Shown: one piece after another, positions 1 through 64,000 of the stretch | Layout of the letters: every line of letters starts with the position of its first letter | Numbering within the stretch: the stretch's first letter is position 1 | Source of the DNA: Clostridia bacterium | GTDB taxonomy: Bacteria > Bacillota > Clostridia > Christensenellales > Borkfalkiaceae | Reading direction: 5' to 3' | Assembly (NCBI GenBank): GCA_017504795.1 | Contig: JAFVQM010000014.1 | Location: forward strand, 18,975-82,974 | DNA length: 64,000 nucleotides | Translations under genes and position numbers: made by a program | The notes under the pieces: model-generated | The model's input: only the letters and a program-made list of their open reading frames with translations | The model's database searches: none | What the model was told of the DNA's origin: nothing

Positions 1-1
1 C

Positions 2-259
2 GGCGTTACTCAAAGTGAAGTTGAAAAGGTTAAAACTCAACTCAAAGCGTCAACCGTTTACTCGCAAGAGCGCCCCTTAGGGCTATCGCAGTTTTACGCG
101 TCACACTACCTAAAAACGGGAACTATTTACGATTTTAACGAAAGAATTAAACAAATTGAAAGCGTTTCGTTAGACGACGTTAATAAAGAGTTTGAAAAGT
201 TTAATAGTTTAGATATTTCAACGGCGGTAGTTGGTAAAAACGTAGAAAAATTAAATTAA
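2..259 (+). CDS. M16 (insulinase-type) zinc peptidase, C-terminal fragment
   Basis: Frame 2 is open from the left edge to a TAA at 257-259 and gives 85 residues. The text contains LKASTVYSQE and a helical stretch rich in Lys and Glu, then a short strand ending VVGKNVEKLN, which resembles the last domain of processing-protease-like M16 peptidases. The catalytic HxxEH site would lie in the N-terminal half outside the window, so activity cannot be judged. It is followed within three bases by a strong hairpin terminator, so this is the natural end of its transcript. The family assignment rests on resemblance of the tail only. Confidence 0.6.
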   Translation, partial: GVTQSEVEKVKTQLKASTVYSQERPLGLSQFYASHYLKTGTIYDFNERIKQIESVSLDDVNKEFEKFNSLDISTAVVGKNVEKLN

Positions 260-261
260 AA

Positions 262-285
262 AAAGCGGACTTAAAAGTCCGCTTT
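262..285. terminator. bidirectional hairpin terminator
   Basis: An 11-bp perfect stem (AAAGCGGACTT / AAGTCCGCTTT) with a two-base loop lies between the convergent M16 peptidase and amidohydrolase genes. A-rich and T-rich flanks on the two sides let it serve both strands. Confidence 0.85.
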
Positions 286-289
286 AATT

Positions 290-1072
290 TTACAGTTTTA
301 ATATTCTCTTAGCGTTTTCACTAAGTATTAAACGCTTTTCGTTATCGGTTAAAAGTTCGTCATGCGCGATAGCGCCTATGTACATTTGAAGGTCACATAT
401 AGGATAATCAGTACCAAACACTACCTTATGAGCGCCTATCTCGTCTATGAGTTTACGGGTGGTGCGGTATCTAAAAATGCCCGTACCCGACAAATCAACG
501 TAGTAATTTTCGTACTTTTTAGCGCGCTCGATATGGCGTGTAAACTGTTCCTTTTCGCCGGGGTGAGCGCCAACTATTATAGTGTTTTTATGGCTTTCAC
601 AAAGCGCATCCATATCGTCAGGTGGAGTGGGGTGAGCGCTTAATATCATACCTTTTTTAGTAAAATATTCAATGAGTTCAAACATTCCGTCGCTGTTATA
701 GGTGTTTTGCATCTTATTGCTCCACGGAACGATTTCGCCAACCAAATTAAGCCCTTTTTCGTGAAATTTATCGATATATTTTTTAGATTCTTCAACGTGG
801 TTAGGGTGAACGTGGCAACCAGCAACGTAACTACCGCCGTAGTAGTTATATAGCTTCAAGGCGGTGTCGTTATATGAAGATAAAACTTCCCACACGTTAT
901 CAGGGGTGGTAGGGGTGTGCCCTAATACCGAACCGCAAAACTTTGAAACGCCGTACCTTTTCATAATTGAAAGGGTAAAATCTTTGTCCATCTCGCTAGA
1001 CGGGAAACGGCAAAGATTTTCGTTCAAGTTTGAAAACGGGTGAGTATGAAAGTCAATAATTTCAAATTCCAT
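290..1072 (-). CDS. amidohydrolase family protein (TIM-barrel metal hydrolase)
   Basis: This is a 260-residue protein starting MEFEIIDFHTHPF. The HTH (HxH) metal motif is near residue 9, further His residues lie in AGCHVHPN and LSAHPTPPDD, IIVGAHPGE gives another His, and VVFGTDYP near residue 219 supplies the usual Asp. The order fits the amidohydrolase-2 superfamily; the substrate is unknown. The length is normal for a compact member. An RBS-like AAGGAG lies upstream of the start on the minus strand (AAGGAGAAATCGCT before ATG). The small hydrophobic gene at 1124-1270 lies 51 bp upstream on the same strand and could share its transcript. Confidence 0.8.
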   Translation of the reverse strand: MEFEIIDFHTHPFSNLNENLCRFPSSEMDKDFTLSIMKRYGVSKFCGSVLGHTPTTPDNVWEVLSSYNDTALKLYNYYGGSYVAGCHVHPNHVEESKKYIDKFHEKGLNLVGEIVPWSNKMQNTYNSDGMFELIEYFTKKGMILSAHPTPPDDMDALCESHKNTIIVGAHPGEKEQFTRHIERAKKYENYYVDLSGTGIFRYRTTRKLIDEIGAHKVVFGTDYPICDLQMYIGAIAHDELLTDNEKRLILSENAKRILKL

Positions 1073-1123
1073 AGCGATTTCTCCTTAAAAAAGTATACGC
1101 TATGGAACTTGTTTTGTCAACCG

Positions 1124-1270
1124 TTAATTTGTAGTAACGTTACCGCCTAGGCAACCGCAAGTCGTGGTGGTAAGCAGTGCAAGAAGAAGTAGCGCTTGGG
1201 TTGACGAAATCGTAGAATTTGTCGTAAGTAAAAACAAAAGACCTAAAAAAACAAGGTTAGTAGAACTCAT
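1124..1270 (-). CDS. 48-residue hydrophobic small protein
   Basis: This minus-strand ORF runs from ATG at 1268-1270 to TAA at 1124-1126. A good ribosome binding site (AAAAGGAGTAAAAT) sits just before the ATG. The product starts MSSTNLVFLGLLFLL and has a second hydrophobic run (ALLLLALLTTTT) and a CGC motif near residue 38, then LGGNVTTN. It may form one or two short membrane helices. It has no family I recognise. The style (short, Leu-rich, Cys near a Gly pair) resembles the Cys-rich small protein 1 kb away at 2156-2371. It sits divergent to the ArsR gene, sharing the 1271-1395 regulatory region. Confidence 0.6.
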   Translation of the reverse strand: MSSTNLVFLGLLFLLTTNSTISSTQALLLLALLTTTTCGCLGGNVTTN

Positions 1271-1325
1271 ATTTTACTCCTTTTACAAAAATTTCTATAT
1301 TACTACAATATGCGACTTTTTATTC

Positions 1326-1347
1326 AATATGTTAAAGTTGACATATT
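1326..1347. promoter_or_regulatory. candidate ArsR operator (inverted repeat)
   Basis: The perfect arms AATATGT (1326-1332) and ACATATT (1341-1347) are separated by 8 bp. The right arm overlaps the -35 box TTGACA of the arsR promoter, the geometry of an autorepressor site. It lies between the divergent small protein and the ArsR gene. Binding is inferred. Confidence 0.6.
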
Positions 1348-1367
1348 TTCTCTTCTTCATTTATCAT
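1338..1367 (+). promoter_or_regulatory. promoter of the ArsR gene
   Basis: TTGACA at 1338-1343 and TATCAT at 1362-1367 are spaced 18 bp. The predicted start is about 20 bp before the RBS AAGGGGGAA and the ATG at 1396. Confidence 0.6.
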
Positions 1368-1395
1368 AAAACTGTAAAATCAAGGGGGAATAATT

Positions 1396-1743
1396 ATGAA
1401 CGCTATTAAACCTGTTTTACTACTTGATAAAAAAACTCAAAATATGATAGAAAGTTACGTTCCGTCTGACGAAACTCTCGAAGAACTAGTAAGTTTTTTT
1501 AGTATTTTTTCCGATTTGACAAGACTGCGTATGATATCGGCGTTAGCAATTAGCGAAATGTGTGTAACCGATTTATCTACGCTACTTGAAATCAACCAAA
1601 CCACCGTTTCTCATCAATTAAAAACCCTGCGCGATATAGGTGCCGTAAAGTATCGCCGAGATGGTAAAATTATTTTATATTCGCTTAAAAACGAAGTTAT
1701 AAACGAAGTGCTACTTAAAGGCGTAGAGTTTCTCGGCTACTAA
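1396..1743 (+). CDS. ArsR/SmtB-family winged-helix repressor
   Basis: The 115-residue protein has the ArsR helix-turn-helix at about 58-80 (LSTLLEINQTTVSHQLKTL) followed by a beta wing (VKYRRDGKIILYSL). Metal-sensing ArsR proteins usually carry a CxC in the helix before the HTH (ELCVCDL); here the text is EMCVTDL, with only Cys56, so the classical As/Cd site is incomplete. The C-terminal helix also lacks the SmtB His/Glu pattern, so the ligand is open. The start is set by AAGGGGGAA seven bases upstream. The next plus-strand sequence is the repeat cluster, which begins at its own stop codon. The divergent partner is the small hydrophobic protein. Confidence 0.85.
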   Translation: MNAIKPVLLLDKKTQNMIESYVPSDETLEELVSFFSIFSDLTRLRMISALAISEMCVTDLSTLLEINQTTVSHQLKTLRDIGAVKYRRDGKIILYSLKNEVINEVLLKGVEFLGY

Positions 1744-1862
1744 GGCGTTATTTCGGGTATTATGCGTCGTTTCTACTTAGCCGATAGACTTCGTTGACCA
1801 ACAAGGTCTAACTCAGCCTATCGCCTTCGTGAGCCTAGCCTAATACCCAAACTAACGCCTTA
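1741..1862 (+). repeat. palindromic intergenic repeat, copy A
   Basis: This 122-bp element begins at the stop codon of the ArsR gene. The outer arms TAAGGCGTTA / TAACGCCTTA are perfect, then GGGTATTA / TAATACCC, then CGATAG / CTATCG, then the central GACC-AACAA-GGTC (1796-1808). By eye it differs from copy B (46021-46142) at about 12 of 122 positions with no gaps. The 3' tail GTGAGCCTAG...TAACGCCTTAA matches the family tail. Confidence 0.85.
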
Positions 1863-1869
1863 ATTCAGG

Positions 1870-1997
1870 TTTTAAGCCCTTATAAATTTCGTTAAAGTGC
1901 GTTTCTGCCGTCGCCGTGTGTCTGCAATGACCAACAAGGTCGCGCACCCTTTCAAAAACACAAACGCTTCGTCTAACTCGTTTCTAAGGGCTTAAAA
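1870..1997 (+). repeat. palindromic intergenic repeat, copy F
   Basis: This tandem neighbour starts 7 bp after copy A. It has perfect 13-bp outer arms TTTTAAGCCCTTA (1870-1882) and TAAGGGCTTAAAA (1985-1997), and the central GACC-AACAA-GGTC at 1929-1941 preceded by TCTGCAAT as in copy C. The orientation is the same as copy A. Confidence 0.8.
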
Positions 1998-2030
1998 TAC
2001 GGGTTTTAATAGGCTTTGTGTTAAGATAAC

Positions 2031-2112
2031 TTTTTTGCACAGCAAAAAAATATAACTGCGACAGCATAATATCACAATTACAAAGTAATTATATCACTTT
2101 CGCAAAGCGAAA
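2031..2112 (+). repeat. array of small hairpins separated by ATATCAC-like linkers
   Basis: Successive 3-base-loop hairpins are present: TTTTTTGC-ACA-GCAAAAAA (2031-2049), AATTAC-AAA-GTAATT (2076-2090) and TTTCGC-AAA-GCGAAA (2098-2112), with a weaker TGC/GCA pair between the first two. The linkers are TATCAC or ATACAAC. No gene covers it. It is distinct from the 120-bp repeat family next to it. Confidence 0.55.
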
Positions 2113-2122
2113 ATACAACTAA

Positions 2123-2149
2123 AAAAGCGGTGGAAATTCCACCGCTTTT
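2123..2149 (-). terminator. terminator of the Cys-rich small protein gene
   Basis: A 13-bp perfect stem (AAAAGCGGTGGAA / TTCCACCGCTTTT) is followed on the minus strand by a run of six T, seven bases after the stop at 2156. Confidence 0.85.
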
Positions 2150-2155
2150 CACTTA

Positions 2156-2371
2156 TTATTTACCGCAACCTAAGCCGTAGGGTTTAGGACAGCCACCCTT
2201 ATTGCCACAGCAACAGCATAAAACGAGAAGTAACGGAAGTAACCAACCGCAACCGCAAATCTTATCGATTATACCGTTTAAGCATCCGTTACCACAGCAA
2301 CAGAGAACGAGTAGAATAATAAGTATGTACAAACAGCAGTTATCACCGCCGAATCCAAAAAGGTTCATCAT
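2156..2371 (-). CDS. small Cys- and Gly-rich membrane protein
   Basis: The product of 71 residues begins MMNLFGFGGDNCCLYILIILLVLCCCGNGC. A second hydrophobic stretch (WLLPLLLVLCCCC) follows, and it ends GNKGGCPKPYGLGCGK. About one residue in five is Cys. The start is the ATG at 2369-2371, because GGAGG lies eight bases upstream; an in-frame TTG further up overlaps that RBS and is not the start. It has two likely membrane segments with Cys clusters at their ends. Small proteins of this style occur in Clostridia, but I know no function. It has its own terminator. Confidence 0.75.
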   Translation of the reverse strand: MMNLFGFGGDNCCLYILIILLVLCCCGNGCLNGIIDKICGCGWLLPLLLVLCCCCGNKGGCPKPYGLGCGK

Positions 2372-2467
2372 AATTTTTTCCTCCAAAATATTTTTAAGGT
2401 GATATTTCTATCACTACATAGTATTTATTTTTTCGTAAAAGTGTTACTTTTGTTGTAATTTTAATTA

Positions 2468-2485
2468 AATTATGTTAACATAATT
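2468..2485. promoter_or_regulatory. 18-bp perfect palindrome upstream of the S-component gene
   Basis: AATTATGTTAACATAATT is a perfect inverted repeat. It is in the divergent gap between the Cys-rich small protein and the transporter gene, about 85 bp upstream of the latter's start. It is a candidate operator; no cognate regulator is identified. Confidence 0.45.
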
Positions 2486-2568
2486 ATAGCAAGCACCTAT
2501 TTTAGGGCTTGACTTTATCTTTTTTTATTTTTCTTACGGGTATCTATATGAACCCGATTGGAGGCAAT

Positions 2569-3153
2569 ATGAAAAATCTATTTAACTTTACCGCAAAGCA
2601 AATTGCGGGAATAGCAGTTCTTCTTGCACTCGTTATCGTATTGCAAGCGGTAGGTGGGTCGATAACTATCGGCGCTGTTTCACTTAACTTTACGCTTATT
2701 CCCATAGTGCTAGGCGGTATTTTATTTGGCGCTACCGTTGGCGGAATTTTAGGTTTTGCTTGCGGTGTAGTTGTTTTAATTCAAGTAATTATGGGCTTAA
2801 ACCCCTTTTACCTTGCTATTTGGTCAAACGACCCCGTTGTTACCACTTTAACTTGCATACTCAAAACCACCGTTGCAGGTATTTTGTGCGGTGTAGTGTA
2901 TAAGTTAATTAGCAAAAAATCGCCCGTAGTTGCGCTGTTTACCGCATCAGCTATCGTTCCCGTAGTAAACACGGGGCTATTTATAGTAGGGTGCTTATTT
3001 ATGTCGTCCGTTTACGGTATGAGCGAAGGTCAAAACGTTCTAGTATTTATACTAGTAGGTCTTGTAACTTTCAACTTCTTCTTTGAGTTTTTAGTAAACG
3101 TTATCGTTGCCCCTGCTCTTAAAAGGGTAATTAAAATCGTTAATAAGGAGTAA
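2569..3153 (+). CDS. ECF transporter S component, probably pantothenate
   Basis: The 194-residue hydrophobic protein starts MKNLFNFTAKQIAGIAVLLAL and has about six membrane segments. Motifs typical of ECF S components are GGSITIGAVSLNFTLIPIVL and LFGATVGGILGFACGVVVL. Start choice: GGAGG lies just before ATG 2569, whereas an upstream start would give a poor N-terminus. Three bases after its stop comes coaX, so pantothenate (PanT-like) is the natural substrate inference. The energising EcfA/A'/T proteins are not in the window. Specificity is inferred from context only. Confidence 0.75.
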   Translation: MKNLFNFTAKQIAGIAVLLALVIVLQAVGGSITIGAVSLNFTLIPIVLGGILFGATVGGILGFACGVVVLIQVIMGLNPFYLAIWSNDPVVTTLTCILKTTVAGILCGVVYKLISKKSPVVALFTASAIVPVVNTGLFIVGCLFMSSVYGMSEGQNVLVFILVGLVTFNFFFEFLVNVIVAPALKRVIKIVNKE

Positions 3154-3156
3154 TTT

Positions 3157-3939
3157 ATGATACTTTGTATAGACGTTGGCAACACCAACATAAAATACGC
3201 CGTGTTTGACGGGGATATATTAAAAGCATCCTTCCGCGTATCGTCAAGGCATAGTAGAACTGCCGACGAGTACGGTGCAACCTTACTTAACCTTCTTGCA
3301 AGTAAAGATATTAAAACGCAAGATATAAAGGGGATTATAATGTCTTCGGTTATACCGTCACTTAACTACACGATAAGCCATATGTGCGAATACTTTTTCG
3401 GTATTTCGCCTATGGCGGTTGGCGCAGGCATAAAAACCGGGCTTAACGTAAAGGCGGACAACCCCAAAGAAGTCGGTGCTGACATTATTGCAAACTGCGT
3501 AGGCGCTTTCCAAAAATACGGTGACGGCAAGCCTATGATAGTTATTGATTTTGGAACAGCCACCACTTTTGACGTGTTGACGGGAAGTGGCGAACTTATC
3601 GGCGTTGTTATTGCGCCGGGTATGAAGTCTTCACTTGAAAGTTTAGTAAGTAACACCGCGCAACTTCCTATGATAGAACTTCAAGCCCCCAAAACGGCAA
3701 TACCTAAAAACACCAAAACGGCTATGCAAGCAGGTATAATATTCGGATTTGCAGGCTTGGTTGAAAACATAGTTAAAAAGATAAAAGAACAACTTGGCGT
3801 AGAAGAAATTTCAGTTACCGCAACGGGCGGTATGGGCGAAATTATCGCAAAAGAAGTTTCGTGTATTACAAGAATTGATAGATTACTTACTTTACAAGGC
3901 TTAAAACACCTTTACGAGATAAACAATGAAAACCGTTAA
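3157..3939 (+). CDS. coaX: type III pantothenate kinase
   Basis: This is the first step of coenzyme A synthesis, phosphorylating pantothenate in the cytoplasm. The 260 residues include the ASKHA phosphate-1 motif DVGNTNIK at 6-13, IIDFGTATTFD near 128-138 and a late TGGMG nucleotide motif near 222. The length is normal for CoaX. It lies between a probable pantothenate uptake protein and ispG; the ispG start lies inside the coaX end (14-bp overlap), so translation is probably coupled. Confidence 0.93.
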   Translation: MILCIDVGNTNIKYAVFDGDILKASFRVSSRHSRTADEYGATLLNLLASKDIKTQDIKGIIMSSVIPSLNYTISHMCEYFFGISPMAVGAGIKTGLNVKADNPKEVGADIIANCVGAFQKYGDGKPMIVIDFGTATTFDVLTGSGELIGVVIAPGMKSSLESLVSNTAQLPMIELQAPKTAIPKNTKTAMQAGIIFGFAGLVENIVKKIKEQLGVEEISVTATGGMGEIIAKEVSCITRIDRLLTLQGLKHLYEINNENR

Positions 3940-4969
3940 GATAGGCAACGTCACGATAGGCGGTAACAATAAAATTGCCGTTCAGTCTATGACGAATATT
4001 AAAACTGAATACGTAGATAGGGTAGTTTCTCAAATACTCGCGCTGGAAGAAAACGGTTGCGATATAGTTAGGGTTGCCGTGAAAGACGAGATGGACGCGT
4101 TATCCGTTAAAGAAATCAAAAAACAAGTATCTTGCCCGATAGTTTGCGATATCCATTTCGACTATAAACTTGCGATAAAATCTATTGAAAACGGCGCTGA
4201 TAAAATAAGGATAAACCCCGGCAATATAGGTAGCGAAGAAAACGTTAAAAAGGTTGCCGAGTGCTTAAAATATTACGGCGTTCCCGTTCGCGTTGGCTCT
4301 AACACGGGTAGCGTGGAAAAAGAATTTTTGAAAAAGTATGGCAAAAACGAAGTTTCACTCGTGGAAAGTGCGCTTAAAAACGTTTCAATACTTGAAAAAT
4401 ACGGCGTTCAAGATATCGTTATTTCGGCAAAGGCATCGTCAGTACCGTTGACCGTTAAAACGTATAGATACCTAAAATCTAAAACCGATTACCCCTTGCA
4501 CCTTGGGGTTACCGAGGCAGGCACCTACGAAAGCGGAGTGATAAAATCAAGCGTAGGGATAGGCTCGCTACTGCTTGACGGAATAGGAGATACGATAAGA
4601 GTAAGTTTATCGGCAGACCCTGTTTTAGAACCTTTAATTGCAAAGAAAATTATCCGTTCTTGCGGGCTTGATAGTAACTATTGCGAAGTGGTTTCTTGCC
4701 CGACTTGTGGCAGAACTGAGTACGACTCGATAGGGCTTGCAAACAAGATAGAAAAGTTAACTGCAAACATCAAAAAACCACTTAAAGTTGCAGTAATGGG
4801 TTGCGTGGTAAACGGCCCCGGCGAAGCAAAGGACTGTGACGTTGGCATCGCGGGTTCAAAAGATTACTGTGTAATCTTCAAAAAAGGCGAAATATACAAA
4901 AAAGTTCCCTTTGAAAATGCAGAAAAAGAATTTATAAGAGAGATAGAAGAAATTGCAAAATCCTTGTGA
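3926..4969 (+). CDS. ispG: 4-hydroxy-3-methylbut-2-enyl-diphosphate synthase
   Basis: This is an Fe-S enzyme of the MEP isoprenoid pathway converting MEcPP to HMBPP. The 347 residues are the short, two-domain bacterial form: TIM barrel (GADKIRINPGNIG near 90-102) and a C-terminal cluster domain with Cys258 and Cys261 (SCPTCGRTEYD), Cys293 (MGCVVNGPGE) and Glu300. All cluster ligands are present. It overlaps coaX by 14 bp and the PolC-like gene by 17 bp. In many Firmicutes ispG is directly followed by polC, which makes the truncation downstream notable. Confidence 0.95.
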   Translation: MKTVKIGNVTIGGNNKIAVQSMTNIKTEYVDRVVSQILALEENGCDIVRVAVKDEMDALSVKEIKKQVSCPIVCDIHFDYKLAIKSIENGADKIRINPGNIGSEENVKKVAECLKYYGVPVRVGSNTGSVEKEFLKKYGKNEVSLVESALKNVSILEKYGVQDIVISAKASSVPLTVKTYRYLKSKTDYPLHLGVTEAGTYESGVIKSSVGIGSLLLDGIGDTIRVSLSADPVLEPLIAKKIIRSCGLDSNYCEVVSCPTCGRTEYDSIGLANKIEKLTANIKKPLKVAVMGCVVNGPGEAKDCDVGIAGSKDYCVIFKKGEIYKKVPFENAEKEFIREIEEIAKSL

Positions 4970-6461
4970 CAAAGTTTTAGAAGCGGTAAAAAACTTTCTT
5001 GGTGGCACGGTTGATATAAGAATAAACTCAGCCGTTATAAAAAACGGGGAAGTTACCGTCAACTTAATATGCGACTCGGTAGTGAGTGAAGAAGATAGAG
5101 ATTTAATAAAGAGTTCGTTTGAAAACGAATTTTCCGCTATGCCGATAAATCTTAACTTTTCAAAGTCAATAGCCGATGCCGAAATTTGTAAAACTGCGGT
5201 TTTTAACTACTTGCAAACTCACTGTTTTTCGGTTGCTCACGCCATTGACAAAAATTCCGTTAAAATAATATCTGGTGGCAAAAAAATCAAGTATGAAATC
5301 GTCGTTTTAGACACCGTTAAGGAATACCTAGAAAGAACGGGGGTAATACCGTTACTTAACGACTTTTTACATAGAGAGTACTGTAACTTTTTTGAAGGGG
5401 AAATTCGCGCGTCGTCGCATGACGAAAGCGCCCCCACGCTTGAAGACGATAGCGTTTTAGAAAGTGACGTTTTAGACCTTCAAGTAAGAAAGGTAAAAAT
5501 GGCGGAAGTAGTTAAATTTTGTGACGACGAGTTTTACGATACCGCAACCTATATTCAAGACGGAAAGGAAGTTTTAGGTAAATGCTATTTTGCAGGCACA
5601 GTCGTTGAAAAAGAAGAACGTGTTAGCAAAAAAGGAAACACCTATTATAGGCTTACGCTTGACGATAAGTCGTCAAAAATATCTGGCAGTTACTTTACTA
5701 GTGACAAGCAAAAACTACAAAAACTTCAAAAGATTGACGTAGGTAGCGTAATAATTGCCCGTGGCGAGATGGACGAGTTTGGTGGTAGAACTAGTTTTAT
5801 AATAAAGGGCTATCATTTATGCGAGTTCCCAAGCGGATACAAGCCACAGTCACGCCCGTCAAAAAAACCGCCCGAAAAGTACACTTACGCTTTTCCAACC
5901 CCGTGTGAAACGAGTAAGCAAGACGATTTCTTTACGTCGTCAAACACCCTTCCTAAATGGCTTACCGAAAAGGAATACGTGGTAGTGGATATTGAAACCA
6001 CGGGAACTGACGTTACTAGTGATAAAATTACTGAAATCGGCGCGGTGAGAATTAAAAACGGAGTAATACGCGAAACTTTTCAAATTCTTATCGACCCCGA
6101 AGTTTCGCTATCTAAACGCATAGTAGAACTAACAGGAATAACCGACGAAATGCTCGTAGGTAAACCCAAAATTCAAGACGCGTATCCCGACTTTATTAAA
6201 TTTTTAGGCGACGCGGTTTTCGTTGCCCACAACGCCGACTTTGACTATCGCTTTTTGAAAAACGCAGGAAAACCCTTAGGGTATTTTGTTGAAAACGAGT
6301 GTGTAGACACGTTAGAAATTTCAAGAAAGAAACTCCCTTGGCTATCCAACCACAAGTTAAACACCGTTTGCGCTCACTTTAATATAGAATTCCGTCATCA
6401 CCGTGCGCTTAGTGATGCATTTGCTACTGCCGAGGCTTTGATTGAGTTAGCGAAACTTTAA
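4953..6461 (+). CDS. PolC-like protein reduced to N-terminal, OB-fold and 3'-5' exonuclease parts
   Basis: 502 residues. An N-terminal PolC-like region (about 1-170), a PolC-type OB domain (about 200-295, GTVVEKEERVSKKGNTYYRL) and a DEDDh exonuclease (about 341-500) are visible. The catalytic residues are intact: Asp346 and Glu348 in VVDIETTG, Asp429 in HNADFD, His482/483 and Asp488 in HHRALSDAF. The PHP domain and the whole polymerase/palm region of PolC (usually about 1400 residues) are absent, and no remnant follows. Position (ispG - here - rimP - nusA) is that of polC in Firmicutes. The start is a TTG at 4953 inside ispG; an upstream in-frame TAG rules out more. It may be a proofreading subunit acting with another polymerase, or the result of a deletion. 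The repeat cluster starts at its stop codon. Confidence 0.8.
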   Translation: MQNPCDKVLEAVKNFLGGTVDIRINSAVIKNGEVTVNLICDSVVSEEDRDLIKSSFENEFSAMPINLNFSKSIADAEICKTAVFNYLQTHCFSVAHAIDKNSVKIISGGKKIKYEIVVLDTVKEYLERTGVIPLLNDFLHREYCNFFEGEIRASSHDESAPTLEDDSVLESDVLDLQVRKVKMAEVVKFCDDEFYDTATYIQDGKEVLGKCYFAGTVVEKEERVSKKGNTYYRLTLDDKSSKISGSYFTSDKQKLQKLQKIDVGSVIIARGEMDEFGGRTSFIIKGYHLCEFPSGYKPQSRPSKKPPEKYTYAFPTPCETSKQDDFFTSSNTLPKWLTEKEYVVVDIETTGTDVTSDKITEIGAVRIKNGVIRETFQILIDPEVSLSKRIVELTGITDEMLVGKPKIQDAYPDFIKFLGDAVFVAHNADFDYRFLKNAGKPLGYFVENECVDTLEISRKKLPWLSNHKLNTVCAHFNIEFRHHRALSDAFATAEALIELAKL

Positions 6462-6582
6462 GGTCATATTTGCTAAATCTATCTGCGTTACTGCCGTCGT
6501 CGTGCGTCTGCAATGACCAAAAAGGTCTATTGCAACCACCCGTCTAGGCGAGCCTTGATATATTTGCAACTATGCCCTTAAT
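6459..6582 (+). repeat. palindromic intergenic repeat, copy C
   Basis: This copy begins at the stop codon of the PolC-like gene. The imperfect outer arms TAAGGTCATATTTGC and GCAACTATGCCCTTA pair. The central TGCAAT-GACC-AAAAA-GGTC-T-ATTGCA lies at 6511-6533. The tail GCGAGCCTTG...CCCTTAA is shared with the family. Confidence 0.8.
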
Positions 6583-6706
6583 TTAAGAGTTTATTTACGG
6601 CGCAATACTGCGTTACTGCCACAAAGTTGTGTCCGCCACAACCAAAAAGGTTAGTGCCGACCACACTTTGTGTCGAGCCTTGTCTTGCTTGCAACTAAGC
6701 CCTTAA
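6583..6706 (+). repeat. palindromic intergenic repeat, copy D
   Basis: This copy directly abuts copy C. It shows a long near-perfect inner hairpin: CACAAAG (6620-6626) with CTTTGTG (6666-6672), TGTG/CACA, and a central AACC-AAAAA-GGTT (6640-6652), where the usual GACC/GGTC pair has changed on both sides. The tail TCGAGCCTTGTCTTGC...CCCTTAA is the best match to the family consensus. Confidence 0.8.
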
Positions 6707-6723
6707 AGCAAGTTGTGAATAAC

Positions 6724-6756
6724 TTACGCCGTGCGTCTGCAATGATAAAAAGTTTC
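6724..6756 (+). repeat. partial copy of the palindromic repeat (E)
   Basis: TACGCCGTGCGTCTGCAATGA is nearly the left-centre of copy C (CGTGCGTCTGCAATGACC) but breaks off before the GGTC half and lacks the tail. It looks like a decayed third unit. Confidence 0.5.
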
Positions 6757-6805
6757 AGTTTTGTTATAAAAACCAAACAAATTTATAATAAATTATAAAA
6801 AACGC

Positions 6806-6834
6806 TTGCTAAATGGCGTTTTATATGCTAAAAT
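6806..6834 (+). promoter_or_regulatory. promoter upstream of rimP
   Basis: TTGCTA (6806-6811) and TAAAAT (6829-6834) are spaced 17 bp. It would start RNA near 6841, about 20 bases before the rimP leader hairpin. Confidence 0.5.
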
Positions 6835-6861
6835 ACTTATGATTTAATACGATAGGCTAAG

Positions 6862-6887
6862 TTGAGAGTGTCAAAAGGCACTCTCAA
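6862..6887 (+). promoter_or_regulatory. rimP leader hairpin
   Basis: A 9-bp perfect stem, TTGAGAGTG (6862-6870) and CACTCTCAA (6879-6887), with an 8-base loop TCAAAAGG is followed by ATTTATTT. It stands 20 bases before the rimP start codon and resembles an attenuator-type leader of the rimP-nusA operon. Whether it terminates is not certain, as the T run is interrupted. Confidence 0.55.
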
Positions 6888-6906
6888 ATTTATTTATAAG
6901 GGATAT

Positions 6907-7368
6907 ATGAAGTTCAAACCTAGTGAAGAAATTATCAATTTTTTAACTAAATACGCAAGTGAGTTAGGCGTTGAGATTGTTGACGTTGAAGTAAAGTCGG
7001 GCAAAAACCCCTATTTAACCGTTTTTATCGATCGTGACGGTGGCGTTGATCTTGACACGCTTGAAAAGTTTCACAATCTTATAAACCTTCCGCTTGACGA
7101 GTTTGACCCGTACGATAGCCCTTACACCTTAAACGTTTCTAGCCCCGGCATTGATAGACCGCTCAAAACCCAAAGGGACTTTGAAAGGAAGATGGGTTGT
7201 GACGTTGAAGTTAAACTTTACGCTCCGCTAGAAAAAGGCGTTAAATATTTTGAAGGCACGCTAGTAGGTTTTGAAAACGGCGTTGTAACCGTTAAAACCG
7301 AAAAGGGCGAAGTAATTTCATTAGAGCAATCAAAAATAGCAAAAATAAACGAAGCAGTGAAGTTTTAG
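6907..7368 (+). CDS. rimP: ribosome maturation factor RimP
   Basis: 30S maturation factor. The 153 residues from ATG 6907 contain the two-domain signature: EIVDVEVKSGKNPYLTVFIDRDGGVDLD (N-domain), YTLNVSSPGIDRPLKTQRDFER and a C-terminal SH3-like part (FEGTLVGFENGVVTVKTEKGE). Start choice: an in-frame TTG at 6862 lies inside the leader hairpin and would add an unnatural N-terminus, whereas ATG 6907 follows AAGGGA at normal spacing. It is first gene of the nusA-infB block, but a second promoter lies between it and nusA. Confidence 0.93.
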   Translation: MKFKPSEEIINFLTKYASELGVEIVDVEVKSGKNPYLTVFIDRDGGVDLDTLEKFHNLINLPLDEFDPYDSPYTLNVSSPGIDRPLKTQRDFERKMGCDVEVKLYAPLEKGVKYFEGTLVGFENGVVTVKTEKGEVISLEQSKIAKINEAVKF

Positions 7369-7439
7369 TGTAGTCATAAATTATCCACACTTTAAGATAT
7401 ATGGTGTGTATATAGAAATTAGCAAGTCAAAATCAAAGT

Positions 7440-7468
7440 TTGATAATTACGACTTGCCCACCTATTAT
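7440..7468 (+). promoter_or_regulatory. promoter upstream of nusA
   Basis: TTGATA (7440-7445) and TATTAT (7463-7468) are spaced exactly 17 bp in the 163-bp rimP-nusA gap. The -35 side lies within an inverted repeat GCAAGTC (about 7422-7428) / GACTTGC. It would let nusA-infB be expressed apart from rimP. Confidence 0.6.
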
Positions 7469-7531
7469 TAGGTACAACAAAACGTTAATAAAATTGGCAA
7501 GCCTATAAAAGGTTTGCACAAGGAGAAAATT

Positions 7532-8629
7532 ATGGTAAACAAAGATTTTTTTGCAGCGCTTGACGAACTTTGCGCAAGCAAGGGTATTGAAAGGCAATCT
7601 TTTATCGACACTTTGCAATCGGCGCTTACGTCCGCGTATAAAAAATACGCCAAAGGCGACGCGAGTGACGTTGTAGTTAAACTTAACGACGAAAAGTGTT
7701 CTATAAGATTTTTCGCCACCAAACAAATAGTTGACGTGGTTGAAGACCCTGATAAGCAAATCACGCTTGAAGAGGCTAAGGAACTTAAAAAGACCTATAA
7801 ACTCGGCGACACTTACGAAAAGGAATTCACACCCAAAGACTTTGGTCGTATTGCCGCTCAAACCGCAAAGCAAGTAGTTATGCAAAAAATTAGAGAGGCT
7901 GAAAGAAACAACACTATCTCCGAATTTGAAGATAAGGAAAACGAAATTCAGTCGGCTATCGTTAGAAAGGTTGAAAACGGCACCGTTTACGTTGAACTTT
8001 CGGGCGGTCAACTCGAAGGTGTAATGCTTCCGCAAGACCAAATCGTTGGCGAGAATTATGACGTTAATCAAAAAATCAACGTTTACGTTAAAAGAATTCG
8101 CCAAATCGGTAAAAATACTCAAATTCTCGTATCTCGCACGGCTACGGGGCTCGTTAAACGTTTCTTTGAAAACGAAGTTCCCGAAATCAAGCAAGGTATC
8201 GTTGAAATTAAAGCCGTTTCTCGTGAGGCTGGTCAAAGAAGTAAAATTGCAATATATAGTTCTGACCCGCAAATTGACGCGGTTGGCGCGTGCGTAGGTA
8301 ATAAAGGTATGCGCGTAAACGCCGTTATCGAGCAACTTGGCGGTGAGAAAATAGACATTATTCCGTGGAGTGAAGACCCGCTTGAATTTATCGCAAAGGC
8401 GTTAGCGCCTGCTAAGGTTTTAAGGGTTACCGCTATTGACGAAAAGTCGGCAAGAGTAGTAGTTCCTGACGATAAACTTTCACTCGCTATCGGTAGAGAC
8501 GGGCAAAACGCTCGCTTAGCGGCACGCCTTACCGGTTGGAAGATTGACGTTAAGAGTGAGTCTAAAGCTATGGAAGAACTTCGCGAGGCGGAAGAACTTC
8601 AAGACCTTTCTGTAATTGACGAAGAATAA
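7532..8629 (+). CDS. nusA: transcription termination/antitermination factor NusA
   Basis: The 365 residues comprise the NusA N-domain (FFAALDELCASKGIERQSF), an S1 domain (GTVYVELSGGQLEGVMLPQDQ at roughly 135-155), KH1 (GACVGNKGMRVNAVIEQL) and KH2 (LAIGRDGQNARLAARLTGWKI). The length is that of the Gram-positive form without acidic C-terminal repeats. ATG 7532 is preceded by AAGGAG; the in-frame TTG 18 bases upstream lies before that RBS and is excluded. It binds RNA polymerase and modulates pausing. It is followed after 9 bp by ylxR. Confidence 0.96.
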   Translation: MVNKDFFAALDELCASKGIERQSFIDTLQSALTSAYKKYAKGDASDVVVKLNDEKCSIRFFATKQIVDVVEDPDKQITLEEAKELKKTYKLGDTYEKEFTPKDFGRIAAQTAKQVVMQKIREAERNNTISEFEDKENEIQSAIVRKVENGTVYVELSGGQLEGVMLPQDQIVGENYDVNQKINVYVKRIRQIGKNTQILVSRTATGLVKRFFENEVPEIKQGIVEIKAVSREAGQRSKIAIYSSDPQIDAVGACVGNKGMRVNAVIEQLGGEKIDIIPWSEDPLEFIAKALAPAKVLRVTAIDEKSARVVVPDDKLSLAIGRDGQNARLAARLTGWKIDVKSESKAMEELREAEELQDLSVIDEE

Positions 8630-8638
8630 GGAGTAGGT

Positions 8639-8908
8639 ATGGTTGAAAAGAAAGTACCTATGCGCACTTGTATCGCTTGCAGAACGGAAAGACCTAAGAA
8701 AGAACTTATTCGTATAGTAAAGACCAAAGACGGGGCTTTTACGGTAGATAAAACGGGTAAAGTTTCTGGTCGTGGTGCGTATCTGTGTGACGATAAGGCA
8801 TGCGCCGAAAAGGTAATAAAGAAAAAGTTATTAAAACACGCTTTCGGCGTAGAAGTTTCCGAGGACGTATACGGTAAACTTACGGAGGAGTTCTTTGGAA
8901 AAGAGTAA
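8639..8908 (+). CDS. ylxR: YlxR family RNA-binding protein (DUF448)
   Basis: The 89-residue protein has the family motif RTCIACRTERPKKELIRIV and GRGAYLCDDKACAEK. It lies in its usual position between nusA and the L7Ae-like gene and overlaps the latter by 14 bp. AAGGAGTAGGT precedes the ATG. YlxR proteins are small nucleic-acid-binding proteins of the nusA operon; their precise role is not settled. Confidence 0.9.
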   Translation: MVEKKVPMRTCIACRTERPKKELIRIVKTKDGAFTVDKTGKVSGRGAYLCDDKACAEKVIKKKLLKHAFGVEVSEDVYGKLTEEFFGKE

Positions 8909-9224
8909 ACCGCTAAGTTATATAGGTTTTGCGCTACGAGCAAGAAAGGTGCGTTCTGGCGTTAACGCCATACAAACGCTTAAAGGTAACGTTTATTTAT
9001 TGATAATTTGTAAAACCGCGTCGAAAAACACTTTTGACGACGCCGTTAAGTTATCAAAAAAATTCAACGCCCCGATAGTTATAAGCAACACCTATTTGGT
9101 ACAAGATTTAGTTAAAAAAGAAAATTGCAAACTTCTGGCTATACAGGACGAATCGCTTGGAAATGCCGTTTTGCAAAATTTAGACAGTCATTTTCAAAAG
9201 TATTCGTGGAGGGATAATACCTGA
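8895..9224 (+). CDS. ylxQ: L7Ae-family ribosomal-type protein (YlxQ)
   Basis: The 109-residue protein has the L7Ae fold motifs GFALRARKVRSGVNAIQTL and LLIICKTASKNTFDDAVKLSKK. It starts at TTG 8895, inside the end of ylxR, with GGAGGAG eight bases upstream. It occupies the standard ylxQ slot between ylxR and infB, and probably binds kink-turn RNA. Confidence 0.88.
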   Translation: MEKSKPLSYIGFALRARKVRSGVNAIQTLKGNVYLLIICKTASKNTFDDAVKLSKKFNAPIVISNTYLVQDLVKKENCKLLAIQDESLGNAVLQNLDSHFQKYSWRDNT

Positions 9225-9225
9225 T

Positions 9226-11796
9226 ATGGAAATTAAAAAAGAAGAAAAGAAAGAATTTAACAGTATTAAAAATTTATCCGTTATTCTCAAAGAGAATAAA
9301 AGCGCTCAAATAGTAGGCGATTACAAGGCTTTTCAAAAATCTATTGATAAAAAGATTAGTGAAAAGTTAAAGGCTATGCGCGCTAAAAAGGCACAAGAAG
9401 AGGAGGCTAAAAAGCAAGAAGTAGCCCCCGTTCTTTCCGCGCCCGAAGTGGTAGAACCTAAGGTTGAAGAAAAACCTAAAAAAGAAGAAGTTAAGGTCGT
9501 AGAGCCAAAGGTAGAACAAGCGCCTAAGAAAGAAGAGAAAAAAGAAGAGATTAAAGTTGTAGAGCCTAAGGTTGAAGAAAAACCGCAAGTTGTGGAAGAA
9601 AAGCCTAAAACTCCTACCATACAAAAAACGGATAACCCAAATATCGTTATTATCGACGGTAAAAGGGTTTTCGTACCCCAAAAGCGCGAATACGTCGCAA
9701 AAGACGACGGCAGGGGTAAAAACTTCGATAAAAAGCCTTCTAAACCTACGGGTGACAGACCGCAAAAGCGCGAGTACGTAGCGCCCGGCGATAAAAAGCC
9801 GTTTGCTCCGTCTATAAAGAGCGCTCCGCCGGCGTACGTTCCCAAGGAAAGCACTAAGCAACAAGGCAAGAAGAAAAACGAAAGAAATAATTACGACGAT
9901 AAAAAGGCTATCAATAAAAAGTCGCTTATCAAAGGTCAAGTATCTATTGACGATTTCGACGAGAATAAGTCTGGTTACAGAAAGATGAGAAAGGCGAAAG
10001 ATAAGCGCCAAGAAGAAACGACGTCGGGTATCAAAATTGATAGAGCGGTTATAAATAAGGAAATTATCCCCGTAAAAGAACTTTCTGAACTCTTAGGCAT
10101 TACCGCGGTAGAAATTACCAAACGCCTTTTCAAAGAAGGTATCTTAAAAACTATTAACGACTCTATCGACTACGATACCGCAGGCTTTATCGCGGCAGAA
10201 CTCGGCATTGAACTCGAACTCAAACTCGACAAGACCGCGGAAGACGTTTTAAGTGAAGGTTTCAAGGACGACGAAGAAGACGAATCTAAACTTATTAAGC
10301 GCCCACCCGTCGTTACCGTTATGGGTCACGTTGACCACGGTAAAACTTCACTTCTTGATAGAATTAGAAACTCAAACGTTACGGCAGGCGAGGCGGGTGG
10401 TATAACCCAACATATCGGCGCGTACACAGTTAACGTTAACGGTGAAACCGTTACTTTCTTAGATACGCCTGGTCACGCTGCGTTCACGGCTATGAGAGCG
10501 CGCGGTGCTCAAATGACGGATATTGCAATCATAGTAGTTGCGGCGGACGACGGTATTATGCCCCAAACTATCGAGGCTATTCACCACGCAAAAGCAGCAG
10601 GCGTAACTATTATAGTTGCGGCAAACAAAATTGACAAACCTACTTCGGATATCGAAAGGGTTAAAAAAGGTCTTGCCGACCAAGAAATTTTGGTAGAAGA
10701 ATGGGGTGGTGACGTTGCACTCGTTCCCGTTTCTGCAAAGACCGGTCAAGGTATAGACGAACTCTTAGAAACTATCGTATTATCCGCTGAAATGAAAGAA
10801 CTCAAAGCCAACCCCGACCGTATGGCTAAGGGCGCTATCGTCGAGGCGAAACTCGATAAAGGTAAAGGCCCCGTGGCTACCGTACTCGTTCAAAAAGGTA
10901 CGCTTAAAGTTGGCGACTACTTAGTTGCAGGCACTATCACGGGTAAAGTTAGAGCGATGGTTGACGATAAGGGTAGAAACGTTAAATCGGCAGGCCCGTC
11001 AATGCCCGTATCTATTTTAGGCTTAGAATCAGTTCCCAACGCTGGCGACAGTATATTTGCAGTAGAAGAGGCTAAACTCGGCGCACTCGTTGCAAGTGAA
11101 AGAAGAAATAAAGAAAGAGAAGATATGATTAGAGAACAACAAAAAGTATCGCTTGACGACTTGTTCTCAAAGGTATCTTCGGGTGACTTAAAAACTCTTA
11201 ATATTATCGTAAAAGCCGACGTTCAAGGTTCGGTTGAAGCAATTAAGCAATCGCTTACAGAACTATCTAACGACGAAGTTAAAGTTAGCGTTATCCACTC
11301 GGCAGTAGGTGCGATTTCGGAGACGGACGTTAACCTTGCGGACTCGTCAAACTCGATTATTATCGGCTTTAACGTTAGACCTGATAGCAAGGCAAAAGCA
11401 CTTGCTGAACAAAGCAAAATCGACATTAAATTATATAGAGTTATCTACGAGGCGATTGACGACGTTACCAAGGCGCTTAAAGGTATGCTTGCGCCCAAGT
11501 TTAGCGACGTTTATATGGGTAAAGCCGAAGTTCGTGAAACGTTCAAAATTACGGGTGTCGGCACGGTTGCAGGTTGCTACGTTACTGACGGTAAAATCGT
11601 TCGTAACGGCAAACTTAGAATTTACCGTAACGACGTTATGATTTGTGAAGGAAACGTACTTCAACTCAAACGTTTCAAAGACGACGTTAAAGAAGTTCAA
11701 CAAGGCTTTGAATGCGGTATGTCTATCGAAAAGTTTGACGATATTAAAATAGGCGACTTTATCGAGTGCTATATCGTGGAAGAGCAAAAGGCGTAA
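9226..11796 (+). CDS. infB: translation initiation factor IF-2
   Basis: 856 residues. Residues 1 to about 275 are a Lys/Glu/Pro-rich disordered arm with repeated [10 protein letters not shown]-like units. The IF-2 N-domain follows ([20 protein letters not shown]), then the GTPase: G1 GHVDHGKT at 367-374, G3 DTPGH, G4 NKID, then beta barrels and the C-terminal fMet-tRNA binding domain ([23 protein letters not shown]-like). The repetitive arm explains several long antisense frames here that are not genes. It starts 2 bp after the L7Ae stop and ends 3 bp before rbfA. Confidence 0.97.
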
Positions 11797-11799
11797 ACT

Positions 11800-12189
11800 A
11801 TGAAAGGAAAGCGTACAGATAGGCTTAACAGCGAGTTTCGTAAACTTATTTACGACGTTATTAAAAACCGCATAAATTCCCCCGATATTACCGAGATGTT
11901 TTCGGTAACGGAAGTGGACGTTTCGCCCGACCTTAAACACGCTAAGGTTTATGTTAGCGTGTATTCGACTAGCGACGAAAAGGCAAAGAAAACGCTTGAC
12001 GCCATTTCAAAATCATCGCCCGAAATTAGGCGTGAACTTGCAAGGCTTTCAAGCATACGCTACGTTCCCGAACTTAGATTTTATCACGACGGGGCTAGCG
12101 CATACGGTAACAAAATAGATAAAATTTTATCGGGTTTAACCTACGTAACGAGTGGAGACGACGATGACGATAACGGAGATAGCAACTGA
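11800..12189 (+). CDS. rbfA: 30S ribosome-binding factor A
   Basis: The 129-residue protein has the RbfA KH-like core (RLNSEFRKLIYDVIKNRI, VTEVDVSPDLKHAKVYVSVY, RYVPELRFYHDGASAYGNKID). It ends in an acidic tail encoded by the region that overlaps the next gene. It is a cold-shock/late 16S processing factor and the operon position is standard. Confidence 0.95.
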   Translation: MKGKRTDRLNSEFRKLIYDVIKNRINSPDITEMFSVTEVDVSPDLKHAKVYVSVYSTSDEKAKKTLDAISKSSPEIRRELARLSSIRYVPELRFYHDGASAYGNKIDKILSGLTYVTSGDDDDDNGDSN

Positions 12190-13117
12190 ATTAAAAACCT
12201 TAAAATCGGTACTTATATTTTCGCATAACCGCCCAGATGGTGACACTTTGGGCTCTGCTACCGCTTTGCGCTTAGCTCTTAAAAAACTAGGCGTTAGGGC
12301 GGATATCGTGTGTTTTAGCGATATTCCTGACAAACTCAAATACCTTAGTGGCGTTGAGTTTATATCAAAAGAACCGCTTAAAGATTTTAAGTATTCGGCT
12401 TACGTTTCGGTAGACTGTTCTACCGAAGGTATGTTTTCAGACTTATATTCCATTTACGAAAAATCTCCGCTAACTATAAATATAGACCACCACGTTTCAA
12501 ACACTATGTACGCAAAACTCAACTACGTTGAAAACACCGCGTCTTGTTGCGAGATAATTTATTCGCTTATTTTAGCGTTAGGCGTTGAAATTGATAGTGA
12601 TATTGCAGACTGTTTGCTTACGGGTATCGTAACCGATACGGGTGCTTTTTGCCACTCGAACGTAACGGATAATACTTTATACGTTGCGTCAATGCTCAAA
12701 AAAAGCGGTGCTGACCTTCATAAGATAATAAAACTCAACTTCAAAAACCAAACCAAACAGCGCTCGGATTTATACGCTAGCGTAATAAGTAAAATGCGCT
12801 ACCGCTTAGACGGTAAGGTGGGAATTTTAGTAATTACAAAAAGCGATATTGAAAGTGCTGGCGCAGTTGATAATATGACCGAAGGTTTTATCGATTACCC
12901 CCTTACGGTTGACACGGTTGAAGTTGCCATTTCACTTCTTGAAACGAGTAAAAACCGTTATAAAATTAGTTTAAGAAGTAAAGGAAAAGTCAACGTTAAC
13001 GAGATAGCGTCACTCTACGGTGGCGGTGGTCATATCCTAGCGAGCGGAGCGGTGCTTAACGGTCACTTAGAAGATATTATCGATAAACTTTGCTTTAACG
13101 TTGAGCAAAGGCTTTAA
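12164..13117 (+). CDS. nrnA: DHH/DHHA1 phosphoesterase, oligoribonuclease/pAp phosphatase (NrnA-like)
   Basis: 317 residues. DHH motifs: FSHNRPDGDTLGSATAL (motif I), the VDCST region, DHHVSNT (motif III) and GIVTDTGAF. The C-terminal DHHA1 motif is YGGGGHILASGA. ATG 12164 is chosen because GGAG lies 7 bases before it; a GTG at 12152 would overlap that RBS. The start is within rbfA (26-bp overlap), so translation is coupled. It probably degrades short RNAs and 3'-phosphoadenosine 5'-phosphate. Confidence 0.9.
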   Translation: MTITEIATELKTLKSVLIFSHNRPDGDTLGSATALRLALKKLGVRADIVCFSDIPDKLKYLSGVEFISKEPLKDFKYSAYVSVDCSTEGMFSDLYSIYEKSPLTINIDHHVSNTMYAKLNYVENTASCCEIIYSLILALGVEIDSDIADCLLTGIVTDTGAFCHSNVTDNTLYVASMLKKSGADLHKIIKLNFKNQTKQRSDLYASVISKMRYRLDGKVGILVITKSDIESAGAVDNMTEGFIDYPLTVDTVEVAISLLETSKNRYKISLRSKGKVNVNEIASLYGGGGHILASGAVLNGHLEDIIDKLCFNVEQRL

Positions 13118-13121
13118 CTTT

Positions 13122-13982
13122 ATGAATGGATTTATAAATTATTACAAGCCGAGTGGGATATCCTCGGCTTATGCTATAAATAGAATAAAAAAACTGTTTA
13201 AGGGTGAAAAGGTTGGGCATATGGGCACGTTAGACCCGCTTGCCGAAGGCGTTTTGCCTATTGCGGTTGGAAAATCTACTAGGCTTTTCGATTTTTTACT
13301 TGATAAAACCAAAGTTTATATCGCTGAATTTACCTTCGGCTATCAAACGGATACGCTAGATAGGGGCGGTAAAATAGTAAAAGAAAACGGTTTAATTCCC
13401 ACGAAAGACCAAATAAATAGCGTTCTTAGTTCGCTAACGGGTAAGGTAATGCAAACGCCCCCTATATTTAGCGCTAAAAACGTAAACGGTCAGCGCAGTT
13501 ACGACTTGGCGCGCCGTGGCGTTGCGGTTGAACTCAAACCCAAGCAAGTTGAGATAGATAGTATAGTGATGCTCTCTGGTAGCGGTGCGGTTTACACCTT
13601 TGAAATCACCTGTAAAGGCGGAACGTATATCCGTTCGATTTGTAGAGATTTAGCCGAAAAACTATCAACTTTTGCAACAATGACGGCGCTTAAAAGAACT
13701 AAAAGCGGAAAGTTCACGCTTGAAAATTCCGTTTCGGAAAGTGACGTTATATCGTCAACCGATATAAAAAGTTTACTAATTAAGCCCGATAGCGTTTTAA
13801 CTTTTGACAAGATTTACTTAGATAGTTATCAAACGGTAGAGCAGTTAAACGGCAGACCGTACGATATAATGATTAGTGACGGAACGTATTCCGTTTACGA
13901 CGATAAAAGCGTATTTTTAGGCGTTGGAATAGTTACTAAAAATCGCCTTAAATTAAAAGCGTATATAAAGGATGATGAATAA
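13122..13982 (+). CDS. truB: tRNA pseudouridine(55) synthase
   Basis: 286 residues starting MNGFINYYKPSGISSAYAINRIKK. The catalytic Asp lies in GHMGTLDPLAEGVLPIAVGKSTRL. A TTG upstream at 13101 would extend into nrnA; the canonical TruB start is ATG 13122, four bases after the nrnA stop. It modifies U55 of the T arm. It overlaps ribF by 11 bp. Confidence 0.94.
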   Translation: MNGFINYYKPSGISSAYAINRIKKLFKGEKVGHMGTLDPLAEGVLPIAVGKSTRLFDFLLDKTKVYIAEFTFGYQTDTLDRGGKIVKENGLIPTKDQINSVLSSLTGKVMQTPPIFSAKNVNGQRSYDLARRGVAVELKPKQVEIDSIVMLSGSGAVYTFEITCKGGTYIRSICRDLAEKLSTFATMTALKRTKSGKFTLENSVSESDVISSTDIKSLLIKPDSVLTFDKIYLDSYQTVEQLNGRPYDIMISDGTYSVYDDKSVFLGVGIVTKNRLKLKAYIKDDE

Positions 13983-14847
13983 CGTAATACTATACGGCGA
14001 CAAATGCCAAAAAAACTTAATATTAGCCCTAGGTTATTTTGACGCGGTTCATAAAGGTCATCAAAAAGTGCTAAAAAAAGCCGTTTCTGTGGCGAGTGAA
14101 AATAATTGCACTCCGTCCGCCTTGATCTTTTTTGGTGGAAAGACTAAAAAGGACGTTTTTACTCTAAACGAGCGTTTAAGGCGAATTTTTTTAACGGGGA
14201 TAAAAACGGTTATAGTAAAAGAACTTTCAAAAGATTTTATGGCGCTGACAAAACTAGAATTTTTGAAGGAACTAACTAGCCTTTACGATATAAAAGCGGT
14301 TGTGTCTGGAAGTGATTTCACTTTTGGTAAAAACGCGGAAGGTAACGTTCAAACGCTAAAAGAATTCTTTAAAGAAGATAACGTTTACACTCAAAATTTA
14401 GAAGAAGAAAACGGCGAAAAAATTTCTTCGTCTAGCATTAAAAACGCGCTATCAAAAGGCGATATTTTAACTGCAAACACCTTGCTTGGCGGTAATTACT
14501 TTATAAGCGGTGAAGTCGTAAAGGGAAAAGGGCTTGGTCGCGACCTAGGTTTTCCCACTGCAAACGTTTTATTAGGTGAAAATAAATACCCTATAAATTC
14601 GGGCGTTTACGTTACTTTTACCGTTATAAACGGCGTGGTATATCCAGCCATAACAAACGTTGGCGCGCAACCTACCGTAAACGGAAAAGACACGGTTATC
14701 GAAACGTATATCGACGGTTTTTCAGGAGATTTATACGGCAAAAGTTTAACGGTGTATTTTGTTGAAAGAATTCGCGATATAAAAAAATTTAATTCTGTTA
14801 AAGAATTAAAAGAACAACTTGAAAAAGATTTAAGGAGTATAAGATGA
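13972..14847 (+). CDS. ribF: bifunctional riboflavin kinase / FAD synthetase
   Basis: 291 residues. The nucleotidyltransferase half includes ALGYFDAVHKGHQKVL (HxGH-like) and SGSDFTFGKNAEG. The C-terminal flavokinase half includes GRDLGFPTANV. It makes FMN and FAD from riboflavin. Two adjacent ATG codons (13972, 13975) are both usable. It sits last in the classical nusA-infB-truB-ribF block and overlaps the next gene by an ATGA. Confidence 0.93.
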   Translation: MMNNVILYGDKCQKNLILALGYFDAVHKGHQKVLKKAVSVASENNCTPSALIFFGGKTKKDVFTLNERLRRIFLTGIKTVIVKELSKDFMALTKLEFLKELTSLYDIKAVVSGSDFTFGKNAEGNVQTLKEFFKEDNVYTQNLEEENGEKISSSSIKNALSKGDILTANTLLGGNYFISGEVVKGKGLGRDLGFPTANVLLGENKYPINSGVYVTFTVINGVVYPAITNVGAQPTVNGKDTVIETYIDGFSGDLYGKSLTVYFVERIRDIKKFNSVKELKEQLEKDLRSIR

Positions 14848-15689
14848 TAAAATTCGGGCCGAGTGGCAATAGCGAATTATACCACGGCGCAGGCTATCAA
14901 GGAAGTTCAAATTCCGCGCTTTGGGTAAAAGAAATGGGGCTTGACTGCTTTGAATATTCCTTTGGTCGTGGCGTAAATTTATCCGAGCAAAAAGCGCTAG
15001 AAATAGGCGAACTATTTAAGGCGCAAAATATAGAAATTAGCGTTCATTGTCCGTACTTTATAAACTTTGCCGGGCTTGACGAAGAGAAGATAGAAAACTC
15101 ATACGGCTACGTTTTAAGTTCGCTAAAAGCGGGGCGTTTAATGGGTGCAAAGCGCGCGGTATTTCACCCGGGCTCATTAGGAAAACAACAGCGAGAAGAC
15201 GCGGTTAATCTCACTAAAAAGCGCTTAGAAATTCTCGCTCAAAAAATTGAAGACGAAGGGTACTACGATATGATAATTTGCCCTGAAACTATGGGAAAAT
15301 CGGCTCAAATAGGTACGGTTAAAGAAATTGCTGAGTTTTGTACTATCGCGCCGTTTTACTATCCGTGCGTTGACTTTGGGCACGTAAACAGTTTATGGCA
15401 GGGGAAACTTAAATCACCTAGCGATTATTTAGATATATTTTCAACCATAGAAAGCACTTGTGGGTTTGAAAAATTAGACAATATGCACGTTCACTTTTCA
15501 AAGATAATGTACTCGCAAAAGGGTGAAATAAAGCACCTTACCTTTGAAGATGATACCTACGGTCCAAACCCAAAAGATTTTTTAATAGCGGTAAAGGAAA
15601 AACACATAAACCCCTTTATAGTATCCGAAAGCGCAGGCACGCAGGATATTGACGCTAAATTTATGAAAGACGTTTATTTTAGTTTGTAA
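14844..15689 (+). CDS. endonuclease IV-like AP endonuclease (TIM barrel)
   Basis: 281 residues. Metal-binding motifs of the Nfo family are in order: SVHCPYFINFA, AVFHPGSLG, IICPETMGK, PCVDFGHVNSLW, MHVHFSKI and IVSESAGT. The length is normal. It would cut abasic sites in base excision repair. It is translationally coupled to ribF (ATGA overlap) and followed by a strong terminator, so it closes the long operon. Confidence 0.87.
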   Translation: MIKFGPSGNSELYHGAGYQGSSNSALWVKEMGLDCFEYSFGRGVNLSEQKALEIGELFKAQNIEISVHCPYFINFAGLDEEKIENSYGYVLSSLKAGRLMGAKRAVFHPGSLGKQQREDAVNLTKKRLEILAQKIEDEGYYDMIICPETMGKSAQIGTVKEIAEFCTIAPFYYPCVDFGHVNSLWQGKLKSPSDYLDIFSTIESTCGFEKLDNMHVHFSKIMYSQKGEIKHLTFEDDTYGPNPKDFLIAVKEKHINPFIVSESAGTQDIDAKFMKDVYFSL

Positions 15690-15691
15690 TT

Positions 15692-15717
15692 AAAACCCGA
15701 CTTCGGTCGGGTTTTTT
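15692..15717 (+). terminator. strong terminator with TTCG tetraloop
   Basis: AAAACCCGAC-TTCG-GTCGGGTTTT plus TT forms a 10-bp stem with the extra-stable tetraloop, right after the endonuclease stop. Confidence 0.95.
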
Positions 15718-15842
15718 ACATTATTTTTACAAAACGCTTAAATTATTTTATTAAACTTTTAACAACGATTAAGTAAAATATTTTTACTATTTTTCATATA
15801 TTAAACACATTTTGAAAATATTATATAAGTGGGGGTATAATT

Positions 15843-17375
15843 ATGAAAAAGCGTAAAAAGTTCAAATATATTCCATTAAGATACCTTTTTGCTATGCTTA
15901 TAACGATACTTGAAATCGTTGCTATTATAGGCATAGTTATTGCGCTTTGTTATTACGTTCCTTACTTTTACGCGCTTGCTATGGCAACGCAATTTGCGTG
16001 CACAGTTAAAATAATAGCGTCTGACGATAATCCCGACTATAAAGTGCCGTGGCTTGTCGTCGTTTTAATACTCCCTGTCGTTGGTTTTATGCTTTATTTC
16101 ATATTTTCGTCACGAAAACTTAAAGAAAAGTACGTAAAAAGGTTAAAAGATATAGTAAAAAACACCTACGATAAGTCGAGCGAAGAAGAGTTTAACGCCT
16201 TAAAAGGTAGTAGTATTACTGCGTATAACCAGTTCAAAATGCTATCTAAAATTTCTGGTGCTAGTTTATATACAAAATCAAATATCGAATATTTTAGCGA
16301 TATAAAACTGCTACAAAACAAGTTGGTTGACGACCTAAAATCAGCAAACAATTTTATATTTTTAGAATACTTTATTATTGAAGAAGGCGTTTTTTGGAAT
16401 TCGATATTAAACGTTTTGATAGAAAAAGTAAAGTGCGGGGTTGACGTTAGAGTAGTGTTTGACGATATAGGTTGTATGAGAACTCTACCTGCCTCTTATT
16501 CTAAAACGTTAAACGGCTACGGAATAAAAGCAATACCGTTTTCACGCCTTAAAGGTAGTGCCGACAGTGAGTTTAACAACCGCAACCACCGTAAAATTGC
16601 CGTAATTGACGGTAAAATTGCCTACACCGGCGGGTTTAACCTTGCAGATGAATATATAAATTTAGTTGAAAGGTTCGGATACTGGAAGGACTGTGGCGTT
16701 AGAATTTACGGCGAGGCGGTTTGGGAATTTACTAAACTTTTCTTAGTAGATTTTGGCATAAATACAAAAAGCCTAATGGCTGTGCCTGAAAACTGCTTTC
16801 CAAAAGTAAACGTAGATAGTAGCGACGGTTTTATTATGCCTTTTGGTGACGGGCCTAAACCCCTGTATCCTAGGCGAGTATCAAAATCGGTTATACAAAA
16901 TTTACTATCCTGCGCTAAGCGTTACGTTTATATAACTACGCCGTATTTAATTATAGATAACGACCTTTTAACGGATATAGAAAACGCGTCGCTACGGGGA
17001 GTAGACGTGAAGATTGTAGTTCCTTCTATCCCAGATAAAAAACTTATCTTTACAATGACTAAAAGTTATTATTCTAGGCTACTTAGCGCGGGCGTTAAAA
17101 TTTACGAATATACCCCTGGCTTTATGCACGCTAAGACGTATTTGGTTGACGACGACTACGCAATGATAGGAACGGTAAATTTAGACTATCGCTCGCTCGT
17201 TCATCACTTTGAAAACGGAGTACTATCTTATAAGTCTAACTTTATAAAGGATGTAAAAAGCGACGTTCTATCTATAATAGATAGTTCAAAAGAAATAAAA
17301 AAAGAAGAACTTAAAAACACTTTAATACAAAGGTTTATAAGTTCGCTAGTTAAAATATTTGCACCGTTAATGTAA
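15843..17375 (+). CDS. cls: cardiolipin synthase
   Basis: 510 residues. Two N-terminal membrane helices (about 10-40 and 58-80) are followed by two phospholipase-D HKD motifs, NHRKIAVIDGKIAYTGG (near 248) and MHAKTYLVDDDYAMIGTVN (near 427). This is the bacterial ClsA layout, condensing two phosphatidylglycerols at the membrane. GGGGGT lies before the ATG. It has its own 150-bp upstream gap and a shared terminator with the convergent regulator gene. Confidence 0.93.
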   Translation: MKKRKKFKYIPLRYLFAMLITILEIVAIIGIVIALCYYVPYFYALAMATQFACTVKIIASDDNPDYKVPWLVVVLILPVVGFMLYFIFSSRKLKEKYVKRLKDIVKNTYDKSSEEEFNALKGSSITAYNQFKMLSKISGASLYTKSNIEYFSDIKLLQNKLVDDLKSANNFIFLEYFIIEEGVFWNSILNVLIEKVKCGVDVRVVFDDIGCMRTLPASYSKTLNGYGIKAIPFSRLKGSADSEFNNRNHRKIAVIDGKIAYTGGFNLADEYINLVERFGYWKDCGVRIYGEAVWEFTKLFLVDFGINTKSLMAVPENCFPKVNVDSSDGFIMPFGDGPKPLYPRRVSKSVIQNLLSCAKRYVYITTPYLIIDNDLLTDIENASLRGVDVKIVVPSIPDKKLIFTMTKSYYSRLLSAGVKIYEYTPGFMHAKTYLVDDDYAMIGTVNLDYRSLVHHFENGVLSYKSNFIKDVKSDVLSIIDSSKEIKKEELKNTLIQRFISSLVKIFAPLM

Positions 17376-17403
17376 AAAAACGAAGCCGTTAGGCTTCGTT
17401 TTT
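17376..17403. terminator. bidirectional terminator
   Basis: AAAAACGAAGCC-GTTA-GGCTTCGTTTTT is a 12-bp stem between convergent cls and the XRE gene; its loop contains the stop codon of the latter. Confidence 0.9.
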
Positions 17404-18006
17404 CTTTTTTCTAAATTTTATTTTAGGAATAAATAAATATCCATAAGTTAAAGTAAATGCGATTTGAACGGGGATACCTATAAGGTATAAATACGCGCTT
17501 ATCGGCGTTACGTTTATTAAGTATAGGTGTAAATTTAGTAGTGTAGTCCAAATAATTCCAGAAATGCAAATAAACTCAAACAGCGGATTTTTATACACGC
17601 ACGCAAACACTAAAAAGAGTATAAACGATACGGGCACGGCAGTTAAAAAGCACAGCCAAATTCTACCGCTTATATCAAACGCGCTAAGCGTTATAAACGC
17701 AATTAAAGCAACTAGCCAAACTATACAGTCTGCAAGTAACGGAATAATAATTGAGCGCAATTTGTTTATAGGCATTTTCGCGCGTTTTTTATCGGATAAC
17801 AAATCGTTGAGCGTTATGCCGAAAATTTGTGAAATTTGATATAAAACGTATGAGTCTGGCAAACTTTCACCACTTTCCCACTTGGCAACTGCTTTATCCG
17901 AATAATTAAGTTTTTCCGCAAGAGACGCTTGCGTCAACCCGTGGTATTTTCTATACTTTGCTATGTTTTTAGCAACCACTAAGTTAAACTGTTCTTTGTT
18001 TTTCAT
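17389..18006 (-). CDS. XRE-family regulator with membrane domain
   Basis: 205 residues. The N-terminal helix-turn-helix (about 8-62) includes KYRKYHGLTQASLAEKLNYSDKAVAKWESGESLPD. A linker RAKMPINKLR follows, then four hydrophobic segments (about 86-106, 112-132, 138-156 and 168-190). It ends in basic KFRKKKNEA. It is probably a membrane-anchored DNA-binding regulator; the signal and targets are unknown. It is alone on the minus strand between cls and the aminopeptidase. Confidence 0.85.
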   Translation of the reverse strand: MKNKEQFNLVVAKNIAKYRKYHGLTQASLAEKLNYSDKAVAKWESGESLPDSYVLYQISQIFGITLNDLLSDKKRAKMPINKLRSIIIPLLADCIVWLVALIAFITLSAFDISGRIWLCFLTAVPVSFILFLVFACVYKNPLFEFICISGIIWTTLLNLHLYLINVTPISAYLYLIGIPVQIAFTLTYGYLFIPKIKFRKKKNEA

Positions 18007-18133
18007 ACCTTAAATTATAGCGGATTTTGTAAAAATTTCAAGTCTTTTTAGGTGTTAATTAGATGAAACCTAAATTTTAGATAAATATTTTCGACAAATA
18101 TTATCGAATTAAATAAAAAATTAACTTGTAAAG

Positions 18134-18162
18134 TTGACTAAATATATTAAGTATGTTAATAT
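18134..18162 (+). promoter_or_regulatory. promoter giving a nearly leaderless mRNA
   Basis: TTGACT (18134-18139) and TAATAT (18157-18162) are spaced 17 bp. The predicted start (about 18169) is only some 7 bases before ATG 18176, and no Shine-Dalgarno sequence is present. Confidence 0.55.
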
Positions 18163-18175
18163 ATATACTGTCAAT

Positions 18176-19198
18176 ATGAGTGATATTATTAAGTCGGCTC
18201 TCGTCGTTGAAGACGGGGATTTAATTTTCAATTACGTAAACTACTACGTTGACGACGGGTTTTTAGTAATTATAGGCGATAAAAGGCTACTTTTAACTGA
18301 CGGTAGGTATATAGAACACGCTAGGCTTAAAGCAAGCGCTAACTCTTATCTTCAAAGTGAAGTTTCACTTGAAAAGGCGCTTAGCGAAAACGGCGTTAAA
18401 AGAGTGGGGCTTATATATAAAAACACTTCGGCAAAACTACTTAGCCGTTTAATAGAAGGTGGCTTTGACGTTTACGATGCGGAAGATGAGTATCAAAGTT
18501 TTTCGTCGATAAAAACTGCAAGTCAACTTCAAAAGATTAAAAAGGCGTGTGAGATTACTGAAACTGCGTTTTACAAGACTTTGCCGTTTATAAAAACGGG
18601 CGTTTCAGAACTAGAAGTTTCGGCAGTACTTGAATACAACTTTAAGATGCTCGGCGGTCAAGTAGGGTTTGAAACGATAGTTGCTTTTTCTAGTGGCGGT
18701 TCAGTTCCGCACTACAAAACAAGCGATAAAAAACTTGAATCCAATACCCCGATACTTATGGACTTTGGGTGTTCGTATCAAGGCTACTTATCCGATATGA
18801 CTAGAACGTTTTATTACGGCGCTCCGTCAGATAAGTTTTTATCGGTATATGGCAGCGTTAAAACGGCGTGGCACAAGGCTTATAGTGAGATAAAGTCGGG
18901 TATGACTTGTAGTGAAGCGGATAGTATTGCAAGAAGTTACCTAAACGGTTGCGGGTTAGATAAGTTTTTTACCCACTCGTTAGGGCACGGCATAGGCGTT
19001 AAGATACACGAATTTCCTACTCTTAGCCCAAAATCTTCAACGATGCTACGTGACGGTATGGTATTTTCAATCGAGCCGGGCGTTTATTTAGAAAACGAGT
19101 TCGGCGTTCGAATTGAAGACACGGTCGTTTTACAAAACGGCAGGTGCGTTTCACTAATGACAAGCGATAAAGAACCGATAATCTTATCGGTAAAATAA
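18176..19198 (+). CDS. M24 family Xaa-Pro peptidase
   Basis: 340 residues from MSDIIKSALVVEDGDL. The creatinase-type N-domain is followed by the pita-bread catalytic domain with the five metal ligands: MDFGCSYQGYLSDMTRTF (two Asp), HSLGHGIGVKIHE (His), FSIEPGVYLENEFG (Glu) and GVRIEDTVV (Glu). It removes N-terminal residues before proline. The often assumed upstream TTG start is really the -35 box, so ATG 18176 is preferred although it lacks an RBS. It is followed by efp, a common pairing in Firmicutes. Confidence 0.9.
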   Translation: MSDIIKSALVVEDGDLIFNYVNYYVDDGFLVIIGDKRLLLTDGRYIEHARLKASANSYLQSEVSLEKALSENGVKRVGLIYKNTSAKLLSRLIEGGFDVYDAEDEYQSFSSIKTASQLQKIKKACEITETAFYKTLPFIKTGVSELEVSAVLEYNFKMLGGQVGFETIVAFSSGGSVPHYKTSDKKLESNTPILMDFGCSYQGYLSDMTRTFYYGAPSDKFLSVYGSVKTAWHKAYSEIKSGMTCSEADSIARSYLNGCGLDKFFTHSLGHGIGVKIHEFPTLSPKSSTMLRDGMVFSIEPGVYLENEFGVRIEDTVVLQNGRCVSLMTSDKEPIILSVK

Positions 19199-19228
19199 AA
19201 AAATATTTTTCAAGGAGAAAATTTTAAT

Positions 19229-19789
19229 ATGGTATTAGCAGGCGATTTAAGAAAGGGTGTAACTATCGAATACGAAGGCAAAATCTACACGGTTGTTGAC
19301 TTTTTACACGTTAAACCCGGCAAGGGCGCAGCGTTCGTAAGAACCACGCTTAAAAACATTGTTGACGGTAAGGTTTTACAAATTACCTTCAACCCGACCG
19401 AAAAGTTTGAAAACGCGGTAATCGAAACCAAGAAGATGACTTATTCGTATAACGACGGTGAACTTTACTACTTTATGGACGAAGAGTACAATATGGAACC
19501 GCTTAACTACGACCAAGTTGAAGACGCGCTTAAATACGTTAAAGAAAACGACCCCGTAACCGTTAAGTTCTATAAGGGTAAAGCGTTCTCGGTAGAATGT
19601 GAAAACTTCGTTGAACTCGAAGTTATCGAAGCAGAGCCTAGCGTTGCAGGTAACACGGCAACTAACGCTACCAAACAAGTTAAAATTGAAACAGGTCTTT
19701 ATATCCAAGTACCTATGTTCGTTAACGAAGGTGACGTTATTCGTATCGATACCCGTACCGGCGACTACATGGAAAGAGTTAAAAAGTAA
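19229..19789 (+). CDS. efp: translation elongation factor P
   Basis: 186 residues. Three beta-barrel domains are visible: KOW-like N-domain with KPGKGAAF (Lys32, the usual modification site), [23 protein letters not shown] central part, and the C-terminal [14 protein letters not shown]. It relieves ribosome stalling at proline runs. AAGGAG lies before ATG, 30 bp after the peptidase stop. Confidence 0.96.
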
Positions 19790-19797
19790 TGCGTTTT

Positions 19798-19830
19798 ACC
19801 TGACAGCGATTTATCCTGTCAGGTATTTCA
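19798..19830 (+). terminator. probable terminator after efp
   Basis: ACCTGACAG (19798-19806) and CTGTCAGGT (19816-19824) form a 9-bp stem, followed by ATTTCAATTTTT. The T run is broken, so termination may be partial; the next gene starts only 7 bases later. Confidence 0.6.
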
Positions 19831-19836
19831 ATTTTT

Positions 19837-20541
19837 ATGAAGACTGCAATTATCACTGGTGCAAGTAGCGGAATAGGTCTTGCAACCGCAATAAAACTTA
19901 AAAGCGAAGGCTACAACGTAGTTGGAAGTTATCTAACTAGCGAAGAAACCGCCAAAGCCGTTGAACTTAAATACGGCATACCTTTTATTAAGTGTGACGT
20001 GTCTTGTGAAAGTGGCGTAGACGGGTTGTTTTCCTATGCCGAAAAGCGTTTTGGAAAGGTTACGCTAGTTATCGCAAACGCCGGCGTGGCGTTAAAGCAA
20101 AGCCCCCTTTTAGACGTTTCAGAAAAAGATATTGATAGGGTAATTTCAACGAACCTTAAAGGCGCTATTTTAACTAATAAACGCGCAGTTTTATCAATGC
20201 TAAACGGTGGCGGGAGAATAGTTAATATCTCGTCGATATTCGGCTTATTAGGTGGGAGTTGTGAAGTTCCTTACTCGGCAACGAAAGCGGGCGTTATAGG
20301 TTTAACGAAAGCGCTTGCTGAGGAAACGTCGTCTTCAAATATCGAAGTTTTAGCGGTGGCGCTAGGTCTTGTTGACACGCCTATGAACGCGCACTTATCA
20401 CAAGAAGACAAACTCGATTTTTGCAAAGAGTGTAATCTTGATAAAATTCCTTCGGCGAGCGACACGGCTAACGAACTATATAAAATTATATCAAGTAGCG
20501 AAAACTTAAACGGTCAAATCATAACCGTATTCGCTGGCTAA
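19837..20541 (+). CDS. short-chain dehydrogenase/reductase (FabG-like)
   Basis: 234 residues. The Rossmann NAD(P) motif TGASSGIG (5-12), the NAG motif in VIANAGVA, the catalytic Ser region NISSIFG and YSATKAG (Tyr-x3-Lys) are complete. It could be a 3-oxoacyl-ACP reductase, but it stands alone without other fatty-acid genes and the substrate stays open. No strong RBS is seen before ATG 19837. Confidence 0.85.
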   Translation: MKTAIITGASSGIGLATAIKLKSEGYNVVGSYLTSEETAKAVELKYGIPFIKCDVSCESGVDGLFSYAEKRFGKVTLVIANAGVALKQSPLLDVSEKDIDRVISTNLKGAILTNKRAVLSMLNGGGRIVNISSIFGLLGGSCEVPYSATKAGVIGLTKALAEETSSSNIEVLAVALGLVDTPMNAHLSQEDKLDFCKECNLDKIPSASDTANELYKIISSSENLNGQIITVFAG

Positions 20542-20627
20542 AAAAATATAATTATTTTATAAAAAATAAAAGGAATTTTTGTAAAATTATTGTATATATT
20601 AAGTAATCGGCGATAAAAGGAGCAGTT

Positions 20628-21632
20628 ATGCAGTTATTATCCGTTAAAGAACAAACCTTAAAAAAAGAAGAACTATTTTTATCGCCTTACGCGGTTAAGT
20701 CTCAAAACACTTTGGGTAGAGTAAATAGTGAAGTTCCTTGCTCGATGCGAACGGAATTTCAACGCGATAGAGATAGAATTATTTATTCAAGGGCGTTTAT
20801 AAGGCTCAAAAACAAAACCCAAGTGTTTTTCTCGCCCGAAGGCGACCATTATATGACGCGCCTTACCCACACTTTGGACGTTTCGCAGATAGCAAGGTCT
20901 ATTGCAAGGGCGCTATCTCTCAACGAAGATTTAACCGAGGCAATAGCACTTGGGCACGACTTAGGGCACACGCCTTTCGGCCACGCGGGGGAAAGGGTTT
21001 TATCAAAACTATCGCCAAAGGGCTTTAAGCACAACGAACAGTCTTTACGTGTGGTTGACGTGCTTGAAAATTCCGGCAAGGGCTTAAACCTTACCTTTGA
21101 AGTGCGTGACGGGATACTTAACCACAAAACGGGTACGCACCCAAAAACGCTAGAAGGGCAAGTGGTTTCTCTTTCGGACCGCATAGCGTACCTTAATCAC
21201 GACGTAGACGACGCCGTTAGAAAAGGCGTTATCACGCAAGACGAACTTCCAAAGAAGGTGCTTGACGTTTTGGGTGCTACTTCGAGAGAGAGAATAAATA
21301 AAATGATAAGTTCGGCGTACGAAAATAGCCTTTGTAAAGATAAAGTTTCACTCCATAGTGAAGTTGACGAGGCTATGACGGAACTTAGAAATTTTATGTT
21401 CGATAGAGTGTATATGATGGATACCGCCAAGCGGGAAGAAGAAAGGGCGGGGCATATGCTATCGTGTATGTACGATTATTTTTATAATAATAAAGATAAA
21501 CTTCCCAAAATGTATAAAGAACTACTTGACAGTTACGATTTATCCACCGTTATTTGCGACTATTTGTCGGGAATGACGGATAGGTACGCTATTAAAGTAT
21601 TTACTCAAATATTTATTCCGCAAAGTTTTTAA
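20628..21632 (+). CDS. dgt: dGTP triphosphohydrolase-like HD protein
   Basis: 334 residues. It has the dGTPase-type N-terminus (FQRDRDRIIYSRAFIRLKNKTQVF) and the HD metal site spread over RLTHTLDVSQIARSIAR, LGHDLGHTPFGHAGE and SDRIAYLNHDVDD. AAAAGGAG precedes the ATG. In Clostridia this gene commonly heads the dnaG-rpoD operon, as here (9 bp to dnaG). It acts on deoxynucleotides. Confidence 0.9.
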   Translation: MQLLSVKEQTLKKEELFLSPYAVKSQNTLGRVNSEVPCSMRTEFQRDRDRIIYSRAFIRLKNKTQVFFSPEGDHYMTRLTHTLDVSQIARSIARALSLNEDLTEAIALGHDLGHTPFGHAGERVLSKLSPKGFKHNEQSLRVVDVLENSGKGLNLTFEVRDGILNHKTGTHPKTLEGQVVSLSDRIAYLNHDVDDAVRKGVITQDELPKKVLDVLGATSRERINKMISSAYENSLCKDKVSLHSEVDEAMTELRNFMFDRVYMMDTAKREEERAGHMLSCMYDYFYNNKDKLPKMYKELLDSYDLSTVICDYLSGMTDRYAIKVFTQIFIPQSF

Positions 21633-21641
21633 GGAGAAAAA

Positions 21642-23408
21642 ATGCCGATTATCGACGAAAAGTTCATAGAAGAACTAAAAAGTAAAAACAACATAGTTGA
21701 CGTGGTTAGTCGGTATTGCAACCTACAAAGAAAGGGTTCAAGTAACTACTGGGCGTGCTGTCCACTTCCGGGGCATACTGAAAAAACCCCGTCGTTTACG
21801 GTAAACGAGCCGGGGCAGTTTTATCACTGTTTCGGTTGCGGTAAGGGTGGCGACGTTATTAAGTTTATTCAAGAAGTTGAAAGCGTTGACTTTATGGACG
21901 CGGTTAGAATTTTAGCCGAACGCGTAAAAATGCCTATCCCCGAAATTGATACTAAAAGTGAAGAAGAAGCCCAAAAAGCCCGCAATAAAAAGGAAAGATT
22001 ATTTGCTTTAATGCGGGAAACGGCGCTATTTTACGCTAAAAACCTACCAAAGGCTGACGATATGCTTGAATATCTTGCCCGCCGTGGGGTTGACGAAGTT
22101 GCGGTAAGAAAGTTCGGAATGGGCGCGTCGCTTGACTATTATTCGCTACCTAATCACCTAAAAAGTTTAGGGTATAGTGAAAGCGAAATGCTAGATGCCG
22201 GCGTTTGCCAAAAGGGAAATAAAGGCGTTTACGATTTTCAAGCGCAAAGGCTAATCGTTCCAATTATAAATTCTATGGGCAAAGTTATCGCCTTTGGCGG
22301 TAGAATTTTAGAAGATAAGGGTTTTGGCAAGTACAAAAACACTTCTGAAACCGTTTTGTTTAACAAAAAGAACACGTTATTTAACGTAAACAACCTTAAA
22401 AAAATCCGCCAAGAAACCGACCTTGACTACGTTATTATGGTTGAAGGGTATATGGACGTAATATCCCTATTTATGGCAGGGTTTACTAACGTAGTAGCGT
22501 CAATGGGTACGAGTTTAACGCTCAGCCAAGCAAAACTTCTTAAACGCTATACGGGAAAGGTTTTAGTTAGTTACGACGGGGACGGGGCAGGTCAAAAAGC
22601 CACGCTTAGAAGTTTAGATATCTTTGAAAACGAAGGTTTTGAAGTAAAGGTAGTAACGCTACCAGACGGGCTTGACCCTGATGACGTTATTAAAAAGCAC
22701 GGCAAGGAAACGTACGCAAATTTACTTAGCCAAGCAGTTCCGCTTATCGACTTTAAGTTAAAAGTATTAGAAAACGGCAAAGATTTAGACGATACGGCGG
22801 ACAAGCGCAAGTATTTATCCGAGTGTTTAGCGCTTATAAAAACCGTAAAGAGCGAGTTTTTGAAAGAAGAACTCTTACATAAAGTAAGCAACCGCACGGG
22901 AATAAGTTACCAGTCGCTCAAACGCGACTTAGAGAGCGGAAATATAACCGTTCAAACTGAAAAACCGCAAGTGGTCGTTGAAAATAAAGTTGTGAAAATG
23001 GACGGGCTTTCGGTTGCCGAAAGAACGGTGCTTTGGGCTTATCTTAACGGTAAAGATTACACAAAAGATAAAGACCTATCACTGATTTATTTTAGCGATA
23101 AAACGCGTGAAAAAATTGCAGAACACGTCTTGTTTGAAGACGGGGATATAAAGAGTAAATTATTTACCGTTTTAGAAGATGACGACGTAGTTGAATTAGA
23201 CGCGGTGCTTAGCGCAGGTGACGTTATTCCTAATAAGGAACAAGAAAAGCGGTATTTTAACGACTGCTACAAAGTAGTTTACAAAAGCAACTTAGAAAAG
23301 GACCTTAAAAATTTAAGTGAACTATATAAGGCAGAATTCGACGTAAACGAAAAGAATAAACTTGCGCTTATGATAGCGCAAAAAACCAAAGAACTATCAA
23401 AAATTTAA
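21642..23408 (+). CDS. dnaG: DNA primase
   Basis: 588 residues. The zinc-binding domain uses Cys40, His45, Cys63 and Cys66. The catalytic core follows, with the TOPRIM motifs [11 protein letters not shown] and [11 protein letters not shown]. The C-terminal helicase-binding part is less conserved. It makes RNA primers for replication. It is in the classic dgt-dnaG-sigA order with an AAGGAG RBS. Confidence 0.96.
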
Positions 23409-23419
23409 CGGAGGAAAAA

Positions 23420-24487
23420 ATGAGCGTATCCAAAGAACAAATAACTCAAATAGTAGAAGAAGTAGTAACCTTTTTCGACAATAAAAAATTTATAAAAGCA
23501 GACGAACTTTTAGATAGACTTGACAAGCATAAAGTTTCGCCCGAACAAATGGAACTTATTTATGCAGGTCTTAACGAAAAGGGCATAGAAGTAGTTGACA
23601 GTTACGACGATATCGCCGCAAGAGATAACGACCTTCTCAACCAACTCGAAAAAGAAGTTTCGATGGACGACCCCGTTAAAGTTTACCTTAAAGATATCGG
23701 TAAAGTAGCCTTACTTTCTACCGAAGAAGAAACTGAACTTGCCGAAAAGATGATGCAAGGTGACGAGTGGGCTAAAAAGCGCTTGTCCGAGGCAAACCTT
23801 AGGCTCGTTGTTTCTATCGCTAAAAGATACGTAGGTAGGGGCATGCACTTACTAGATCTTATTCAAGAAGGCAACTTAGGTCTTATGAAAGCCGTTGAAA
23901 AGTTTGATTACACTAAGGGCTTTAAGTTTTCAACCTACGCAACTTGGTGGATTCGCCAAGCGATAACCCGTGCGATAGCCGACCAAGCAAGAACGATTAG
24001 AATTCCCGTTCATATGGTTGAAACAATCAATAAACTTATAAAAGTTTCACGTCAATTACTTCAAGACCTTGGCAGAGAGCCAACCCCCGAAGAAATTGCC
24101 GAGGCTATGGGTATAACCGTTGAAAAAGTAGTTGAAATTCAAACTATCGCGCAAGATCCCGTTTCACTTGAAACGCCTATCGGCGAAGAAGAAGACAGCA
24201 ACTTAGGCACGTTTATTGAGGACGAAAAGTCGGCAAGCCCGAGTGACGTTGTTGCCTTTGCTATGCTTAAAAAACAACTAATTTCAATACTTGATACGCT
24301 TACGCCGAGAGAAGAAAAAGTTCTTCGTTTAAGATACGGCATTGACGACGGCAAGCCGAGAACCCTTGAAGAAGTTGGTAAAGAATTTAACGTAACGCGT
24401 GAAAGAATTCGTCAAATCGAAGCCAAAGCGCTTAGAAAACTCCGCCACCCGTCGCGTTCTAAAAAACTTAAAGAGTACCTTGAATAA
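23420..24487 (+). CDS. sigA: primary RNA polymerase sigma factor
   Basis: 355 residues. Region 1.1-like N-terminus, region 1.2 ([22 protein letters not shown]), region 2 ([60 protein letters not shown] region), region 3 and region 4 ending [24 protein letters not shown]-like are complete. This is the vegetative sigma factor; TTGACA/TATAAT-type promoters elsewhere in the window fit it. The stop overlaps the trmK start by one base. Confidence 0.97.
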
Positions 24488-25122
24488 TGTCGCGCTTTGA
24501 AATTTTATATAACCTTATAGGAAGTGGCGAAGTTTTTGCCGACGTAGGGTGTGACCACGGCATTATTTCAAAAATGGTGCTTGACGGCGGTAAGTATAAA
24601 AAGGTAATTTTATCAGATATTTCGGCAAAGAGTTTAGAAAAGGCGAAATCTTTATTAAGTTCGTACGGCGATAGGGTGGAATTTATCGTGTCCGACGGGT
24701 TTTGTGGTTATAAAACCACGCCAAACTGCGCTATTATCGCAGGTATGGGCGGGGAAGAAATTATTAAAATTTTAAGCGGTGATATTTTGCCAAGCGAGTT
24801 GGTTTTAGCACCGCAAAAAAACACCGATAAAGTCAGAATGCACCTTTTGGATAACGGCTATAAAATCTTAAAAGATTTTACCTTTTACTCGCAAGGCAAG
24901 TTTTACGACGCTATAAAGGCGGAAAAAGGTAAGGACTTTTACGAGCCGAAAGAAATAATATTCGGGCGGGACAACTTAAAAGAAAAGCCCGAAGGTTTTA
25001 TTAAAAAAATAAATTACGATATAAGCGTTTTAACTTCGGTATTAGATGATGAAAACGCATCTAAACTAAGCAAAGAAATGGCAAAGTTAAAACTTGCTAT
25101 ATTAAAGGATATTGTAAAATGA
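24487..25122 (+). CDS. trmK: tRNA (adenine(22)-N(1))-methyltransferase
   Basis: 211 residues. SAM-binding motif FADVGCDHGIISKMVL, then LSDISAKSLEKAK and AIIAGMGGEEI, typical of TrmK. It sits in the conserved sigA-trmK-nif3 order, coupled by a one-base stop/start overlap, and overlaps the next gene by four bases. Confidence 0.9.
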   Translation: MSRFEILYNLIGSGEVFADVGCDHGIISKMVLDGGKYKKVILSDISAKSLEKAKSLLSSYGDRVEFIVSDGFCGYKTTPNCAIIAGMGGEEIIKILSGDILPSELVLAPQKNTDKVRMHLLDNGYKILKDFTFYSQGKFYDAIKAEKGKDFYEPKEIIFGRDNLKEKPEGFIKKINYDISVLTSVLDDENASKLSKEMAKLKLAILKDIVK

Positions 25123-25880
25123 CGATTGAAACCGTTTTTTCAACAATAGAAAAGTACGCCCCCTTAAAACTATCAAGCGATTTTCAAGCAATGATAAACG
25201 GGTACGATAACAGCGGAATAATAGCAGGTGTTAAGGGCGATATAAAAGGCGTTTTGTTTACGCTTGACTTAACGTTTGAAAGCGTTCAAAAAGCAATAAA
25301 TAATAACTGCAATTTAATAGTTACTCATCACCCAGCAATTTACTCGCCTATAAAGGTGGTAGACGGGGCGCTTCTCAGTGCTATTCAGTCAAACATAGGC
25401 GTGATATCAATGCATCTTAACTTAGACTGCGCAAAACAAGGTATCGATTACTTTTTGGCTAACGGTTTAGGTGCAAAAAATCAAGAAATTATTTATAATT
25501 TAGGTAACGATTGCGGTTACGGTAGAATTTTTGAAGTTAGCGAAACCGCTAAATCCCTTAAACAAAAGTATGTAAATACTTTTGAAACTCAAAACGTTAT
25601 GCTTTTTGGCGATGCGAATAAAAAAATAAATAAGGTTGCAAGTTTTTGCGGTTCAGGGCTTGATATAGCCGAAATTGAACTTGCAAAAGACGTGGATATT
25701 TATATATCGTCAGACATAAAACATCACGTAATACTATACGCGCTTGAAAGGGGCAAATGCGTAATGAACGTATCCCACTATTCTAGCGAAGTATACGGTT
25801 ACAAACAGTTTTTTAATCAAATAAAAGGAAAATTAAACGGGTTAAATTGCGTTTTTTACGAAAACGGTAAAATGCTTTAA
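25119..25880 (+). CDS. Nif3-like dinuclear metal-centre protein
   Basis: 253 residues. NIF3 motifs: NGYDNSGIIAG, LFTLDLTFESV, IVTHHPAIYSPI (His pair), MHLNLDCAKQGI and a late HYSSEVYGYKQF. This is the short YqgO/YbgI type without the inserted PII-like domain. It has been annotated as GTP cyclohydrolase I type 2, which is not well supported. It is coupled to trmK by an ATGA overlap. Confidence 0.88.
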   Translation: MTIETVFSTIEKYAPLKLSSDFQAMINGYDNSGIIAGVKGDIKGVLFTLDLTFESVQKAINNNCNLIVTHHPAIYSPIKVVDGALLSAIQSNIGVISMHLNLDCAKQGIDYFLANGLGAKNQEIIYNLGNDCGYGRIFEVSETAKSLKQKYVNTFETQNVMLFGDANKKINKVASFCGSGLDIAEIELAKDVDIYISSDIKHHVILYALERGKCVMNVSHYSSEVYGYKQFFNQIKGKLNGLNCVFYENGKML

Positions 25881-25898
25881 TTCGTTTGGAGGTATATT

Positions 25899-26627
25899 AT
25901 GCAAGAAAACACCAAACTTATCGTCGAGTATCAAGAACTTGACAAAAACTTAAAGGCGATTGAAGACGAACTTAACGGCAGTGAAGTTGCAAAAAAGTAT
26001 TTAGTTGCCCGCAAGTTTTTATCAACGGTAAAAGAAAGCCTTTCAGATCTTGACAAAAAGGCGCAAGTTGCAACTGACAGTTACAACGCGTCAGTTAAGG
26101 AACTTGAAAGTCTTGTAAGTTCAGCAAAAGAACTTGAATCTTCGCTTGACGGTTGTGAAACGGAAGAAGAAATAGAGTACCTTAAAAAGAAATATCAAGA
26201 CGCTAGCGCAAAAATTTCGCTTGCCGAACAAAAGGTAAACGCCCTTTCAAAAGAAATGGCCGACCTTTACAACGAGTATAGAAAACTCGGTCAACAAAAC
26301 AAGGTTATGAAAGAGCAGTACGACGAGTTTGCGCCAAAACTTGACGAACTTAAAAACTCTAAAAAGGACGAAGTTCAAAAGTTAAGAGCGGAACTTAAAG
26401 CGCTTGAAGGGAAAATCGATAAAACCTTAATGGAAAAATACTTAACCCGTAGAAAGGATAAAAAATTCCCGATAGTGTTCGGGCTTGACCTATCTAAAAA
26501 GTTAAATTATTGTCCGTTCTGCGCAACGTCAATGCCGATGACTTTTATGGAAGAGTTGAGTTCGGGCGAGATAAAAGAATGTGAAAGTTGCCATAGGCTA
26601 ATCTACGGCTTTGAAAGTAAAAAATAA
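25899..26627 (+). CDS. coiled-coil protein with C4 zinc ribbon
   Basis: 242 residues. A long Lys/Glu coiled coil (about 5-170) is followed by a zinc ribbon with CPFC and CESC pairs (near 209-212 and 232-235). Such proteins commonly follow nif3 in Firmicutes; the function is not established, perhaps nucleic-acid tethering. GGAGG precedes the ATG. Confidence 0.8.
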   Translation: MQENTKLIVEYQELDKNLKAIEDELNGSEVAKKYLVARKFLSTVKESLSDLDKKAQVATDSYNASVKELESLVSSAKELESSLDGCETEEEIEYLKKKYQDASAKISLAEQKVNALSKEMADLYNEYRKLGQQNKVMKEQYDEFAPKLDELKNSKKDEVQKLRAELKALEGKIDKTLMEKYLTRRKDKKFPIVFGLDLSKKLNYCPFCATSMPMTFMEELSSGEIKECESCHRLIYGFESKK

Positions 26628-26644
26628 TTAGGGGGTATTCACAA

Positions 26645-27922
26645 ATGAAACTCAATTATAAAAGAACAATACTCGTTGGTTTTGCATTTTTCTTAATTTC
26701 TGCATTTTGGCAAGCGTACGACAAAACTATTCCGCTTCTTATGACGTATAAGTTTGGTATGACGCAAACTCAGTCAGGTATAATAATGGCGCTTGACAAC
26801 GTATTAGCGGTATTTATGTTACCACTTTTTGGTGGGCTTTCGGATAAAGTTAAAACGAGATACGGTAAGCGTACCGTGTTTATCTTCTTTGGTACAATTT
26901 GTGCGATAATATCCTTTATTTTTATTCCGCTTATCGGAAATATGTGGCTATTTATCGGCGTATTGCTTATCACCTTACTTTCAATGGCAACCTTCCGTTC
27001 ACCAGCCGTTGCGCTTATGCCTGACGTTACCGTTAAACCCCTTCGTTCAAAAGGTAACGCAATTATAAACCTTATGGGTACGGCAGGTGGCTTGTTAGTG
27101 CTTGTACTCGGTATGATTATTACCGTTGGTGAAGAGCATATGGATAACTTCTTCCCATACTACATAGGCGTTTGCGGTATTATGCTAGTCGGCTTAATCA
27201 TCTTCCTTTTAACCGTAAAGGAAAACAAATGGGTTAAAGAAATGGAAGAAGACACCGTTAAGTACGGTATCGAAGACGTTGAAGAAAAATCTAATGATAA
27301 CGCAGGCAAAAAACTTCCTAAGGATAAACTTATTTCGCTTTTACTTATTTTAGGTTCGGTTGCGCTTTGGTATATGGGCTATAACGCCATTACTTCAAAA
27401 TATTCCTTATACGCAGATAAAGTACTTAAACAAAGTTACGACTTAACGCTTTTAATCGCACAAGCTGGCGCGATAGTAGCGTATATCCCAGTTGGTATGG
27501 TCGCATCTAAATTCGGTAGAAGAAAGACAATACTTGCAGGTGTTGCTATGCTTGCAACCGCGTTCTTTATCGCTATATTTATGACCGAAAATAGTAGCCC
27601 GATATTTATGTATATATTATTCGCTATTGCAGGTATAGGCTGGGCAACCATTAACGTAAACTCATTCCCGATGGTTGTAGAACTTGCTAAATCTGGCGAT
27701 ACCGGTAAATATACGGGCTGGTATTACACCGCGTCTATGTCGGCACAAGTATTAACGCCTATTTTATCGGGTGCAATTATGGATTTAGCAGGAAATATGA
27801 GCCCGCTATTCCCGTACGCATCAATTTGCGTAGCGCTTGCGTTCGTTACTATGTTCTTCGTTAAACACGGTGATAGCAAGCCCGAAACCAAAAAGTCCGT
27901 TTTAGAAAATTTTGACGATTAA
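26645..27922 (+). CDS. MFS transporter, sugar/cation symporter (SLC45-like)
   Basis: 425 residues, about 12 membrane segments. The loop 2-3 motif GGLSDKVKTRYGKRTVFI is typical of MFS and GPH-like sugar carriers; AFFLISAFWQAYDKTIPLLM begins TM1. A charged central loop (roughly 200-225) splits two halves. The substrate is unknown. AGGGGGT precedes the ATG. Its stop codon is directly followed by repeat copy G. Confidence 0.85.
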   Translation: MKLNYKRTILVGFAFFLISAFWQAYDKTIPLLMTYKFGMTQTQSGIIMALDNVLAVFMLPLFGGLSDKVKTRYGKRTVFIFFGTICAIISFIFIPLIGNMWLFIGVLLITLLSMATFRSPAVALMPDVTVKPLRSKGNAIINLMGTAGGLLVLVLGMIITVGEEHMDNFFPYYIGVCGIMLVGLIIFLLTVKENKWVKEMEEDTVKYGIEDVEEKSNDNAGKKLPKDKLISLLLILGSVALWYMGYNAITSKYSLYADKVLKQSYDLTLLIAQAGAIVAYIPVGMVASKFGRRKTILAGVAMLATAFFIAIFMTENSSPIFMYILFAIAGIGWATINVNSFPMVVELAKSGDTGKYTGWYYTASMSAQVLTPILSGAIMDLAGNMSPLFPYASICVALAFVTMFFVKHGDSKPETKKSVLENFDD

Positions 27923-28048
27923 TTTTAAGCCATCATAAACGGCGCAATGCTTTGTTACTTCGATTTTTTATCACCTCGATGACCAAAAGGTCTATCTCTG
28001 CGCTAAAAAATCTTGTGCCTCGTCTTGCTTGTTTCTAACGGCTTAAAA
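27923..28048 (+). repeat. palindromic intergenic repeat, copy G
   Basis: This copy starts at the base after the MFS stop codon. Outer arms TTTTAAGCC (27923-27931) and GGCTTAAAA (28040-28048) are perfect, an inner stem is GATTTTTTA / TAAAAAATC, and the centre is GACC-AAAA-GGTC (27981-27992). The tail GTGCCTCGTCTTGCTTG...CTTAAAA matches the family. It fills the gap to the convergent spmB gene. Confidence 0.8.
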
Positions 28049-28056
28049 CGTCTGTT

Positions 28057-28572
28057 TCACACGAGAAACCTACAAACTAAACAGGCTAAACAAGTAGTTA
28101 TAAAAGTTGCTGTGAGAGAGATTATTATCCCTTTCACAGCATTTTTATTTTTGCATTTGGCGTAGTATACGGCGGTAACGTAAAAAGTCGTTTCTGACGA
28201 GCCGAATATACAAGACGCGCACAGCGGAATATATCCGCTCGTTCCGTAAGTTTTGTAAACTTCGTCAAGTAGCGCTAAACTACCGCTACCCGAAAATGGC
28301 TTTAAGATAATAAGTTCCATAAGTTCGCTAGGAACTCCCAAAAACGAAAATACGGGAGAGAGTAGTTTTAGTAAAAAATCGTATACTCCGCTAAGGCGAA
28401 AAAGTTCGCTCATAAGTAGCACCGAAAGTATTGCTGGAAATATAGAATAAATAAGCGAAAGCGCAGATTTTACCCCTTGGGTAAAAACTTCGTAAACGGG
28501 CACTTTTTTAACTAGCGAATAAATAAAAGTAAATATTACGAAAACAGGTAAAATTGAGTTTATAACTATCAT
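28057..28572 (-). CDS. spmB: spore maturation protein B
   Basis: 171 residues, hydrophobic, nucleoside-recognition (Gate) fold. LIYSIFPAILSVLLMSELFRLSGVYDFLLKLL and the conserved SGSGSLALLDEVYKTYG-like and SSETTFYVTAVYYAK motifs match SpmB. It is the downstream partner of spmA (4-bp overlap). In Bacillus the pair is needed for spore core dehydration. Confidence 0.88.
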   Translation of the reverse strand: MIVINSILPVFVIFTFIYSLVKKVPVYEVFTQGVKSALSLIYSIFPAILSVLLMSELFRLSGVYDFLLKLLSPVFSFLGVPSELMELIILKPFSGSGSLALLDEVYKTYGTSGYIPLCASCIFGSSETTFYVTAVYYAKCKNKNAVKGIIISLTATFITTCLACLVCRFLV

Positions 28573-29105
28573 TTAAGCACCTTGCAAAAAAGTATTCCTA
28601 TCGCGGTTGAAAATGCAGTAGATATTAGCGAAACTATTATAATTAGCGACGGGTTTTGTCCGTAATTAGCAAGCAGTTGTACGACGGATACGGGCAGTAT
28701 TTGTATAGACGTTGAAGATATAACCGTAAGTAGCGTTTTGCCGTGCTCGTTGTTTTCGCTATCTAGTAGGCGCATACTTTCAATGCCGGCGGGCGTTGCA
28801 ACTCCCGAAAGCCCTAGCGCGTTTGACGTTAGATTTAGCGATAGTTGATACACCGTTTCGTCATTACTCGTGTTAAAAAGTTTTTGAACGGGTTTTTTCA
28901 TAACCCTTGCAATTTTTTTATTTATTCCACTTTTTTCAAGTAGAAAAGACACGCCTTGCCACACCGCGTAAACGCCTATTAGCGTAAACGAAAGCGTAAC
29001 CGCCTTTTCCGTGGCGGAAGTAAACGCTTTTAGCGTGGTTTCGGGGGAAGTGAAAGTTAAAACGGATATTGAAAGTATTATAATAACAGGGAAAATTGCG
29101 TTCAT
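28569..29105 (-). CDS. spmA: spore maturation protein A
   Basis: 178 residues, membrane protein with the Gate domain; LNLTSNALGLSGVATPAGIESMRLL is the SpmA signature, with a conserved polar ISSTSIQILPVSVVQL segment. It is shorter at the N-terminus than some SpmA but starts with a proper signal-like helix. It is divergent from metG, the two sharing about 106 bp with a perfect palindrome. Confidence 0.87.
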   Translation of the reverse strand: MNAIFPVIIILSISVLTFTSPETTLKAFTSATEKAVTLSFTLIGVYAVWQGVSFLLEKSGINKKIARVMKKPVQKLFNTSNDETVYQLSLNLTSNALGLSGVATPAGIESMRLLDSENNEHGKTLLTVISSTSIQILPVSVVQLLANYGQNPSLIIIVSLISTAFSTAIGILFCKVLK

Positions 29106-29118
29106 AGTTTAAGTTATG

Positions 29119-29135
29119 AATTCCTTAAAGGAATT
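29119..29135. promoter_or_regulatory. 17-bp perfect palindrome between spmA and metG
   Basis: AATTCCT-TAA-AGGAATT lies 14 bases upstream of the spmA start. Read on the minus strand it also offers AGGAATT close to the start, so part may serve as RBS. It is a candidate operator. Confidence 0.4.
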
Positions 29136-29149
29136 ATCCTAAAATTAAG

Positions 29150-29178
29150 TTTACAAAATTCGTTTTATGTTATATAAT
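29150..29178 (+). promoter_or_regulatory. metG promoter
   Basis: TTTACA (29150-29155) and TATAAT (29173-29178) are spaced 17 bp, about 34 bp before ATG 29212. Confidence 0.65.
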
Positions 29179-29211
29179 TAACTAAAAATATAATAACTAA
29201 GGTAGTTTTTT

Positions 29212-31179
29212 ATGGATAACAACAAATTTTACGTTACAACACCTATCTATTACCCAAGTGGTAACTGGCATATAGGCCATTGTTATACCACCGTCGTTTG
29301 CGATGCGCTTGCGCGTTTTAACCGCATGCTTAAAAAGGACGTATTCTTTTTAACGGGAACTGACGAGCACGGTCAAAAAATTGAGAAAAAGGCGAGCGAA
29401 AAGGGGCTTACCCCCATTGAGTTCATCAACCCTTTGGTTGACGGGCTTAAAGAAATTTGGAAGGAACTTGACGTAAGTTACGATAAATTTATCAGAACGA
29501 CTGACGATTATCACGTTAAAGGCGTTCAAGAAATATTTAAGCAACTCTATGATAAAGGCGAGATATATAAGTCTGAATACGAAGGTTGGTACTGTACCCC
29601 TTGCGAATCTTTCTGGACGGAGAGCCAACTTAAAGACGGCAAGTGTCCAGACTGTGGTCGCCCCGTACAAAAAGGCAAAGAAGAAAGTTACTTTTTCCGC
29701 CTTTCTAAGTATGCCGACCGCATCTTAAAACTCTACGAAGACAACCCCGAATTTTTACAGCCCAAGTCAAGGGTTAACGAAATGGTTAACAACTTCATAA
29801 AGCCGGGGCTTCAAGACCTTTGCGTTTCGCGTACTACTATAAAGTGGGGTATACCCGTTACGTTTGACGATAAGCACACCGTTTACGTTTGGGTTGACGC
29901 GCTTACTAACTATATAACCGCGCTTGGCTACGGCACGGATAACGACGAACTCTTCAAAAAATACTGGCCTGCAAATATACAAATGGTAGGTAAAGAAATC
30001 GTTCGTTTCCACACCATTATTTGGCCTGCAATTTTAATGGCACTCGGCATTGAAATGCCCAAAAGAGTATACGGCCACGGCTGGCTTTTAATCGGTGGCG
30101 ATAAACTTTCAAAGAGTAAAGGCGAAAAGATAAAAACTGAAATTACCGACCCCAAAGAACTCGTAGACCGCTATGGGTGTGATGCGCTTAGATATTTCCT
30201 TCTTCGCGAAATTCCTTTCGGGAACGACGGTGTTTACACTAACGAAAGTTTGTTAAAGCGCATAAACGGCGACCTTTCTAACGACCTTGGCAACCTAGTT
30301 TCTAGAACGACGGCTATGATAAATCAATACTTTGGCGGAATACTTCCAAGTCCTACGGGGTATAACGACCTTGATAACGAAGTTATCGCACTTTGCAATA
30401 GCACGCTAGACAGCGTTAAAAAGCAAATTGAACTTATTGACGTTCCTACCGCGCTTTCAGAAATTTTCAAACTTATTCAAAGGGCGAATAAGTATATCGA
30501 CGAAACCGAGCCATGGAAGATTAGCAAAATTCCCGAAATGAGAGATAGGCTTGCAACGGTTATGTACGTTTTATCCGAGTGCATACGCGTATCGGCAATA
30601 ATCTTAAAGCCGTTTATCACCAAAGCGCCCGATAAAATTCTTGCCTTTTACGGTATTAACGGGGAATTAGAAAACACCTTTGACAACGCTTATTTTGGCG
30701 TTTTACAAGGCGGTATAAAGGTAGAAAAGGCTACGCCTATTTTCCCACGTATCGACGTTAATAAGGAAATTCAAGAAATTGAAAAAATGATGAACTTGCG
30801 CCACCAACAACAAAAGAAAGAAGTTAAAAAGGAAGAAAAACCCGTGGAAGAAGTTAAAGAAATATCTATTGACGAATTTTTCAAAACTAAACTTATCGTT
30901 GCGGTAGTTAAAACTTGCGAAAACGTAGAAAAGTCAAATAAACTTTACAAACTCACGCTCGACGTTGGCGACGGGGAGAGAACTGTTGCATCAGGTCTTA
31001 AAAACTACTATAAGCCCGAAGAGTTAATCGGCAAAAAAGTAATTCTCGTTTCTAACTTAAAACCTGCTAAACTTTGCGGAATACTAAGCGAAGGTATGAT
31101 ACTTTGCGCTGAAAAGGACGATAAAGTTGTTCTTATCTCACCCGAAGTTGATATGCCGGCGGGTTCGGTGGTAGGCTAA
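29212..31179 (+). CDS. metG: methionyl-tRNA synthetase
   Basis: 655 residues. Class I motif HIGH at 20-23, a zinc-binding insert (CTPC ... CPDC), and KLSKS near 300 (a KMSKS variant). The C-terminal Trbp111-like tRNA-binding domain starts near 550 after a Lys/Glu linker. The leader contains AAGGTAG as RBS and no T-box. The stop overlaps the tatD start by one base. Confidence 0.96.
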   Translation: MDNNKFYVTTPIYYPSGNWHIGHCYTTVVCDALARFNRMLKKDVFFLTGTDEHGQKIEKKASEKGLTPIEFINPLVDGLKEIWKELDVSYDKFIRTTDDYHVKGVQEIFKQLYDKGEIYKSEYEGWYCTPCESFWTESQLKDGKCPDCGRPVQKGKEESYFFRLSKYADRILKLYEDNPEFLQPKSRVNEMVNNFIKPGLQDLCVSRTTIKWGIPVTFDDKHTVYVWVDALTNYITALGYGTDNDELFKKYWPANIQMVGKEIVRFHTIIWPAILMALGIEMPKRVYGHGWLLIGGDKLSKSKGEKIKTEITDPKELVDRYGCDALRYFLLREIPFGNDGVYTNESLLKRINGDLSNDLGNLVSRTTAMINQYFGGILPSPTGYNDLDNEVIALCNSTLDSVKKQIELIDVPTALSEIFKLIQRANKYIDETEPWKISKIPEMRDRLATVMYVLSECIRVSAIILKPFITKAPDKILAFYGINGELENTFDNAYFGVLQGGIKVEKATPIFPRIDVNKEIQEIEKMMNLRHQQQKKEVKKEEKPVEEVKEISIDEFFKTKLIVAVVKTCENVEKSNKLYKLTLDVGDGERTVASGLKNYYKPEELIGKKVILVSNLKPAKLCGILSEGMILCAEKDDKVVLISPEVDMPAGSVVG

Positions 31180-31934
31180 TGATTGACTCGCACGCCCATT
31201 TAACAGATAGGCGTTTAAGCCCTATCGTTTTAGACGTGAGAAAGGGTTATCTTGAAAGCGGAATAACCACCGTTTTGGACGTTGGGTGTAGCGTATCTTC
31301 GTCACTTTTAGCAAAGCAAAACGCCGAAAGTTTTAGCGAAGTGTATTTCACCGCAGGTTGCCACCCCGACGATGCTGGTAGCGTAAACGCTACCACGCTA
31401 CTTCAAATTAAGGAGTTATCGGCTCATAAAAAGTGCTTGGCAATAGGCGAGATAGGGCTTGACTATCACTATCTAAACTTTGATAAAACCGTTCAAAAAA
31501 ACGCGTTCATTTCGCAACTAGAATTAGCGATAGAACTTCAAAAACCCGTAGTTATCCACACGAGAGACGCGTGCAAGGACACCGTTGATATTCTATCAAC
31601 TTACGCCCCCAAACTAAAAGGCTTTATTATGCACTGTTACAGTGAAAGTAGAGAAACGGCTAAAACGTTACTTAATTTAGGCGCGTACTTTTCTTTCGGT
31701 GGGGTAGTAACTTTCAAAAACGCTAAGAAGGACGAAATAATAAAAAGTATTCCGATAAATAGAATACTTTTAGAAACCGACTGCCCGTATATGGCACCCG
31801 TGCCTTATCGCGGTGAACTCAATAAGCCGGAATACGTGAGTTTAGTATACGATAAAGTTAAAGATATTTACGGTATTGATAAACCTACGCTTATAAATAG
31901 GCTTAGAGAAAATTTTAACAATTTATTTATGTAA
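31179..31934 (+). CDS. tatD: TatD-family metal-dependent DNase
   Basis: 251 residues. Metal ligands: DSHAHLTD, AIGEIGLDYHY, VIHTRDA, FIMHCYS and LLETDCPYMAP. The metG-tatD-rsmA order is classical in Firmicutes. It is followed by a hairpin. Confidence 0.93.
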   Translation: MIDSHAHLTDRRLSPIVLDVRKGYLESGITTVLDVGCSVSSSLLAKQNAESFSEVYFTAGCHPDDAGSVNATTLLQIKELSAHKKCLAIGEIGLDYHYLNFDKTVQKNAFISQLELAIELQKPVVIHTRDACKDTVDILSTYAPKLKGFIMHCYSESRETAKTLLNLGAYFSFGGVVTFKNAKKDEIIKSIPINRILLETDCPYMAPVPYRGELNKPEYVSLVYDKVKDIYGIDKPTLINRLRENFNNLFM

Positions 31935-31935
31935 C

Positions 31936-31956
31936 GCCAAACCGTTACGGTTTGGC
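31936..31956 (+). terminator. hairpin after tatD
   Basis: GCCAAACCG-TTA-CGGTTTGGC is a 9-bp stem followed by TTTATCATTTG; the weak T run suggests partial termination or an mRNA end-stabiliser. Confidence 0.6.
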
Positions 31957-32037
31957 TTTATCATTTGTTAATTTGGAAACAAACCACCAAAAAAACTTTG
32001 GCGTTATTGCCCAAAAGGTAGTATTTGCAAAATTATT

Positions 32038-32859
32038 ATGGATATTAAAAAAATCTTAAAAGACGAAAATTTTATATTCAAAAAGGCGTTCGGTCAAAAC
32101 TTTTTAACTGACGATGAACTTCTATCTTCAATAGTAGATTTATCTGGTATTGACGAAAATACTACCGTTTTAGAAATAGGTGTTGGCGGTGGCACGCTAA
32201 CTCGCGCTATTTCAAAAAAGGCAAAAAGGGTAGTAGGCTTTGAAATTGATAAAAACCTAAAACCCGTTCTCAGTAAATCACTAAAAGACTGTTCTAACGT
32301 TGAAATCGTGTTTGAAGACGTTATGAAGTGGGATATTGAGCGTATTGAAGAGTTGCTTGGTGGAAAGTACACCTTAATTGCAAATCTTCCTTATTATATA
32401 ACTACGCCTATAATTATGCGCTTTATTGAAGACGCTAAGATGGTAGAAAGCATAGTAATAACTATCCAAAAAGAAGTTGCCGAAAGGATAGTTGCAAGCG
32501 AAAAAACCGCAGATTACGGCAGTATTACGGTAGGCATCAACGCGGTGGCGGATAGTAAAATCGTTAAATACTTGCCAAGGGAACTTTTCTATCCAGCCCC
32601 AAACGTGGACTCTGCGGTAGTTAAAATTGATATAAACAAAAATAAGTATAATATAAACGATAGTAAAGCGTTTAGAAAGCTTGTAAAAAACGCCTTTACG
32701 ATGCGAAGAAAAACGCTAGTTAATAACCTTATGAAAGGCTACGGCTTTTCAAGGGCTATATGCGAAGAATATTTAACAAAGTTAAATATCCCTATAACTT
32801 CTAGGGGAGAAGAACTCTCGGTTAAACAGTTCGTTGACCTATCTAACTTAATATCATAA
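32038..32859 (+). CDS. rsmA: 16S rRNA dimethyladenosine transferase
   Basis: 273 residues. KAFGQNFLTDDEL, SAM motif VLEIGVGGGTLT, and the catalytic NLPYYITTPI motif are all present. It methylates A1518/A1519 of 16S rRNA. No strong RBS is seen near ATG 32038 (AAAAGG lies 20 bases upstream), so the exact start is less certain. Confidence 0.94.
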   Translation: MDIKKILKDENFIFKKAFGQNFLTDDELLSSIVDLSGIDENTTVLEIGVGGGTLTRAISKKAKRVVGFEIDKNLKPVLSKSLKDCSNVEIVFEDVMKWDIERIEELLGGKYTLIANLPYYITTPIIMRFIEDAKMVESIVITIQKEVAERIVASEKTADYGSITVGINAVADSKIVKYLPRELFYPAPNVDSAVVKIDINKNKYNINDSKAFRKLVKNAFTMRRKTLVNNLMKGYGFSRAICEEYLTKLNIPITSRGEELSVKQFVDLSNLIS

Positions 32860-32861
32860 AC

Positions 32862-32890
32862 AGCACGCTTATAGCGTGCTTTTATTTTTT
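32862..32890 (+). terminator. terminator after rsmA
   Basis: AGCACGC-TTATA-GCGTGCT followed by TTTATTTTTT. Confidence 0.85.
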
Positions 32891-32918
32891 GTAATTTTTG
32901 CGATAAAATTGCAAATTA

Positions 32919-32939
32919 AATTATTTATATATTGAAAAG
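32919..32939 (+). promoter_or_regulatory. putative ECF-sigma box 1
   Basis: The 21-base element AATTATTTATATA-T-TGAAAAG lies 73 bases before the sigma factor start. It recurs with one mismatch at 34698-34718 before the lipoprotein gene of the same module and nowhere else that I noticed. It is a candidate promoter of this sigma factor (autoregulation). Confidence 0.5.
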
Positions 32940-32954
32940 AAAATTTATTTATCG

Positions 32955-32983
32955 TTGTTTTAGCCGTTGTTTCGTGCTATAAT
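32955..32983 (+). promoter_or_regulatory. housekeeping promoter of the ECF sigma gene
   Basis: TTGTTT (32955-32960) and TATAAT (32978-32983), 17 bp apart, about 29 bases before the GTG start. It would supply basal expression beside the upstream box. Confidence 0.55.
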
Positions 32984-33012
32984 TATATAAAAAAACAAGT
33001 GAGAAAGTAGTA

Positions 33013-33594
33013 GTGATAACGGTATTTACTTTAACTGACGAACAATTATATACCAAAAACGAAAGGGTTGAAGACTTGATTTTACAAATTGCAAACGGCA
33101 ATAAAAACGCCGTTGGCGATTTATACGAACTTATAAAGACTGACGTTTACGCCTTTGCGCTTTCAAAACTAAAAAACAAGGCGGACGCGGAAGACGTTTT
33201 ACACGACACCTTCGTAAACGTATATAAATACGCCCGCAGATACACGCCGAAAGGCAAGCCTATGTCGTGGATAATCACGATAGAGTTAAACCTTATCAAA
33301 AGGCGGTTTCAGTTGCAGTCGCGCACGGCGGTGTTTGATGAAAGTTTGGAAAACACCGTATCAAGCGGTGATTTTGAAAGCCAACGAATAAATTCGGCTT
33401 TTCTAAACGAACTACTAAAATCGCTTAGCGAGAGCGAGCGCGAAATTATATCGCTTTACGTCGTTTCCGGCTTTAAGCATAGAGAAATAGCGAGTATTTT
33501 AGACAAACCGCTTTCAACGATACTATCAAAGTATAATAGAGCAATTAAAAAGTTAAAAATCATTATAAAGGAGGGAGAAGATGAAAAATATTAA
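33013..33594 (+). CDS. ECF-type RNA polymerase sigma factor
   Basis: 193 residues from a GTG start. Region 2 (VGDLYELIKTDVYAFALSKLKNKADAEDVLHDTFVNVYKYA region) and region 4 (LSESEREIISLYVVSGFKHREIASILDKPLSTILSKYNRAIKKLK) are clear, with no region 3. It overlaps the next gene by 14 bp; the partner has an RsgI-type domain, so the pair is a sigma/anti-sigma module. The signal is unknown. Confidence 0.9.
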   Translation: MITVFTLTDEQLYTKNERVEDLILQIANGNKNAVGDLYELIKTDVYAFALSKLKNKADAEDVLHDTFVNVYKYARRYTPKGKPMSWIITIELNLIKRRFQLQSRTAVFDESLENTVSSGDFESQRINSAFLNELLKSLSESEREIISLYVVSGFKHREIASILDKPLSTILSKYNRAIKKLKIIIKEGEDEKY

Positions 33595-34660
33595 AGATAA
33601 AGTAAAAACGGCTTTTGAAAATGAAACGCCGAATATAAAATCAAAAGTTTTAACGTCTATTGAAAACGAAGTTCAACTCCCTTGTGATGCGGTTGAAAAA
33701 CCGCGCTCGATATCAACTTTATTTAAGCGTATTGCGGTGGCGGTATCGTTTTGTTTAATTTTCGTTGTGGGAATAGTGTCTGGTTATTTTATTCCTAAAA
33801 ATAGTGACGACGCCGTTCCGCTATCTGCTGAAAACTTCGTGTATTTAGACGTTAACCCTAGCGTAGAACTATCTTTATCGAGCGATAATTTAGTAGTGTC
33901 TTGCACGGCTGGTAATAGCGACGCTGAAAAAATTCTTCAAGGCTTAAATCTAAGTGGAGTTGAACTCAACACCGCGCTTAGCGCAATAGTTGGTTCAATG
34001 TACGTAAACGGATACTTATCGCTTGAAGAAAATTCAATGCTAATAAGCGTTGACGGGGTTTCCGAAGAAAAAACTACCGAATTACTTAGCCTAATAACTC
34101 AAAAAGTAAATAAAGTGTTTGAAAATTCGGAAGTTGACTGTTCTATTATCGCGCAAAGCGTTAAAGGGAATAGTGAACTTGTAAATAAAGCAAAAGATAA
34201 CGGCGTTTCAATAGGTAAAATGCAACTCATTGATAAACTTATAGGCAGTTTTGACGAGTTTGACGAAACTAGCGTTTCAAACCTTAGTAAAATGACGATT
34301 AAAGAACTTAACCTTATATATAACAACAAGCCTAGTGACGATGAAAGCGGTGGTATAAACGATATCGTTTCAGGAATTTTAGGCGGTTATTTAGATGAAA
34401 ACGGTGCGCTTTCAGCAGTGAAAGAGTTTCTTGAAATAACAAGTAGCGAAATTGAAAATTACTCGGTTAGAATAAAGCCGTCTATAATAGGTGGAATATC
34501 GTTAAAGTATCAAGTTATCGTCACACTAACTAGCGGTAGCGAGTATATGTTTGAAGTGGACTGCAAAACGGGTGACGTTTCGCTTTTAGAAACTTCGCCT
34601 ACGCAAGGTGAACCTAACCAAAACGGGCAGGGTGGACACCACGGTGAAGGCGGTAGATAA
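33581..34660 (+). CDS. transmembrane anti-sigma factor with RsgI-like domain
   Basis: 359 residues. Cytoplasmic N-terminus (about 1-46), one membrane helix (about 49-72, IAVAVSFCLIFVVGIVSGYF), then an extracytoplasmic RsgI-type segment beginning VYLDVNPSVELSLSSDN (about 87-103). A PepSY-like C-terminal segment (VSLKYQVIVTLTSGSEYMFEVDCKTGDV) and a Gly/His-rich tail GQGGHHGEGGR follow. It probably holds the sigma factor at the membrane until a signal arrives. GGAGGGAG precedes the ATG. Confidence 0.82.
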   Translation: MKNIKDKVKTAFENETPNIKSKVLTSIENEVQLPCDAVEKPRSISTLFKRIAVAVSFCLIFVVGIVSGYFIPKNSDDAVPLSAENFVYLDVNPSVELSLSSDNLVVSCTAGNSDAEKILQGLNLSGVELNTALSAIVGSMYVNGYLSLEENSMLISVDGVSEEKTTELLSLITQKVNKVFENSEVDCSIIAQSVKGNSELVNKAKDNGVSIGKMQLIDKLIGSFDEFDETSVSNLSKMTIKELNLIYNNKPSDDESGGINDIVSGILGGYLDENGALSAVKEFLEITSSEIENYSVRIKPSIIGGISLKYQVIVTLTSGSEYMFEVDCKTGDVSLLETSPTQGEPNQNGQGGHHGEGGR

Positions 34661-34697
34661 AAAATTTTTATAAAGTTTGCAATAAAACTTAACTTTC

Positions 34698-34718
34698 AAT
34701 TATTTATATAGTGAAAAG
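34698..34718 (+). promoter_or_regulatory. putative ECF-sigma box 2
   Basis: AATTATTTATATA-G-TGAAAAG differs by one base from the copy at 32919-32939. It lies 35 bases before ATG 34754, a normal promoter distance, and the gap holds the RBS AAAGGAG. Confidence 0.5.
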
Positions 34719-34753
34719 CCTTTCAAAAGGCAATAAATAAAAGGAGATAAGTT

Positions 34754-35668
34754 ATGAAAAAATTTCTTAAAATTTTAGCACTTGCATTGTCAACTATTAT
34801 GCTTTCAACCTGTTTTATAGGCTGTAATCCAGCAGATGAGAGCGGTGAAGAAAACTTAACCTACGTTAGTATGAGAATAAACCCCGAAATTGAAATCGTG
34901 GTTGACGAAGACGGCGTAGTCGTAGCAGTTAACGCAGTAAATGAAGACGGGGAAACCGTTCTTGCCGAACTTACGCTTGTTGGTATGACTGCGGAAAACG
35001 CTGCCGAAGCGTTTACCGATATCGCTACCGAACTTGGCTATATTGACGTAACCGCCACCGAAAACGCACTTTACATTTCCGCCGACTGTGACGTTGAAAG
35101 TATAGCGCAAAATCTTCAAGAAAAAATGACTAACAAAGTTAACAAATACTTTGAAGAAAACGGTATTTACGGCAAGGTTAAACTTGAAAATTTTGAAGAA
35201 CTTCAAGCACTAGCAACCGAGTGGAATATCGACCTTAAAGAGGCAAAAATCGTAGTTAGAATTCAGGCTTTATACCCCGAAATGACGGTTGATGAAATTT
35301 TAGCGCTTACCTTTGAAGAAAAACTTGCACTGATTAAAGAAAACGTTAAAAATAACGGTATTCCCGTACAAATGCAAGAAGAATACAATAGGCTCGTTGA
35401 AACGTTAAATACTCAGTTTGACGAAATGTTCAATATCGAAGATATGATAAAGGGCTATAAGGAAGAACTTGCAAGTTCTAATTTATCCGAAACTCAAAAA
35501 CAGTTTATCGAAGGTATGCTTGATAGTTTAGAAACTCAACTTCAAACGTTAAAGCAAAACTACAAAACCGCACTTGAACAAATAAAAGAGCAAATCAAGT
35601 TAGAACTTGATGAAGTTAAGCAAAACATCGAGGCGGAAGTTGAGCGTCGCCGTGAAGATAATAGGTAA
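34754..35668 (+). CDS. lipoprotein with RsgI-like domain and coiled-coil tail
   Basis: 304 residues. The signal peptide ends in a lipobox with Cys24 (STCFIGC). An RsgI-type segment follows (YVSMRINPEIEIVVDEDGVVV, about 37-57), then a helical region and a long Lys/Glu/Gln coiled coil (about 215-304). The same INPEIE/VNPSVE strand occurs in the anti-sigma protein upstream, suggesting that both sense or bind the same thing. It ends at TAA 35666-35668, but coding-like sequence continues in the same frame (separate entry). It has the same upstream box as the sigma gene. Confidence 0.8.
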   Translation: MKKFLKILALALSTIMLSTCFIGCNPADESGEENLTYVSMRINPEIEIVVDEDGVVVAVNAVNEDGETVLAELTLVGMTAENAAEAFTDIATELGYIDVTATENALYISADCDVESIAQNLQEKMTNKVNKYFEENGIYGKVKLENFEELQALATEWNIDLKEAKIVVRIQALYPEMTVDEILALTFEEKLALIKENVKNNGIPVQMQEEYNRLVETLNTQFDEMFNIEDMIKGYKEELASSNLSETQKQFIEGMLDSLETQLQTLKQNYKTALEQIKEQIKLELDEVKQNIEAEVERRREDNR

Positions 35669-35758
35669 AAACTCGAAGACCACAAACGCGACTTTGAAGG
35701 AAGAAAAGAACAAATAAAGCAAGACATTAAAGACTGGCAAGAAGGAAAAAGACCTTAA
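35669..35758 (+). pseudogene. in-frame continuation of the lipoprotein beyond a stop codon
   Basis: After the TAA at 35666-35668 the same frame stays open for 29 codons to a TAA at 35756-35758, reading KLEDHKRDFEGRKEQ then IKQDIKDWQEGKRP. The composition continues the charged coiled coil exactly, and the terminator follows the second stop at once. This suggests a recent nonsense change (for example CAA or AAA to TAA), or readthrough. Confidence 0.6.
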
Positions 35759-35787
35759 AAAAAGCACGCAATTAGCGTGCTTTTTTT
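35757..35787 (+). terminator. terminator of the sigma/lipoprotein module
   Basis: AAAGCACGC-AATTA-GCGTGCTTT with a seven-T run, starting at the second stop codon. Confidence 0.9.
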
Positions 35788-35797
35788 AGTTATAAAT

Positions 35798-35821
35798 AAG
35801 AGCCTAAAATTTTAGGCTCTT
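35798..35821 (-). terminator. hairpin downstream of the phosphoribosyltransferase gene
   Basis: A 24-bp perfect palindrome with AAGAGCC / GGCTCTT at its ends, six bases after the minus-strand stop. Confidence 0.75.
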
Positions 35822-35827
35822 TTACTT

Positions 35828-36367
35828 TTATAATAAAGGTATTTTTTCAAGATATACTATATCTTTTCTATCAGCAGCATCACCTTCGGCTAAAACGAAA
35901 GCCTTTTTGCAAATTATACCGCCTGCTTTTTCAACTATTGCTTCTAACCCTTTAAGAGATGCGCCGGTTGAAACAACGTCGTCAACAATGCCGACTTTTT
36001 TGCCTTTGATAAGTTCAACGTCATGCCTAGATAGGTAGTAGTTTTGTTCTTTACCCGTTGTAATAGACGAGTCGATTTTAACTGAAATTCCGTCTTGCAT
36101 ATAAAGTTTTTTGTCCTTTCTAACAACGGCGTAGTAGGGGTGGTTGAGTTCACGGCTAACTACGTGGCAAAGTTGTAAGCCTTTTGATTCGGCAGTAATT
36201 AAAACTTCGCACTCTGAAAGGAGTTTAGCAAGTGCTTTACCGCAGTGTTCAGTCATTTCTTGATTGCCGTGAAGATTAAAAAACGCAATGTTTATACCCG
36301 ACGGTAATGGAAGAATAGGTAATTCGGCATCATAGCCACTAATGTTTAATTTCAAAACGTTACTCAT
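35828..36367 (-). CDS. adenine phosphoribosyltransferase-like protein
   Basis: 179 residues from MSNVLKLNISGYDAELP. The PRPP-binding motif is VGIVDDVVSTGASLKG (about 126-141), and VLITAESKGLQLCH is the substrate-side loop. It resembles the Apt/Xpt group but the N-terminus differs from canonical Apt, so the base is not certain. Start: ATG 36365-36367 with GGAGG eight bases upstream; an in-frame TTG before it overlaps that RBS. Confidence 0.8.
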   Translation of the reverse strand: MSNVLKLNISGYDAELPILPLPSGINIAFFNLHGNQEMTEHCGKALAKLLSECEVLITAESKGLQLCHVVSRELNHPYYAVVRKDKKLYMQDGISVKIDSSITTGKEQNYYLSRHDVELIKGKKVGIVDDVVSTGASLKGLEAIVEKAGGIICKKAFVLAEGDAADRKDIVYLEKIPLL

Positions 36368-36490
36368 AACGGTTACCTCCAACTTCTATATTTTAACACG
36401 ATATGACAAAAAAGTAAACAAAAAGGTTAAATTTATACCCTAATTTATCATTAAATTTTACTTTTTTTAATAGTTTAGAAGTGGTGAATT

Positions 36491-39109
36491 ATGAAAGCGT
36501 ACACACAAAACTTTGAAACTGTTATAAAAAACCTAAACTCGTCTATATACGGGCTAACGCCTAGCGCCGTTAAAAACTCAAAAAAGATATACGGCAGTAA
36601 CCTTTTAACCAAAAAAAAGCAAAAGTCACTAATTAAAAGAATAATTGACGCGCTTTTTGAACCTATGCTTATAATACTAGAAATCGCTATGCTAATAACC
36701 CTTGGCGTAAACTTAGGTAAATCGCTAAGCGGTATGGGTGGCGATTTTATAGAGTGCATAGGAATTTTTCTATCCATTTTAATTAGCGTAATTTTAACCG
36801 TGTATATGGAAGGAAAATCTCAAAAGGCGTTTGAACTTTTATCTAATATTTCTAATAAGGTTTTAGTAAAAGTTATACGTAACGGCGAAACTGCGCTTAT
36901 AAGCCAGCAAGACTTAGTAGTTGGCGATATAGTAATTTTGCAAGCGGGGGATAAAATATTTGCGGACGGTAGGCTTATAGAAAGCGCAAAACTTTTCGTT
37001 GACGAGTCTACTTTGACGGGCGAGAGTAATCCGTTGGAAAAATTTCACGCGGTAACGCTTGATATAAACTCACCGCTTGCAGATAGAGTAAACTCGGTTT
37101 ACAGTGGAACTTTCGTAACGGCAGGCAGTGGAAAGTATATAGTAACCGCCGTTGGCGACAATGCCGAAATCGGGCAGATTGCAAGCGATTTGCAAGCCCA
37201 AACTAGCGTTTCCGCTCCGCTACAAGAAAAATTAAACCGCCTAGGTAAATTAGTAACGGCGTTTGGCATAATTTCAGCGGTATTCGTTTTAATTTTAACG
37301 GTTGCCCGTCAATTTTCGCAAGGTACAGTTAACTTTTTCACCTTGCAAGATGCGTTTTTATCTTCAATAATACTGATAGTAGCGTCAGTTCCAGAAGGGC
37401 TTCCAACCACGGTTGCAATAGCGCTTACTCTAAACGTTGTGAAACTGTCTTCGTCAAACGCCTTAATAAAAAAACTAGTTGCAGCGGAAACGGTTGGGTG
37501 CGTTAGCGTAATTTGCTCGGATAAAACGGGAACGTTAACTGAAAACAAAATGAAAGTTCAAGGCGTTTACCCTTATAATAACTTAGATAGCGAAATAATT
37601 ATAAACTCGGCGGTAAATAGTACGGCGCACTTGTCAAAATCAAGCGGTAGTGTGGGCAGTCCAACTGAAACGGCGTTACTTTTGCACCTTAAAAAACTAA
37701 AAAAGGACTACTTAAAAATTCGCCAAAACTATAAAGTTGTAAACACCGTTCCGTTTTCGTCTGAAAACAAGTATATGCTAACTTCGGTAAATAGCGAAAG
37801 GGGAGATATAACTTATATTAAAGGTGCACCCGAAGTAATATTAAACGCATCAACCTTATCCGCGAGTGAAACGCATCAAATTTTATCTAAAATTAAAGAA
37901 TTTACGTCGCTAGGAAAACGCGTTATAGCCTTTGCGCATAAAAGCGAGATAGCGCCTAGTTTAACGGGTTTTATCTACGACGGTTTTATCGTTATTTCCG
38001 ACGCTATCCGTCGCGACGTTTTATCTTCGGTTTTAGAGTGTAAAAGAGCGGGAATTACCGTTAAAATGCTCACGGGTGACAATATCGAAACGGCGTATTC
38101 TATCGCAAGAGAACTCAGTTTAGTAGACGATAAAAGTGAGGTTATAAACGCGTACGACGTTGACGGGCTTTCAGACGAAAAAGTTAAAAAAATTCTACAA
38201 AAAGTAAGCGTAGTTGCACGTAGCACGCCTAAAACCAAACTTAGAATAGTAAAATTACTAAAAGAACTTGGCGAAGTAGTAGCCGTGACTGGTGACGGCG
38301 TTAACGACGCGCCCGCCATCAAACACGCCGATATCGGTATTTCAATGGGCAGTGGCTCGGAAATAACAAAAGAAGCAAGCGATATAGTTTTACTTGACGA
38401 TTCGTTTTCAACTATCGTAAAGGCGATATCGTTTGGTAGAAACATTTATAAAAATTTTCAGCGCTTTATAATGTTTCAACTATCGGTAAACTTCTCGTCG
38501 GTATTTTTTATCGTTATATCGCTACTGCTTGGCATAGAATCGCCTTTTACCACCATACAAATTCTATGGATAAATATTATAATGGACGGACCGCCCGCCC
38601 TTACGTTAGGGCTTGAAAATCACGGCGATACATTTATGGAAGACAAACCCGTAAAGCGAAGCGACGATATAGTTACCAAAAAAATGCTATTTAGAGTACT
38701 TCTTCACGCCGTTTATATTTGCGCCGTTTTAATTTTGCAGTTAAAACTAGATTTTATAGGTTGTGGAACTAAGGGTATGAAAACGGTTATTTTTTCAACC
38801 TTTATACTCTTTCAACTGTTTAACGCCTTTAACGCAAGAGAACTAGGTAGCGTAAGCGTATTTTCTACGTTAAAAAGTAATAAACCTATGCTTTTAGTGT
38901 TTGGAATAACCTTTTTACTTCAAGTTATTTTGTCACAGTTTTTGGGTGGTTTTTTTGGAACGGTGGCACTCTCTATAATAACTTGGATGAAAATGATAGT
39001 TACCGCGTTTAGCATAGTTTTACTTTCCGAGATATACAAGTTCATAAAAAGAATTTACAACACTAAAAAACACCGTAAACTTTTAATTAAAAATAAAAAT
39101 AATGCATAG
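36491..39109 (+). CDS. P2-type cation (calcium-type) transporting ATPase
   Basis: 872 residues. Cation-ATPase N-domain, actuator TGES (DESTLTGESNPLEK), M4 PEGLP (SVPEGLPTTVAIAL), phosphorylation DKTGT (near 343), KGAPE, TGDN and hinge TGDGVNDAPAIKHADIGISMG are all intact, with ten membrane helices. The M6 text NIIMDGPPALTLGLE fits Ca2+ pumps. It would export Ca2+ or a similar ion. It overlaps the next gene by 8 bp. Confidence 0.92.
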   Translation: MKAYTQNFETVIKNLNSSIYGLTPSAVKNSKKIYGSNLLTKKKQKSLIKRIIDALFEPMLIILEIAMLITLGVNLGKSLSGMGGDFIECIGIFLSILISVILTVYMEGKSQKAFELLSNISNKVLVKVIRNGETALISQQDLVVGDIVILQAGDKIFADGRLIESAKLFVDESTLTGESNPLEKFHAVTLDINSPLADRVNSVYSGTFVTAGSGKYIVTAVGDNAEIGQIASDLQAQTSVSAPLQEKLNRLGKLVTAFGIISAVFVLILTVARQFSQGTVNFFTLQDAFLSSIILIVASVPEGLPTTVAIALTLNVVKLSSSNALIKKLVAAETVGCVSVICSDKTGTLTENKMKVQGVYPYNNLDSEIIINSAVNSTAHLSKSSGSVGSPTETALLLHLKKLKKDYLKIRQNYKVVNTVPFSSENKYMLTSVNSERGDITYIKGAPEVILNASTLSASETHQILSKIKEFTSLGKRVIAFAHKSEIAPSLTGFIYDGFIVISDAIRRDVLSSVLECKRAGITVKMLTGDNIETAYSIARELSLVDDKSEVINAYDVDGLSDEKVKKILQKVSVVARSTPKTKLRIVKLLKELGEVVAVTGDGVNDAPAIKHADIGISMGSGSEITKEASDIVLLDDSFSTIVKAISFGRNIYKNFQRFIMFQLSVNFSSVFFIVISLLLGIESPFTTIQILWINIIMDGPPALTLGLENHGDTFMEDKPVKRSDDIVTKKMLFRVLLHAVYICAVLILQLKLDFIGCGTKGMKTVIFSTFILFQLFNAFNARELGSVSVFSTLKSNKPMLLVFGITFLLQVILSQFLGGFFGTVALSIITWMKMIVTAFSIVLLSEIYKFIKRIYNTKKHRKLLIKNKNNA

Positions 39110-39860
39110 ACTTATGAATATGAGCCAAATAAAAATAACCGAATCAATTAGTAAAAGTAAAAACGTTTTATATATTTACGAGAATTTATCCGCGGTAATT
39201 AAGCAACTAGGGTGTTTAAGCGATTTGCGTGGTGGGAAAAATAGATACGAACTTATAATTGACGTTCCGTCGTCTTATAAAGAACTAGTAGTTAGCGAAG
39301 TTGAAGATAAAATTGCCGACGTAATTTCGGTAAACTATAAATACACCTTTTTCAATAAGCGAATAAATTCTAGCGGGCTATCAAGTATTGAAAGAGAACT
39401 TCTTTTAACTTCGCTAATATCCGCCGATATCGACGAAGATAAAAAATACGTGATTAAAAAACTAAAAAACTACTTTGAATACACGCTTGACGGAATTTTT
39501 AACTTTCGACTAAAAGCGCTAAAAGAAAAATGGCTTGACATTATAAGTTATATACCGCCGGGGTTTCAGTCAACCCAACTAAAAGATTTTATCGTATACC
39601 TTATACGTGATAAAATGGGTAAACGCGTTTATTTTGACGGTGGAGTAGTCTACGACAAACGCTACAACTTATTAAAGAGAACGGACTTACTGTCTGGTGA
39701 TAGTGGAGAACTTAATATAGTAAAAGAAATACTCTTGTCAGGAGCAGGTGAAATTGAACTTGGCTCGCCACTACCTGAAAAAGACGAATATTATCTCAAA
39801 CAGTTTTACGGGGATAGGGTAAGGTTTAATCAAAATTACTTTGAAGGAGAAAACGGGTAA
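39102..39860 (+). CDS. YtxC-like putative sporulation protein
   Basis: 252 residues, no membrane segment. A helical protein with LKDFIVYLIRDKMGKRVYFDGGVVYDKRYNLL in the middle, reminiscent of YtxC, which in Bacillus and Clostridia lies beside thrS; here thrS is the next plus-strand gene after the ornithine cyclodeaminase-like gene. Three ATG codons lie near the start (39102, 39114, 39120); the later two could be used. The family assignment is moderate. Confidence 0.5.
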   Translation: MHRLMNMSQIKITESISKSKNVLYIYENLSAVIKQLGCLSDLRGGKNRYELIIDVPSSYKELVVSEVEDKIADVISVNYKYTFFNKRINSSGLSSIERELLLTSLISADIDEDKKYVIKKLKNYFEYTLDGIFNFRLKALKEKWLDIISYIPPGFQSTQLKDFIVYLIRDKMGKRVYFDGGVVYDKRYNLLKRTDLLSGDSGELNIVKEILLSGAGEIELGSPLPEKDEYYLKQFYGDRVRFNQNYFEGENG

Positions 39861-39863
39861 ATT

Positions 39864-39889
39864 AAAAAAGAGCCAAACGGCTCTTTTTT
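39864..39889. terminator. bidirectional terminator
   Basis: AAAAAAGAGCC-AAAC-GGCTCTTTTTT between convergent genes. Confidence 0.9.
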
Positions 39890-40878
39890 TACTTTTGCAT
39901 ATCGAATATTTTAACGTTACCGTCTTTTAACGCGCGTTGTCTAGCAGTTTCGGCACAAGCAACGTCCGGGCAACCCATACCAACTATTTGAGCGTAAACG
40001 CGTTTTTTGGGGTCGGGTACGTAGGTTTGCTTGCCTGCAAGGAGCAAGCCGATTTCCACGTCGAAAGAATTTTCATCAATCTCGCCAAGTTCTGCAAGGG
40101 GCTTTAAGTTACCTCTATGAAGTGATTGTGCGATATGGTCAACGGCGATAATATCTGCTTGACGAACAACGTCAAACTCAACTTCCTTAAACGAACCCAT
40201 AGTAATTACCATAGCGCCTTCTTTTACCCAAGACGCTTTTACAAGGTCAGCGTTAGCGGTGGTTACGGTTATAATGATATCGCTATCTTTACAAGCAAGT
40301 TCGTTATTGTCACAGTCAACGAGTTCAAAGTCTGCCCCGTCAAACTTAGAAATAAAGTTTTTTCTTGCCTCTAAGCTAAGGTCGCAAACGTAAACTTTTT
40401 TCATCTTTATAGTTTTACTCATACAAAGAAGACTTGTATAACCTTGTAAACCTGCGCCTATGATAGTAACGTTATCGGTTTTAGGCGCTAAATACTTACA
40501 CATAATGGCAGGTTGAGCGCCCGTTCTCATATCCGAAATCCAGTCGCCAGATACAAGCGCTTTTAATAAACCGGTATATGGGTCGGTAAGCATAACGTTT
40601 GCCTTGATGTAGGGCATACCGAGTTTTTTGTTGCCGTTATAACCGCCTACTACTTTGATACCTGCAATATCTAAGGGCTTTATGTAGTTTGGCATAGAGT
40701 TAAACCAACCGTCAACGCCTAAGGGCGACATGTCGGTAGTGATTTTAGGGGGCATAATAATTTCGTCGTTACCAAACCACTTCCAAGTGTTTTCAACGAT
40801 TTCAATAACGTCATCAACCGAAAGGTATTTTTGCACGTCTGAATTAGTTAAAAGTAGTGCTTCTTCATTAAATTTCAT
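39889..40878 (-). CDS. ornithine cyclodeaminase / mu-crystallin family protein
   Basis: 329 residues. The NAD-binding Rossmann motif is VTIIGAGLQGYTSLLCM (about 137-153) and the substrate region includes PPKITTDMSP and GWFNSMPNY. The family covers ornithine cyclodeaminase, alanine dehydrogenase and ketimine reductases, so the substrate is open. AGGAG precedes the ATG. Confidence 0.85.
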   Translation of the reverse strand: MKFNEEALLLTNSDVQKYLSVDDVIEIVENTWKWFGNDEIIMPPKITTDMSPLGVDGWFNSMPNYIKPLDIAGIKVVGGYNGNKKLGMPYIKANVMLTDPYTGLLKALVSGDWISDMRTGAQPAIMCKYLAPKTDNVTIIGAGLQGYTSLLCMSKTIKMKKVYVCDLSLEARKNFISKFDGADFELVDCDNNELACKDSDIIITVTTANADLVKASWVKEGAMVITMGSFKEVEFDVVRQADIIAVDHIAQSLHRGNLKPLAELGEIDENSFDVEIGLLLAGKQTYVPDPKKRVYAQIVGMGCPDVACAETARQRALKDGNVKIFDMQK

Positions 40879-41008
40879 AAAAATAATCTCCTATAAAATA
40901 GTTGACACTATTAAGATACCACTTAAATATTGTAAAAGCAAGCGTTCTTATCAAAATAATTCCGTGATTTTATACGGCGTACAAAAAATAAAAACAGTAT
41001 TAAATTTA

Positions 41009-41037
41009 TTGACAAAATAAAAAAACAGTACTATAAT
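41009..41037 (+). promoter_or_regulatory. promoter of the thrS T-box transcript
   Basis: TTGACA (41009-41014) and TATAAT (41032-41037), both consensus, 17 bp apart. Confidence 0.85.
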
Positions 41038-41043
41038 ATTTTC

Positions 41044-41240
41044 AAACCAAATACGGAAGTTGGGACAAGTAGCCCCGCAGTAGATTTTCAGAGAGTTGCC
41101 CTTTGGCTGTAAGGCAATAATCGATGGCGGTAAGCAAAACCACCCACGATATTTCCCTTTCTTAAAGTGGTCGAGATACGGCAATTAAGGTGGAACCGCG
41201 GATATTATCCGTCCTTAAACATTAGTTTAAGGGCTTTTTT
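41044..41240 (+). promoter_or_regulatory. T-box riboswitch upstream of thrS
   Basis: Stem I landmarks GGGACAAGTAG and CAGAGAG...GGCTGTAAGGC are followed by the T-box AAGGTGGAACCGCGG (41187-41201) and a terminator CCTTAAAC-ATTA-GTTTAAGG plus six T (41213-41240). The antiterminator would pair T-box bases with the terminator's 5' side. If the TGGG at the base of stem I pairs with CCCA near 41143-41146, the specifier is an ACC triplet (41139-41141 or 41142-41144), a threonine codon, fitting the gene. Confidence 0.9.
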
Positions 41241-41258
41241 ATTTATAAGGAGTTTGTT

Positions 41259-43196
41259 ATGAAAGTTTATTTACCTGATAATTCTGAAATTCAAGTAAAC
41301 GAAAACGCTACCGTTTTAGATGTTGCACTTGCAATAAGCGAAGGCTTAGCGAGAAACGCGGTAGCAGGTAAGGTTGACGGGGTGTTAGTCGACTTATCAC
41401 ATAAAGTTAGCGAAGGTCAAAAAGTGTCGATATTAACTCTTCGTGACGAAGAGGGTTTAGACGTTTATCGTCACACCGCGTCGCACGTGCTTGCGCAAGC
41501 GATAAAATCAATATATCCAACCTGTAATTTAGCGATAGGTCCTACCACCGCTACGGGTTTTTATTACGATATAGATTTCAAAACCCCTATAACGCTTGAC
41601 GATCTTAATATGATTGAAGCGGAGATGAAAAAAATTATAAAAAGCGACCTTCCTATTGAAAGATTTACTCTTCCTAGGGCGGACGCTATTAAACTTATGA
41701 AAAAATACGGCGAGCCGTATAAAGTTCAACTTATCGAAGATTTACCCGAGGGCGAAGAAATATCTTTTTACAAGCAAGGCGCGTTTACCGACCTTTGCCG
41801 TGGTCCGCACCTTCCGTCAACGGGCAAAATTAAGGCTTTCAAACTCACGCAACTCAACGGTTCGTACTGGCGTGGCGATAGCAAAAACAAAATGCTTACC
41901 CGTATTTACGGTACTGCGTTTGAGAAAAAGAGCGAACTTGACGAATATCTTGAAAAACTTGAACAAGCAAAACTTCGCGACCACAATAAACTCGGTAGAG
42001 AACTCGGTTACTTTACCACGGTTGACACAATCGGTCAAGGTCTTCCCGTTCTATTAGAAAAAGGCTCGAAAACCATTCAAGTACTTCAACGTTTTGTAGA
42101 AGACGAAGAGCAAAAGCGCGGTTACATTTTAACCAAAACTCCGCTTTTTGCAAAGAGTGATTTCTATAAAATTTCAGGGCACTGGGACCACTACAAAGAA
42201 GGTATGTTCGTTATGGGTGACGAAGAAAAGGATAAAGAAGTTTTCGCGCTCCGCCCGATGACTTGCCCCTTCCAGTTCCAAGTATATCTCAATAAACCTA
42301 GAAGTTACCGCGATTTACCTATGCGCCTTGGCGAAACTTCTACGCTTTTTAGAAATGAAGACAGTGGCGAAATGCACGGTCTTATAAGGGTAAGGCAGTT
42401 TACTATTTCCGAAGGGCACTTAGCGTGCACGCCCGAACAGTTAGAACAAGAATTCAAAGGTTGCGTTGACATCATGTTTTACATGATGAAAGCAATCGGT
42501 CTTGATAAAGATATTTCCTATCGTTTTAGCAAGTGGGATAAAAACAATAAGGAAAAATATATCGGCTCGGAAGAAGAGTGGGAAAAGGTTCAAGGCGTAA
42601 TGAAAGAGATACTCGACAACTTGGGTATCGATTACACCGAGGCTGACGGGGAAGCCGCTTTCTACGGCCCTAAACTCGACGTTCAAATTAAAAACGTTTA
42701 CGGTAAGGAAGACACGCTCGTTACTATTCAAATCGACTTCCAACTCGCAAAGCGCTTTGAAATGGTTTACACCGATAGTGACGGGGAGAAGAAATACCCC
42801 TACGTTATTCACAGAACTAGTCTTGGCTGTTACGAGAGAACGCTTGCGCTCGTTTTAGAAAAATACGCAGGCGCGCTACCACTTTGGATGGCACCCGTTC
42901 AAGCAAGTATACTTTCTATGACGGATAGAAGTGAAGAGTACTGTAAAAAACTTTGGGAAACTTTACTTGACGAAGGTATTCGCCCGTCACTCGATCTTCG
43001 CTCTGAAAAAATGGGTAGAAAAATACGTGACGCGCAACTTGAAAAAGTTCCGTATATGCTTATTATCGGCGATAAGGAAATCGAAACCGGCACGGTTGCG
43101 GTTAGAGATAGAAAACTCGGCGATATCGGCGTTATGAGCGTTGAAGATTTTATAAAGCGCGTTAAAAAAGAAGTAAAAGAGTTAAAACTTGATTAA
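41259..43196 (+). CDS. thrS: threonyl-tRNA synthetase
   Basis: 645 residues. TGS domain at the N-terminus (MKVYLPDNSEIQVNENATVLDVA), editing domain (tRNA_SAD) with HTASHVLAQAI, class II core with RPMTCPFQFQVY and RNEDSGEMHGLIRVRQF, and anticodon-binding domain. RBS AAGGAG. Regulated by the T-box before it. Confidence 0.97.
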   Translation: MKVYLPDNSEIQVNENATVLDVALAISEGLARNAVAGKVDGVLVDLSHKVSEGQKVSILTLRDEEGLDVYRHTASHVLAQAIKSIYPTCNLAIGPTTATGFYYDIDFKTPITLDDLNMIEAEMKKIIKSDLPIERFTLPRADAIKLMKKYGEPYKVQLIEDLPEGEEISFYKQGAFTDLCRGPHLPSTGKIKAFKLTQLNGSYWRGDSKNKMLTRIYGTAFEKKSELDEYLEKLEQAKLRDHNKLGRELGYFTTVDTIGQGLPVLLEKGSKTIQVLQRFVEDEEQKRGYILTKTPLFAKSDFYKISGHWDHYKEGMFVMGDEEKDKEVFALRPMTCPFQFQVYLNKPRSYRDLPMRLGETSTLFRNEDSGEMHGLIRVRQFTISEGHLACTPEQLEQEFKGCVDIMFYMMKAIGLDKDISYRFSKWDKNNKEKYIGSEEEWEKVQGVMKEILDNLGIDYTEADGEAAFYGPKLDVQIKNVYGKEDTLVTIQIDFQLAKRFEMVYTDSDGEKKYPYVIHRTSLGCYERTLALVLEKYAGALPLWMAPVQASILSMTDRSEEYCKKLWETLLDEGIRPSLDLRSEKMGRKIRDAQLEKVPYMLIIGDKEIETGTVAVRDRKLGDIGVMSVEDFIKRVKKEVKELKLD

Positions 43197-43202
43197 AATT
43201 AG

Positions 43203-43231
43203 TTGACAATAAAAAAAAGAAGTGGTAATAT
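43203..43231 (+). promoter_or_regulatory. infC operon promoter
   Basis: TTGACA (43203-43208) and TAATAT (43226-43231), 17 bp spacing, starting seven bases after the thrS stop. Confidence 0.8.
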
Positions 43232-43237
43232 ATCTAC

Positions 43238-43356
43238 GACAAGCAGAAGTTACCCCTTCTCGCCGGCAACGATTGAGTTAGTTTGGCTACGATAGTTTTA
43301 TTCGCCTTAGTGGCGTTTTATCGACGGGTTACTTTTGTAATCCGTCGAATTTTTTT
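43238..43356 (+). promoter_or_regulatory. infC-rpmI-rplT leader with attenuator (L20-leader type)
   Basis: A structured leader of about 120 bases ends in a terminator hairpin TCGACGG (43321-43327) / CCGTCGA (43342-43348) plus seven T, immediately before the infC RBS. Similar leaders of infC operons in Firmicutes respond to free L20 (RplT), the third gene here. The identity is from position and terminator; the L20 site was not traced base by base. Confidence 0.7.
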
Positions 43357-43370
43357 AAGGAAGGTACACG

Positions 43371-43883
43371 ATTATTAAAAATCAGCACCAAATCAACGAA
43401 GAAATTTTTGATAAAGAGGTTAGGCTTATCGGTGAAAACGGTGAGCAACTCGGCGTTATGAGTTCGCAAGAAGCGCTTAAAATTGCGTATGATGCGGATC
43501 TTGATCTCGTTAAAATTTCTCCAAACGCGCAACCGCCCGTTTGTAAGGTAATGAACTACGGCAAGTATAAGTTTGAGCAAATCAAAAGGCAAAAAGAAGC
43601 GCGCAAAAACCAAAAAGTGGTTGAACTTAAAGAAATATGGCTGTCTATGACGATTGACGTTGGCGACCTTAACGTTAAGGCAAAGCAAGCGCAAAAGTTT
43701 TTATCAGCCGGTAACAAAATTAAGGTTTCAATAAGAATGAGAGGCCGTCAAAACGCACACTCCGACCTTGGCGTTGAAGTGATGAACAAGTTCTATCAAA
43801 TCGTCGAAAACGACGCGGTGATAGAGAAAAAGCCGTTACTTGAAGGAAGAAATATTCTTATGATACTAGCCCCGAAAGCATAA
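43371..43883 (+). CDS. infC: translation initiation factor IF-3 (AUU start)
   Basis: 170 residues when started at ATT 43371: I/MIKNQHQINEEIFDKEVRLI, matching the normal IF-3 N-terminus. AAGGAAGG lies exactly six bases upstream. The first ATG in frame (43458) would lose 29 conserved residues. AUU starts are known for infC in other bacteria and allow autoregulation by IF-3. Core motifs LDLVKISPNAQPPVCKVMNYGKY and the C-domain RMRGRQNAH are present. Confidence 0.93.
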   Translation: MIKNQHQINEEIFDKEVRLIGENGEQLGVMSSQEALKIAYDADLDLVKISPNAQPPVCKVMNYGKYKFEQIKRQKEARKNQKVVELKEIWLSMTIDVGDLNVKAKQAQKFLSAGNKIKVSIRMRGRQNAHSDLGVEVMNKFYQIVENDAVIEKKPLLEGRNILMILAPKA

Positions 43884-43921
43884 AGGGTTTCAAAAGGTAA
43901 AAAATTTAGGAGGATATAATT

Positions 43922-44122
43922 ATGCCAAAAATGAAAACGCATAGCGGTGCAAAGAAACGTTTCTCTCTTACCGCTACCGGTAAAGTTAAAAGAGGTCATC
44001 AAGGTAAGAGCCACATTTTATCTAAAAAGACCACTAAGAGAAAGAGAAGATTGAGAAGTGGTGCATACGTTTCTCAAACACAGGAAAAGACTATTAAGTC
44101 GATAATTCCTTACAAAGCATAA
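43922..44122 (+). CDS. rpmI: ribosomal protein L35
   Basis: 66 basic residues ([20 protein letters not shown]). Standard infC-rpmI-rplT order, AGGAGG RBS, 38 bp after infC. Confidence 0.97.
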
Positions 44123-44141
44123 TTAAGGGGGAATATAGAGT

Positions 44142-44498
44142 ATGTTGATTAAAAGAGGCGTAAACGCCGTTAAAAAACGTAGAAAAATAATGAAACTTGC
44201 CAAAGGTTATTACGGTTCTAAGAGCAAACTATATAGAGTTGCTAGGGAAGCCGTAATGAAATCTCTTAACTACGCGTATATCGGTAGAAAGAACAAAAAG
44301 AGAGATTTCCGTCAACTTTGGATCGCTAGAATTAACGCTGCTTGCAGAATTAACGAAATTTCGTACAGCAAATTTATGTACGGCTTAAAACTTGCAGGTA
44401 TCAACCTTAACAGAAAGGTTCTTGCAGACATGGCTGTTAACGACGATAAATCGTTCGCTCAGCTCGTTAAAAAAGCAAAAGCAAAACTTGAAAAATAA
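44142..44498 (+). CDS. rplT: ribosomal protein L20
   Basis: 118 residues; [21 protein letters not shown] and [18 protein letters not shown] are L20 signatures. AAGGGGG RBS. In Firmicutes it represses its own operon through the leader. Confidence 0.97.
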
Positions 44499-44503
44499 TA
44501 TTT

Positions 44504-44537
44504 AGGCTGTTAAATTTAACAGCCTTTTAGTTTTTTT
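44504..44537 (+). terminator. terminator after rplT
   Basis: A 22-bp palindrome with AGGCTGTTAAA / TTTAACAGCCT followed by TTTAGTTTTTTT. The next gene begins straight after it. Confidence 0.85.
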
Positions 44538-45281
44538 ATGGTTTACGAATCAAAACAAAATCCGCTTATTAAAAAGATAGCGTCGCTTAAAGATAAAAAG
44601 GGTAGGCGCGAGCACGGCGCGTATTTGGTTGAGGGTATTAAAATGGTGTTTGAAGCCGTTAAATACAATCAGCCTATTTGCTACGTAGTCGTAACGGAAG
44701 ATTTCAAAGAACCTATCCCACCTTGCGATGCGGAAGTTATAACCGTTTCTCGTGCGGTGTTTGAGTATTTAAGTGACGAAACTACTCCGCAAGGAATACT
44801 AGCCGTTATAAAAATACCGTCAAGTCCCGTTCAAAAACCGATAGGTAACGCGCTACTGCTAGACGGGGTTAGTGACCCTGGCAATTTAGGTACGATTATA
44901 AGAACGGCGTGCGCGTCTAACTACAAAGATATTTACGCGGTAAACTCGGCGGACTTTTATTCGCCTAAAACCGTGCGCGCATCAATGAGTGGAATTTACT
45001 TTGTAAATTTATATAAGTGTTCGTACGAAGAAGTTTTTTCGGCAATTTCCGGGCTTGATTTGATAGTTGCCGATATAAAAGGTAGCAACTTATTTGAGTT
45101 CAAACCTAGTAAAAACTTTTGCATAGCGGTTGGCAACGAGGCTAACGGGCTATCTGAAACCGTAAAAAACAAAGCAAGTTATACCTTAACTATTCCTATG
45201 AGTGAAAACTCTGAAAGTTTGAACGTTGCGGTAGCAAGTTCAATAATGATGTACACTTTAATTAACCAAAAGGAGAATTGA
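44538..45281 (+). CDS. SpoU/TrmH-family RNA 2'-O-methyltransferase
   Basis: 247 residues. N-terminal substrate-binding part (KKIASLKDKKGRREHGAYLVEGIKMV) and the SPOUT knot motifs LDGVSDPGNLGTIIRTA, VGNEANGLS and IPMSENSESLNVAVASSIMMY. It commonly follows the infC operon in Firmicutes and is probably a 23S rRNA methylase. No strong RBS; the start is only some ten bases from the terminator T run, so it may be fed by readthrough. Confidence 0.88.
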   Translation: MVYESKQNPLIKKIASLKDKKGRREHGAYLVEGIKMVFEAVKYNQPICYVVVTEDFKEPIPPCDAEVITVSRAVFEYLSDETTPQGILAVIKIPSSPVQKPIGNALLLDGVSDPGNLGTIIRTACASNYKDIYAVNSADFYSPKTVRASMSGIYFVNLYKCSYEEVFSAISGLDLIVADIKGSNLFEFKPSKNFCIAVGNEANGLSETVKNKASYTLTIPMSENSESLNVAVASSIMMYTLINQKEN

Positions 45282-45282
45282 T

Positions 45283-46023
45283 ATGTCAGGTCACAGCAAG
45301 TGGGCTAATATTAAAAATAAAAAGGCAAAAACCGACGCGGTTAAAGGTAAAATTTTTACCAAACTCGGTAGAGAACTCGCCGTTGCTGCAAAAGCGGGGG
45401 CGGATCCGTCAACCAACTCAAAACTTGCCGACGTTATTGCGAAAGCAAAAGCGGCAAATATGCCTAACGACAACATTACTAGAAGTATTAAAAAGGCAGC
45501 CGGTGAACTCGGCAACGTTAACTATGAAGTTAAAACCTACGAGGGTTACGGCATAGGCGGTAGCGCGGTTATCGTTAAAACCCTTACCGACAACGTTAAT
45601 AGAACGGTAGGTGAAGTAAGGCATATTTTCGATAAATACGGCGGGAATATGGGAACTACCGGCTCGGTGTCGTATATGTTTGAAAATTCTGGCGTTATAG
45701 TTATTGAAAGAACTCCTACGCTTGACGAAGATACCGTTATGGAAATGGCGCTTGAAGCAGGCGCTGACGACGTTGTTACCGAAGAAGACGTTTTCGAAGT
45801 TAAAACTTCGCCTGCAAGTTTCTCGCAAGTGAGAAAATATTTTGAAGAAAAGGGCGTTGAACTTGCCGAAGCCGATATTATGATGGTACCTAACGATAAA
45901 ATTACTTTATCTGCCGACCAACTTATATCCTTTAACAAAATGCTTGACGCGTTTGACGATAATGACGACGTGCAAGATGTTTATCATAACGTTGAACTTC
46001 CTGATGAAGAAGACGAAGATTAA
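45283..46023 (+). CDS. yebC: YebC/PmpR family transcriptional regulator
   Basis: 246 residues starting MSGHSKWANIKNKKAKTDAVKGK, with the YebC core GYGIGGSAVIVKTLTDNVNRT and an acidic C-terminus. AAAAGGAG RBS; 1 bp after the methylase stop. Members act as transcriptional regulators or translation factors. Its stop codon is the first base triplet of repeat copy B. Confidence 0.94.
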   Translation: MSGHSKWANIKNKKAKTDAVKGKIFTKLGRELAVAAKAGADPSTNSKLADVIAKAKAANMPNDNITRSIKKAAGELGNVNYEVKTYEGYGIGGSAVIVKTLTDNVNRTVGEVRHIFDKYGGNMGTTGSVSYMFENSGVIVIERTPTLDEDTVMEMALEAGADDVVTEEDVFEVKTSPASFSQVRKYFEEKGVELAEADIMMVPNDKITLSADQLISFNKMLDAFDDNDDVQDVYHNVELPDEEDED

Positions 46024-46142
46024 GTCGTTATTTCGGGCATTATACTTCGTTTCTACTTAGTCGATAGACTTCGTTGACCAACAAGGTCTAACTCAGCCTA
46101 TCGCCAAAGTGAGCCTTGTCTAACACCCAAACTAACGCCTTA
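46021..46142 (+). repeat. palindromic intergenic repeat, copy B
   Basis: 122 bp, gap-free match to copy A (about 12 differences by eye). It begins at the yebC stop codon. Arms TAAGTCGTTA / TAACGCCTTA, inner CGATAG / CTATCG, centre GACC-AACAA-GGTC. Confidence 0.85.
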
Positions 46143-46152
46143 ATTATCGCTT

Positions 46153-46196
46153 AGTAAAGGTTTGGAGTCTTGTTTTACTCGCTTCTAAGCCCTTAA
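46153..46196 (+). repeat. partial copy of the palindromic repeat (H)
   Basis: The tail GGAGTCTTG...CTTCTAAGCCCTTAA of the family is present, with an AGTAAA / TTTACT pair, but the central GACC/GGTC hairpin is missing. It follows copy B directly. Confidence 0.55.
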
Positions 46197-46210
46197 TAAT
46201 AGTTGAAATT

Positions 46211-46242
46211 AACTTCCGTTTGATTAAAGCGGAAGTTTTTTT
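46211..46242 (+). terminator. terminator downstream of yebC repeats
   Basis: AACTTCCG (46211-46218) / CGGAAGTT (46230-46237) plus TTTTT. Confidence 0.75.
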
Positions 46243-46252
46243 ATATATTTTT

Positions 46253-46453
46253 CTAAAAATTTTTAATATTCACGTATAAAATAAATACAACCGTCAATAC
46301 TATTATCGTAACGACGAAAATCTTGTTTTTTGCGAAAGTAATTGATACAAGATTTAACAAAAAGTTCGTTACCTTATATAGTTTCGAGTATTTTATTATG
46401 GATTTGGTCTTTTCCGTTTCCGTATAATATTCGGAACGGAAAAGACCGTTTTT
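46253..46453 (-). pseudogene. possible remnant of a small membrane protein gene
   Basis: A minus-strand frame of 66 codons without a start codon ends at TAG 46253-46255. The reading has a basic N-part (EKTKSIIKYSKLYKV) and a clear membrane helix (KIFVVTIIVLTVVFILYV) ending NIKNF. The 5' part runs into the large hairpin at 46406-46447. It may be a decayed gene, or chance in AT-rich DNA. Confidence 0.3.
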
Positions 46454-46455
46454 TT
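46406..46455 (+). terminator. large hairpin with T run in the yebC-htrA gap
   Basis: GGTCTTTTCCGT-TTCCG (46406-46422) pairs with CGGA-ACGGAAAAGACC (46432-46447), followed by GTTTTTTT. No annotated plus-strand gene ends here, so it could close a small RNA from about 46250-46400 or catch readthrough from yebC. Confidence 0.7.
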
Positions 46456-46562
46456 AATTAAAAACGGTCTTTGTTTTATGAAAATTATTTCACCTACTTG
46501 CCATATTTCAAACATTAGTGTAAAATAAAATAAAAGTAACATAATAATATATAAGGTGAAAT

Positions 46563-47789
46563 ATGAGAAAAAACTTTAAGTTACCTATAATAATAGCAAC
46601 TATATTAGCCGTTTTGTGCTTTTCAGGTTGTAGAATTATCGAGGGTTCTCGAACTAATGGCGATATTGAAACTTATAGCGTTACGGTAAACACGCAACCT
46701 GCAAGTGAAAGCGAGTATTCGTCACTCGTTGAAATGCTTGACGCGGTGCGACCTTCGGTCGTTGAAATTTACGTTTCAAGTTCAACGGCTATCGGCACGG
46801 GTGCAGGTAGTGGTATAATTATATCAAAGCAAGAGATGGATGCCGGCACGGTAGACACGGCAGACGATTATACTAACTATTTCATTTTAACTTGCCACCA
46901 CGTTATAGACGGAACTGATAGTATAGTAGTTAAAGATATTGACGGTAATCAATTTAACGTTGGCTTAATAGGTGGTGACCCAGAGTCGGATATCGCCGTA
47001 TTAAAAACGTCAATTCCTAATAGCGCTACGTCAAACTTAGCGGTTGCAACGGTTAGAGATATAAAAAATCAAACTGCGCCCTTAAAAGTTGGGGAAGACG
47101 TGGTTGCCATAGGCAACCCCCTAGGCTCTCTTGGTGGAACAGTTACCAAAGGCATAGTATCGTCTATTAGCAGAAAGGTTAACGTTGAAGGTCAAGAAAT
47201 GGAACTTCTTCAAACTGACTGTTCTATAAATTCCGGCAATTCAGGCGGTGGGCTTTTCGATATGCAAGGTAAACTCGTTGGCGTTGTAAATGCGGGCTAC
47301 ACGGGGCTTCAAGGTCTCAATTTCGCTATCCCCGTGGACGACGCTATGGAAATTTTTGAAAGCCTTGTAGAAACTTATTTCTATCAAAACCAACTAAACT
47401 TTAACTTCGGTTACGTTCCGGGCAGGGTAAGGGTTAACGCTGAAAACGCCTATGCGCTCTCTTTCGGCTACGATATAGCCTTTGGCGATTATTCTACTAA
47501 TATGTTTAACTACTACACCTTCGTTATGGACGTAAAAGAGGGTAGCGTTTATGCACAAGCAGGCTTTAAGGTGGGCGATTACGTTACGGCAGTTAGTTTT
47601 GAAGGCGAAAACCGCGAAGTTAAGGGGGCGGTTTCCGCGTCACTAGTTAGTTACCTTGAAAGTTTAGATTTAGAAATAGGAGATAAGATAATATTTACCG
47701 TTAATAGAAACGGCACTCTTAAAACTCTCACCGTAACTTATAAGCAATTTATCTACGGTGATACGGGTTGTGTAAAACCCACTGAATAA
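46563..47789 (+). CDS. HtrA-type serine protease, lipoprotein
   Basis: 408 residues. Signal peptide with lipobox (Cys23, LCFSGC), trypsin-like domain with catalytic His113, Asp143 and Ser227 (GNSGGG), and one C-terminal PDZ domain (about 300-395, YAQAGFKVGDYVTAVSFEG). It acts outside the membrane in protein quality control. Most Firmicute HtrA have a membrane anchor rather than a lipobox. A strong terminator follows. Confidence 0.92.
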   Translation: MRKNFKLPIIIATILAVLCFSGCRIIEGSRTNGDIETYSVTVNTQPASESEYSSLVEMLDAVRPSVVEIYVSSSTAIGTGAGSGIIISKQEMDAGTVDTADDYTNYFILTCHHVIDGTDSIVVKDIDGNQFNVGLIGGDPESDIAVLKTSIPNSATSNLAVATVRDIKNQTAPLKVGEDVVAIGNPLGSLGGTVTKGIVSSISRKVNVEGQEMELLQTDCSINSGNSGGGLFDMQGKLVGVVNAGYTGLQGLNFAIPVDDAMEIFESLVETYFYQNQLNFNFGYVPGRVRVNAENAYALSFGYDIAFGDYSTNMFNYYTFVMDVKEGSVYAQAGFKVGDYVTAVSFEGENREVKGAVSASLVSYLESLDLEIGDKIIFTVNRNGTLKTLTVTYKQFIYGDTGCVKPTE

Positions 47790-47794
47790 AAAAT

Positions 47795-47827
47795 AAAGAG
47801 ATAACCGAGTAGGTTATCTCTTTTTTA
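47795..47827 (+). terminator. terminator after htrA-like gene
   Basis: AAAGAGATAACC-GAGTA-GGTTATCTCTTT plus TTTT between convergent genes. Confidence 0.9.
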
Positions 47828-49114
47828 TTACTTTTCAAACTTAAAGTCTTGCCATTTACCGCCGTTAAGCCTGTGAAATTCTTCGGTTAAAAGAAGAATT
47901 TTTTCAACGCAGTGCGTTTCGGGGTAGAACTCGTAAAATTTGCCTTTATAAAAGGTGTAGAACCTAGAAACGTCAGTACACATACCGTAAGTTGGGAGTT
48001 CTAGTGACGAAATCTTAAACGTAAACGGCTCGCCCTTGTTAGTTCCGTTATAGGTAAGCCCCGTTTTATCAATAGTTACGGTGCCTTCGCCCGTAATTTC
48101 CGCCGTTTTATAGTTTTTAAGTAGTTTTTTATCGGGTAAAGTGCCTAGTTTTACGTTTGCCGTAAACGAATAGTTTTCGCGCTTAACGTCTTGTTTTATA
48201 ACTTCGCGTTGCATATTAAACCAGTCGCTTTGAGTTGGGGGAATAACCGAATTTTCGTCAAGCGGGGTTAGGGCGTAGGTATCGTCAACCGTAGCGCCGT
48301 TAGCACACTCGGTACACCAGATAGTGTTGCCCTTGCTTACCATAGAGTGTTGATTTCCGCATTTGGGGCACCAAAACAGCACGTCAGACAAGCCTTCGGC
48401 TGATTTTCCGCCCGTTTTGTAAACGTTTTTATATATTTTATTCCACTTATAATCGTCGTGATACAGTTTTTTGTTGATTATATCTTCAATTTCTTCGGGG
48501 GAGAGTTTTTCAATATCTTCAACCGAGAACATTTTATCGATAACTACTTCAATGCGCCCTGGGTATTCGTTGTTAGTGTATTTAGGAAATGATAAATAAC
48601 CACCTTTAATAACCGAGTAGTAAACGGGAATTTTGAAGTGTTTTATAAACTTGCCCGTACCTATCGCAACGGGTTGGTTCATACCCGCAATAGAGTTCAT
48701 ACCTTCTGGAAAAAGTACGATATTACCGCCGTTTTTAATAACCCTTGACACTTCTTTTAAGGTGTATAAGTCGGGTGTAAAATTCTTTTTGGGAATAACT
48801 TGTAAAAGGTTAAACACGCCCCTTAAATGCGAGCGATAAAACTCGTTATAACCCGCAACGAAGTTATACGTGTTTGGAAGTAGCGGAACGCCTGTAAATA
48901 TGTAGTCGTTACGCGAGGCGTGGTTGCTAATAAATAGGTGAGAGCCCTTTTCAAGCCTAGGGTCTTGTTTATACGTAACCTTAACGCCGTATTTTTTCAT
49001 AAATAAAAGTTTCCAAATATTACCTAAAACGTTGTAGATAAACTTTGGTGGATTTTTAATTTTTCTTAAATATAAAATCTCTTCGTTAGATAGAGTTTTT
49101 TTATCTTTTTCCAT
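47828..49114 (-). CDS. lysophospholipid acyltransferase (PlsC-like) with zinc ribbon
   Basis: 428 residues. PlsC motifs: ISNHASRNDYIF (NHx4D, about 74-85) and LFPEGMNSIAG (about 135-145). After residue about 245 there is a four-Cys zinc ribbon, CPKCGNQ ... WCTECANG, and then a beta-rich C-terminal part of unknown role. PlsC proteins are usually about 200-250 residues, so the last 180 residues are an added module. It is an acyl-ACP or acyl-CoA dependent acyltransferase of membrane lipid synthesis; the ribbon is unusual. Confidence 0.82.
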   Translation of the reverse strand: MEKDKKTLSNEEILYLRKIKNPPKFIYNVLGNIWKLLFMKKYGVKVTYKQDPRLEKGSHLFISNHASRNDYIFTGVPLLPNTYNFVAGYNEFYRSHLRGVFNLLQVIPKKNFTPDLYTLKEVSRVIKNGGNIVLFPEGMNSIAGMNQPVAIGTGKFIKHFKIPVYYSVIKGGYLSFPKYTNNEYPGRIEVVIDKMFSVEDIEKLSPEEIEDIINKKLYHDDYKWNKIYKNVYKTGGKSAEGLSDVLFWCPKCGNQHSMVSKGNTIWCTECANGATVDDTYALTPLDENSVIPPTQSDWFNMQREVIKQDVKRENYSFTANVKLGTLPDKKLLKNYKTAEITGEGTVTIDKTGLTYNGTNKGEPFTFKISSLELPTYGMCTDVSRFYTFYKGKFYEFYPETHCVEKILLLTEEFHRLNGGKWQDFKFEK

Positions 49115-49237
49115 AGAAATCTCCGTAAATTTATTAAATTTAGTTTATCACAATTAAATCTAGTCGTCAATACGGTGTGGCAAAATTTATAAGGCGTGCA
49201 TATACTTAAAGTGAAAAGGTTAATAAAGGAGGTTAAA

Positions 49238-49885
49238 ATGTCTTTTTACTGTAACTGTCCTACGGACAGATGCCCTGGAAAAATCAGCGGTAATCCGCTT
49301 AACGGGCTTTGCGATAAGGTGTGCGTACAAGTAAAGAAAGTGTTTGACGCTTGTTTAAGGCAAGGTCAAGAAGATAACGTTACCGTAACGCTACAAAGCG
49401 TAACGCCTGCAAATCCTACATATCCGTTAACTTTCGTGAGCGCTAGAAGTATCAAAACGCTTGCTGAAATTACTAGTTTACAAGTAGACCCACTACCAGA
49501 TAGGCAAAATTGTAGTAGAGTTCAAATAACTTATACCGTGCCCGTTGAAGTAGTGTATACCGATGCAAACGGCATAGAAGGTAAAGGCGTTGCAAACGTT
49601 AGTTTGTCACAAGACGTAATTTTATACGTTCCCGCGCCGTCGATTATGCCGTACGAAGTTGAAGCGGTAGTATCCGTTGTATCGCCAGAGGGGGTTTACG
49701 TTTCGGATAATACGTTTAGCGTAACTTTCTGTACTACTAGTATTATAAAAGTAGTTATGACGGTTGAACTTTTAATACCTGCATACGGCTACGCTAATAT
49801 TCCGCCTTGTCAGGAATATACGCAAGAAGTTTGTTCGGGCTTTTTCGAGTTACCGCTATTTCCAAATTCAGACGGAACGCTATAA
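49238..49885 (+). CDS. Cys-rich clostridial protein, possible spore-associated
   Basis: 215 residues from MSFYCNCPTDRCPGKISGNPL. It has no signal peptide. Motifs such as LCDKVCVQVKKVFDACLRQ, TFVSARSIKT, RVQITYTVPVEVVYTDANG and PPCQEYTQEVCSGFFELPLFP recall a widespread Clostridia protein of unknown function often seen with sporulation genes. ATG 49238 has AAAGGAGG; an upstream in-frame GTG is not used. CATATACT at about 49198-49205 resembles a sigma-E -10 element, without a matching -35. Confidence 0.7.
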   Translation: MSFYCNCPTDRCPGKISGNPLNGLCDKVCVQVKKVFDACLRQGQEDNVTVTLQSVTPANPTYPLTFVSARSIKTLAEITSLQVDPLPDRQNCSRVQITYTVPVEVVYTDANGIEGKGVANVSLSQDVILYVPAPSIMPYEVEAVVSVVSPEGVYVSDNTFSVTFCTTSIIKVVMTVELLIPAYGYANIPPCQEYTQEVCSGFFELPLFPNSDGTL

Positions 49886-49904
49886 CAAATTAAAACTTAA
49901 TAAA

Positions 49905-49939
49905 TAAAAAGCGTGTTTTACATTATTCACGCTTTTTTT
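49905..49939 (+). terminator. terminator
   Basis: AAAAAGCGTG ... CACGCTTTTTTT, 10-bp stem with a 13-base loop. Confidence 0.85.
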
Positions 49940-49966
49940 ACTTGTAAAAAAACATATTAAAAATAG

Positions 49967-49995
49967 TTGCGAATAAAAAAACATAGTGCTATAAT
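49967..49995 (+). promoter_or_regulatory. promoter giving a leaderless phosphoesterase mRNA
   Basis: TTGCGA (49967-49972) and TATAAT (49990-49995), 17 bp apart; the ATG at 50005 begins only nine bases after the -10 box, so the transcript should start at or within a few bases of the start codon. No RBS is present. Confidence 0.6.
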
Positions 49996-50004
49996 TATCG
50001 CAAT

Positions 50005-50703
50005 ATGAAAGTATACGCGATTTCCGACCTTCATTTATCGCTATCTGGCGAAAAACCTATGGATATTTTCGGCGATAAGTGGGACGGGTATTTAGAAAAA
50101 ATTAAACGTGACTGGCAAGAAAGGGTAAATGACGATGACGTCGTTTTAATAGCAGGCGATATAAGTTGGGCTATGAAACTTGACGAAGCGATTAAAGACC
50201 TTAGTTTTTTCGACGGGCTAAAAGGTAAAAAAATAATAATTCGCGGTAATCACGATTATTGGTGGCAGGGTATAACTAAGATAAGAGAGAGTTTGCCGAG
50301 CGATATCTTCGCCCTTCAAAACGATTGCCTTAAAATAGGTAACGTGGTGTTTTGCGGTTCAAGGGGTTGGGCGGTAGAAGGTTCGCCCGATTTTGACGAG
50401 CACGACCGCCATATTTACGAAAGAGAAGTAGAACGCTTTAAGTTAGCGTTAAATTCTGCTAAAAAAACTATGCAAGAAGGCGATAAACTAATTTGCCTTA
50501 TTCACTATCCGCCGTTTAACGTTAGAAAGGAAAGTTCGCTTTTTACTAAACTTTTTGAAAGTTACGGGGTTGATAAAGTTGTGTACGGGCATTTACACGG
50601 TAAAGGCGTGGTTCCGTATCGTAATTTATCTATAAACGGAGTTGAGTACGTGCTCAGTTCTTGCGATTTAGTTGATAATAAGCTCGTGGAGGTGCTTTTA
50701 TGA
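50005..50703 (+). CDS. calcineurin-like metallophosphoesterase
   Basis: 232 residues. All phosphoesterase motifs are present: ISDLHLS, AGDISWAM, RGNHDYWW, LIHYPP and YGHLHG. The substrate is unknown. It overlaps the EIIC-like gene by four bases. Confidence 0.9.
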   Translation: MKVYAISDLHLSLSGEKPMDIFGDKWDGYLEKIKRDWQERVNDDDVVLIAGDISWAMKLDEAIKDLSFFDGLKGKKIIIRGNHDYWWQGITKIRESLPSDIFALQNDCLKIGNVVFCGSRGWAVEGSPDFDEHDRHIYEREVERFKLALNSAKKTMQEGDKLICLIHYPPFNVRKESSLFTKLFESYGVDKVVYGHLHGKGVVPYRNLSINGVEYVLSSCDLVDNKLVEVLL

Positions 50704-51779
50704 AAGATAAAATCAAAAAAATATGTAACCGCTGGTTTATAACCGCATTTTCTGGCATGGCGCAAGGCTTGTTCTGTACGCTTATTGCAGGAACTATTCT
50801 TGCCCAAATCGCAGGTTGGATAGGCGATAACTACGTAGGAAATACGTTAAAGTTTATTGCAAATATCGCTAAAACTATGATGGGCGCGGGTATAGGCGTT
50901 GGCATAGCGTACGCGCTTACTAAAAATAAACTTTTGATTTTCTCGTCTGCCGTTGCGGGTTTCGTTGGCGCTTGGGCGGACAAACTTATCGTAGGTGGCG
51001 CAGGTTTAACTACCGTAACTATGGGGCTCCCCGGAAATCCCGTTGGCGCATATATCGCTACTATGATGGTGGTTGAAATCGTGTCCTTATACGCAGGCAA
51101 AACTAAACTTGATATTATTTTAGTTCCATTAGGAACTATGCTTATATCATTTGCGGGTGTTTTTGCGTCGTATCCGTTCATTTGGCTTATAGTAAAACTC
51201 GGCGACTTAATTGCAATGGCAACTAACGCTAGCCCGTTTATTATGGGTATAGTTATATCGGTAATTATGGGCGTTCTTTTAACGATGCCTACGTCGTCTG
51301 CCGCTATTTGGGTAGCAGTTGCAAGTAACGTTTCGTTAGGTAATCAGTCGGCTATGCTTATCGCTGGTGGCGCTGCAACCGTAGGTTGTGCTTGCCATAT
51401 GGTAGGCTTTGCAGTTGCAAGTTACCGTGAAAACGGCGTATCTGGACTTATTTCGCAAGGCTTAGGTACGAGTATGTTACAAATACCCAACATTATGAAA
51501 AAGCCCGTTATTATGGTGCCTATGATTATATCTTCTGCTATATGCGGTCCGCTTTCAACGTGCGTGTTCAAACTTAAATGCGGTGCGTCGGGTGGCGGTA
51601 TGGGAACTAGCGGTTTAGTTGGCGTGTTCGACCTTTTTGCAAACACCCAAGGCGCGCTTGGAATTATAGGTATTTTCGTACTTATGTTCGTTCTTCCGAT
51701 AATACTAAACGTCGTAATTTCTGAGTTTATGCGCAAGAAAAAGTGGATAAACCAAGGCGATATGAAACTTGACGACTAA
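50700..51779 (+). CDS. PTS EIIC-2-like membrane transporter
   Basis: 359 residues, about ten membrane segments. The text GNPVGAYIATMMVVEIVSLYAGKTKLDIILVP and GGAATVGCACHMVGFAVASYRENG belong to the PTS_EIIC_2 group, which lack the standard EIIA/EIIB neighbours. It may therefore be a transporter outside the classical phosphotransferase system. GTGGAGGTG RBS lies within the upstream gene. Confidence 0.8.
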   Translation: MKDKIKKICNRWFITAFSGMAQGLFCTLIAGTILAQIAGWIGDNYVGNTLKFIANIAKTMMGAGIGVGIAYALTKNKLLIFSSAVAGFVGAWADKLIVGGAGLTTVTMGLPGNPVGAYIATMMVVEIVSLYAGKTKLDIILVPLGTMLISFAGVFASYPFIWLIVKLGDLIAMATNASPFIMGIVISVIMGVLLTMPTSSAAIWVAVASNVSLGNQSAMLIAGGAATVGCACHMVGFAVASYRENGVSGLISQGLGTSMLQIPNIMKKPVIMVPMIISSAICGPLSTCVFKLKCGASGGGMGTSGLVGVFDLFANTQGALGIIGIFVLMFVLPIILNVVISEFMRKKKWINQGDMKLDD

Positions 51780-51826
51780 GTAATAATAAAACTAAACTTC
51801 TCATATTTTATATGGGGAGTTTTTTT

Positions 51827-52081
51827 ATGCAAAATTTACACGTTTTAACTATTGAAAGCAAAAGAAAAGTATCAATAACAGAGGCAAAAGAAGTCGTTTC
51901 CTTTTCGGATAGAGAAATCAAATTAAAACTTAAAGACGGCTCGTTTTTAACGATAGTAGGCGAAGGCTTAAAAATCACCGCGTTTGACGACGTTAGCGGT
52001 AATTTTACTGCAACCGGCGTTATAAACGGCAGTAAATACAAGCAGGCGGTAGGAAATCTTATTAAAAAGGTGTTTTCTTAA
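51827..52081 (+). CDS. yabP: sporulation protein YabP
   Basis: 84 residues from MQNLHVLTIESKRKVSITEAKEV; EVVSFSDREIKLKLKDGSFLTIVGEGLKI matches YabP. ATG 51827 follows GGGGAG; the ATG 15 bases upstream overlaps that RBS. In Bacillus yabP and yabQ are sporulation genes next to divIC, as here. The stop overlaps the yabQ start by one base. Confidence 0.87.
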   Translation: MQNLHVLTIESKRKVSITEAKEVVSFSDREIKLKLKDGSFLTIVGEGLKITAFDDVSGNFTATGVINGSKYKQAVGNLIKKVFS

Positions 52082-52623
52082 TGTTTCAGTCGCTAGACCA
52101 ACCTAGGGTGTTTTTAGCATGCGCTTTAATAGGCGTTTTATCGGGCGTTTACTACGAGCCGTTTGCTCTTTTTAAGCGGTTTATAAAAAAAGCGTTTGTA
52201 AAACACGTTATAAACTCGGTGTGGCTAACGTCGTGTTCGCTTATATTTATAACGTTTGGTTTGACGTACGAATTTCCAAATTTTAGGCTTTATATGGCAC
52301 TAGGCGTAGGTGTTGGAATTTACCTTTATAAATTAAGTTTTCATAAAGTAATTGCAATTTTTACAAACAAGGTATATAATATAACTAATAAACTCGTAAA
52401 AAAGATAAAGGCTTATAATGAACGAAGAAAAGAAAAGGCGAATATTCTCGGCGGTTTTGTCGGGGCTTATAATGTTAACCACGATACTCGTGGCAATAAT
52501 AACCTATCAACTCGTAGGGATATTCACGCGCAAAAACAAAATAGCCGAGCTCGACGCGGAGATAGAATATCTTCAAAAACAAATAGAACTCACGGAAGAC
52601 GAAATCGCATCGTGGGAACTTGA
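52081..52623 (+). CDS. yabQ: spore cortex protein YabQ with over-long overlapping tail
   Basis: 180 residues. Residues 1-112 have three membrane helices typical of YabQ. The last 68 codons lie in a different frame of divIC (206-bp overlap) and read as an Arg/Asn-rich text without recognisable motif. The tail may be translated or the result of a lost stop codon. The family and the yabP-yabQ-divIC order are secure. Confidence 0.75.
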   Translation: MFQSLDQPRVFLACALIGVLSGVYYEPFALFKRFIKKAFVKHVINSVWLTSCSLIFITFGLTYEFPNFRLYMALGVGVGIYLYKLSFHKVIAIFTNKVYNITNKLVKKIKAYNERRKEKANILGGFVGAYNVNHDTRGNNNLSTRRDIHAQKQNSRARRGDRISSKTNRTHGRRNRIVGT

Positions 52624-52681
52624 ATGGAAGATTATCGAAAGGGCGAGAGAACTCGGAATGTACTTTGAAGATGAAGAGTAA
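52418..52681 (+). CDS. divIC: septum formation initiator, DivIC/FtsB family
   Basis: 87 residues. One membrane helix (about 9-32), then a coiled coil (KNKIAELDAEIEYLQKQIELTEDEI) and the conserved end ERARELGMYFEDEE. It helps recruit cell-division proteins with FtsL and FtsQ/DivIB. It starts inside the yabQ gene; AAAGG lies upstream. Confidence 0.88.
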   Translation: MNEEKKRRIFSAVLSGLIMLTTILVAIITYQLVGIFTRKNKIAELDAEIEYLQKQIELTEDEIASWELEWKIIERARELGMYFEDEE

Positions 52682-53552
52682 AGTTAGTTACCCCGTAGCC
52701 GTTATCGATATAGGCAGTAACTCGGTTAGGCTTATGACGGATAGTGGGGATAAAAAGCAAAAATATATAATTACAACGCGCCTTGCCGAGGGTAAGGTTG
52801 AAAACCGTTTGGCAAACGCTTCTATTATAAGAACTGTTAACGCAGTATCGCTTTTGTTTGAAAAAGCGGTTAAAGAAGGTTGCAATTCGGTTTTTATTTT
52901 TGCAACCGCCGCGGTTAGAAATTCCATAAACGGAAGTGACGTTGCGCTTTTAATAAAGCAAAAAACAGGCGTTTTGGTGGACGTGGTGTCGGGCGAGTTG
53001 GAGGCAAACCTAGCGGTTTTTGGCGCGCTTAACGGCAAGTGTGGTGGCGTTATTGATATAGGCGGTGCAAGTACCGAGGTTGCGTACGTCGAAAGCGAAA
53101 TGGAGTACGCCGTTAGTTACGAAGTTGGCGCGGTAACTTTGCACGATAAATGCGGTAGAGATGAAAGGATGATAGATAGTTATTTGCAAGCGATAATTAA
53201 GGGCGTTAGGCGTAGGTTTATCGGCGATTTTTACGCGATAGGCGGTACGTGTACGGCGCTAGCGTCAATAGACCTTAATCTTTTAGAGTACGACCGCGAT
53301 AAAGTTCACGGGCACTATCTATCCTTAAATGCGGTTAAAGATATATCTAAAAAACTTTCCGCTATGAAACCAAGCGAGATAATAAAGCGGTATTCCACGG
53401 CAAAATCTCGGGCGGACGTGATTTTTGGCGGTTCAAAAATTCTACTTTCCGTGATGGAAGGTTACGGTTTACAAGGCGTAATCGTTAGCGAAAGCGATAA
53501 TTTAGAAGGCTACTTGGAGTACTTATTGAAAAATGAAGAAAAAAACGGTTAA
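52671..53552 (+). CDS. Ppx/GppA family phosphatase
   Basis: 293 residues from MKSKVSYPVAVIDIGSNSVRL. ASKHA motifs AVIDIGSNSVRL, VIDIGGASTEVAY and YAIGGTCTALA identify exopolyphosphatase/pppGpp phosphatase family. It starts 11 bases inside divIC. The longer frame from a GTG-like upstream start overlaps divIC coding and is unlikely. Confidence 0.86.
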   Translation: MKSKVSYPVAVIDIGSNSVRLMTDSGDKKQKYIITTRLAEGKVENRLANASIIRTVNAVSLLFEKAVKEGCNSVFIFATAAVRNSINGSDVALLIKQKTGVLVDVVSGELEANLAVFGALNGKCGGVIDIGGASTEVAYVESEMEYAVSYEVGAVTLHDKCGRDERMIDSYLQAIIKGVRRRFIGDFYAIGGTCTALASIDLNLLEYDRDKVHGHYLSLNAVKDISKKLSAMKPSEIIKRYSTAKSRADVIFGGSKILLSVMEGYGLQGVIVSESDNLEGYLEYLLKNEEKNG

Positions 53553-54594
53553 TCTTATAATAAACGGCTTAACGGCGTGTTTGTGTATAGTTTTGTTTGC
53601 CTATTTATCGGTAAACTTATTGACGGGATATATTTCGCAAGCCTTAAAGGTGATACTAAGCGTTATCGTAGGCGTTTTAATAACCTTAGCGCTAAATTCT
53701 ATCGTTCACGAACTCGGGCACGTGCTATCTGGGCTACTTTGCGGATTAAAAGTTAATTCCGTTCAGTTTTACTTTCTTTTTATCGGTAAGGATAAAGGAA
53801 AGTTTAAGGTAAAAATTAAAAGTTCGGGCGGAGAAATCGGCGTTACCGACTTAGCGCCAAAATCCACTCAAAAAGTTCTTGAAAAGTACGTAATTTCGGC
53901 AATAGGCGGGCTTGTTGCAACGCTCATACTACTCATAGTACAAGTTCTAATTTGCTTGCTATCTAAAAGCCTTATATTATACGCGGGGCTTGGTATTACC
54001 TTTCCTATAACGGCGTATATATTCTTAATCAATTTATTTCCAAACTTTGCAGGGAACGACGGGTACTTGATTTACACCTACTTGCAAGGTGGAAATCCTA
54101 AAAGAGTTTGCCAAAATTACTACCTTGCTACCGCGCTACTTTATCAAGGCGTTGAGCCTAGCGAATTAGAGCCTTCGCTACTTATCGACTACGGCGTTGA
54201 AAGTGAGTATTCGGTGGGAATAAGATATCTTCGATATCTTGCATATTTGCAAAGCGACGAAGAAACGGCTATAAAAGAACTTAGAAAGATAAGTGATTTA
54301 TCTAAGTTTTCAACCGCGCGCGAAGAAGTTTTTGAAGAACTTTATTTCTCGGCTTTAACGATAGGGGACAATAAGTTCGTAAAGGCCTACGAAGATTACG
54401 CGCTTTCAATTTTTTCTAAGCAAGAGCGCCCGCAAAGTTTCCGCGCTCACGCCGTGTACCTTATAAAAAACGGCGAGATGGACTGGGCTAAACTGATACT
54501 AAATAGCGGTGTAGAGTTTTGCGAAAGTTACCCCGTAAAAGGGGTTGCAAAATCTGAAAAAAGATATATGCAAGAAATACTAAATAACCTATAA
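53533..54594 (+). CDS. M50-type membrane metalloprotease
   Basis: 353 residues. Three or four N-terminal membrane helices contain HELGH at 59-63 and, in a later helix, NFAGNDGY with the third metal-ligand Asp. From about 195 on the protein is a soluble helical (TPR-like) region. This is the site-2/SpoIVFB-like protease architecture with a helical tail. It follows ppx (20-bp overlap) and lies near yabPQ, so a sporulation role is conceivable but not shown. Confidence 0.75.
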   Translation: MKKKTVNLIINGLTACLCIVLFAYLSVNLLTGYISQALKVILSVIVGVLITLALNSIVHELGHVLSGLLCGLKVNSVQFYFLFIGKDKGKFKVKIKSSGGEIGVTDLAPKSTQKVLEKYVISAIGGLVATLILLIVQVLICLLSKSLILYAGLGITFPITAYIFLINLFPNFAGNDGYLIYTYLQGGNPKRVCQNYYLATALLYQGVEPSELEPSLLIDYGVESEYSVGIRYLRYLAYLQSDEETAIKELRKISDLSKFSTAREEVFEELYFSALTIGDNKFVKAYEDYALSIFSKQERPQSFRAHAVYLIKNGEMDWAKLILNSGVEFCESYPVKGVAKSEKRYMQEILNNL

Positions 54595-54620
54595 AAAACG
54601 GGCGACAAGCCCGTTTTTTT
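54595..54620 (+). terminator. terminator
   Basis: AAAACGGGC-GACAA-GCCCGTTTT plus TTT. Confidence 0.9.
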
Positions 54621-54715
54621 GTTGCAAAAAGCAAATTTTACAAAAAACTTAAAATTTTTACCCTTGTTTTTTGAAAAAAAACAAAAAAACCCTTTTCTTT
54701 TACGCGCGCGTATGT

Positions 54716-56705
<1,990 letters not shown>

Positions 56706-56719
56706 TAGGAGGACTAAAA

Positions 56720-59320
56720 ATGGCTATCAAACAAAAAATAAGTGAAGAACTTACCGCCGAATTTAAGAAAACCCTGTCTATGACGAAACTTGTCAACGTA
56801 GAAGTTGACAGTGAACTTCGTCAAAGTTTTATCGACTACGCTATGGCGGTTAACCGCTCACGCGCTATTCCCGACGTTAGGGACGGGTTGAAGCCCGTTC
56901 ACAGAAGAATACTTTACTCTATGAACGAAATGGGTTTAACGCCCGATAAACCCTTCAAAAAATGCGCCGCAATCGTAGGTGACGTTTTAGGTAAGTATCA
57001 CCCCCACGGTGACAGTTCGGTTTACGATGCGCTTGTTCGTTTAGCGCAAGACTTTTCTATAAATCTTCCGTTAGTTAACGGCCACGGTAACTTCGGCTCG
57101 GTCGACGGGGATCCTGCCGCAGCATACAGATATACCGAGGCAAAAATGAGCAAACTTGCTCTTGAAATGCTTAGAGATATCGATAAAAATACCGTAGACT
57201 GCAAGGCAAACTTCGACGATACTAGAAAAGAGCCGGTAGTTTTACCTGCAAGATATCCTAACTTACTCGTTAACGGTGCAGACGGTATTGCGGTTGGTAT
57301 GGCAACTAATATTCCGCCCCACAATTTAACTGACGTTATAAACGGTGCTATCGCGGTTATTGATAACCCCGACATCACGGTTGACGAACTTATGGAATAC
57401 GTTCCCGCACCCGATTTCCCAACAGGTGGTATATTGATGGGTAGAAGCGGTATTAGAAACGCATACCGCACGGGCAGAGGCGGTTTCGTACTCCGTTCTA
57501 AATGCGAAATCGAAGAGTACGCAGGCGGTACTAAAACTAGAATTATAGTTACTGAACTTCCGTACCAAGTCAACAAAGAAAAGTTAATTAAAACGATAGT
57601 AGAATACGTTACCGACAAGAAAATTGAAGGTATATCTAATATTAACGACGAGTCTGACCGTCACGGTATGCGTATCGTTATCGACGTTAAAAAAGACGCT
57701 AACGCCCAAGTAGTTCTCAATTCGTTATACAAACACACCAACTTACAAGTTAGTGACGGTATAATTTTACTTGCGCTCGTTGGCACTGACCCCAAAGTTC
57801 TCAACCTTAAAGAAATTTTAGTTGAATATCACAAACACCAGCGCGACGTTATTACTAGAAGAACTAAATTCGACCTTGATAAAGCGCAAGAAAGATGCTT
57901 GATAGTTGAAGGGCTTGTAAAAGCGCTTTCGGATATTGATAGCGTTATCAAAATTATTAAAACTAGTAAAGATAGACAAGAGGCACAAGAAAGGCTTATT
58001 AAAGAGTTTGATCTTGATGCGGAAGGCAAGCAAGCAAATGCAATACTCGATATGAGATTGCAAACCTTAACCAACCTTGCAGTATCTAAGTTACAACAAG
58101 AACTTGAAGAACTTAGAAAGTTAATTGCCGACTATCAAGATATTTTAGCAAACGTATCTAGGGTTGACGCTATTATTAAAGAAGACCTAATCGCCATTAG
58201 AGAAAAGTACGGCGAAGAGAGAAAGACTGAAATTTCGGTACTTGAAGGTAGCATTGAAGATGCAGAACTTATCCCGAGAGAAGACGTTGTTATTTCAAGA
58301 ACTCACTTCGGTTACGTAAAACGTTTACCCGTTGCCGAATACAAGGCGCAACGCCGTGGTGGTAAGGGTATAACGGGGCATAAACCCAAGGAAGAAGACT
58401 TCGTTACCGATATGTTCATAACGTCCACGCACGACGATTTGTTGTTCTTCACAAGCCTAGGTAAAGTTTACTCGATAAAGGGCTATGAAATACCAGAGGC
58501 GTCAAGAACGTCAAGGGGTAGAGCGATTATCAACATTTTACAACTTCAAGAAGGCGAAAAAGTAAACGCCGTTATTCCGCTTAAAGAGGGAACGGAAGGC
58601 TATATCGCTATGGCAACCAAGTTTGGTCTTATTAAAAAGACCGCGCTTTCGGAATTTGCAAGCATTAGAAAGACTGGTAAAATCGCAATTTCCCTTAAAG
58701 AAGGTGACGAACTTATTTCCGTTCAATTCACGTCAGGTAGTGACGAAATCGTTATCGGCACGAAATTTGGTAAGTGTATAAGGTTCTTTGAAGGGCTTGA
58801 CGAAGAGAGGGGCACTTACGGTCTTAAACCGATAGGTAGAGATACCCAAGGCGTAAAGGCTATGGATTTAAGCGAGGGTGACGAACTTATCGCAATGAGC
58901 GTTGTTAAACAAGGGTATGACCTTTTAACTATTACGTCAAACGGCTACGGTAAACTTAGCGATATTGAAGATTACCGTTTACAAAACCGTGCTGGTAAGG
59001 GTATAAAATCTGGTCAATACAACGAAAAAACGGGAAACCCCGTATGCCTTAAATTTATCGCCCCCGATGAAGACGTTATGATGATTTCCGACACGGGCAT
59101 CATTATAAGAATTCGTTCAAGCGAGATAAGTAAACTCGGCAGAGATACCCAAGGCGTTATCGTAATGAGGCTTGACGGCGGTAAAGTATCCACCGTAGCG
59201 GTTGTTCCGCACGAAGACGAAGAAGAAGTCGAAAACGGAGAAGAAACGGCTGAAAACGGCGAAATTTCGCCCGAAACTGCTGAAACCACTCCCGAACAAC
59301 CTACCGAATCGCAAGAATAA
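56720..59320 (+). CDS. gyrA: DNA gyrase subunit A
   Basis: 866 residues from [15 protein letters not shown]. Catalytic Tyr138 ([10 protein letters not shown]), quinolone region [17 protein letters not shown] with wild-type Ser99 and Asp103, and GyrA box QRRGGKG (near 544), which separates gyrase from topoisomerase IV. Six C-terminal beta-pinwheel repeats and an acidic tail ([17 protein letters not shown]-like). AGGAGG lies before ATG 56720, 14 bp after gyrB. Confidence 0.97.
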
Positions 59321-59335
59321 CTTATAACGTAATAA

Positions 59336-59368
59336 AAAAACTGTAACCAAACTCGGTTACAGTTTTTT
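59336..59368 (+). terminator. terminator after gyrA
   Basis: CTGTAACC-AAACTC-GGTTACAG plus TTTTTT with flanking A run. Confidence 0.9.
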
Positions 59369-59391
59369 GTTGCATTTTTACTATTATATTA

Positions 59392-60978
59392 TCAATTTAA
59401 TGGTTTATTATAAAACATAACGTTATTTGACAAGGGTTTATTAAATAAATTATCGGTAAATTTTATAAAGACTGCTACTATTAAAGCAAAAATATTAGCA
59501 ATTGATAATGATAGCATAAATTTATTCTTCAAATACGTATCAAAGAAACTATTTACAGATAATATAAGCACTAGGTTAAGTATAGTATACAAAATGATAA
59601 AAAATAGCACAAGAGTTTTTGTTCTACTTTCAGCGTGCACGTCATAGTCGTTAGTCATAAATCTTATAAGTATAAGAGATATTAAATAACCTACGGAAAT
59701 GTTGATAAGAGTTAATATTATAGGAGTAATACTAGAAATATTAAAGCCAAAATCTTCTAACTGTATATAGTATGATTTTTTAATTATATCATATATAATG
59801 CTATTTGCTTTTCCCTTGGTAACGTCGCGTTTACTATAAAAACTTAGGCGATACAATAGTGCTTCTAAACCATCTGATATTTCATCTTCTGTTGCATCTT
59901 CAAAATCTTCTAATAACTCTTTGTATTCGTCCTTTACCTTCATATCGGTATATACGCCGTTATAAATTTCAACTATTGCAGTTTTTTTAGTGCTTGCGTC
60001 TGAAAATTGCGTTTTTATTTCAACGTTAAACGCTGGACCAAAACATAACAAAATAAGTAAAATTGACGTAACTAGGGTAACAATACTTTTTATAACGTTA
60101 AACGGTTTGAGTCTTTTTTGGAAAAAAAATCTAATTGAAATTATAACTGCGTAAATTATACCAAAACTAATAAAACCTAAAATTGACCCTACACCCATTT
60201 CAACGTCTAATTTATTACCTAAAAAGACGTTTATGATAGAAAAATCTTCAACACTAAATAATGTATATAAACCTATAAATATTGCGAGAGTAAAACCTGA
60301 TAAGCCATATGTTTTAGGGTAAACTTTATTATTTAAGATACCAAGATAATTAAGCAGTTTTAATATCGAATATACTAAAAATAAAACGCTGACAACTATA
60401 TAAACAACGCTAATAATACCTTCTGAGATAAGAAAGATGTTAGTTTCGTAATCTTCGCTCATAAAAAGTAATCTAGCGGTTTTCTTTACTGCCGAGTTGA
60501 ATAACGCGGTTGACTCTTCGTTAAATTCGCCGTCGTTATCTTGTAATTCTTCATTTAGTGCTTCTGTATCGTCTAATAAAGATTCGTATAACTTACTATC
60601 TTCAATTTCTTCACTTGATAATGACGAAAACGAATCAACTGTAAATATGATGCTGTCAATAGGTGTGATGCCTAATTCAACTTTTTCGTCGTTATAATCG
60701 ATAGTAATTGATTTTACGGGTAAAAATATATTTATAAACATAATCAACGAGAGCAAGCACAGTAAAAACTGTTTGATAATCGTTGATAAAGTGGATGGTG
60801 TATTACTTAGAAAATTGCTAACTGGACTTTTAGGTGTAGTGGTAGGTAAAATTTCATTTTCAATAGATTTAGTTTGTGTTTCTTCGTTAATAACGGGTTC
60901 TTGCTTGCTTCCACAGGCGCTACAAAATGAACTATCGTCGGTTAACTCTTTACCGCATTTCGTGCAGAATTTGCTCAT
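59392..60978 (-). CDS. zinc-ribbon multipass membrane protein
   Basis: 528 residues. N-terminal CTKCGKEL ... CSACGSK zinc ribbon (4-25), a low-complexity linker, then about eight or nine membrane segments and two extracytoplasmic loops rich in Asp, Glu and Ser. I do not recognise a family beyond the zinc ribbon. AAGGAGA precedes the ATG. Its promoter carries the palindrome described below, so it is probably controlled by the divergent XRE gene. Confidence 0.75.
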   Translation of the reverse strand: MSKFCTKCGKELTDDSSFCSACGSKQEPVINEETQTKSIENEILPTTTPKSPVSNFLSNTPSTLSTIIKQFLLCLLSLIMFINIFLPVKSITIDYNDEKVELGITPIDSIIFTVDSFSSLSSEEIEDSKLYESLLDDTEALNEELQDNDGEFNEESTALFNSAVKKTARLLFMSEDYETNIFLISEGIISVVYIVVSVLFLVYSILKLLNYLGILNNKVYPKTYGLSGFTLAIFIGLYTLFSVEDFSIINVFLGNKLDVEMGVGSILGFISFGIIYAVIISIRFFFQKRLKPFNVIKSIVTLVTSILLILLCFGPAFNVEIKTQFSDASTKKTAIVEIYNGVYTDMKVKDEYKELLEDFEDATEDEISDGLEALLYRLSFYSKRDVTKGKANSIIYDIIKKSYYIQLEDFGFNISSITPIILTLINISVGYLISLILIRFMTNDYDVHAESRTKTLVLFFIILYTILNLVLILSVNSFFDTYLKNKFMLSLSIANIFALIVAVFIKFTDNLFNKPLSNNVMFYNKPLN

Positions 60979-61009
60979 AAAAATTTCTCCTTTTGTAAAT
61001 AATATAAAT

Positions 61010-61038
61010 ATTATAACCTAAAATAGGTTAAAAGTCAA
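61010..61038 (-). promoter_or_regulatory. promoter of the zinc-ribbon protein with operator in the spacer
   Basis: Minus-strand TTGACT (61033-61038) and TATAAT (61010-61015), exactly 17 bp apart. A perfect palindrome TAACCTA-AAA-TAGGTTA (61014-61030) fills the spacer and reaches into the -10, an ideal repressor site for the XRE protein. Confidence 0.65.
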
Positions 61039-61045
61039 TAATCTG

Positions 61046-61055
61046 TAACAGGTTA
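61046..61055. promoter_or_regulatory. second GGTTA half-site
   Basis: TAACAGGTTA repeats the TAAC...GGTTA pattern of the operator at 61014-61030, about 27 bp upstream of the XRE start. It probably overlaps the XRE -10 (TTAATA), which would give autoregulation. Confidence 0.45.
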
Positions 61056-61081
61056 ATATATATTGTTAGTAAGGAGTTGCA

Positions 61082-61303
61082 ATGTATAAAAGGATTAGAG
61101 ATTTACGCGAGGATAGCGACCTTAATCAAACTCAAATTGCTAAAATGCTGGGTATGTCGCAAACTGGATATAGCAAGTATGAAACTGGGGAAAACGATAT
61201 TCCTACGGCTATACTTATTAGACTTGCAGACTTTTATAACGTTAGTATTGATTATCTTTTAGGTCAAACGGACGTTAAAGAAAGGAATAAAAAAAGAGTG
61301 TGA
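61082..61303 (+). CDS. small XRE-family repressor
   Basis: 73 residues, a single helix-turn-helix (LNQTQIAKMLGMSQTGYSKYETG, about 17-39), no other domain. RBS AAGGAG is in the gap. It is the likely repressor of the divergent zinc-ribbon membrane protein. Confidence 0.88.
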   Translation: MYKRIRDLREDSDLNQTQIAKMLGMSQTGYSKYETGENDIPTAILIRLADFYNVSIDYLLGQTDVKERNKKRV

Positions 61304-61322
61304 AGTTTTTCACACTCTTTTA
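61293..61322. terminator. bidirectional terminator
   Basis: AAAGAGTGTGAA-GTTT-TTCACACTCTTT with A and T flanks, overlapping the end of the XRE gene and facing the convergent ATPase. Confidence 0.88.
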
Positions 61323-61329
61323 ATTTTGT

Positions 61330-63885
61330 TTAATTTTTCTTTTTTCTAATTGACGACATAATCGACTTGTTAAAGTTAGATAGCGGTTCAACTATAATTA
61401 AGTTAAGTTCAATAATCGCAACTAAAATAAGCGGGAATTGCCAGTTTTCGTTAGTTAGTGGGAATAGGGCGGTTAAGCCGAAGAAGTTGTCAATATGAAG
61501 AGTTAACGACGTGTCAAGTAGCCATACCACCCAAACTGACATTGCAAGAACGACTATTCCTACGATTATTGCCCTTAAAACGTTATAGGGCTTACATACC
61601 TTGTGTAGATATACCACACCGCCAAGCGAGAAGGCTACTACCTGCATCGTCATAGCAAAGTCGGTACTTGGGAAAATTCCAAAAAGTTCAATAAGTTTTA
61701 TGATATAAACGTTAAGTAGTAATATCAAACCGCCTGGGATAGCGTTACTAAATATCGTAGTCAAAAAGTCGCCTTCCACACGCTTTTCGTTGGGTTGAAT
61801 TGATAAGGCTAGCGATGCAAAACCTATTACGAAAAGTTCAAGCATAGTAAGGTGTTTCGTTTCGAACGGGAAGGGTGACATCGACGCTATCGATATAAAC
61901 GCAAGTAGCGTTACGAAAATCGTTTTCATTAAAAATAGCGATGCCGACTGCTGAATATTATTTATAACTCGTCTACCTTCGGCAACTACTTTGGGCATTG
62001 AGTTAAAGTTATTGTCCGCAAATACTATGTGGGCAACGCTTTTAGCCGCGTCCGCCCCCGTGGCTACCGTGATAGCACAGTCACTTTCTCGCATAGCAAG
62101 AATATCGTTAACGCCGTCACCCGTCATAGCAACGGTGTGACCGCCCATTTTAAGCGCCTTTATCAAAACGCATTTTTGGTCGGGCGTAACTCTACCAAAT
62201 ACCGTGTATTTATCGGCAATTGATGCAACTTCTTTATCCGATAAGCCTTCTAAACTTATCCAGTTAGACGCGTTGTCAATCCCCGCGCGCTTAGCAATTT
62301 CGGATACCGTTATCGGGTTATCGCCCGAAATTACTTTTACTTGAACTTCATTTTCCTTAAACCAGTTGATAGTTTCAATGGCTTCGGGGCGAATATTATC
62401 ACTTAAAACGATAAGTGCAATAGGTTTAAGAGATGATGGCAAACTACCGTTTTTAGTGATTTGCGCTTGCGAGTGCGCAAGTAGTAATACGCGGTTGCCG
62501 TGGTTTATATAGTGATCCATTTGTTCTTTGATAAACGGCGATAAATCACTAAGAACGAACTCGGGCGCACCGAGAGCGTAAGTACCCGTTTCTGAAAAAG
62601 TTACCGCGCTATACTTTCTAGCGGAAGAAAACGGTATAGTTTTAACTACGGTAAAGTCGCGCTTAGGGATATAGTGTGCGCGAAGTGCAGCGGAAGTCGC
62701 GTTATTATCGTCAAACACGCTTTGCATAGTGCCTATTATATCTTCGATAGAATAGGGGTGGCGCTCGGATACTAAAATATCTTTAATAACTTGCATTCTA
62801 CCGTCGGTTATCGTGCCCGTTTTATCTAAACACAACACGTCAACCCTTGCAAGCATTTCAAGTGAGAACATATCTTGAACGAGAGTGTTTCGCTTATAAA
62901 GCCTTATAACGCCAAGCGATAGAGCAATAGTCGTTAAAAGTATAAGCCCAGCGGGTATCATACCAAGTATAACCGCGCCCGTTCTAGTTACTACAAATCG
63001 CATCAAATTGTCGTTAGGTAGTGGGTTTTTGTAGTTTACAAGCCCTATGCCTATCGCGATAGGAACGATTATTAAACCTACGATTTTAACTATCCAAGTA
63101 AGCGTACCCATAAGTTCAGACGTAGATTTTTTATACTTTTTAACTTTTTCGGTAAGTTTTTGAACGTAGCACTCTTCGGCAACCTTATCCGCCCTTGCAA
63201 CGAGTGAACCACTAGTTATAAAACTACCTGCAAGTATTTGGTCGCCGGGGTATTTTTTAATCGCAACCGATTCGCCCGTTAGTAGCGATTCGTTTACTTC
63301 GGCATAGCCTTCAAGCACAACGCCGTCAACGGGAATTTGATTGCCCGAAACCACCTTAAACACGTCGTCAAGCACTAAGTCCTTCGTAGAAAGTTCAAAC
63401 TCAACGCCGTTTCTAATAACCTTAGTGATAGGCGCTTGTAAAATTGAAAGTTTTTCTATCGAAATTTTAGCCCTAATTTCTTGAAAAATACCTATAATTA
63501 GGTTGATGGCGAACGGCAAAATAAAGGTAAAGTTACCAAGGTCGGCACTAACTAGGGTGTAAGCAACGATAACTAGCGCGCAAAGTAAGTTAAAAAAAGT
63601 AAACGTGTTGCCTATAATTATTGCTGGAATTGACTTTGAATTTCTCGCTTTTACGTTGTTAGTTAGCCCGTTTTGAACTCTCTCTTCAACTTGCTCACGC
63701 GTTAAACCGAAAGAAAATTTAGGTTCGTACCTCTTAGCGTCCCTTTGCAGTATTTTGCGCTTCTTTTTAACTTTTGGGTTTATAACCGATTGAATAACTT
63801 CGTTTTGAGTGGAATTTTGTTGTTCTTCTTTACCTAAAACGGAAGTATTTTCGGTATTTTGTTCTTTTTTAGTCGATTTTTTCAT
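61330..63885 (-). CDS. P-type cation-translocating ATPase (HAD-IC family)
   Basis: 851 residues. Long Lys-rich N-terminus (about 1-65), actuator with NESLLTGES, phosphorylation motif CLDKTGTITDG, GAPE, SGDNP and AMTGDGVNDILAMRESDC hinge, and about ten membrane helices. The M4 motif is PAGLI (GMIPAGLILL) instead of the PEGL of the pump at 36491-39109, so the ion-binding site differs and it should not be called a Ca pump on homology alone. It is on the minus strand with its own promoter. Confidence 0.88.
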   Translation of the reverse strand: MKKSTKKEQNTENTSVLGKEEQQNSTQNEVIQSVINPKVKKKRKILQRDAKRYEPKFSFGLTREQVEERVQNGLTNNVKARNSKSIPAIIIGNTFTFFNLLCALVIVAYTLVSADLGNFTFILPFAINLIIGIFQEIRAKISIEKLSILQAPITKVIRNGVEFELSTKDLVLDDVFKVVSGNQIPVDGVVLEGYAEVNESLLTGESVAIKKYPGDQILAGSFITSGSLVARADKVAEECYVQKLTEKVKKYKKSTSELMGTLTWIVKIVGLIIVPIAIGIGLVNYKNPLPNDNLMRFVVTRTGAVILGMIPAGLILLTTIALSLGVIRLYKRNTLVQDMFSLEMLARVDVLCLDKTGTITDGRMQVIKDILVSERHPYSIEDIIGTMQSVFDDNNATSAALRAHYIPKRDFTVVKTIPFSSARKYSAVTFSETGTYALGAPEFVLSDLSPFIKEQMDHYINHGNRVLLLAHSQAQITKNGSLPSSLKPIALIVLSDNIRPEAIETINWFKENEVQVKVISGDNPITVSEIAKRAGIDNASNWISLEGLSDKEVASIADKYTVFGRVTPDQKCVLIKALKMGGHTVAMTGDGVNDILAMRESDCAITVATGADAAKSVAHIVFADNNFNSMPKVVAEGRRVINNIQQSASLFLMKTIFVTLLAFISIASMSPFPFETKHLTMLELFVIGFASLALSIQPNEKRVEGDFLTTIFSNAIPGGLILLLNVYIIKLIELFGIFPSTDFAMTMQVVAFSLGGVVYLHKVCKPYNVLRAIIVGIVVLAMSVWVVWLLDTSLTLHIDNFFGLTALFPLTNENWQFPLILVAIIELNLIIVEPLSNFNKSIMSSIRKKKN

Positions 63886-63916
63886 TTTTCACCGAATAAT
63901 AATATAATTATTTATG

Positions 63917-63945
63917 ATTGTAACACAGTAACCAACTTTTTTCAA
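63917..63945 (-). promoter_or_regulatory. promoter of the second P-type ATPase
   Basis: Minus-strand TTGAAA (63940-63945) and TACAAT (63917-63922), 17 bp apart, 32 bp before the ATG. Confidence 0.6.
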
Positions 63946-63974
63946 CGGTTTTTGAATTATTTTCAATAATTTTA

Positions 63975-63980
63975 TTGACA
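63975..63980 (+). other. -35 box of a promoter running off the right edge
   Basis: Consensus TTGACA at 63975-63980 on the plus strand; a -10 at normal 17-bp spacing would fall at 63998 or beyond, cut by the edge. It suggests a divergent gene starting beyond the window. Confidence 0.35.
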
Positions 63981-64000
63981 AGGCGCATATAATATATTAC

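What the first reader, a model, noticed from the sequence alone, without database searches (positions are those of the whole stretch)
1741..1997. Dispersed palindromic repeat family of about 120-128 bp with covarying stems
Six full copies (1741-1862, 1870-1997, 6459-6582, 6583-6706, 27923-28048, 46021-46142) and two partial ones (6724-6756, 46153-46196). All share a centre GACC-AAMAA-GGTC (AACC-AAAAA-GGTT in one copy) and a tail GAGCCTTG...CTAAGCCCTTAA. Inner stems differ in sequence but remain paired: CGATAG/CTATCG (A, B), CACAAAG/CTTTGTG (D), GATTTTTTA/TAAAAAATC (G), TGCAAT/ATTGCA (C). Outer arms are 9-13 bp perfect in copies A, F and G. Base-pair changes that keep pairing point to a selected fold rather than drift. 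It does not match a repeat family I can name.
Basis: seen in the sequence. Interest (0 to 1): 0.85.

Follow-up and report, generated by a model that had tools for sequence, protein, structure and literature searches.

The report
Mobile DNA hairpins at gene ends
A family of about 150-letter non-coding DNA hairpins is scattered through the genomes of some ruminant-gut bacteria, sitting almost exactly at the 3' ends of genes and nearly always facing the same way as the gene and as DNA replication, a strictness that points to an unusual way of spreading.

Summary
Rfam, phage and plasmid searches gave nothing. The unit is a 125-nt imperfect hairpin plus a ~26-nt tail. Pairing is strongly selected (516 doubly changed cells against 158 in shuffles), but the better-folding strand is the complement of the sense strand, so the fold looks like DNA. 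First copies begin at the stop codon of the upstream gene (-14, -4 or +1 to +6), or after a terminator T-run or RNase P RNA. At gene ends they are in sense and on leading-strand genes: 60 of 579 leading against 0 of 172 lagging. In 31 of 31 own-genome arrays the copy nearest the gene is full; 41 of 49 later copies lost their 5' side. Orthologous genes are re-occupied by different members. No Y1 transposase or integron integrase, and in 8 of 9 genus genomes no reverse transcriptase, was found. Best reading: a non-autonomous, single-strand-folding mobile element aimed at gene 3' ends; enzyme unknown.

The parts
1740..1865 (+). full copy (type 2 stem CGATAG/CTATCG), starts at the TAA stop codon of the ArsR-like gene 1396-1743
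   Evidence: R1 114.7 bits; stop 1741-1743; ArsR-type HTH; 97% over 123 nt to G000:C7:25888
1872..1997 (+). full-length chimeric copy: type 1 left arm, type 3 right arm, joined at the apex
   Evidence: R1 100.7 bits; sequence and fold
1998..2030 (+). 3' tail of the unit (GGGTTTTAATAGGCTTTG...)
   Evidence: extended HMM match 1867-2030
6458..6582 (+). full copy (type 1), starts at the stop codon of the PolC-type exonuclease gene 4953-6461
   Evidence: R1 113.1 bits
6583..6708 (+). full copy (stem CACAAAG/CTTTGTG, apex AACC/GGTT), tandem to the previous one
   Evidence: R1 106.6 bits
6709..6725 (+). 3' tail of that unit
   Evidence: HMM match 6581-6725
6730..6745 (+). 16-nt left-arm remnant (CGTGCGTCTGCAATGA)
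   Evidence: read by eye, equal to 6501-6516; not found by the profile
27925..28048 (+). full copy, begins 2 nt after the stop codon of the MFS transporter gene 26645-27922
   Evidence: R1 100.5 bits; gap +2; MFS; orthologous sites filled in G003, G005, G006 and empty in G004
46020..46145 (+). full copy (type 2), starts at the stop codon of yebC 45283-46023
   Evidence: R1 115.3 bits; YebC; empty in G005 and G007
46165..46233 (+). 5'-truncated copy (3' arm and tail) directly behind the full copy; its end overlaps an intrinsic terminator at about 46211-46242
   Evidence: HMM positions 103-173; terminator read by eye

Best explanation
This is a new family of non-autonomous mobile DNA elements. 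Each unit is a 125-nt imperfect hairpin followed by a ~26-nt tail.

SHOWN. The fold is selected, and the bottom strand (complement of the sense strand) is the better-folding one by prediction. Units start almost exactly at gene 3' ends, in sense. At gene ends, in the stretches examined, they occur only behind leading-strand genes. Sites are polymorphic between species, and the same gene is re-occupied by different members. In the own genome the copy next to the gene is full and its downstream neighbours have mostly lost their 5' side.

INFERRED. The unit spreads as DNA, through its folded bottom strand, into the 3' ends of co-directionally replicated transcription units. Its 5' junction is made at TAA of a stop codon or at TTAA/TTAT after a T-run; its 3' end joins downstream DNA loosely. 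A resident hairpin is broken near its apex and a new full copy is laid down from the gene side. That leaves half-hairpins behind and keeps the family alike by turnover.

NOT KNOWN. The enzyme. It could be host replication and hairpin-repair functions (SbcCD-like cleavage and template switching; recalled, not searched) rather than a transposase.
For: Copies and range. Covariation: 95.1% of cells paired, 516 doubly changed cells against 158 (sd 11) in shuffles, 0 of 500 reaching; sliding the partner drops pairing to 29-37%.

Strand: 1x1 mismatches in Watson-Crick-only folds of 108 copies are C-U 237, A-C 65 but G-U 5 on the + strand, which is G-A and G-U on the bottom strand (15 against 5 distinct column pairs). 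With DNA parameters the bottom strand is more stable in 108 of 108; the mean gap is 6.2 kcal against 1.7 in shuffles.

Placement: 60 of 579 leading against 0 of 172 lagging gene ends (p=1.6e-7), gaps only -14, -4, +1..+6 within the -16..+10 examined. 72 first full copies: 58 at stops, 8 after T-runs, 6 other. RNase P RNA, 5S rRNA and a T-box leader by Rfam. One orientation on each of 14 contigs with two or more copies, 73 copies. It flips in G031:C4 with gene strand and GC skew, dnaA at 149.8-151.1 kb.

Turnover: window sites filled in some relatives, empty in others. Of 111 own genes with an ortholog in the fetched DNA, 17 are occupied, 11 of these also in a relative; of the 94 unoccupied, 1 (p=3e-10). 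Yet in 14 of 14 shared pairs another own-genome copy is closer than the orthologous one. Nearest copy is in the own genome for 48 of 52.

Arrays: first copy full in 31 of 31; later copies full in 8 of 49.
Against: No mobilising enzyme was found: Y1_Tnp 0 of 9 genus genomes, RVT_1 only in G001 of the genus, integron integrase 0 of 37 over cut-off. Other transposase classes were not searched.

On the modelled pairs themselves the raw count is G-U 159 against A-C 45. 108 of the G-U are one invariant U-G column pair and 36 lie in a poorly aligned inner helix; without these three pairs it is 15 against 40. Between near-identical copies single changes give A-C 16 and G-U 10, a mild bias only. The RNA-parameter advantage of the bottom strand (96 of 108) is mostly compositional.

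Occupancy is conserved across genera, which host function or old insertion would also give. Stems change less than loops between close copies (0.035 against 0.082 per site, 7 compensated pairs), so resident copies may still be under selection. No target-site duplication could be defined, and no close filled/empty pair was available. In relatives truncation is less one-sided: 25 5'- and 6 3'-truncated copies, and only 14 of the 25 follow another copy (the profile was trained on own copies). G006:C3:38079 breaks the orientation rule, G006:C51:33646 follows no gene end or T-run, and G006:C51:20-40 kb has negative GC skew although its copies are on +.
Confidence: 0.5

Rival explanations
1. Host-functional 3'-end RNA element. 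The hairpin is transcribed at the end of core genes and tunes mRNA stability, processing or termination; copies are kept by selection and homogenised by gene conversion.
For: Sense orientation and stop-codon adjacency in 60 gene-end copies; core genes such as rplA, rplQ, valS, clpX, tpiA, pta, yebC, dnaK and GAPDH in relatives; occupancy conserved across genera; strong covariation; stems change less than loops between close copies.
Against: The sense strand folds less well than its complement, and its 1x1 mismatches are C-U and A-C instead of G-U. About nine of 72 first copies lie after terminators, outside the upstream transcript. One abuts RNase P RNA. Only 60 of 300 leading unit ends carry one, in stretches chosen for holding copies. 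Presence is patchy. Lagging-strand genes have none.
Confidence: 0.22
2. Ordinary MITE moved by a DDE transposase that targets TTAA, with position and orientation set afterwards by selection against harm in compact intergenic regions.
For: Inverted ends TTAAG...CTTAA; in several empty sites the gap between stop codon and terminator is only a few nucleotides, so neutral space is scarce; high within-genome identity, up to 97%.
Against: A palindromic target gives no orientation, yet 0 of 172 lagging gene ends are used, and only 2 have the far end of a copy close by. The left tetranucleotide varies (TTAA, CTAA, TTAT) while the right CTTAA is nearly constant. One-sided truncation in arrays is not expected. 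DDE transposases were not searched.
Confidence: 0.15
3. SINE-like retroelement: the RNA is reverse transcribed and inserted by target-primed synthesis, giving 5'-truncated copies.
For: 43 5'-truncated copies (by definition reaching model position 130 or beyond) against 1 3'-truncated copy on 498 kb; sense orientation at RNA 3' ends.
Against: No RVT_1 in G000 or G002-G008 (genomes incomplete). Truncated copies lie behind another copy's 3' end (39 of 43), not alone at gene ends. The sense RNA is not the better-folding strand.
Confidence: 0.06
4. attC-like recombination sites of an integron-type system: bottom-strand hairpins right behind genes.
For: Gene-end placement, sense orientation, and the better-folding bottom strand lying on the leading-strand template, as PMC11023631 describes for sedentary integrons (passages).
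Against: No integron integrase over cut-off in 37 genomes. Host genes are dispersed core genes and structural RNAs, not an array of cassettes. R-box motifs are not in the attC order (consensus recalled).
Confidence: 0.05

Closest known systems
ERIC / IRU (127-bp enterobacterial MITE)
   Same: About 125 nt, dispersed, non-coding; can act on the upstream transcript depending on its orientation (PMC2229807, passages)
   Different: Different host phylum; no sequence comparison made here. This family is in sense behind leading-strand genes, starts at the stop codon, has a tail and 5'-truncated arrays, and its stems come in exchangeable paired types
REP/BIME elements and RAYTs; CGTC-tagged REPs
   Same: Palindromic hairpin repeats in high copy; CGTC REPs also apparently lack a dedicated transposase (PMC3733652, passages)
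   Different: REPs are 20-40 bp (abstract) with a GTAG or CGTC tag; here 125 nt, no fixed tag, no Y1 transposase in the genus
attC sites of sedentary chromosomal integrons
   Same: Bottom strand folds and lies on the leading-strand template (PMC11023631, passages); sites stand directly behind genes (recalled)
   Different: No integrase over cut-off, no cassette array, hosts are core genes, a 5S rRNA gene and RNase P RNA
Group IIC introns
   Same: Insert in sense at intrinsic terminators (recalled; search listing only)
   Different: No Rfam match, no RVT_1 in 8 of 9 genus genomes, most copies lie before the terminator
bcr1 of the Bacillus cereus group
   Same: About 155-nt stem-loop repeat with mobility (recalled; search listing)
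   Different: Unrelated taxon; sequences were not compared here

Membership tests
REP/RAYT system | 20-40 bp palindrome with fixed GTAG tetranucleotide at one end | tested here: not met
   125-nt hairpin; terminal bases vary
REP/RAYT system | Y1 (IS200/IS605-type) transposase in the genome | tested here: not met
   PF01797: 0 of 9 genus genomes, own 0; genomes 84-94% complete
CGTC-tagged REP | unpaired CGTC tag at one end | tested here: not met
   CGTC near the 3' end is part of a variable paired stem (GGTC, CGCC, CGGC...)
classical MITE | terminal inverted repeats | tested here: met
   outer helix of 9 modelled pairs, 93.7% of cells paired
classical MITE | target-site duplication | tested here: inconclusive
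   left TTAA/CTAA/TTAT against nearly constant right CTTAA; only distant empty sites
ERIC | sequence similarity to the 127-bp consensus | not tested
   no ERIC sequence was fetched
integron attC | integron integrase in the genome | tested here: not met
   TIGR02249 over cut-off 0 of 37 genomes
integron attC | bottom strand is the folded substrate | tested here: inconclusive
   predicted folding only: lower DNA energy in 108 of 108; recombination not testable
integron attC | R boxes RYYYAAC ... GTTRRRY at the ends | tested here: not met
   ends read by eye in A1; motif consensus recalled
group II intron / retroelement | reverse transcriptase in the genome | tested here: not met
   RVT_1 absent in 8 of 9 genus genomes, own included
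known RNA family | Rfam match | tested here: not met
   window at gathering score: 0; 1700-2040 at E<=5: 0

The most novel reading that the evidence does not exclude
A class of bacterial mobile element whose insertion is aimed by transcription and replication themselves. Units are laid down at the 3' ends of co-directionally replicated transcription units (stop codon, terminator, RNase P RNA end), possibly by template switching when a fork meets RNA polymerase, using host functions instead of a transposase. Each new copy overwrites the 5' side of its predecessor through breakage at the hairpin apex.
Probability: 0.22. Interest if true: 0.92.

Novelty: new variant of a known kind. Interest (0 to 1): 0.76.

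Why it matters
Small dispersed hairpin repeats are common in bacteria, but how those without a known transposase move is an open question (PMC3733652 raises it for CGTC repeats). This family has unusually strict rules: gene 3' ends, sense, leading strand, fixed 5' junction, and one-sided truncation in arrays. Such rules can be tested in the laboratory and narrow the mechanism sharply. If the transcription-replication reading holds, it would be a transposition route not set by a target sequence or a dedicated enzyme. If the host-function reading holds instead, it would be a genus-wide 3'-end device on core genes.

Tried and rejected
Rejected or weakened. (a) Chance local duplication: 75 copies and very strong covariation. 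(b) Integron cassettes: core host genes, no integrase over cut-off. (c) Target-primed reverse transcription: first favoured because of 5' truncation, weakened when RVT_1 was absent from 8 of 9 genus genomes and truncated copies proved to lie behind other copies. (d) Sense 3'-UTR RNA: weakened by the mismatch and strand tests and by copies after terminators. (e) IS200/IS605 Y1 mobilisation: no Y1_Tnp in the genus. (f) A longer autonomous copy: among own 3'-truncated matches the only clear one (G000:C6:31640) is a remnant in front of a terminator; the six in relatives were not followed. (g) Phage or plasmid carriage: no match; 9 viral-contig pattern hits gave at best 16.6 bits with R1.

Rows dropped and limits. 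One search aligned 49 centres: 47 of the 48 pattern hits (C28:15664 left out, judged by eye not a copy) plus 2 window copies; 37 full ones went into A1. A2 holds the 108 matches with E<=1e-10 from 66 chosen sources. rest on stretches that I mostly chose because they hold copies, so occupancy rates are upper estimates. 'Leading' means the strand carrying most copies on that contig (in G031:C4 split at 131 kb). The sign of GC skew agrees for 10 of 10 own stretches. Of the twelve G006/G031 stretches other than G031:C4:80-152 kb, which holds the flip, eleven agree. ORFs were called by a simple longest-ORF rule. The pooled table counts the same own gene up to seven times; one search counts each once. 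In one search, 6 of 72 first copies fell in 'other'; by eye and one is the RNase P RNA end, one a terminator, two are stop codons missed by the rule, and two remain unexplained.

Literature: the searches listed no paper that I recognised as describing such a family; most listed papers were not opened. Passages seen: PMC3733652, PMC2229807, PMC11023631; others only as search listings.

Full report
WHAT IS THERE. The six full copies and the 46165-46233 fragment are confirmed. The genome (1.40 Mb, 83.6% complete) holds 48 copies of the apex motif with at most one mismatch, against 2 for the reversed control, and 75 matches to the covariance model R1. A more sensitive profile over 498 kb of it finds 53 full, 43 5'-truncated, 1 3'-truncated and 2 other matches at E<=0.05. 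No Rfam family matches.

ANATOMY. A unit reads TTAA-GCCSTTA...[inner stem]...GACC-AAMAA-GGTC...[inner stem]...GAGCC..TAASGNC-TTAA, followed by a ~26-nt tail (about AAGTTRTAATAGGCTTTGAG in this species; in G006 a different one, CTTTCAACTCAACTTTGAGTT, by eye). It folds into one long hairpin broken by regularly placed 1x1 mismatches. Inner stems come as several paired types. Some copies are chimeras of two types joined at the apex, for example window 1872-1997.

THE FOLD IS SELECTED, AND MOST LIKELY AS DNA. On 108 copies from eleven genomes (sources counted) 95.1% of cells pair. Nineteen of 23 pairs have changes on both sides, and 516 cells are doubly changed against 158 in shuffles, 0 of 500 reaching. 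The alignment was fitted to R1, which favours its structure, but sliding the partner by 1-3 columns drops pairing to 29-37%. In Watson-Crick-only folds the + strand 1x1 mismatches are C-U (237) and A-C (65), with G-U only 5, spread over 15 against 5 distinct column pairs. On the complement these are G-A and G-U. Against this, the raw count on the modelled pairs is G-U 159 and A-C 45. 108 of these G-U cells are one invariant U-G column pair and 36 are in a poorly aligned inner helix; without those three pairs it is 15 against 40, with 2045 Watson-Crick cells. With DNA parameters the bottom strand is more stable in 108 of 108, by 6.2 kcal on average against 1.7 in shuffled sequences; with RNA parameters in 96 of 108, by 6.0 against 4.3, mostly compositional. 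The bottom strand is not the one in the upstream gene's transcript, so the selected fold is most simply one of single-stranded DNA.

PLACEMENT. On the fetched stretches of G000, G006 and G031, 60 of 579 leading-strand gene ends and 0 of 172 lagging-strand gene ends carry a sense copy within -16 to +10 nt (Fisher p=1.6e-7). For ends of transcription units the figures are 60 of 300 and 0 of 120 (p=4e-10). 'Leading' is the strand with most copies on the contig. The distances are -14 (7), -4 (25) and +1 to +6 (28), and nothing else in that range. At -4 the TAA of the element's first TTAA is the stop codon. Of 72 first full copies, 58 are at a stop codon, 8 after a terminator T-run and 6 elsewhere. 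By eye and the last six are one RNase P RNA 3' end, one terminator, two stop codons missed by the ORF rule and two unexplained. T-run cases include a T-box leader and a 5S rRNA gene. Hosts over curated cut-offs include rplA, rplQ, valS, clpX, tpiA, pyrH, prs, pta, ilvE, galE, yebC, and GAPDH, dnaK, ldh, dnaA and rplA in relatives.

REPLICATION DIRECTION. All 73 own copies on the 14 contigs that hold two or more share their contig's orientation; two more contigs have one copy each. GC skew has the matching sign in the ten own stretches. In G006 one of 80 copies departs from its contig's orientation, and G006:C51:20-40 kb, rich in genes of the other strand, has slightly negative skew although its copies are on +. 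In G031 the orientation flips once, in contig C4, between 86 and 146 kb, where gene strand and GC skew also flip, with dnaA at 149.8-151.1 kb.

MOBILITY AND TURNOVER. The four occupied window gene ends were read in syntenic stretches of relatives. The MFS-gene end is filled in G003, G005 and G006 and empty in G004. The ArsR end is filled, weakly (33 bits), in G003 only of six. The exonuclease end is filled in G008 only of seven. The yebC end has a copy behind the terminator in G004 and none in G005 or G007. Several empty sites show stop codon and then terminator. Over 264 reciprocal-best pairs, 14 ends are filled in both genomes, 18 in G000 only, 1 in the other only and 231 in neither. Counting each own gene once, 11 of 17 occupied genes are occupied in a relative against 1 of 94 unoccupied (p=3e-10); G006 alone gives 8, 5, 1, 53 (p=2e-6) and G031, another genus, 3, 1, 0, 20 (p=0.002). 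The same genes are therefore used again. Yet at the 8 ends shared with G006 the partner copy ranks 1, 8, 11, 13, 15, 17, 19 and 24 of 24 in similarity. At two of them the microsite differs: stop codon in one species, after the terminator in the other. For 48 of 52 own copies the nearest of the 108 is in the own genome, which is also the best sampled. The positions last; the occupants change.

ARRAYS. Of 50 own clusters, 31 hold several copies. In 31 of 31 the copy nearest the gene is full, while 41 of 49 later copies are truncated from the 5' side (first against later, p=3e-15). Thirty-nine of 43 truncated copies lie directly behind another copy's 3' end, and 21 of 43 begin at model positions 50-79, around the apex at 68-76. 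In relatives the pattern is weaker (14 of 25; 6 3'-truncated copies). This is what one expects if a new unit is laid down from the gene side over a resident hairpin broken near its apex. The mechanism is inferred.

ENZYMES. Y1_Tnp is absent from all nine genus genomes, RVT_1 from eight of nine, and integron integrase over cut-off from all 37 genomes searched. Incomplete genomes limit these negatives, and DDE, serine and other transposases were not searched.

RANGE. R1 matches occur in 9 of 9 genus genomes, 13 of 28 other genomes of the family and 1 of 24 genomes of other families in the order. Named carriers are MAGs of Clostridia, many from goat, sheep, yak and deer gut, and Christensenella sp. 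UBA3770. No phage or plasmid record matches window 1735-2010.

JUDGEMENT. The family belongs to the broad kind of small non-autonomous palindromic repeats, as a new variant with unusually strict placement. The mobile DNA-hairpin reading is preferred (0.5). A host-functional 3'-end element remains possible (0.22), chiefly because occupancy is conserved and stems change more slowly than loops between close copies.

Noticed in passing
window 4953-6461 and downstream: Where polC would be expected (before rimP and nusA; gene order and names recalled) there is only a 502-aa protein with OB and DEDDh exonuclease domains of PolC type and no polymerase domain. Matches over about the same 500 aa are in G001 and G003-G008.
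   Followed up: partly
L232 (G000:C30 near 132.2 kb), L251, L108, L237 near 660-810, L256: A second short repeat (..CGCAACGCGC..AAGCGTTRACCTAAAGGTAAACGCT..AAGCGGTYGCTCC..TTTCGGGAGCCC) lies inside or beside units of this family, and once near a reverse transcriptase ORF in G001. Of these loci, L251, L108 and L256 were scanned whole with no Rfam match to it.
   Followed up: partly
G006:C51:33646-33772 and G006:C3:38079-38202: Two full copies that follow neither a stop codon nor an immediate T-run; the second also runs against the contig's orientation.
   Followed up: no
window 9446-9603: Imperfect repeats at 48-60 nt spacing inside the open frame 9226-11796 encode a lysine/glutamate-rich stretch (translation by eye).
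   Followed up: no
G000, behind several units (e.g. C30:92.0 kb, C14:28.9 kb, C19:36.7 kb): Intrinsic terminators behind the units share a similar stem (AACTCTCGTTTGAATAAAGCGAGAGTT), as if terminators are themselves a repeated family (by eye).
   Followed up: no
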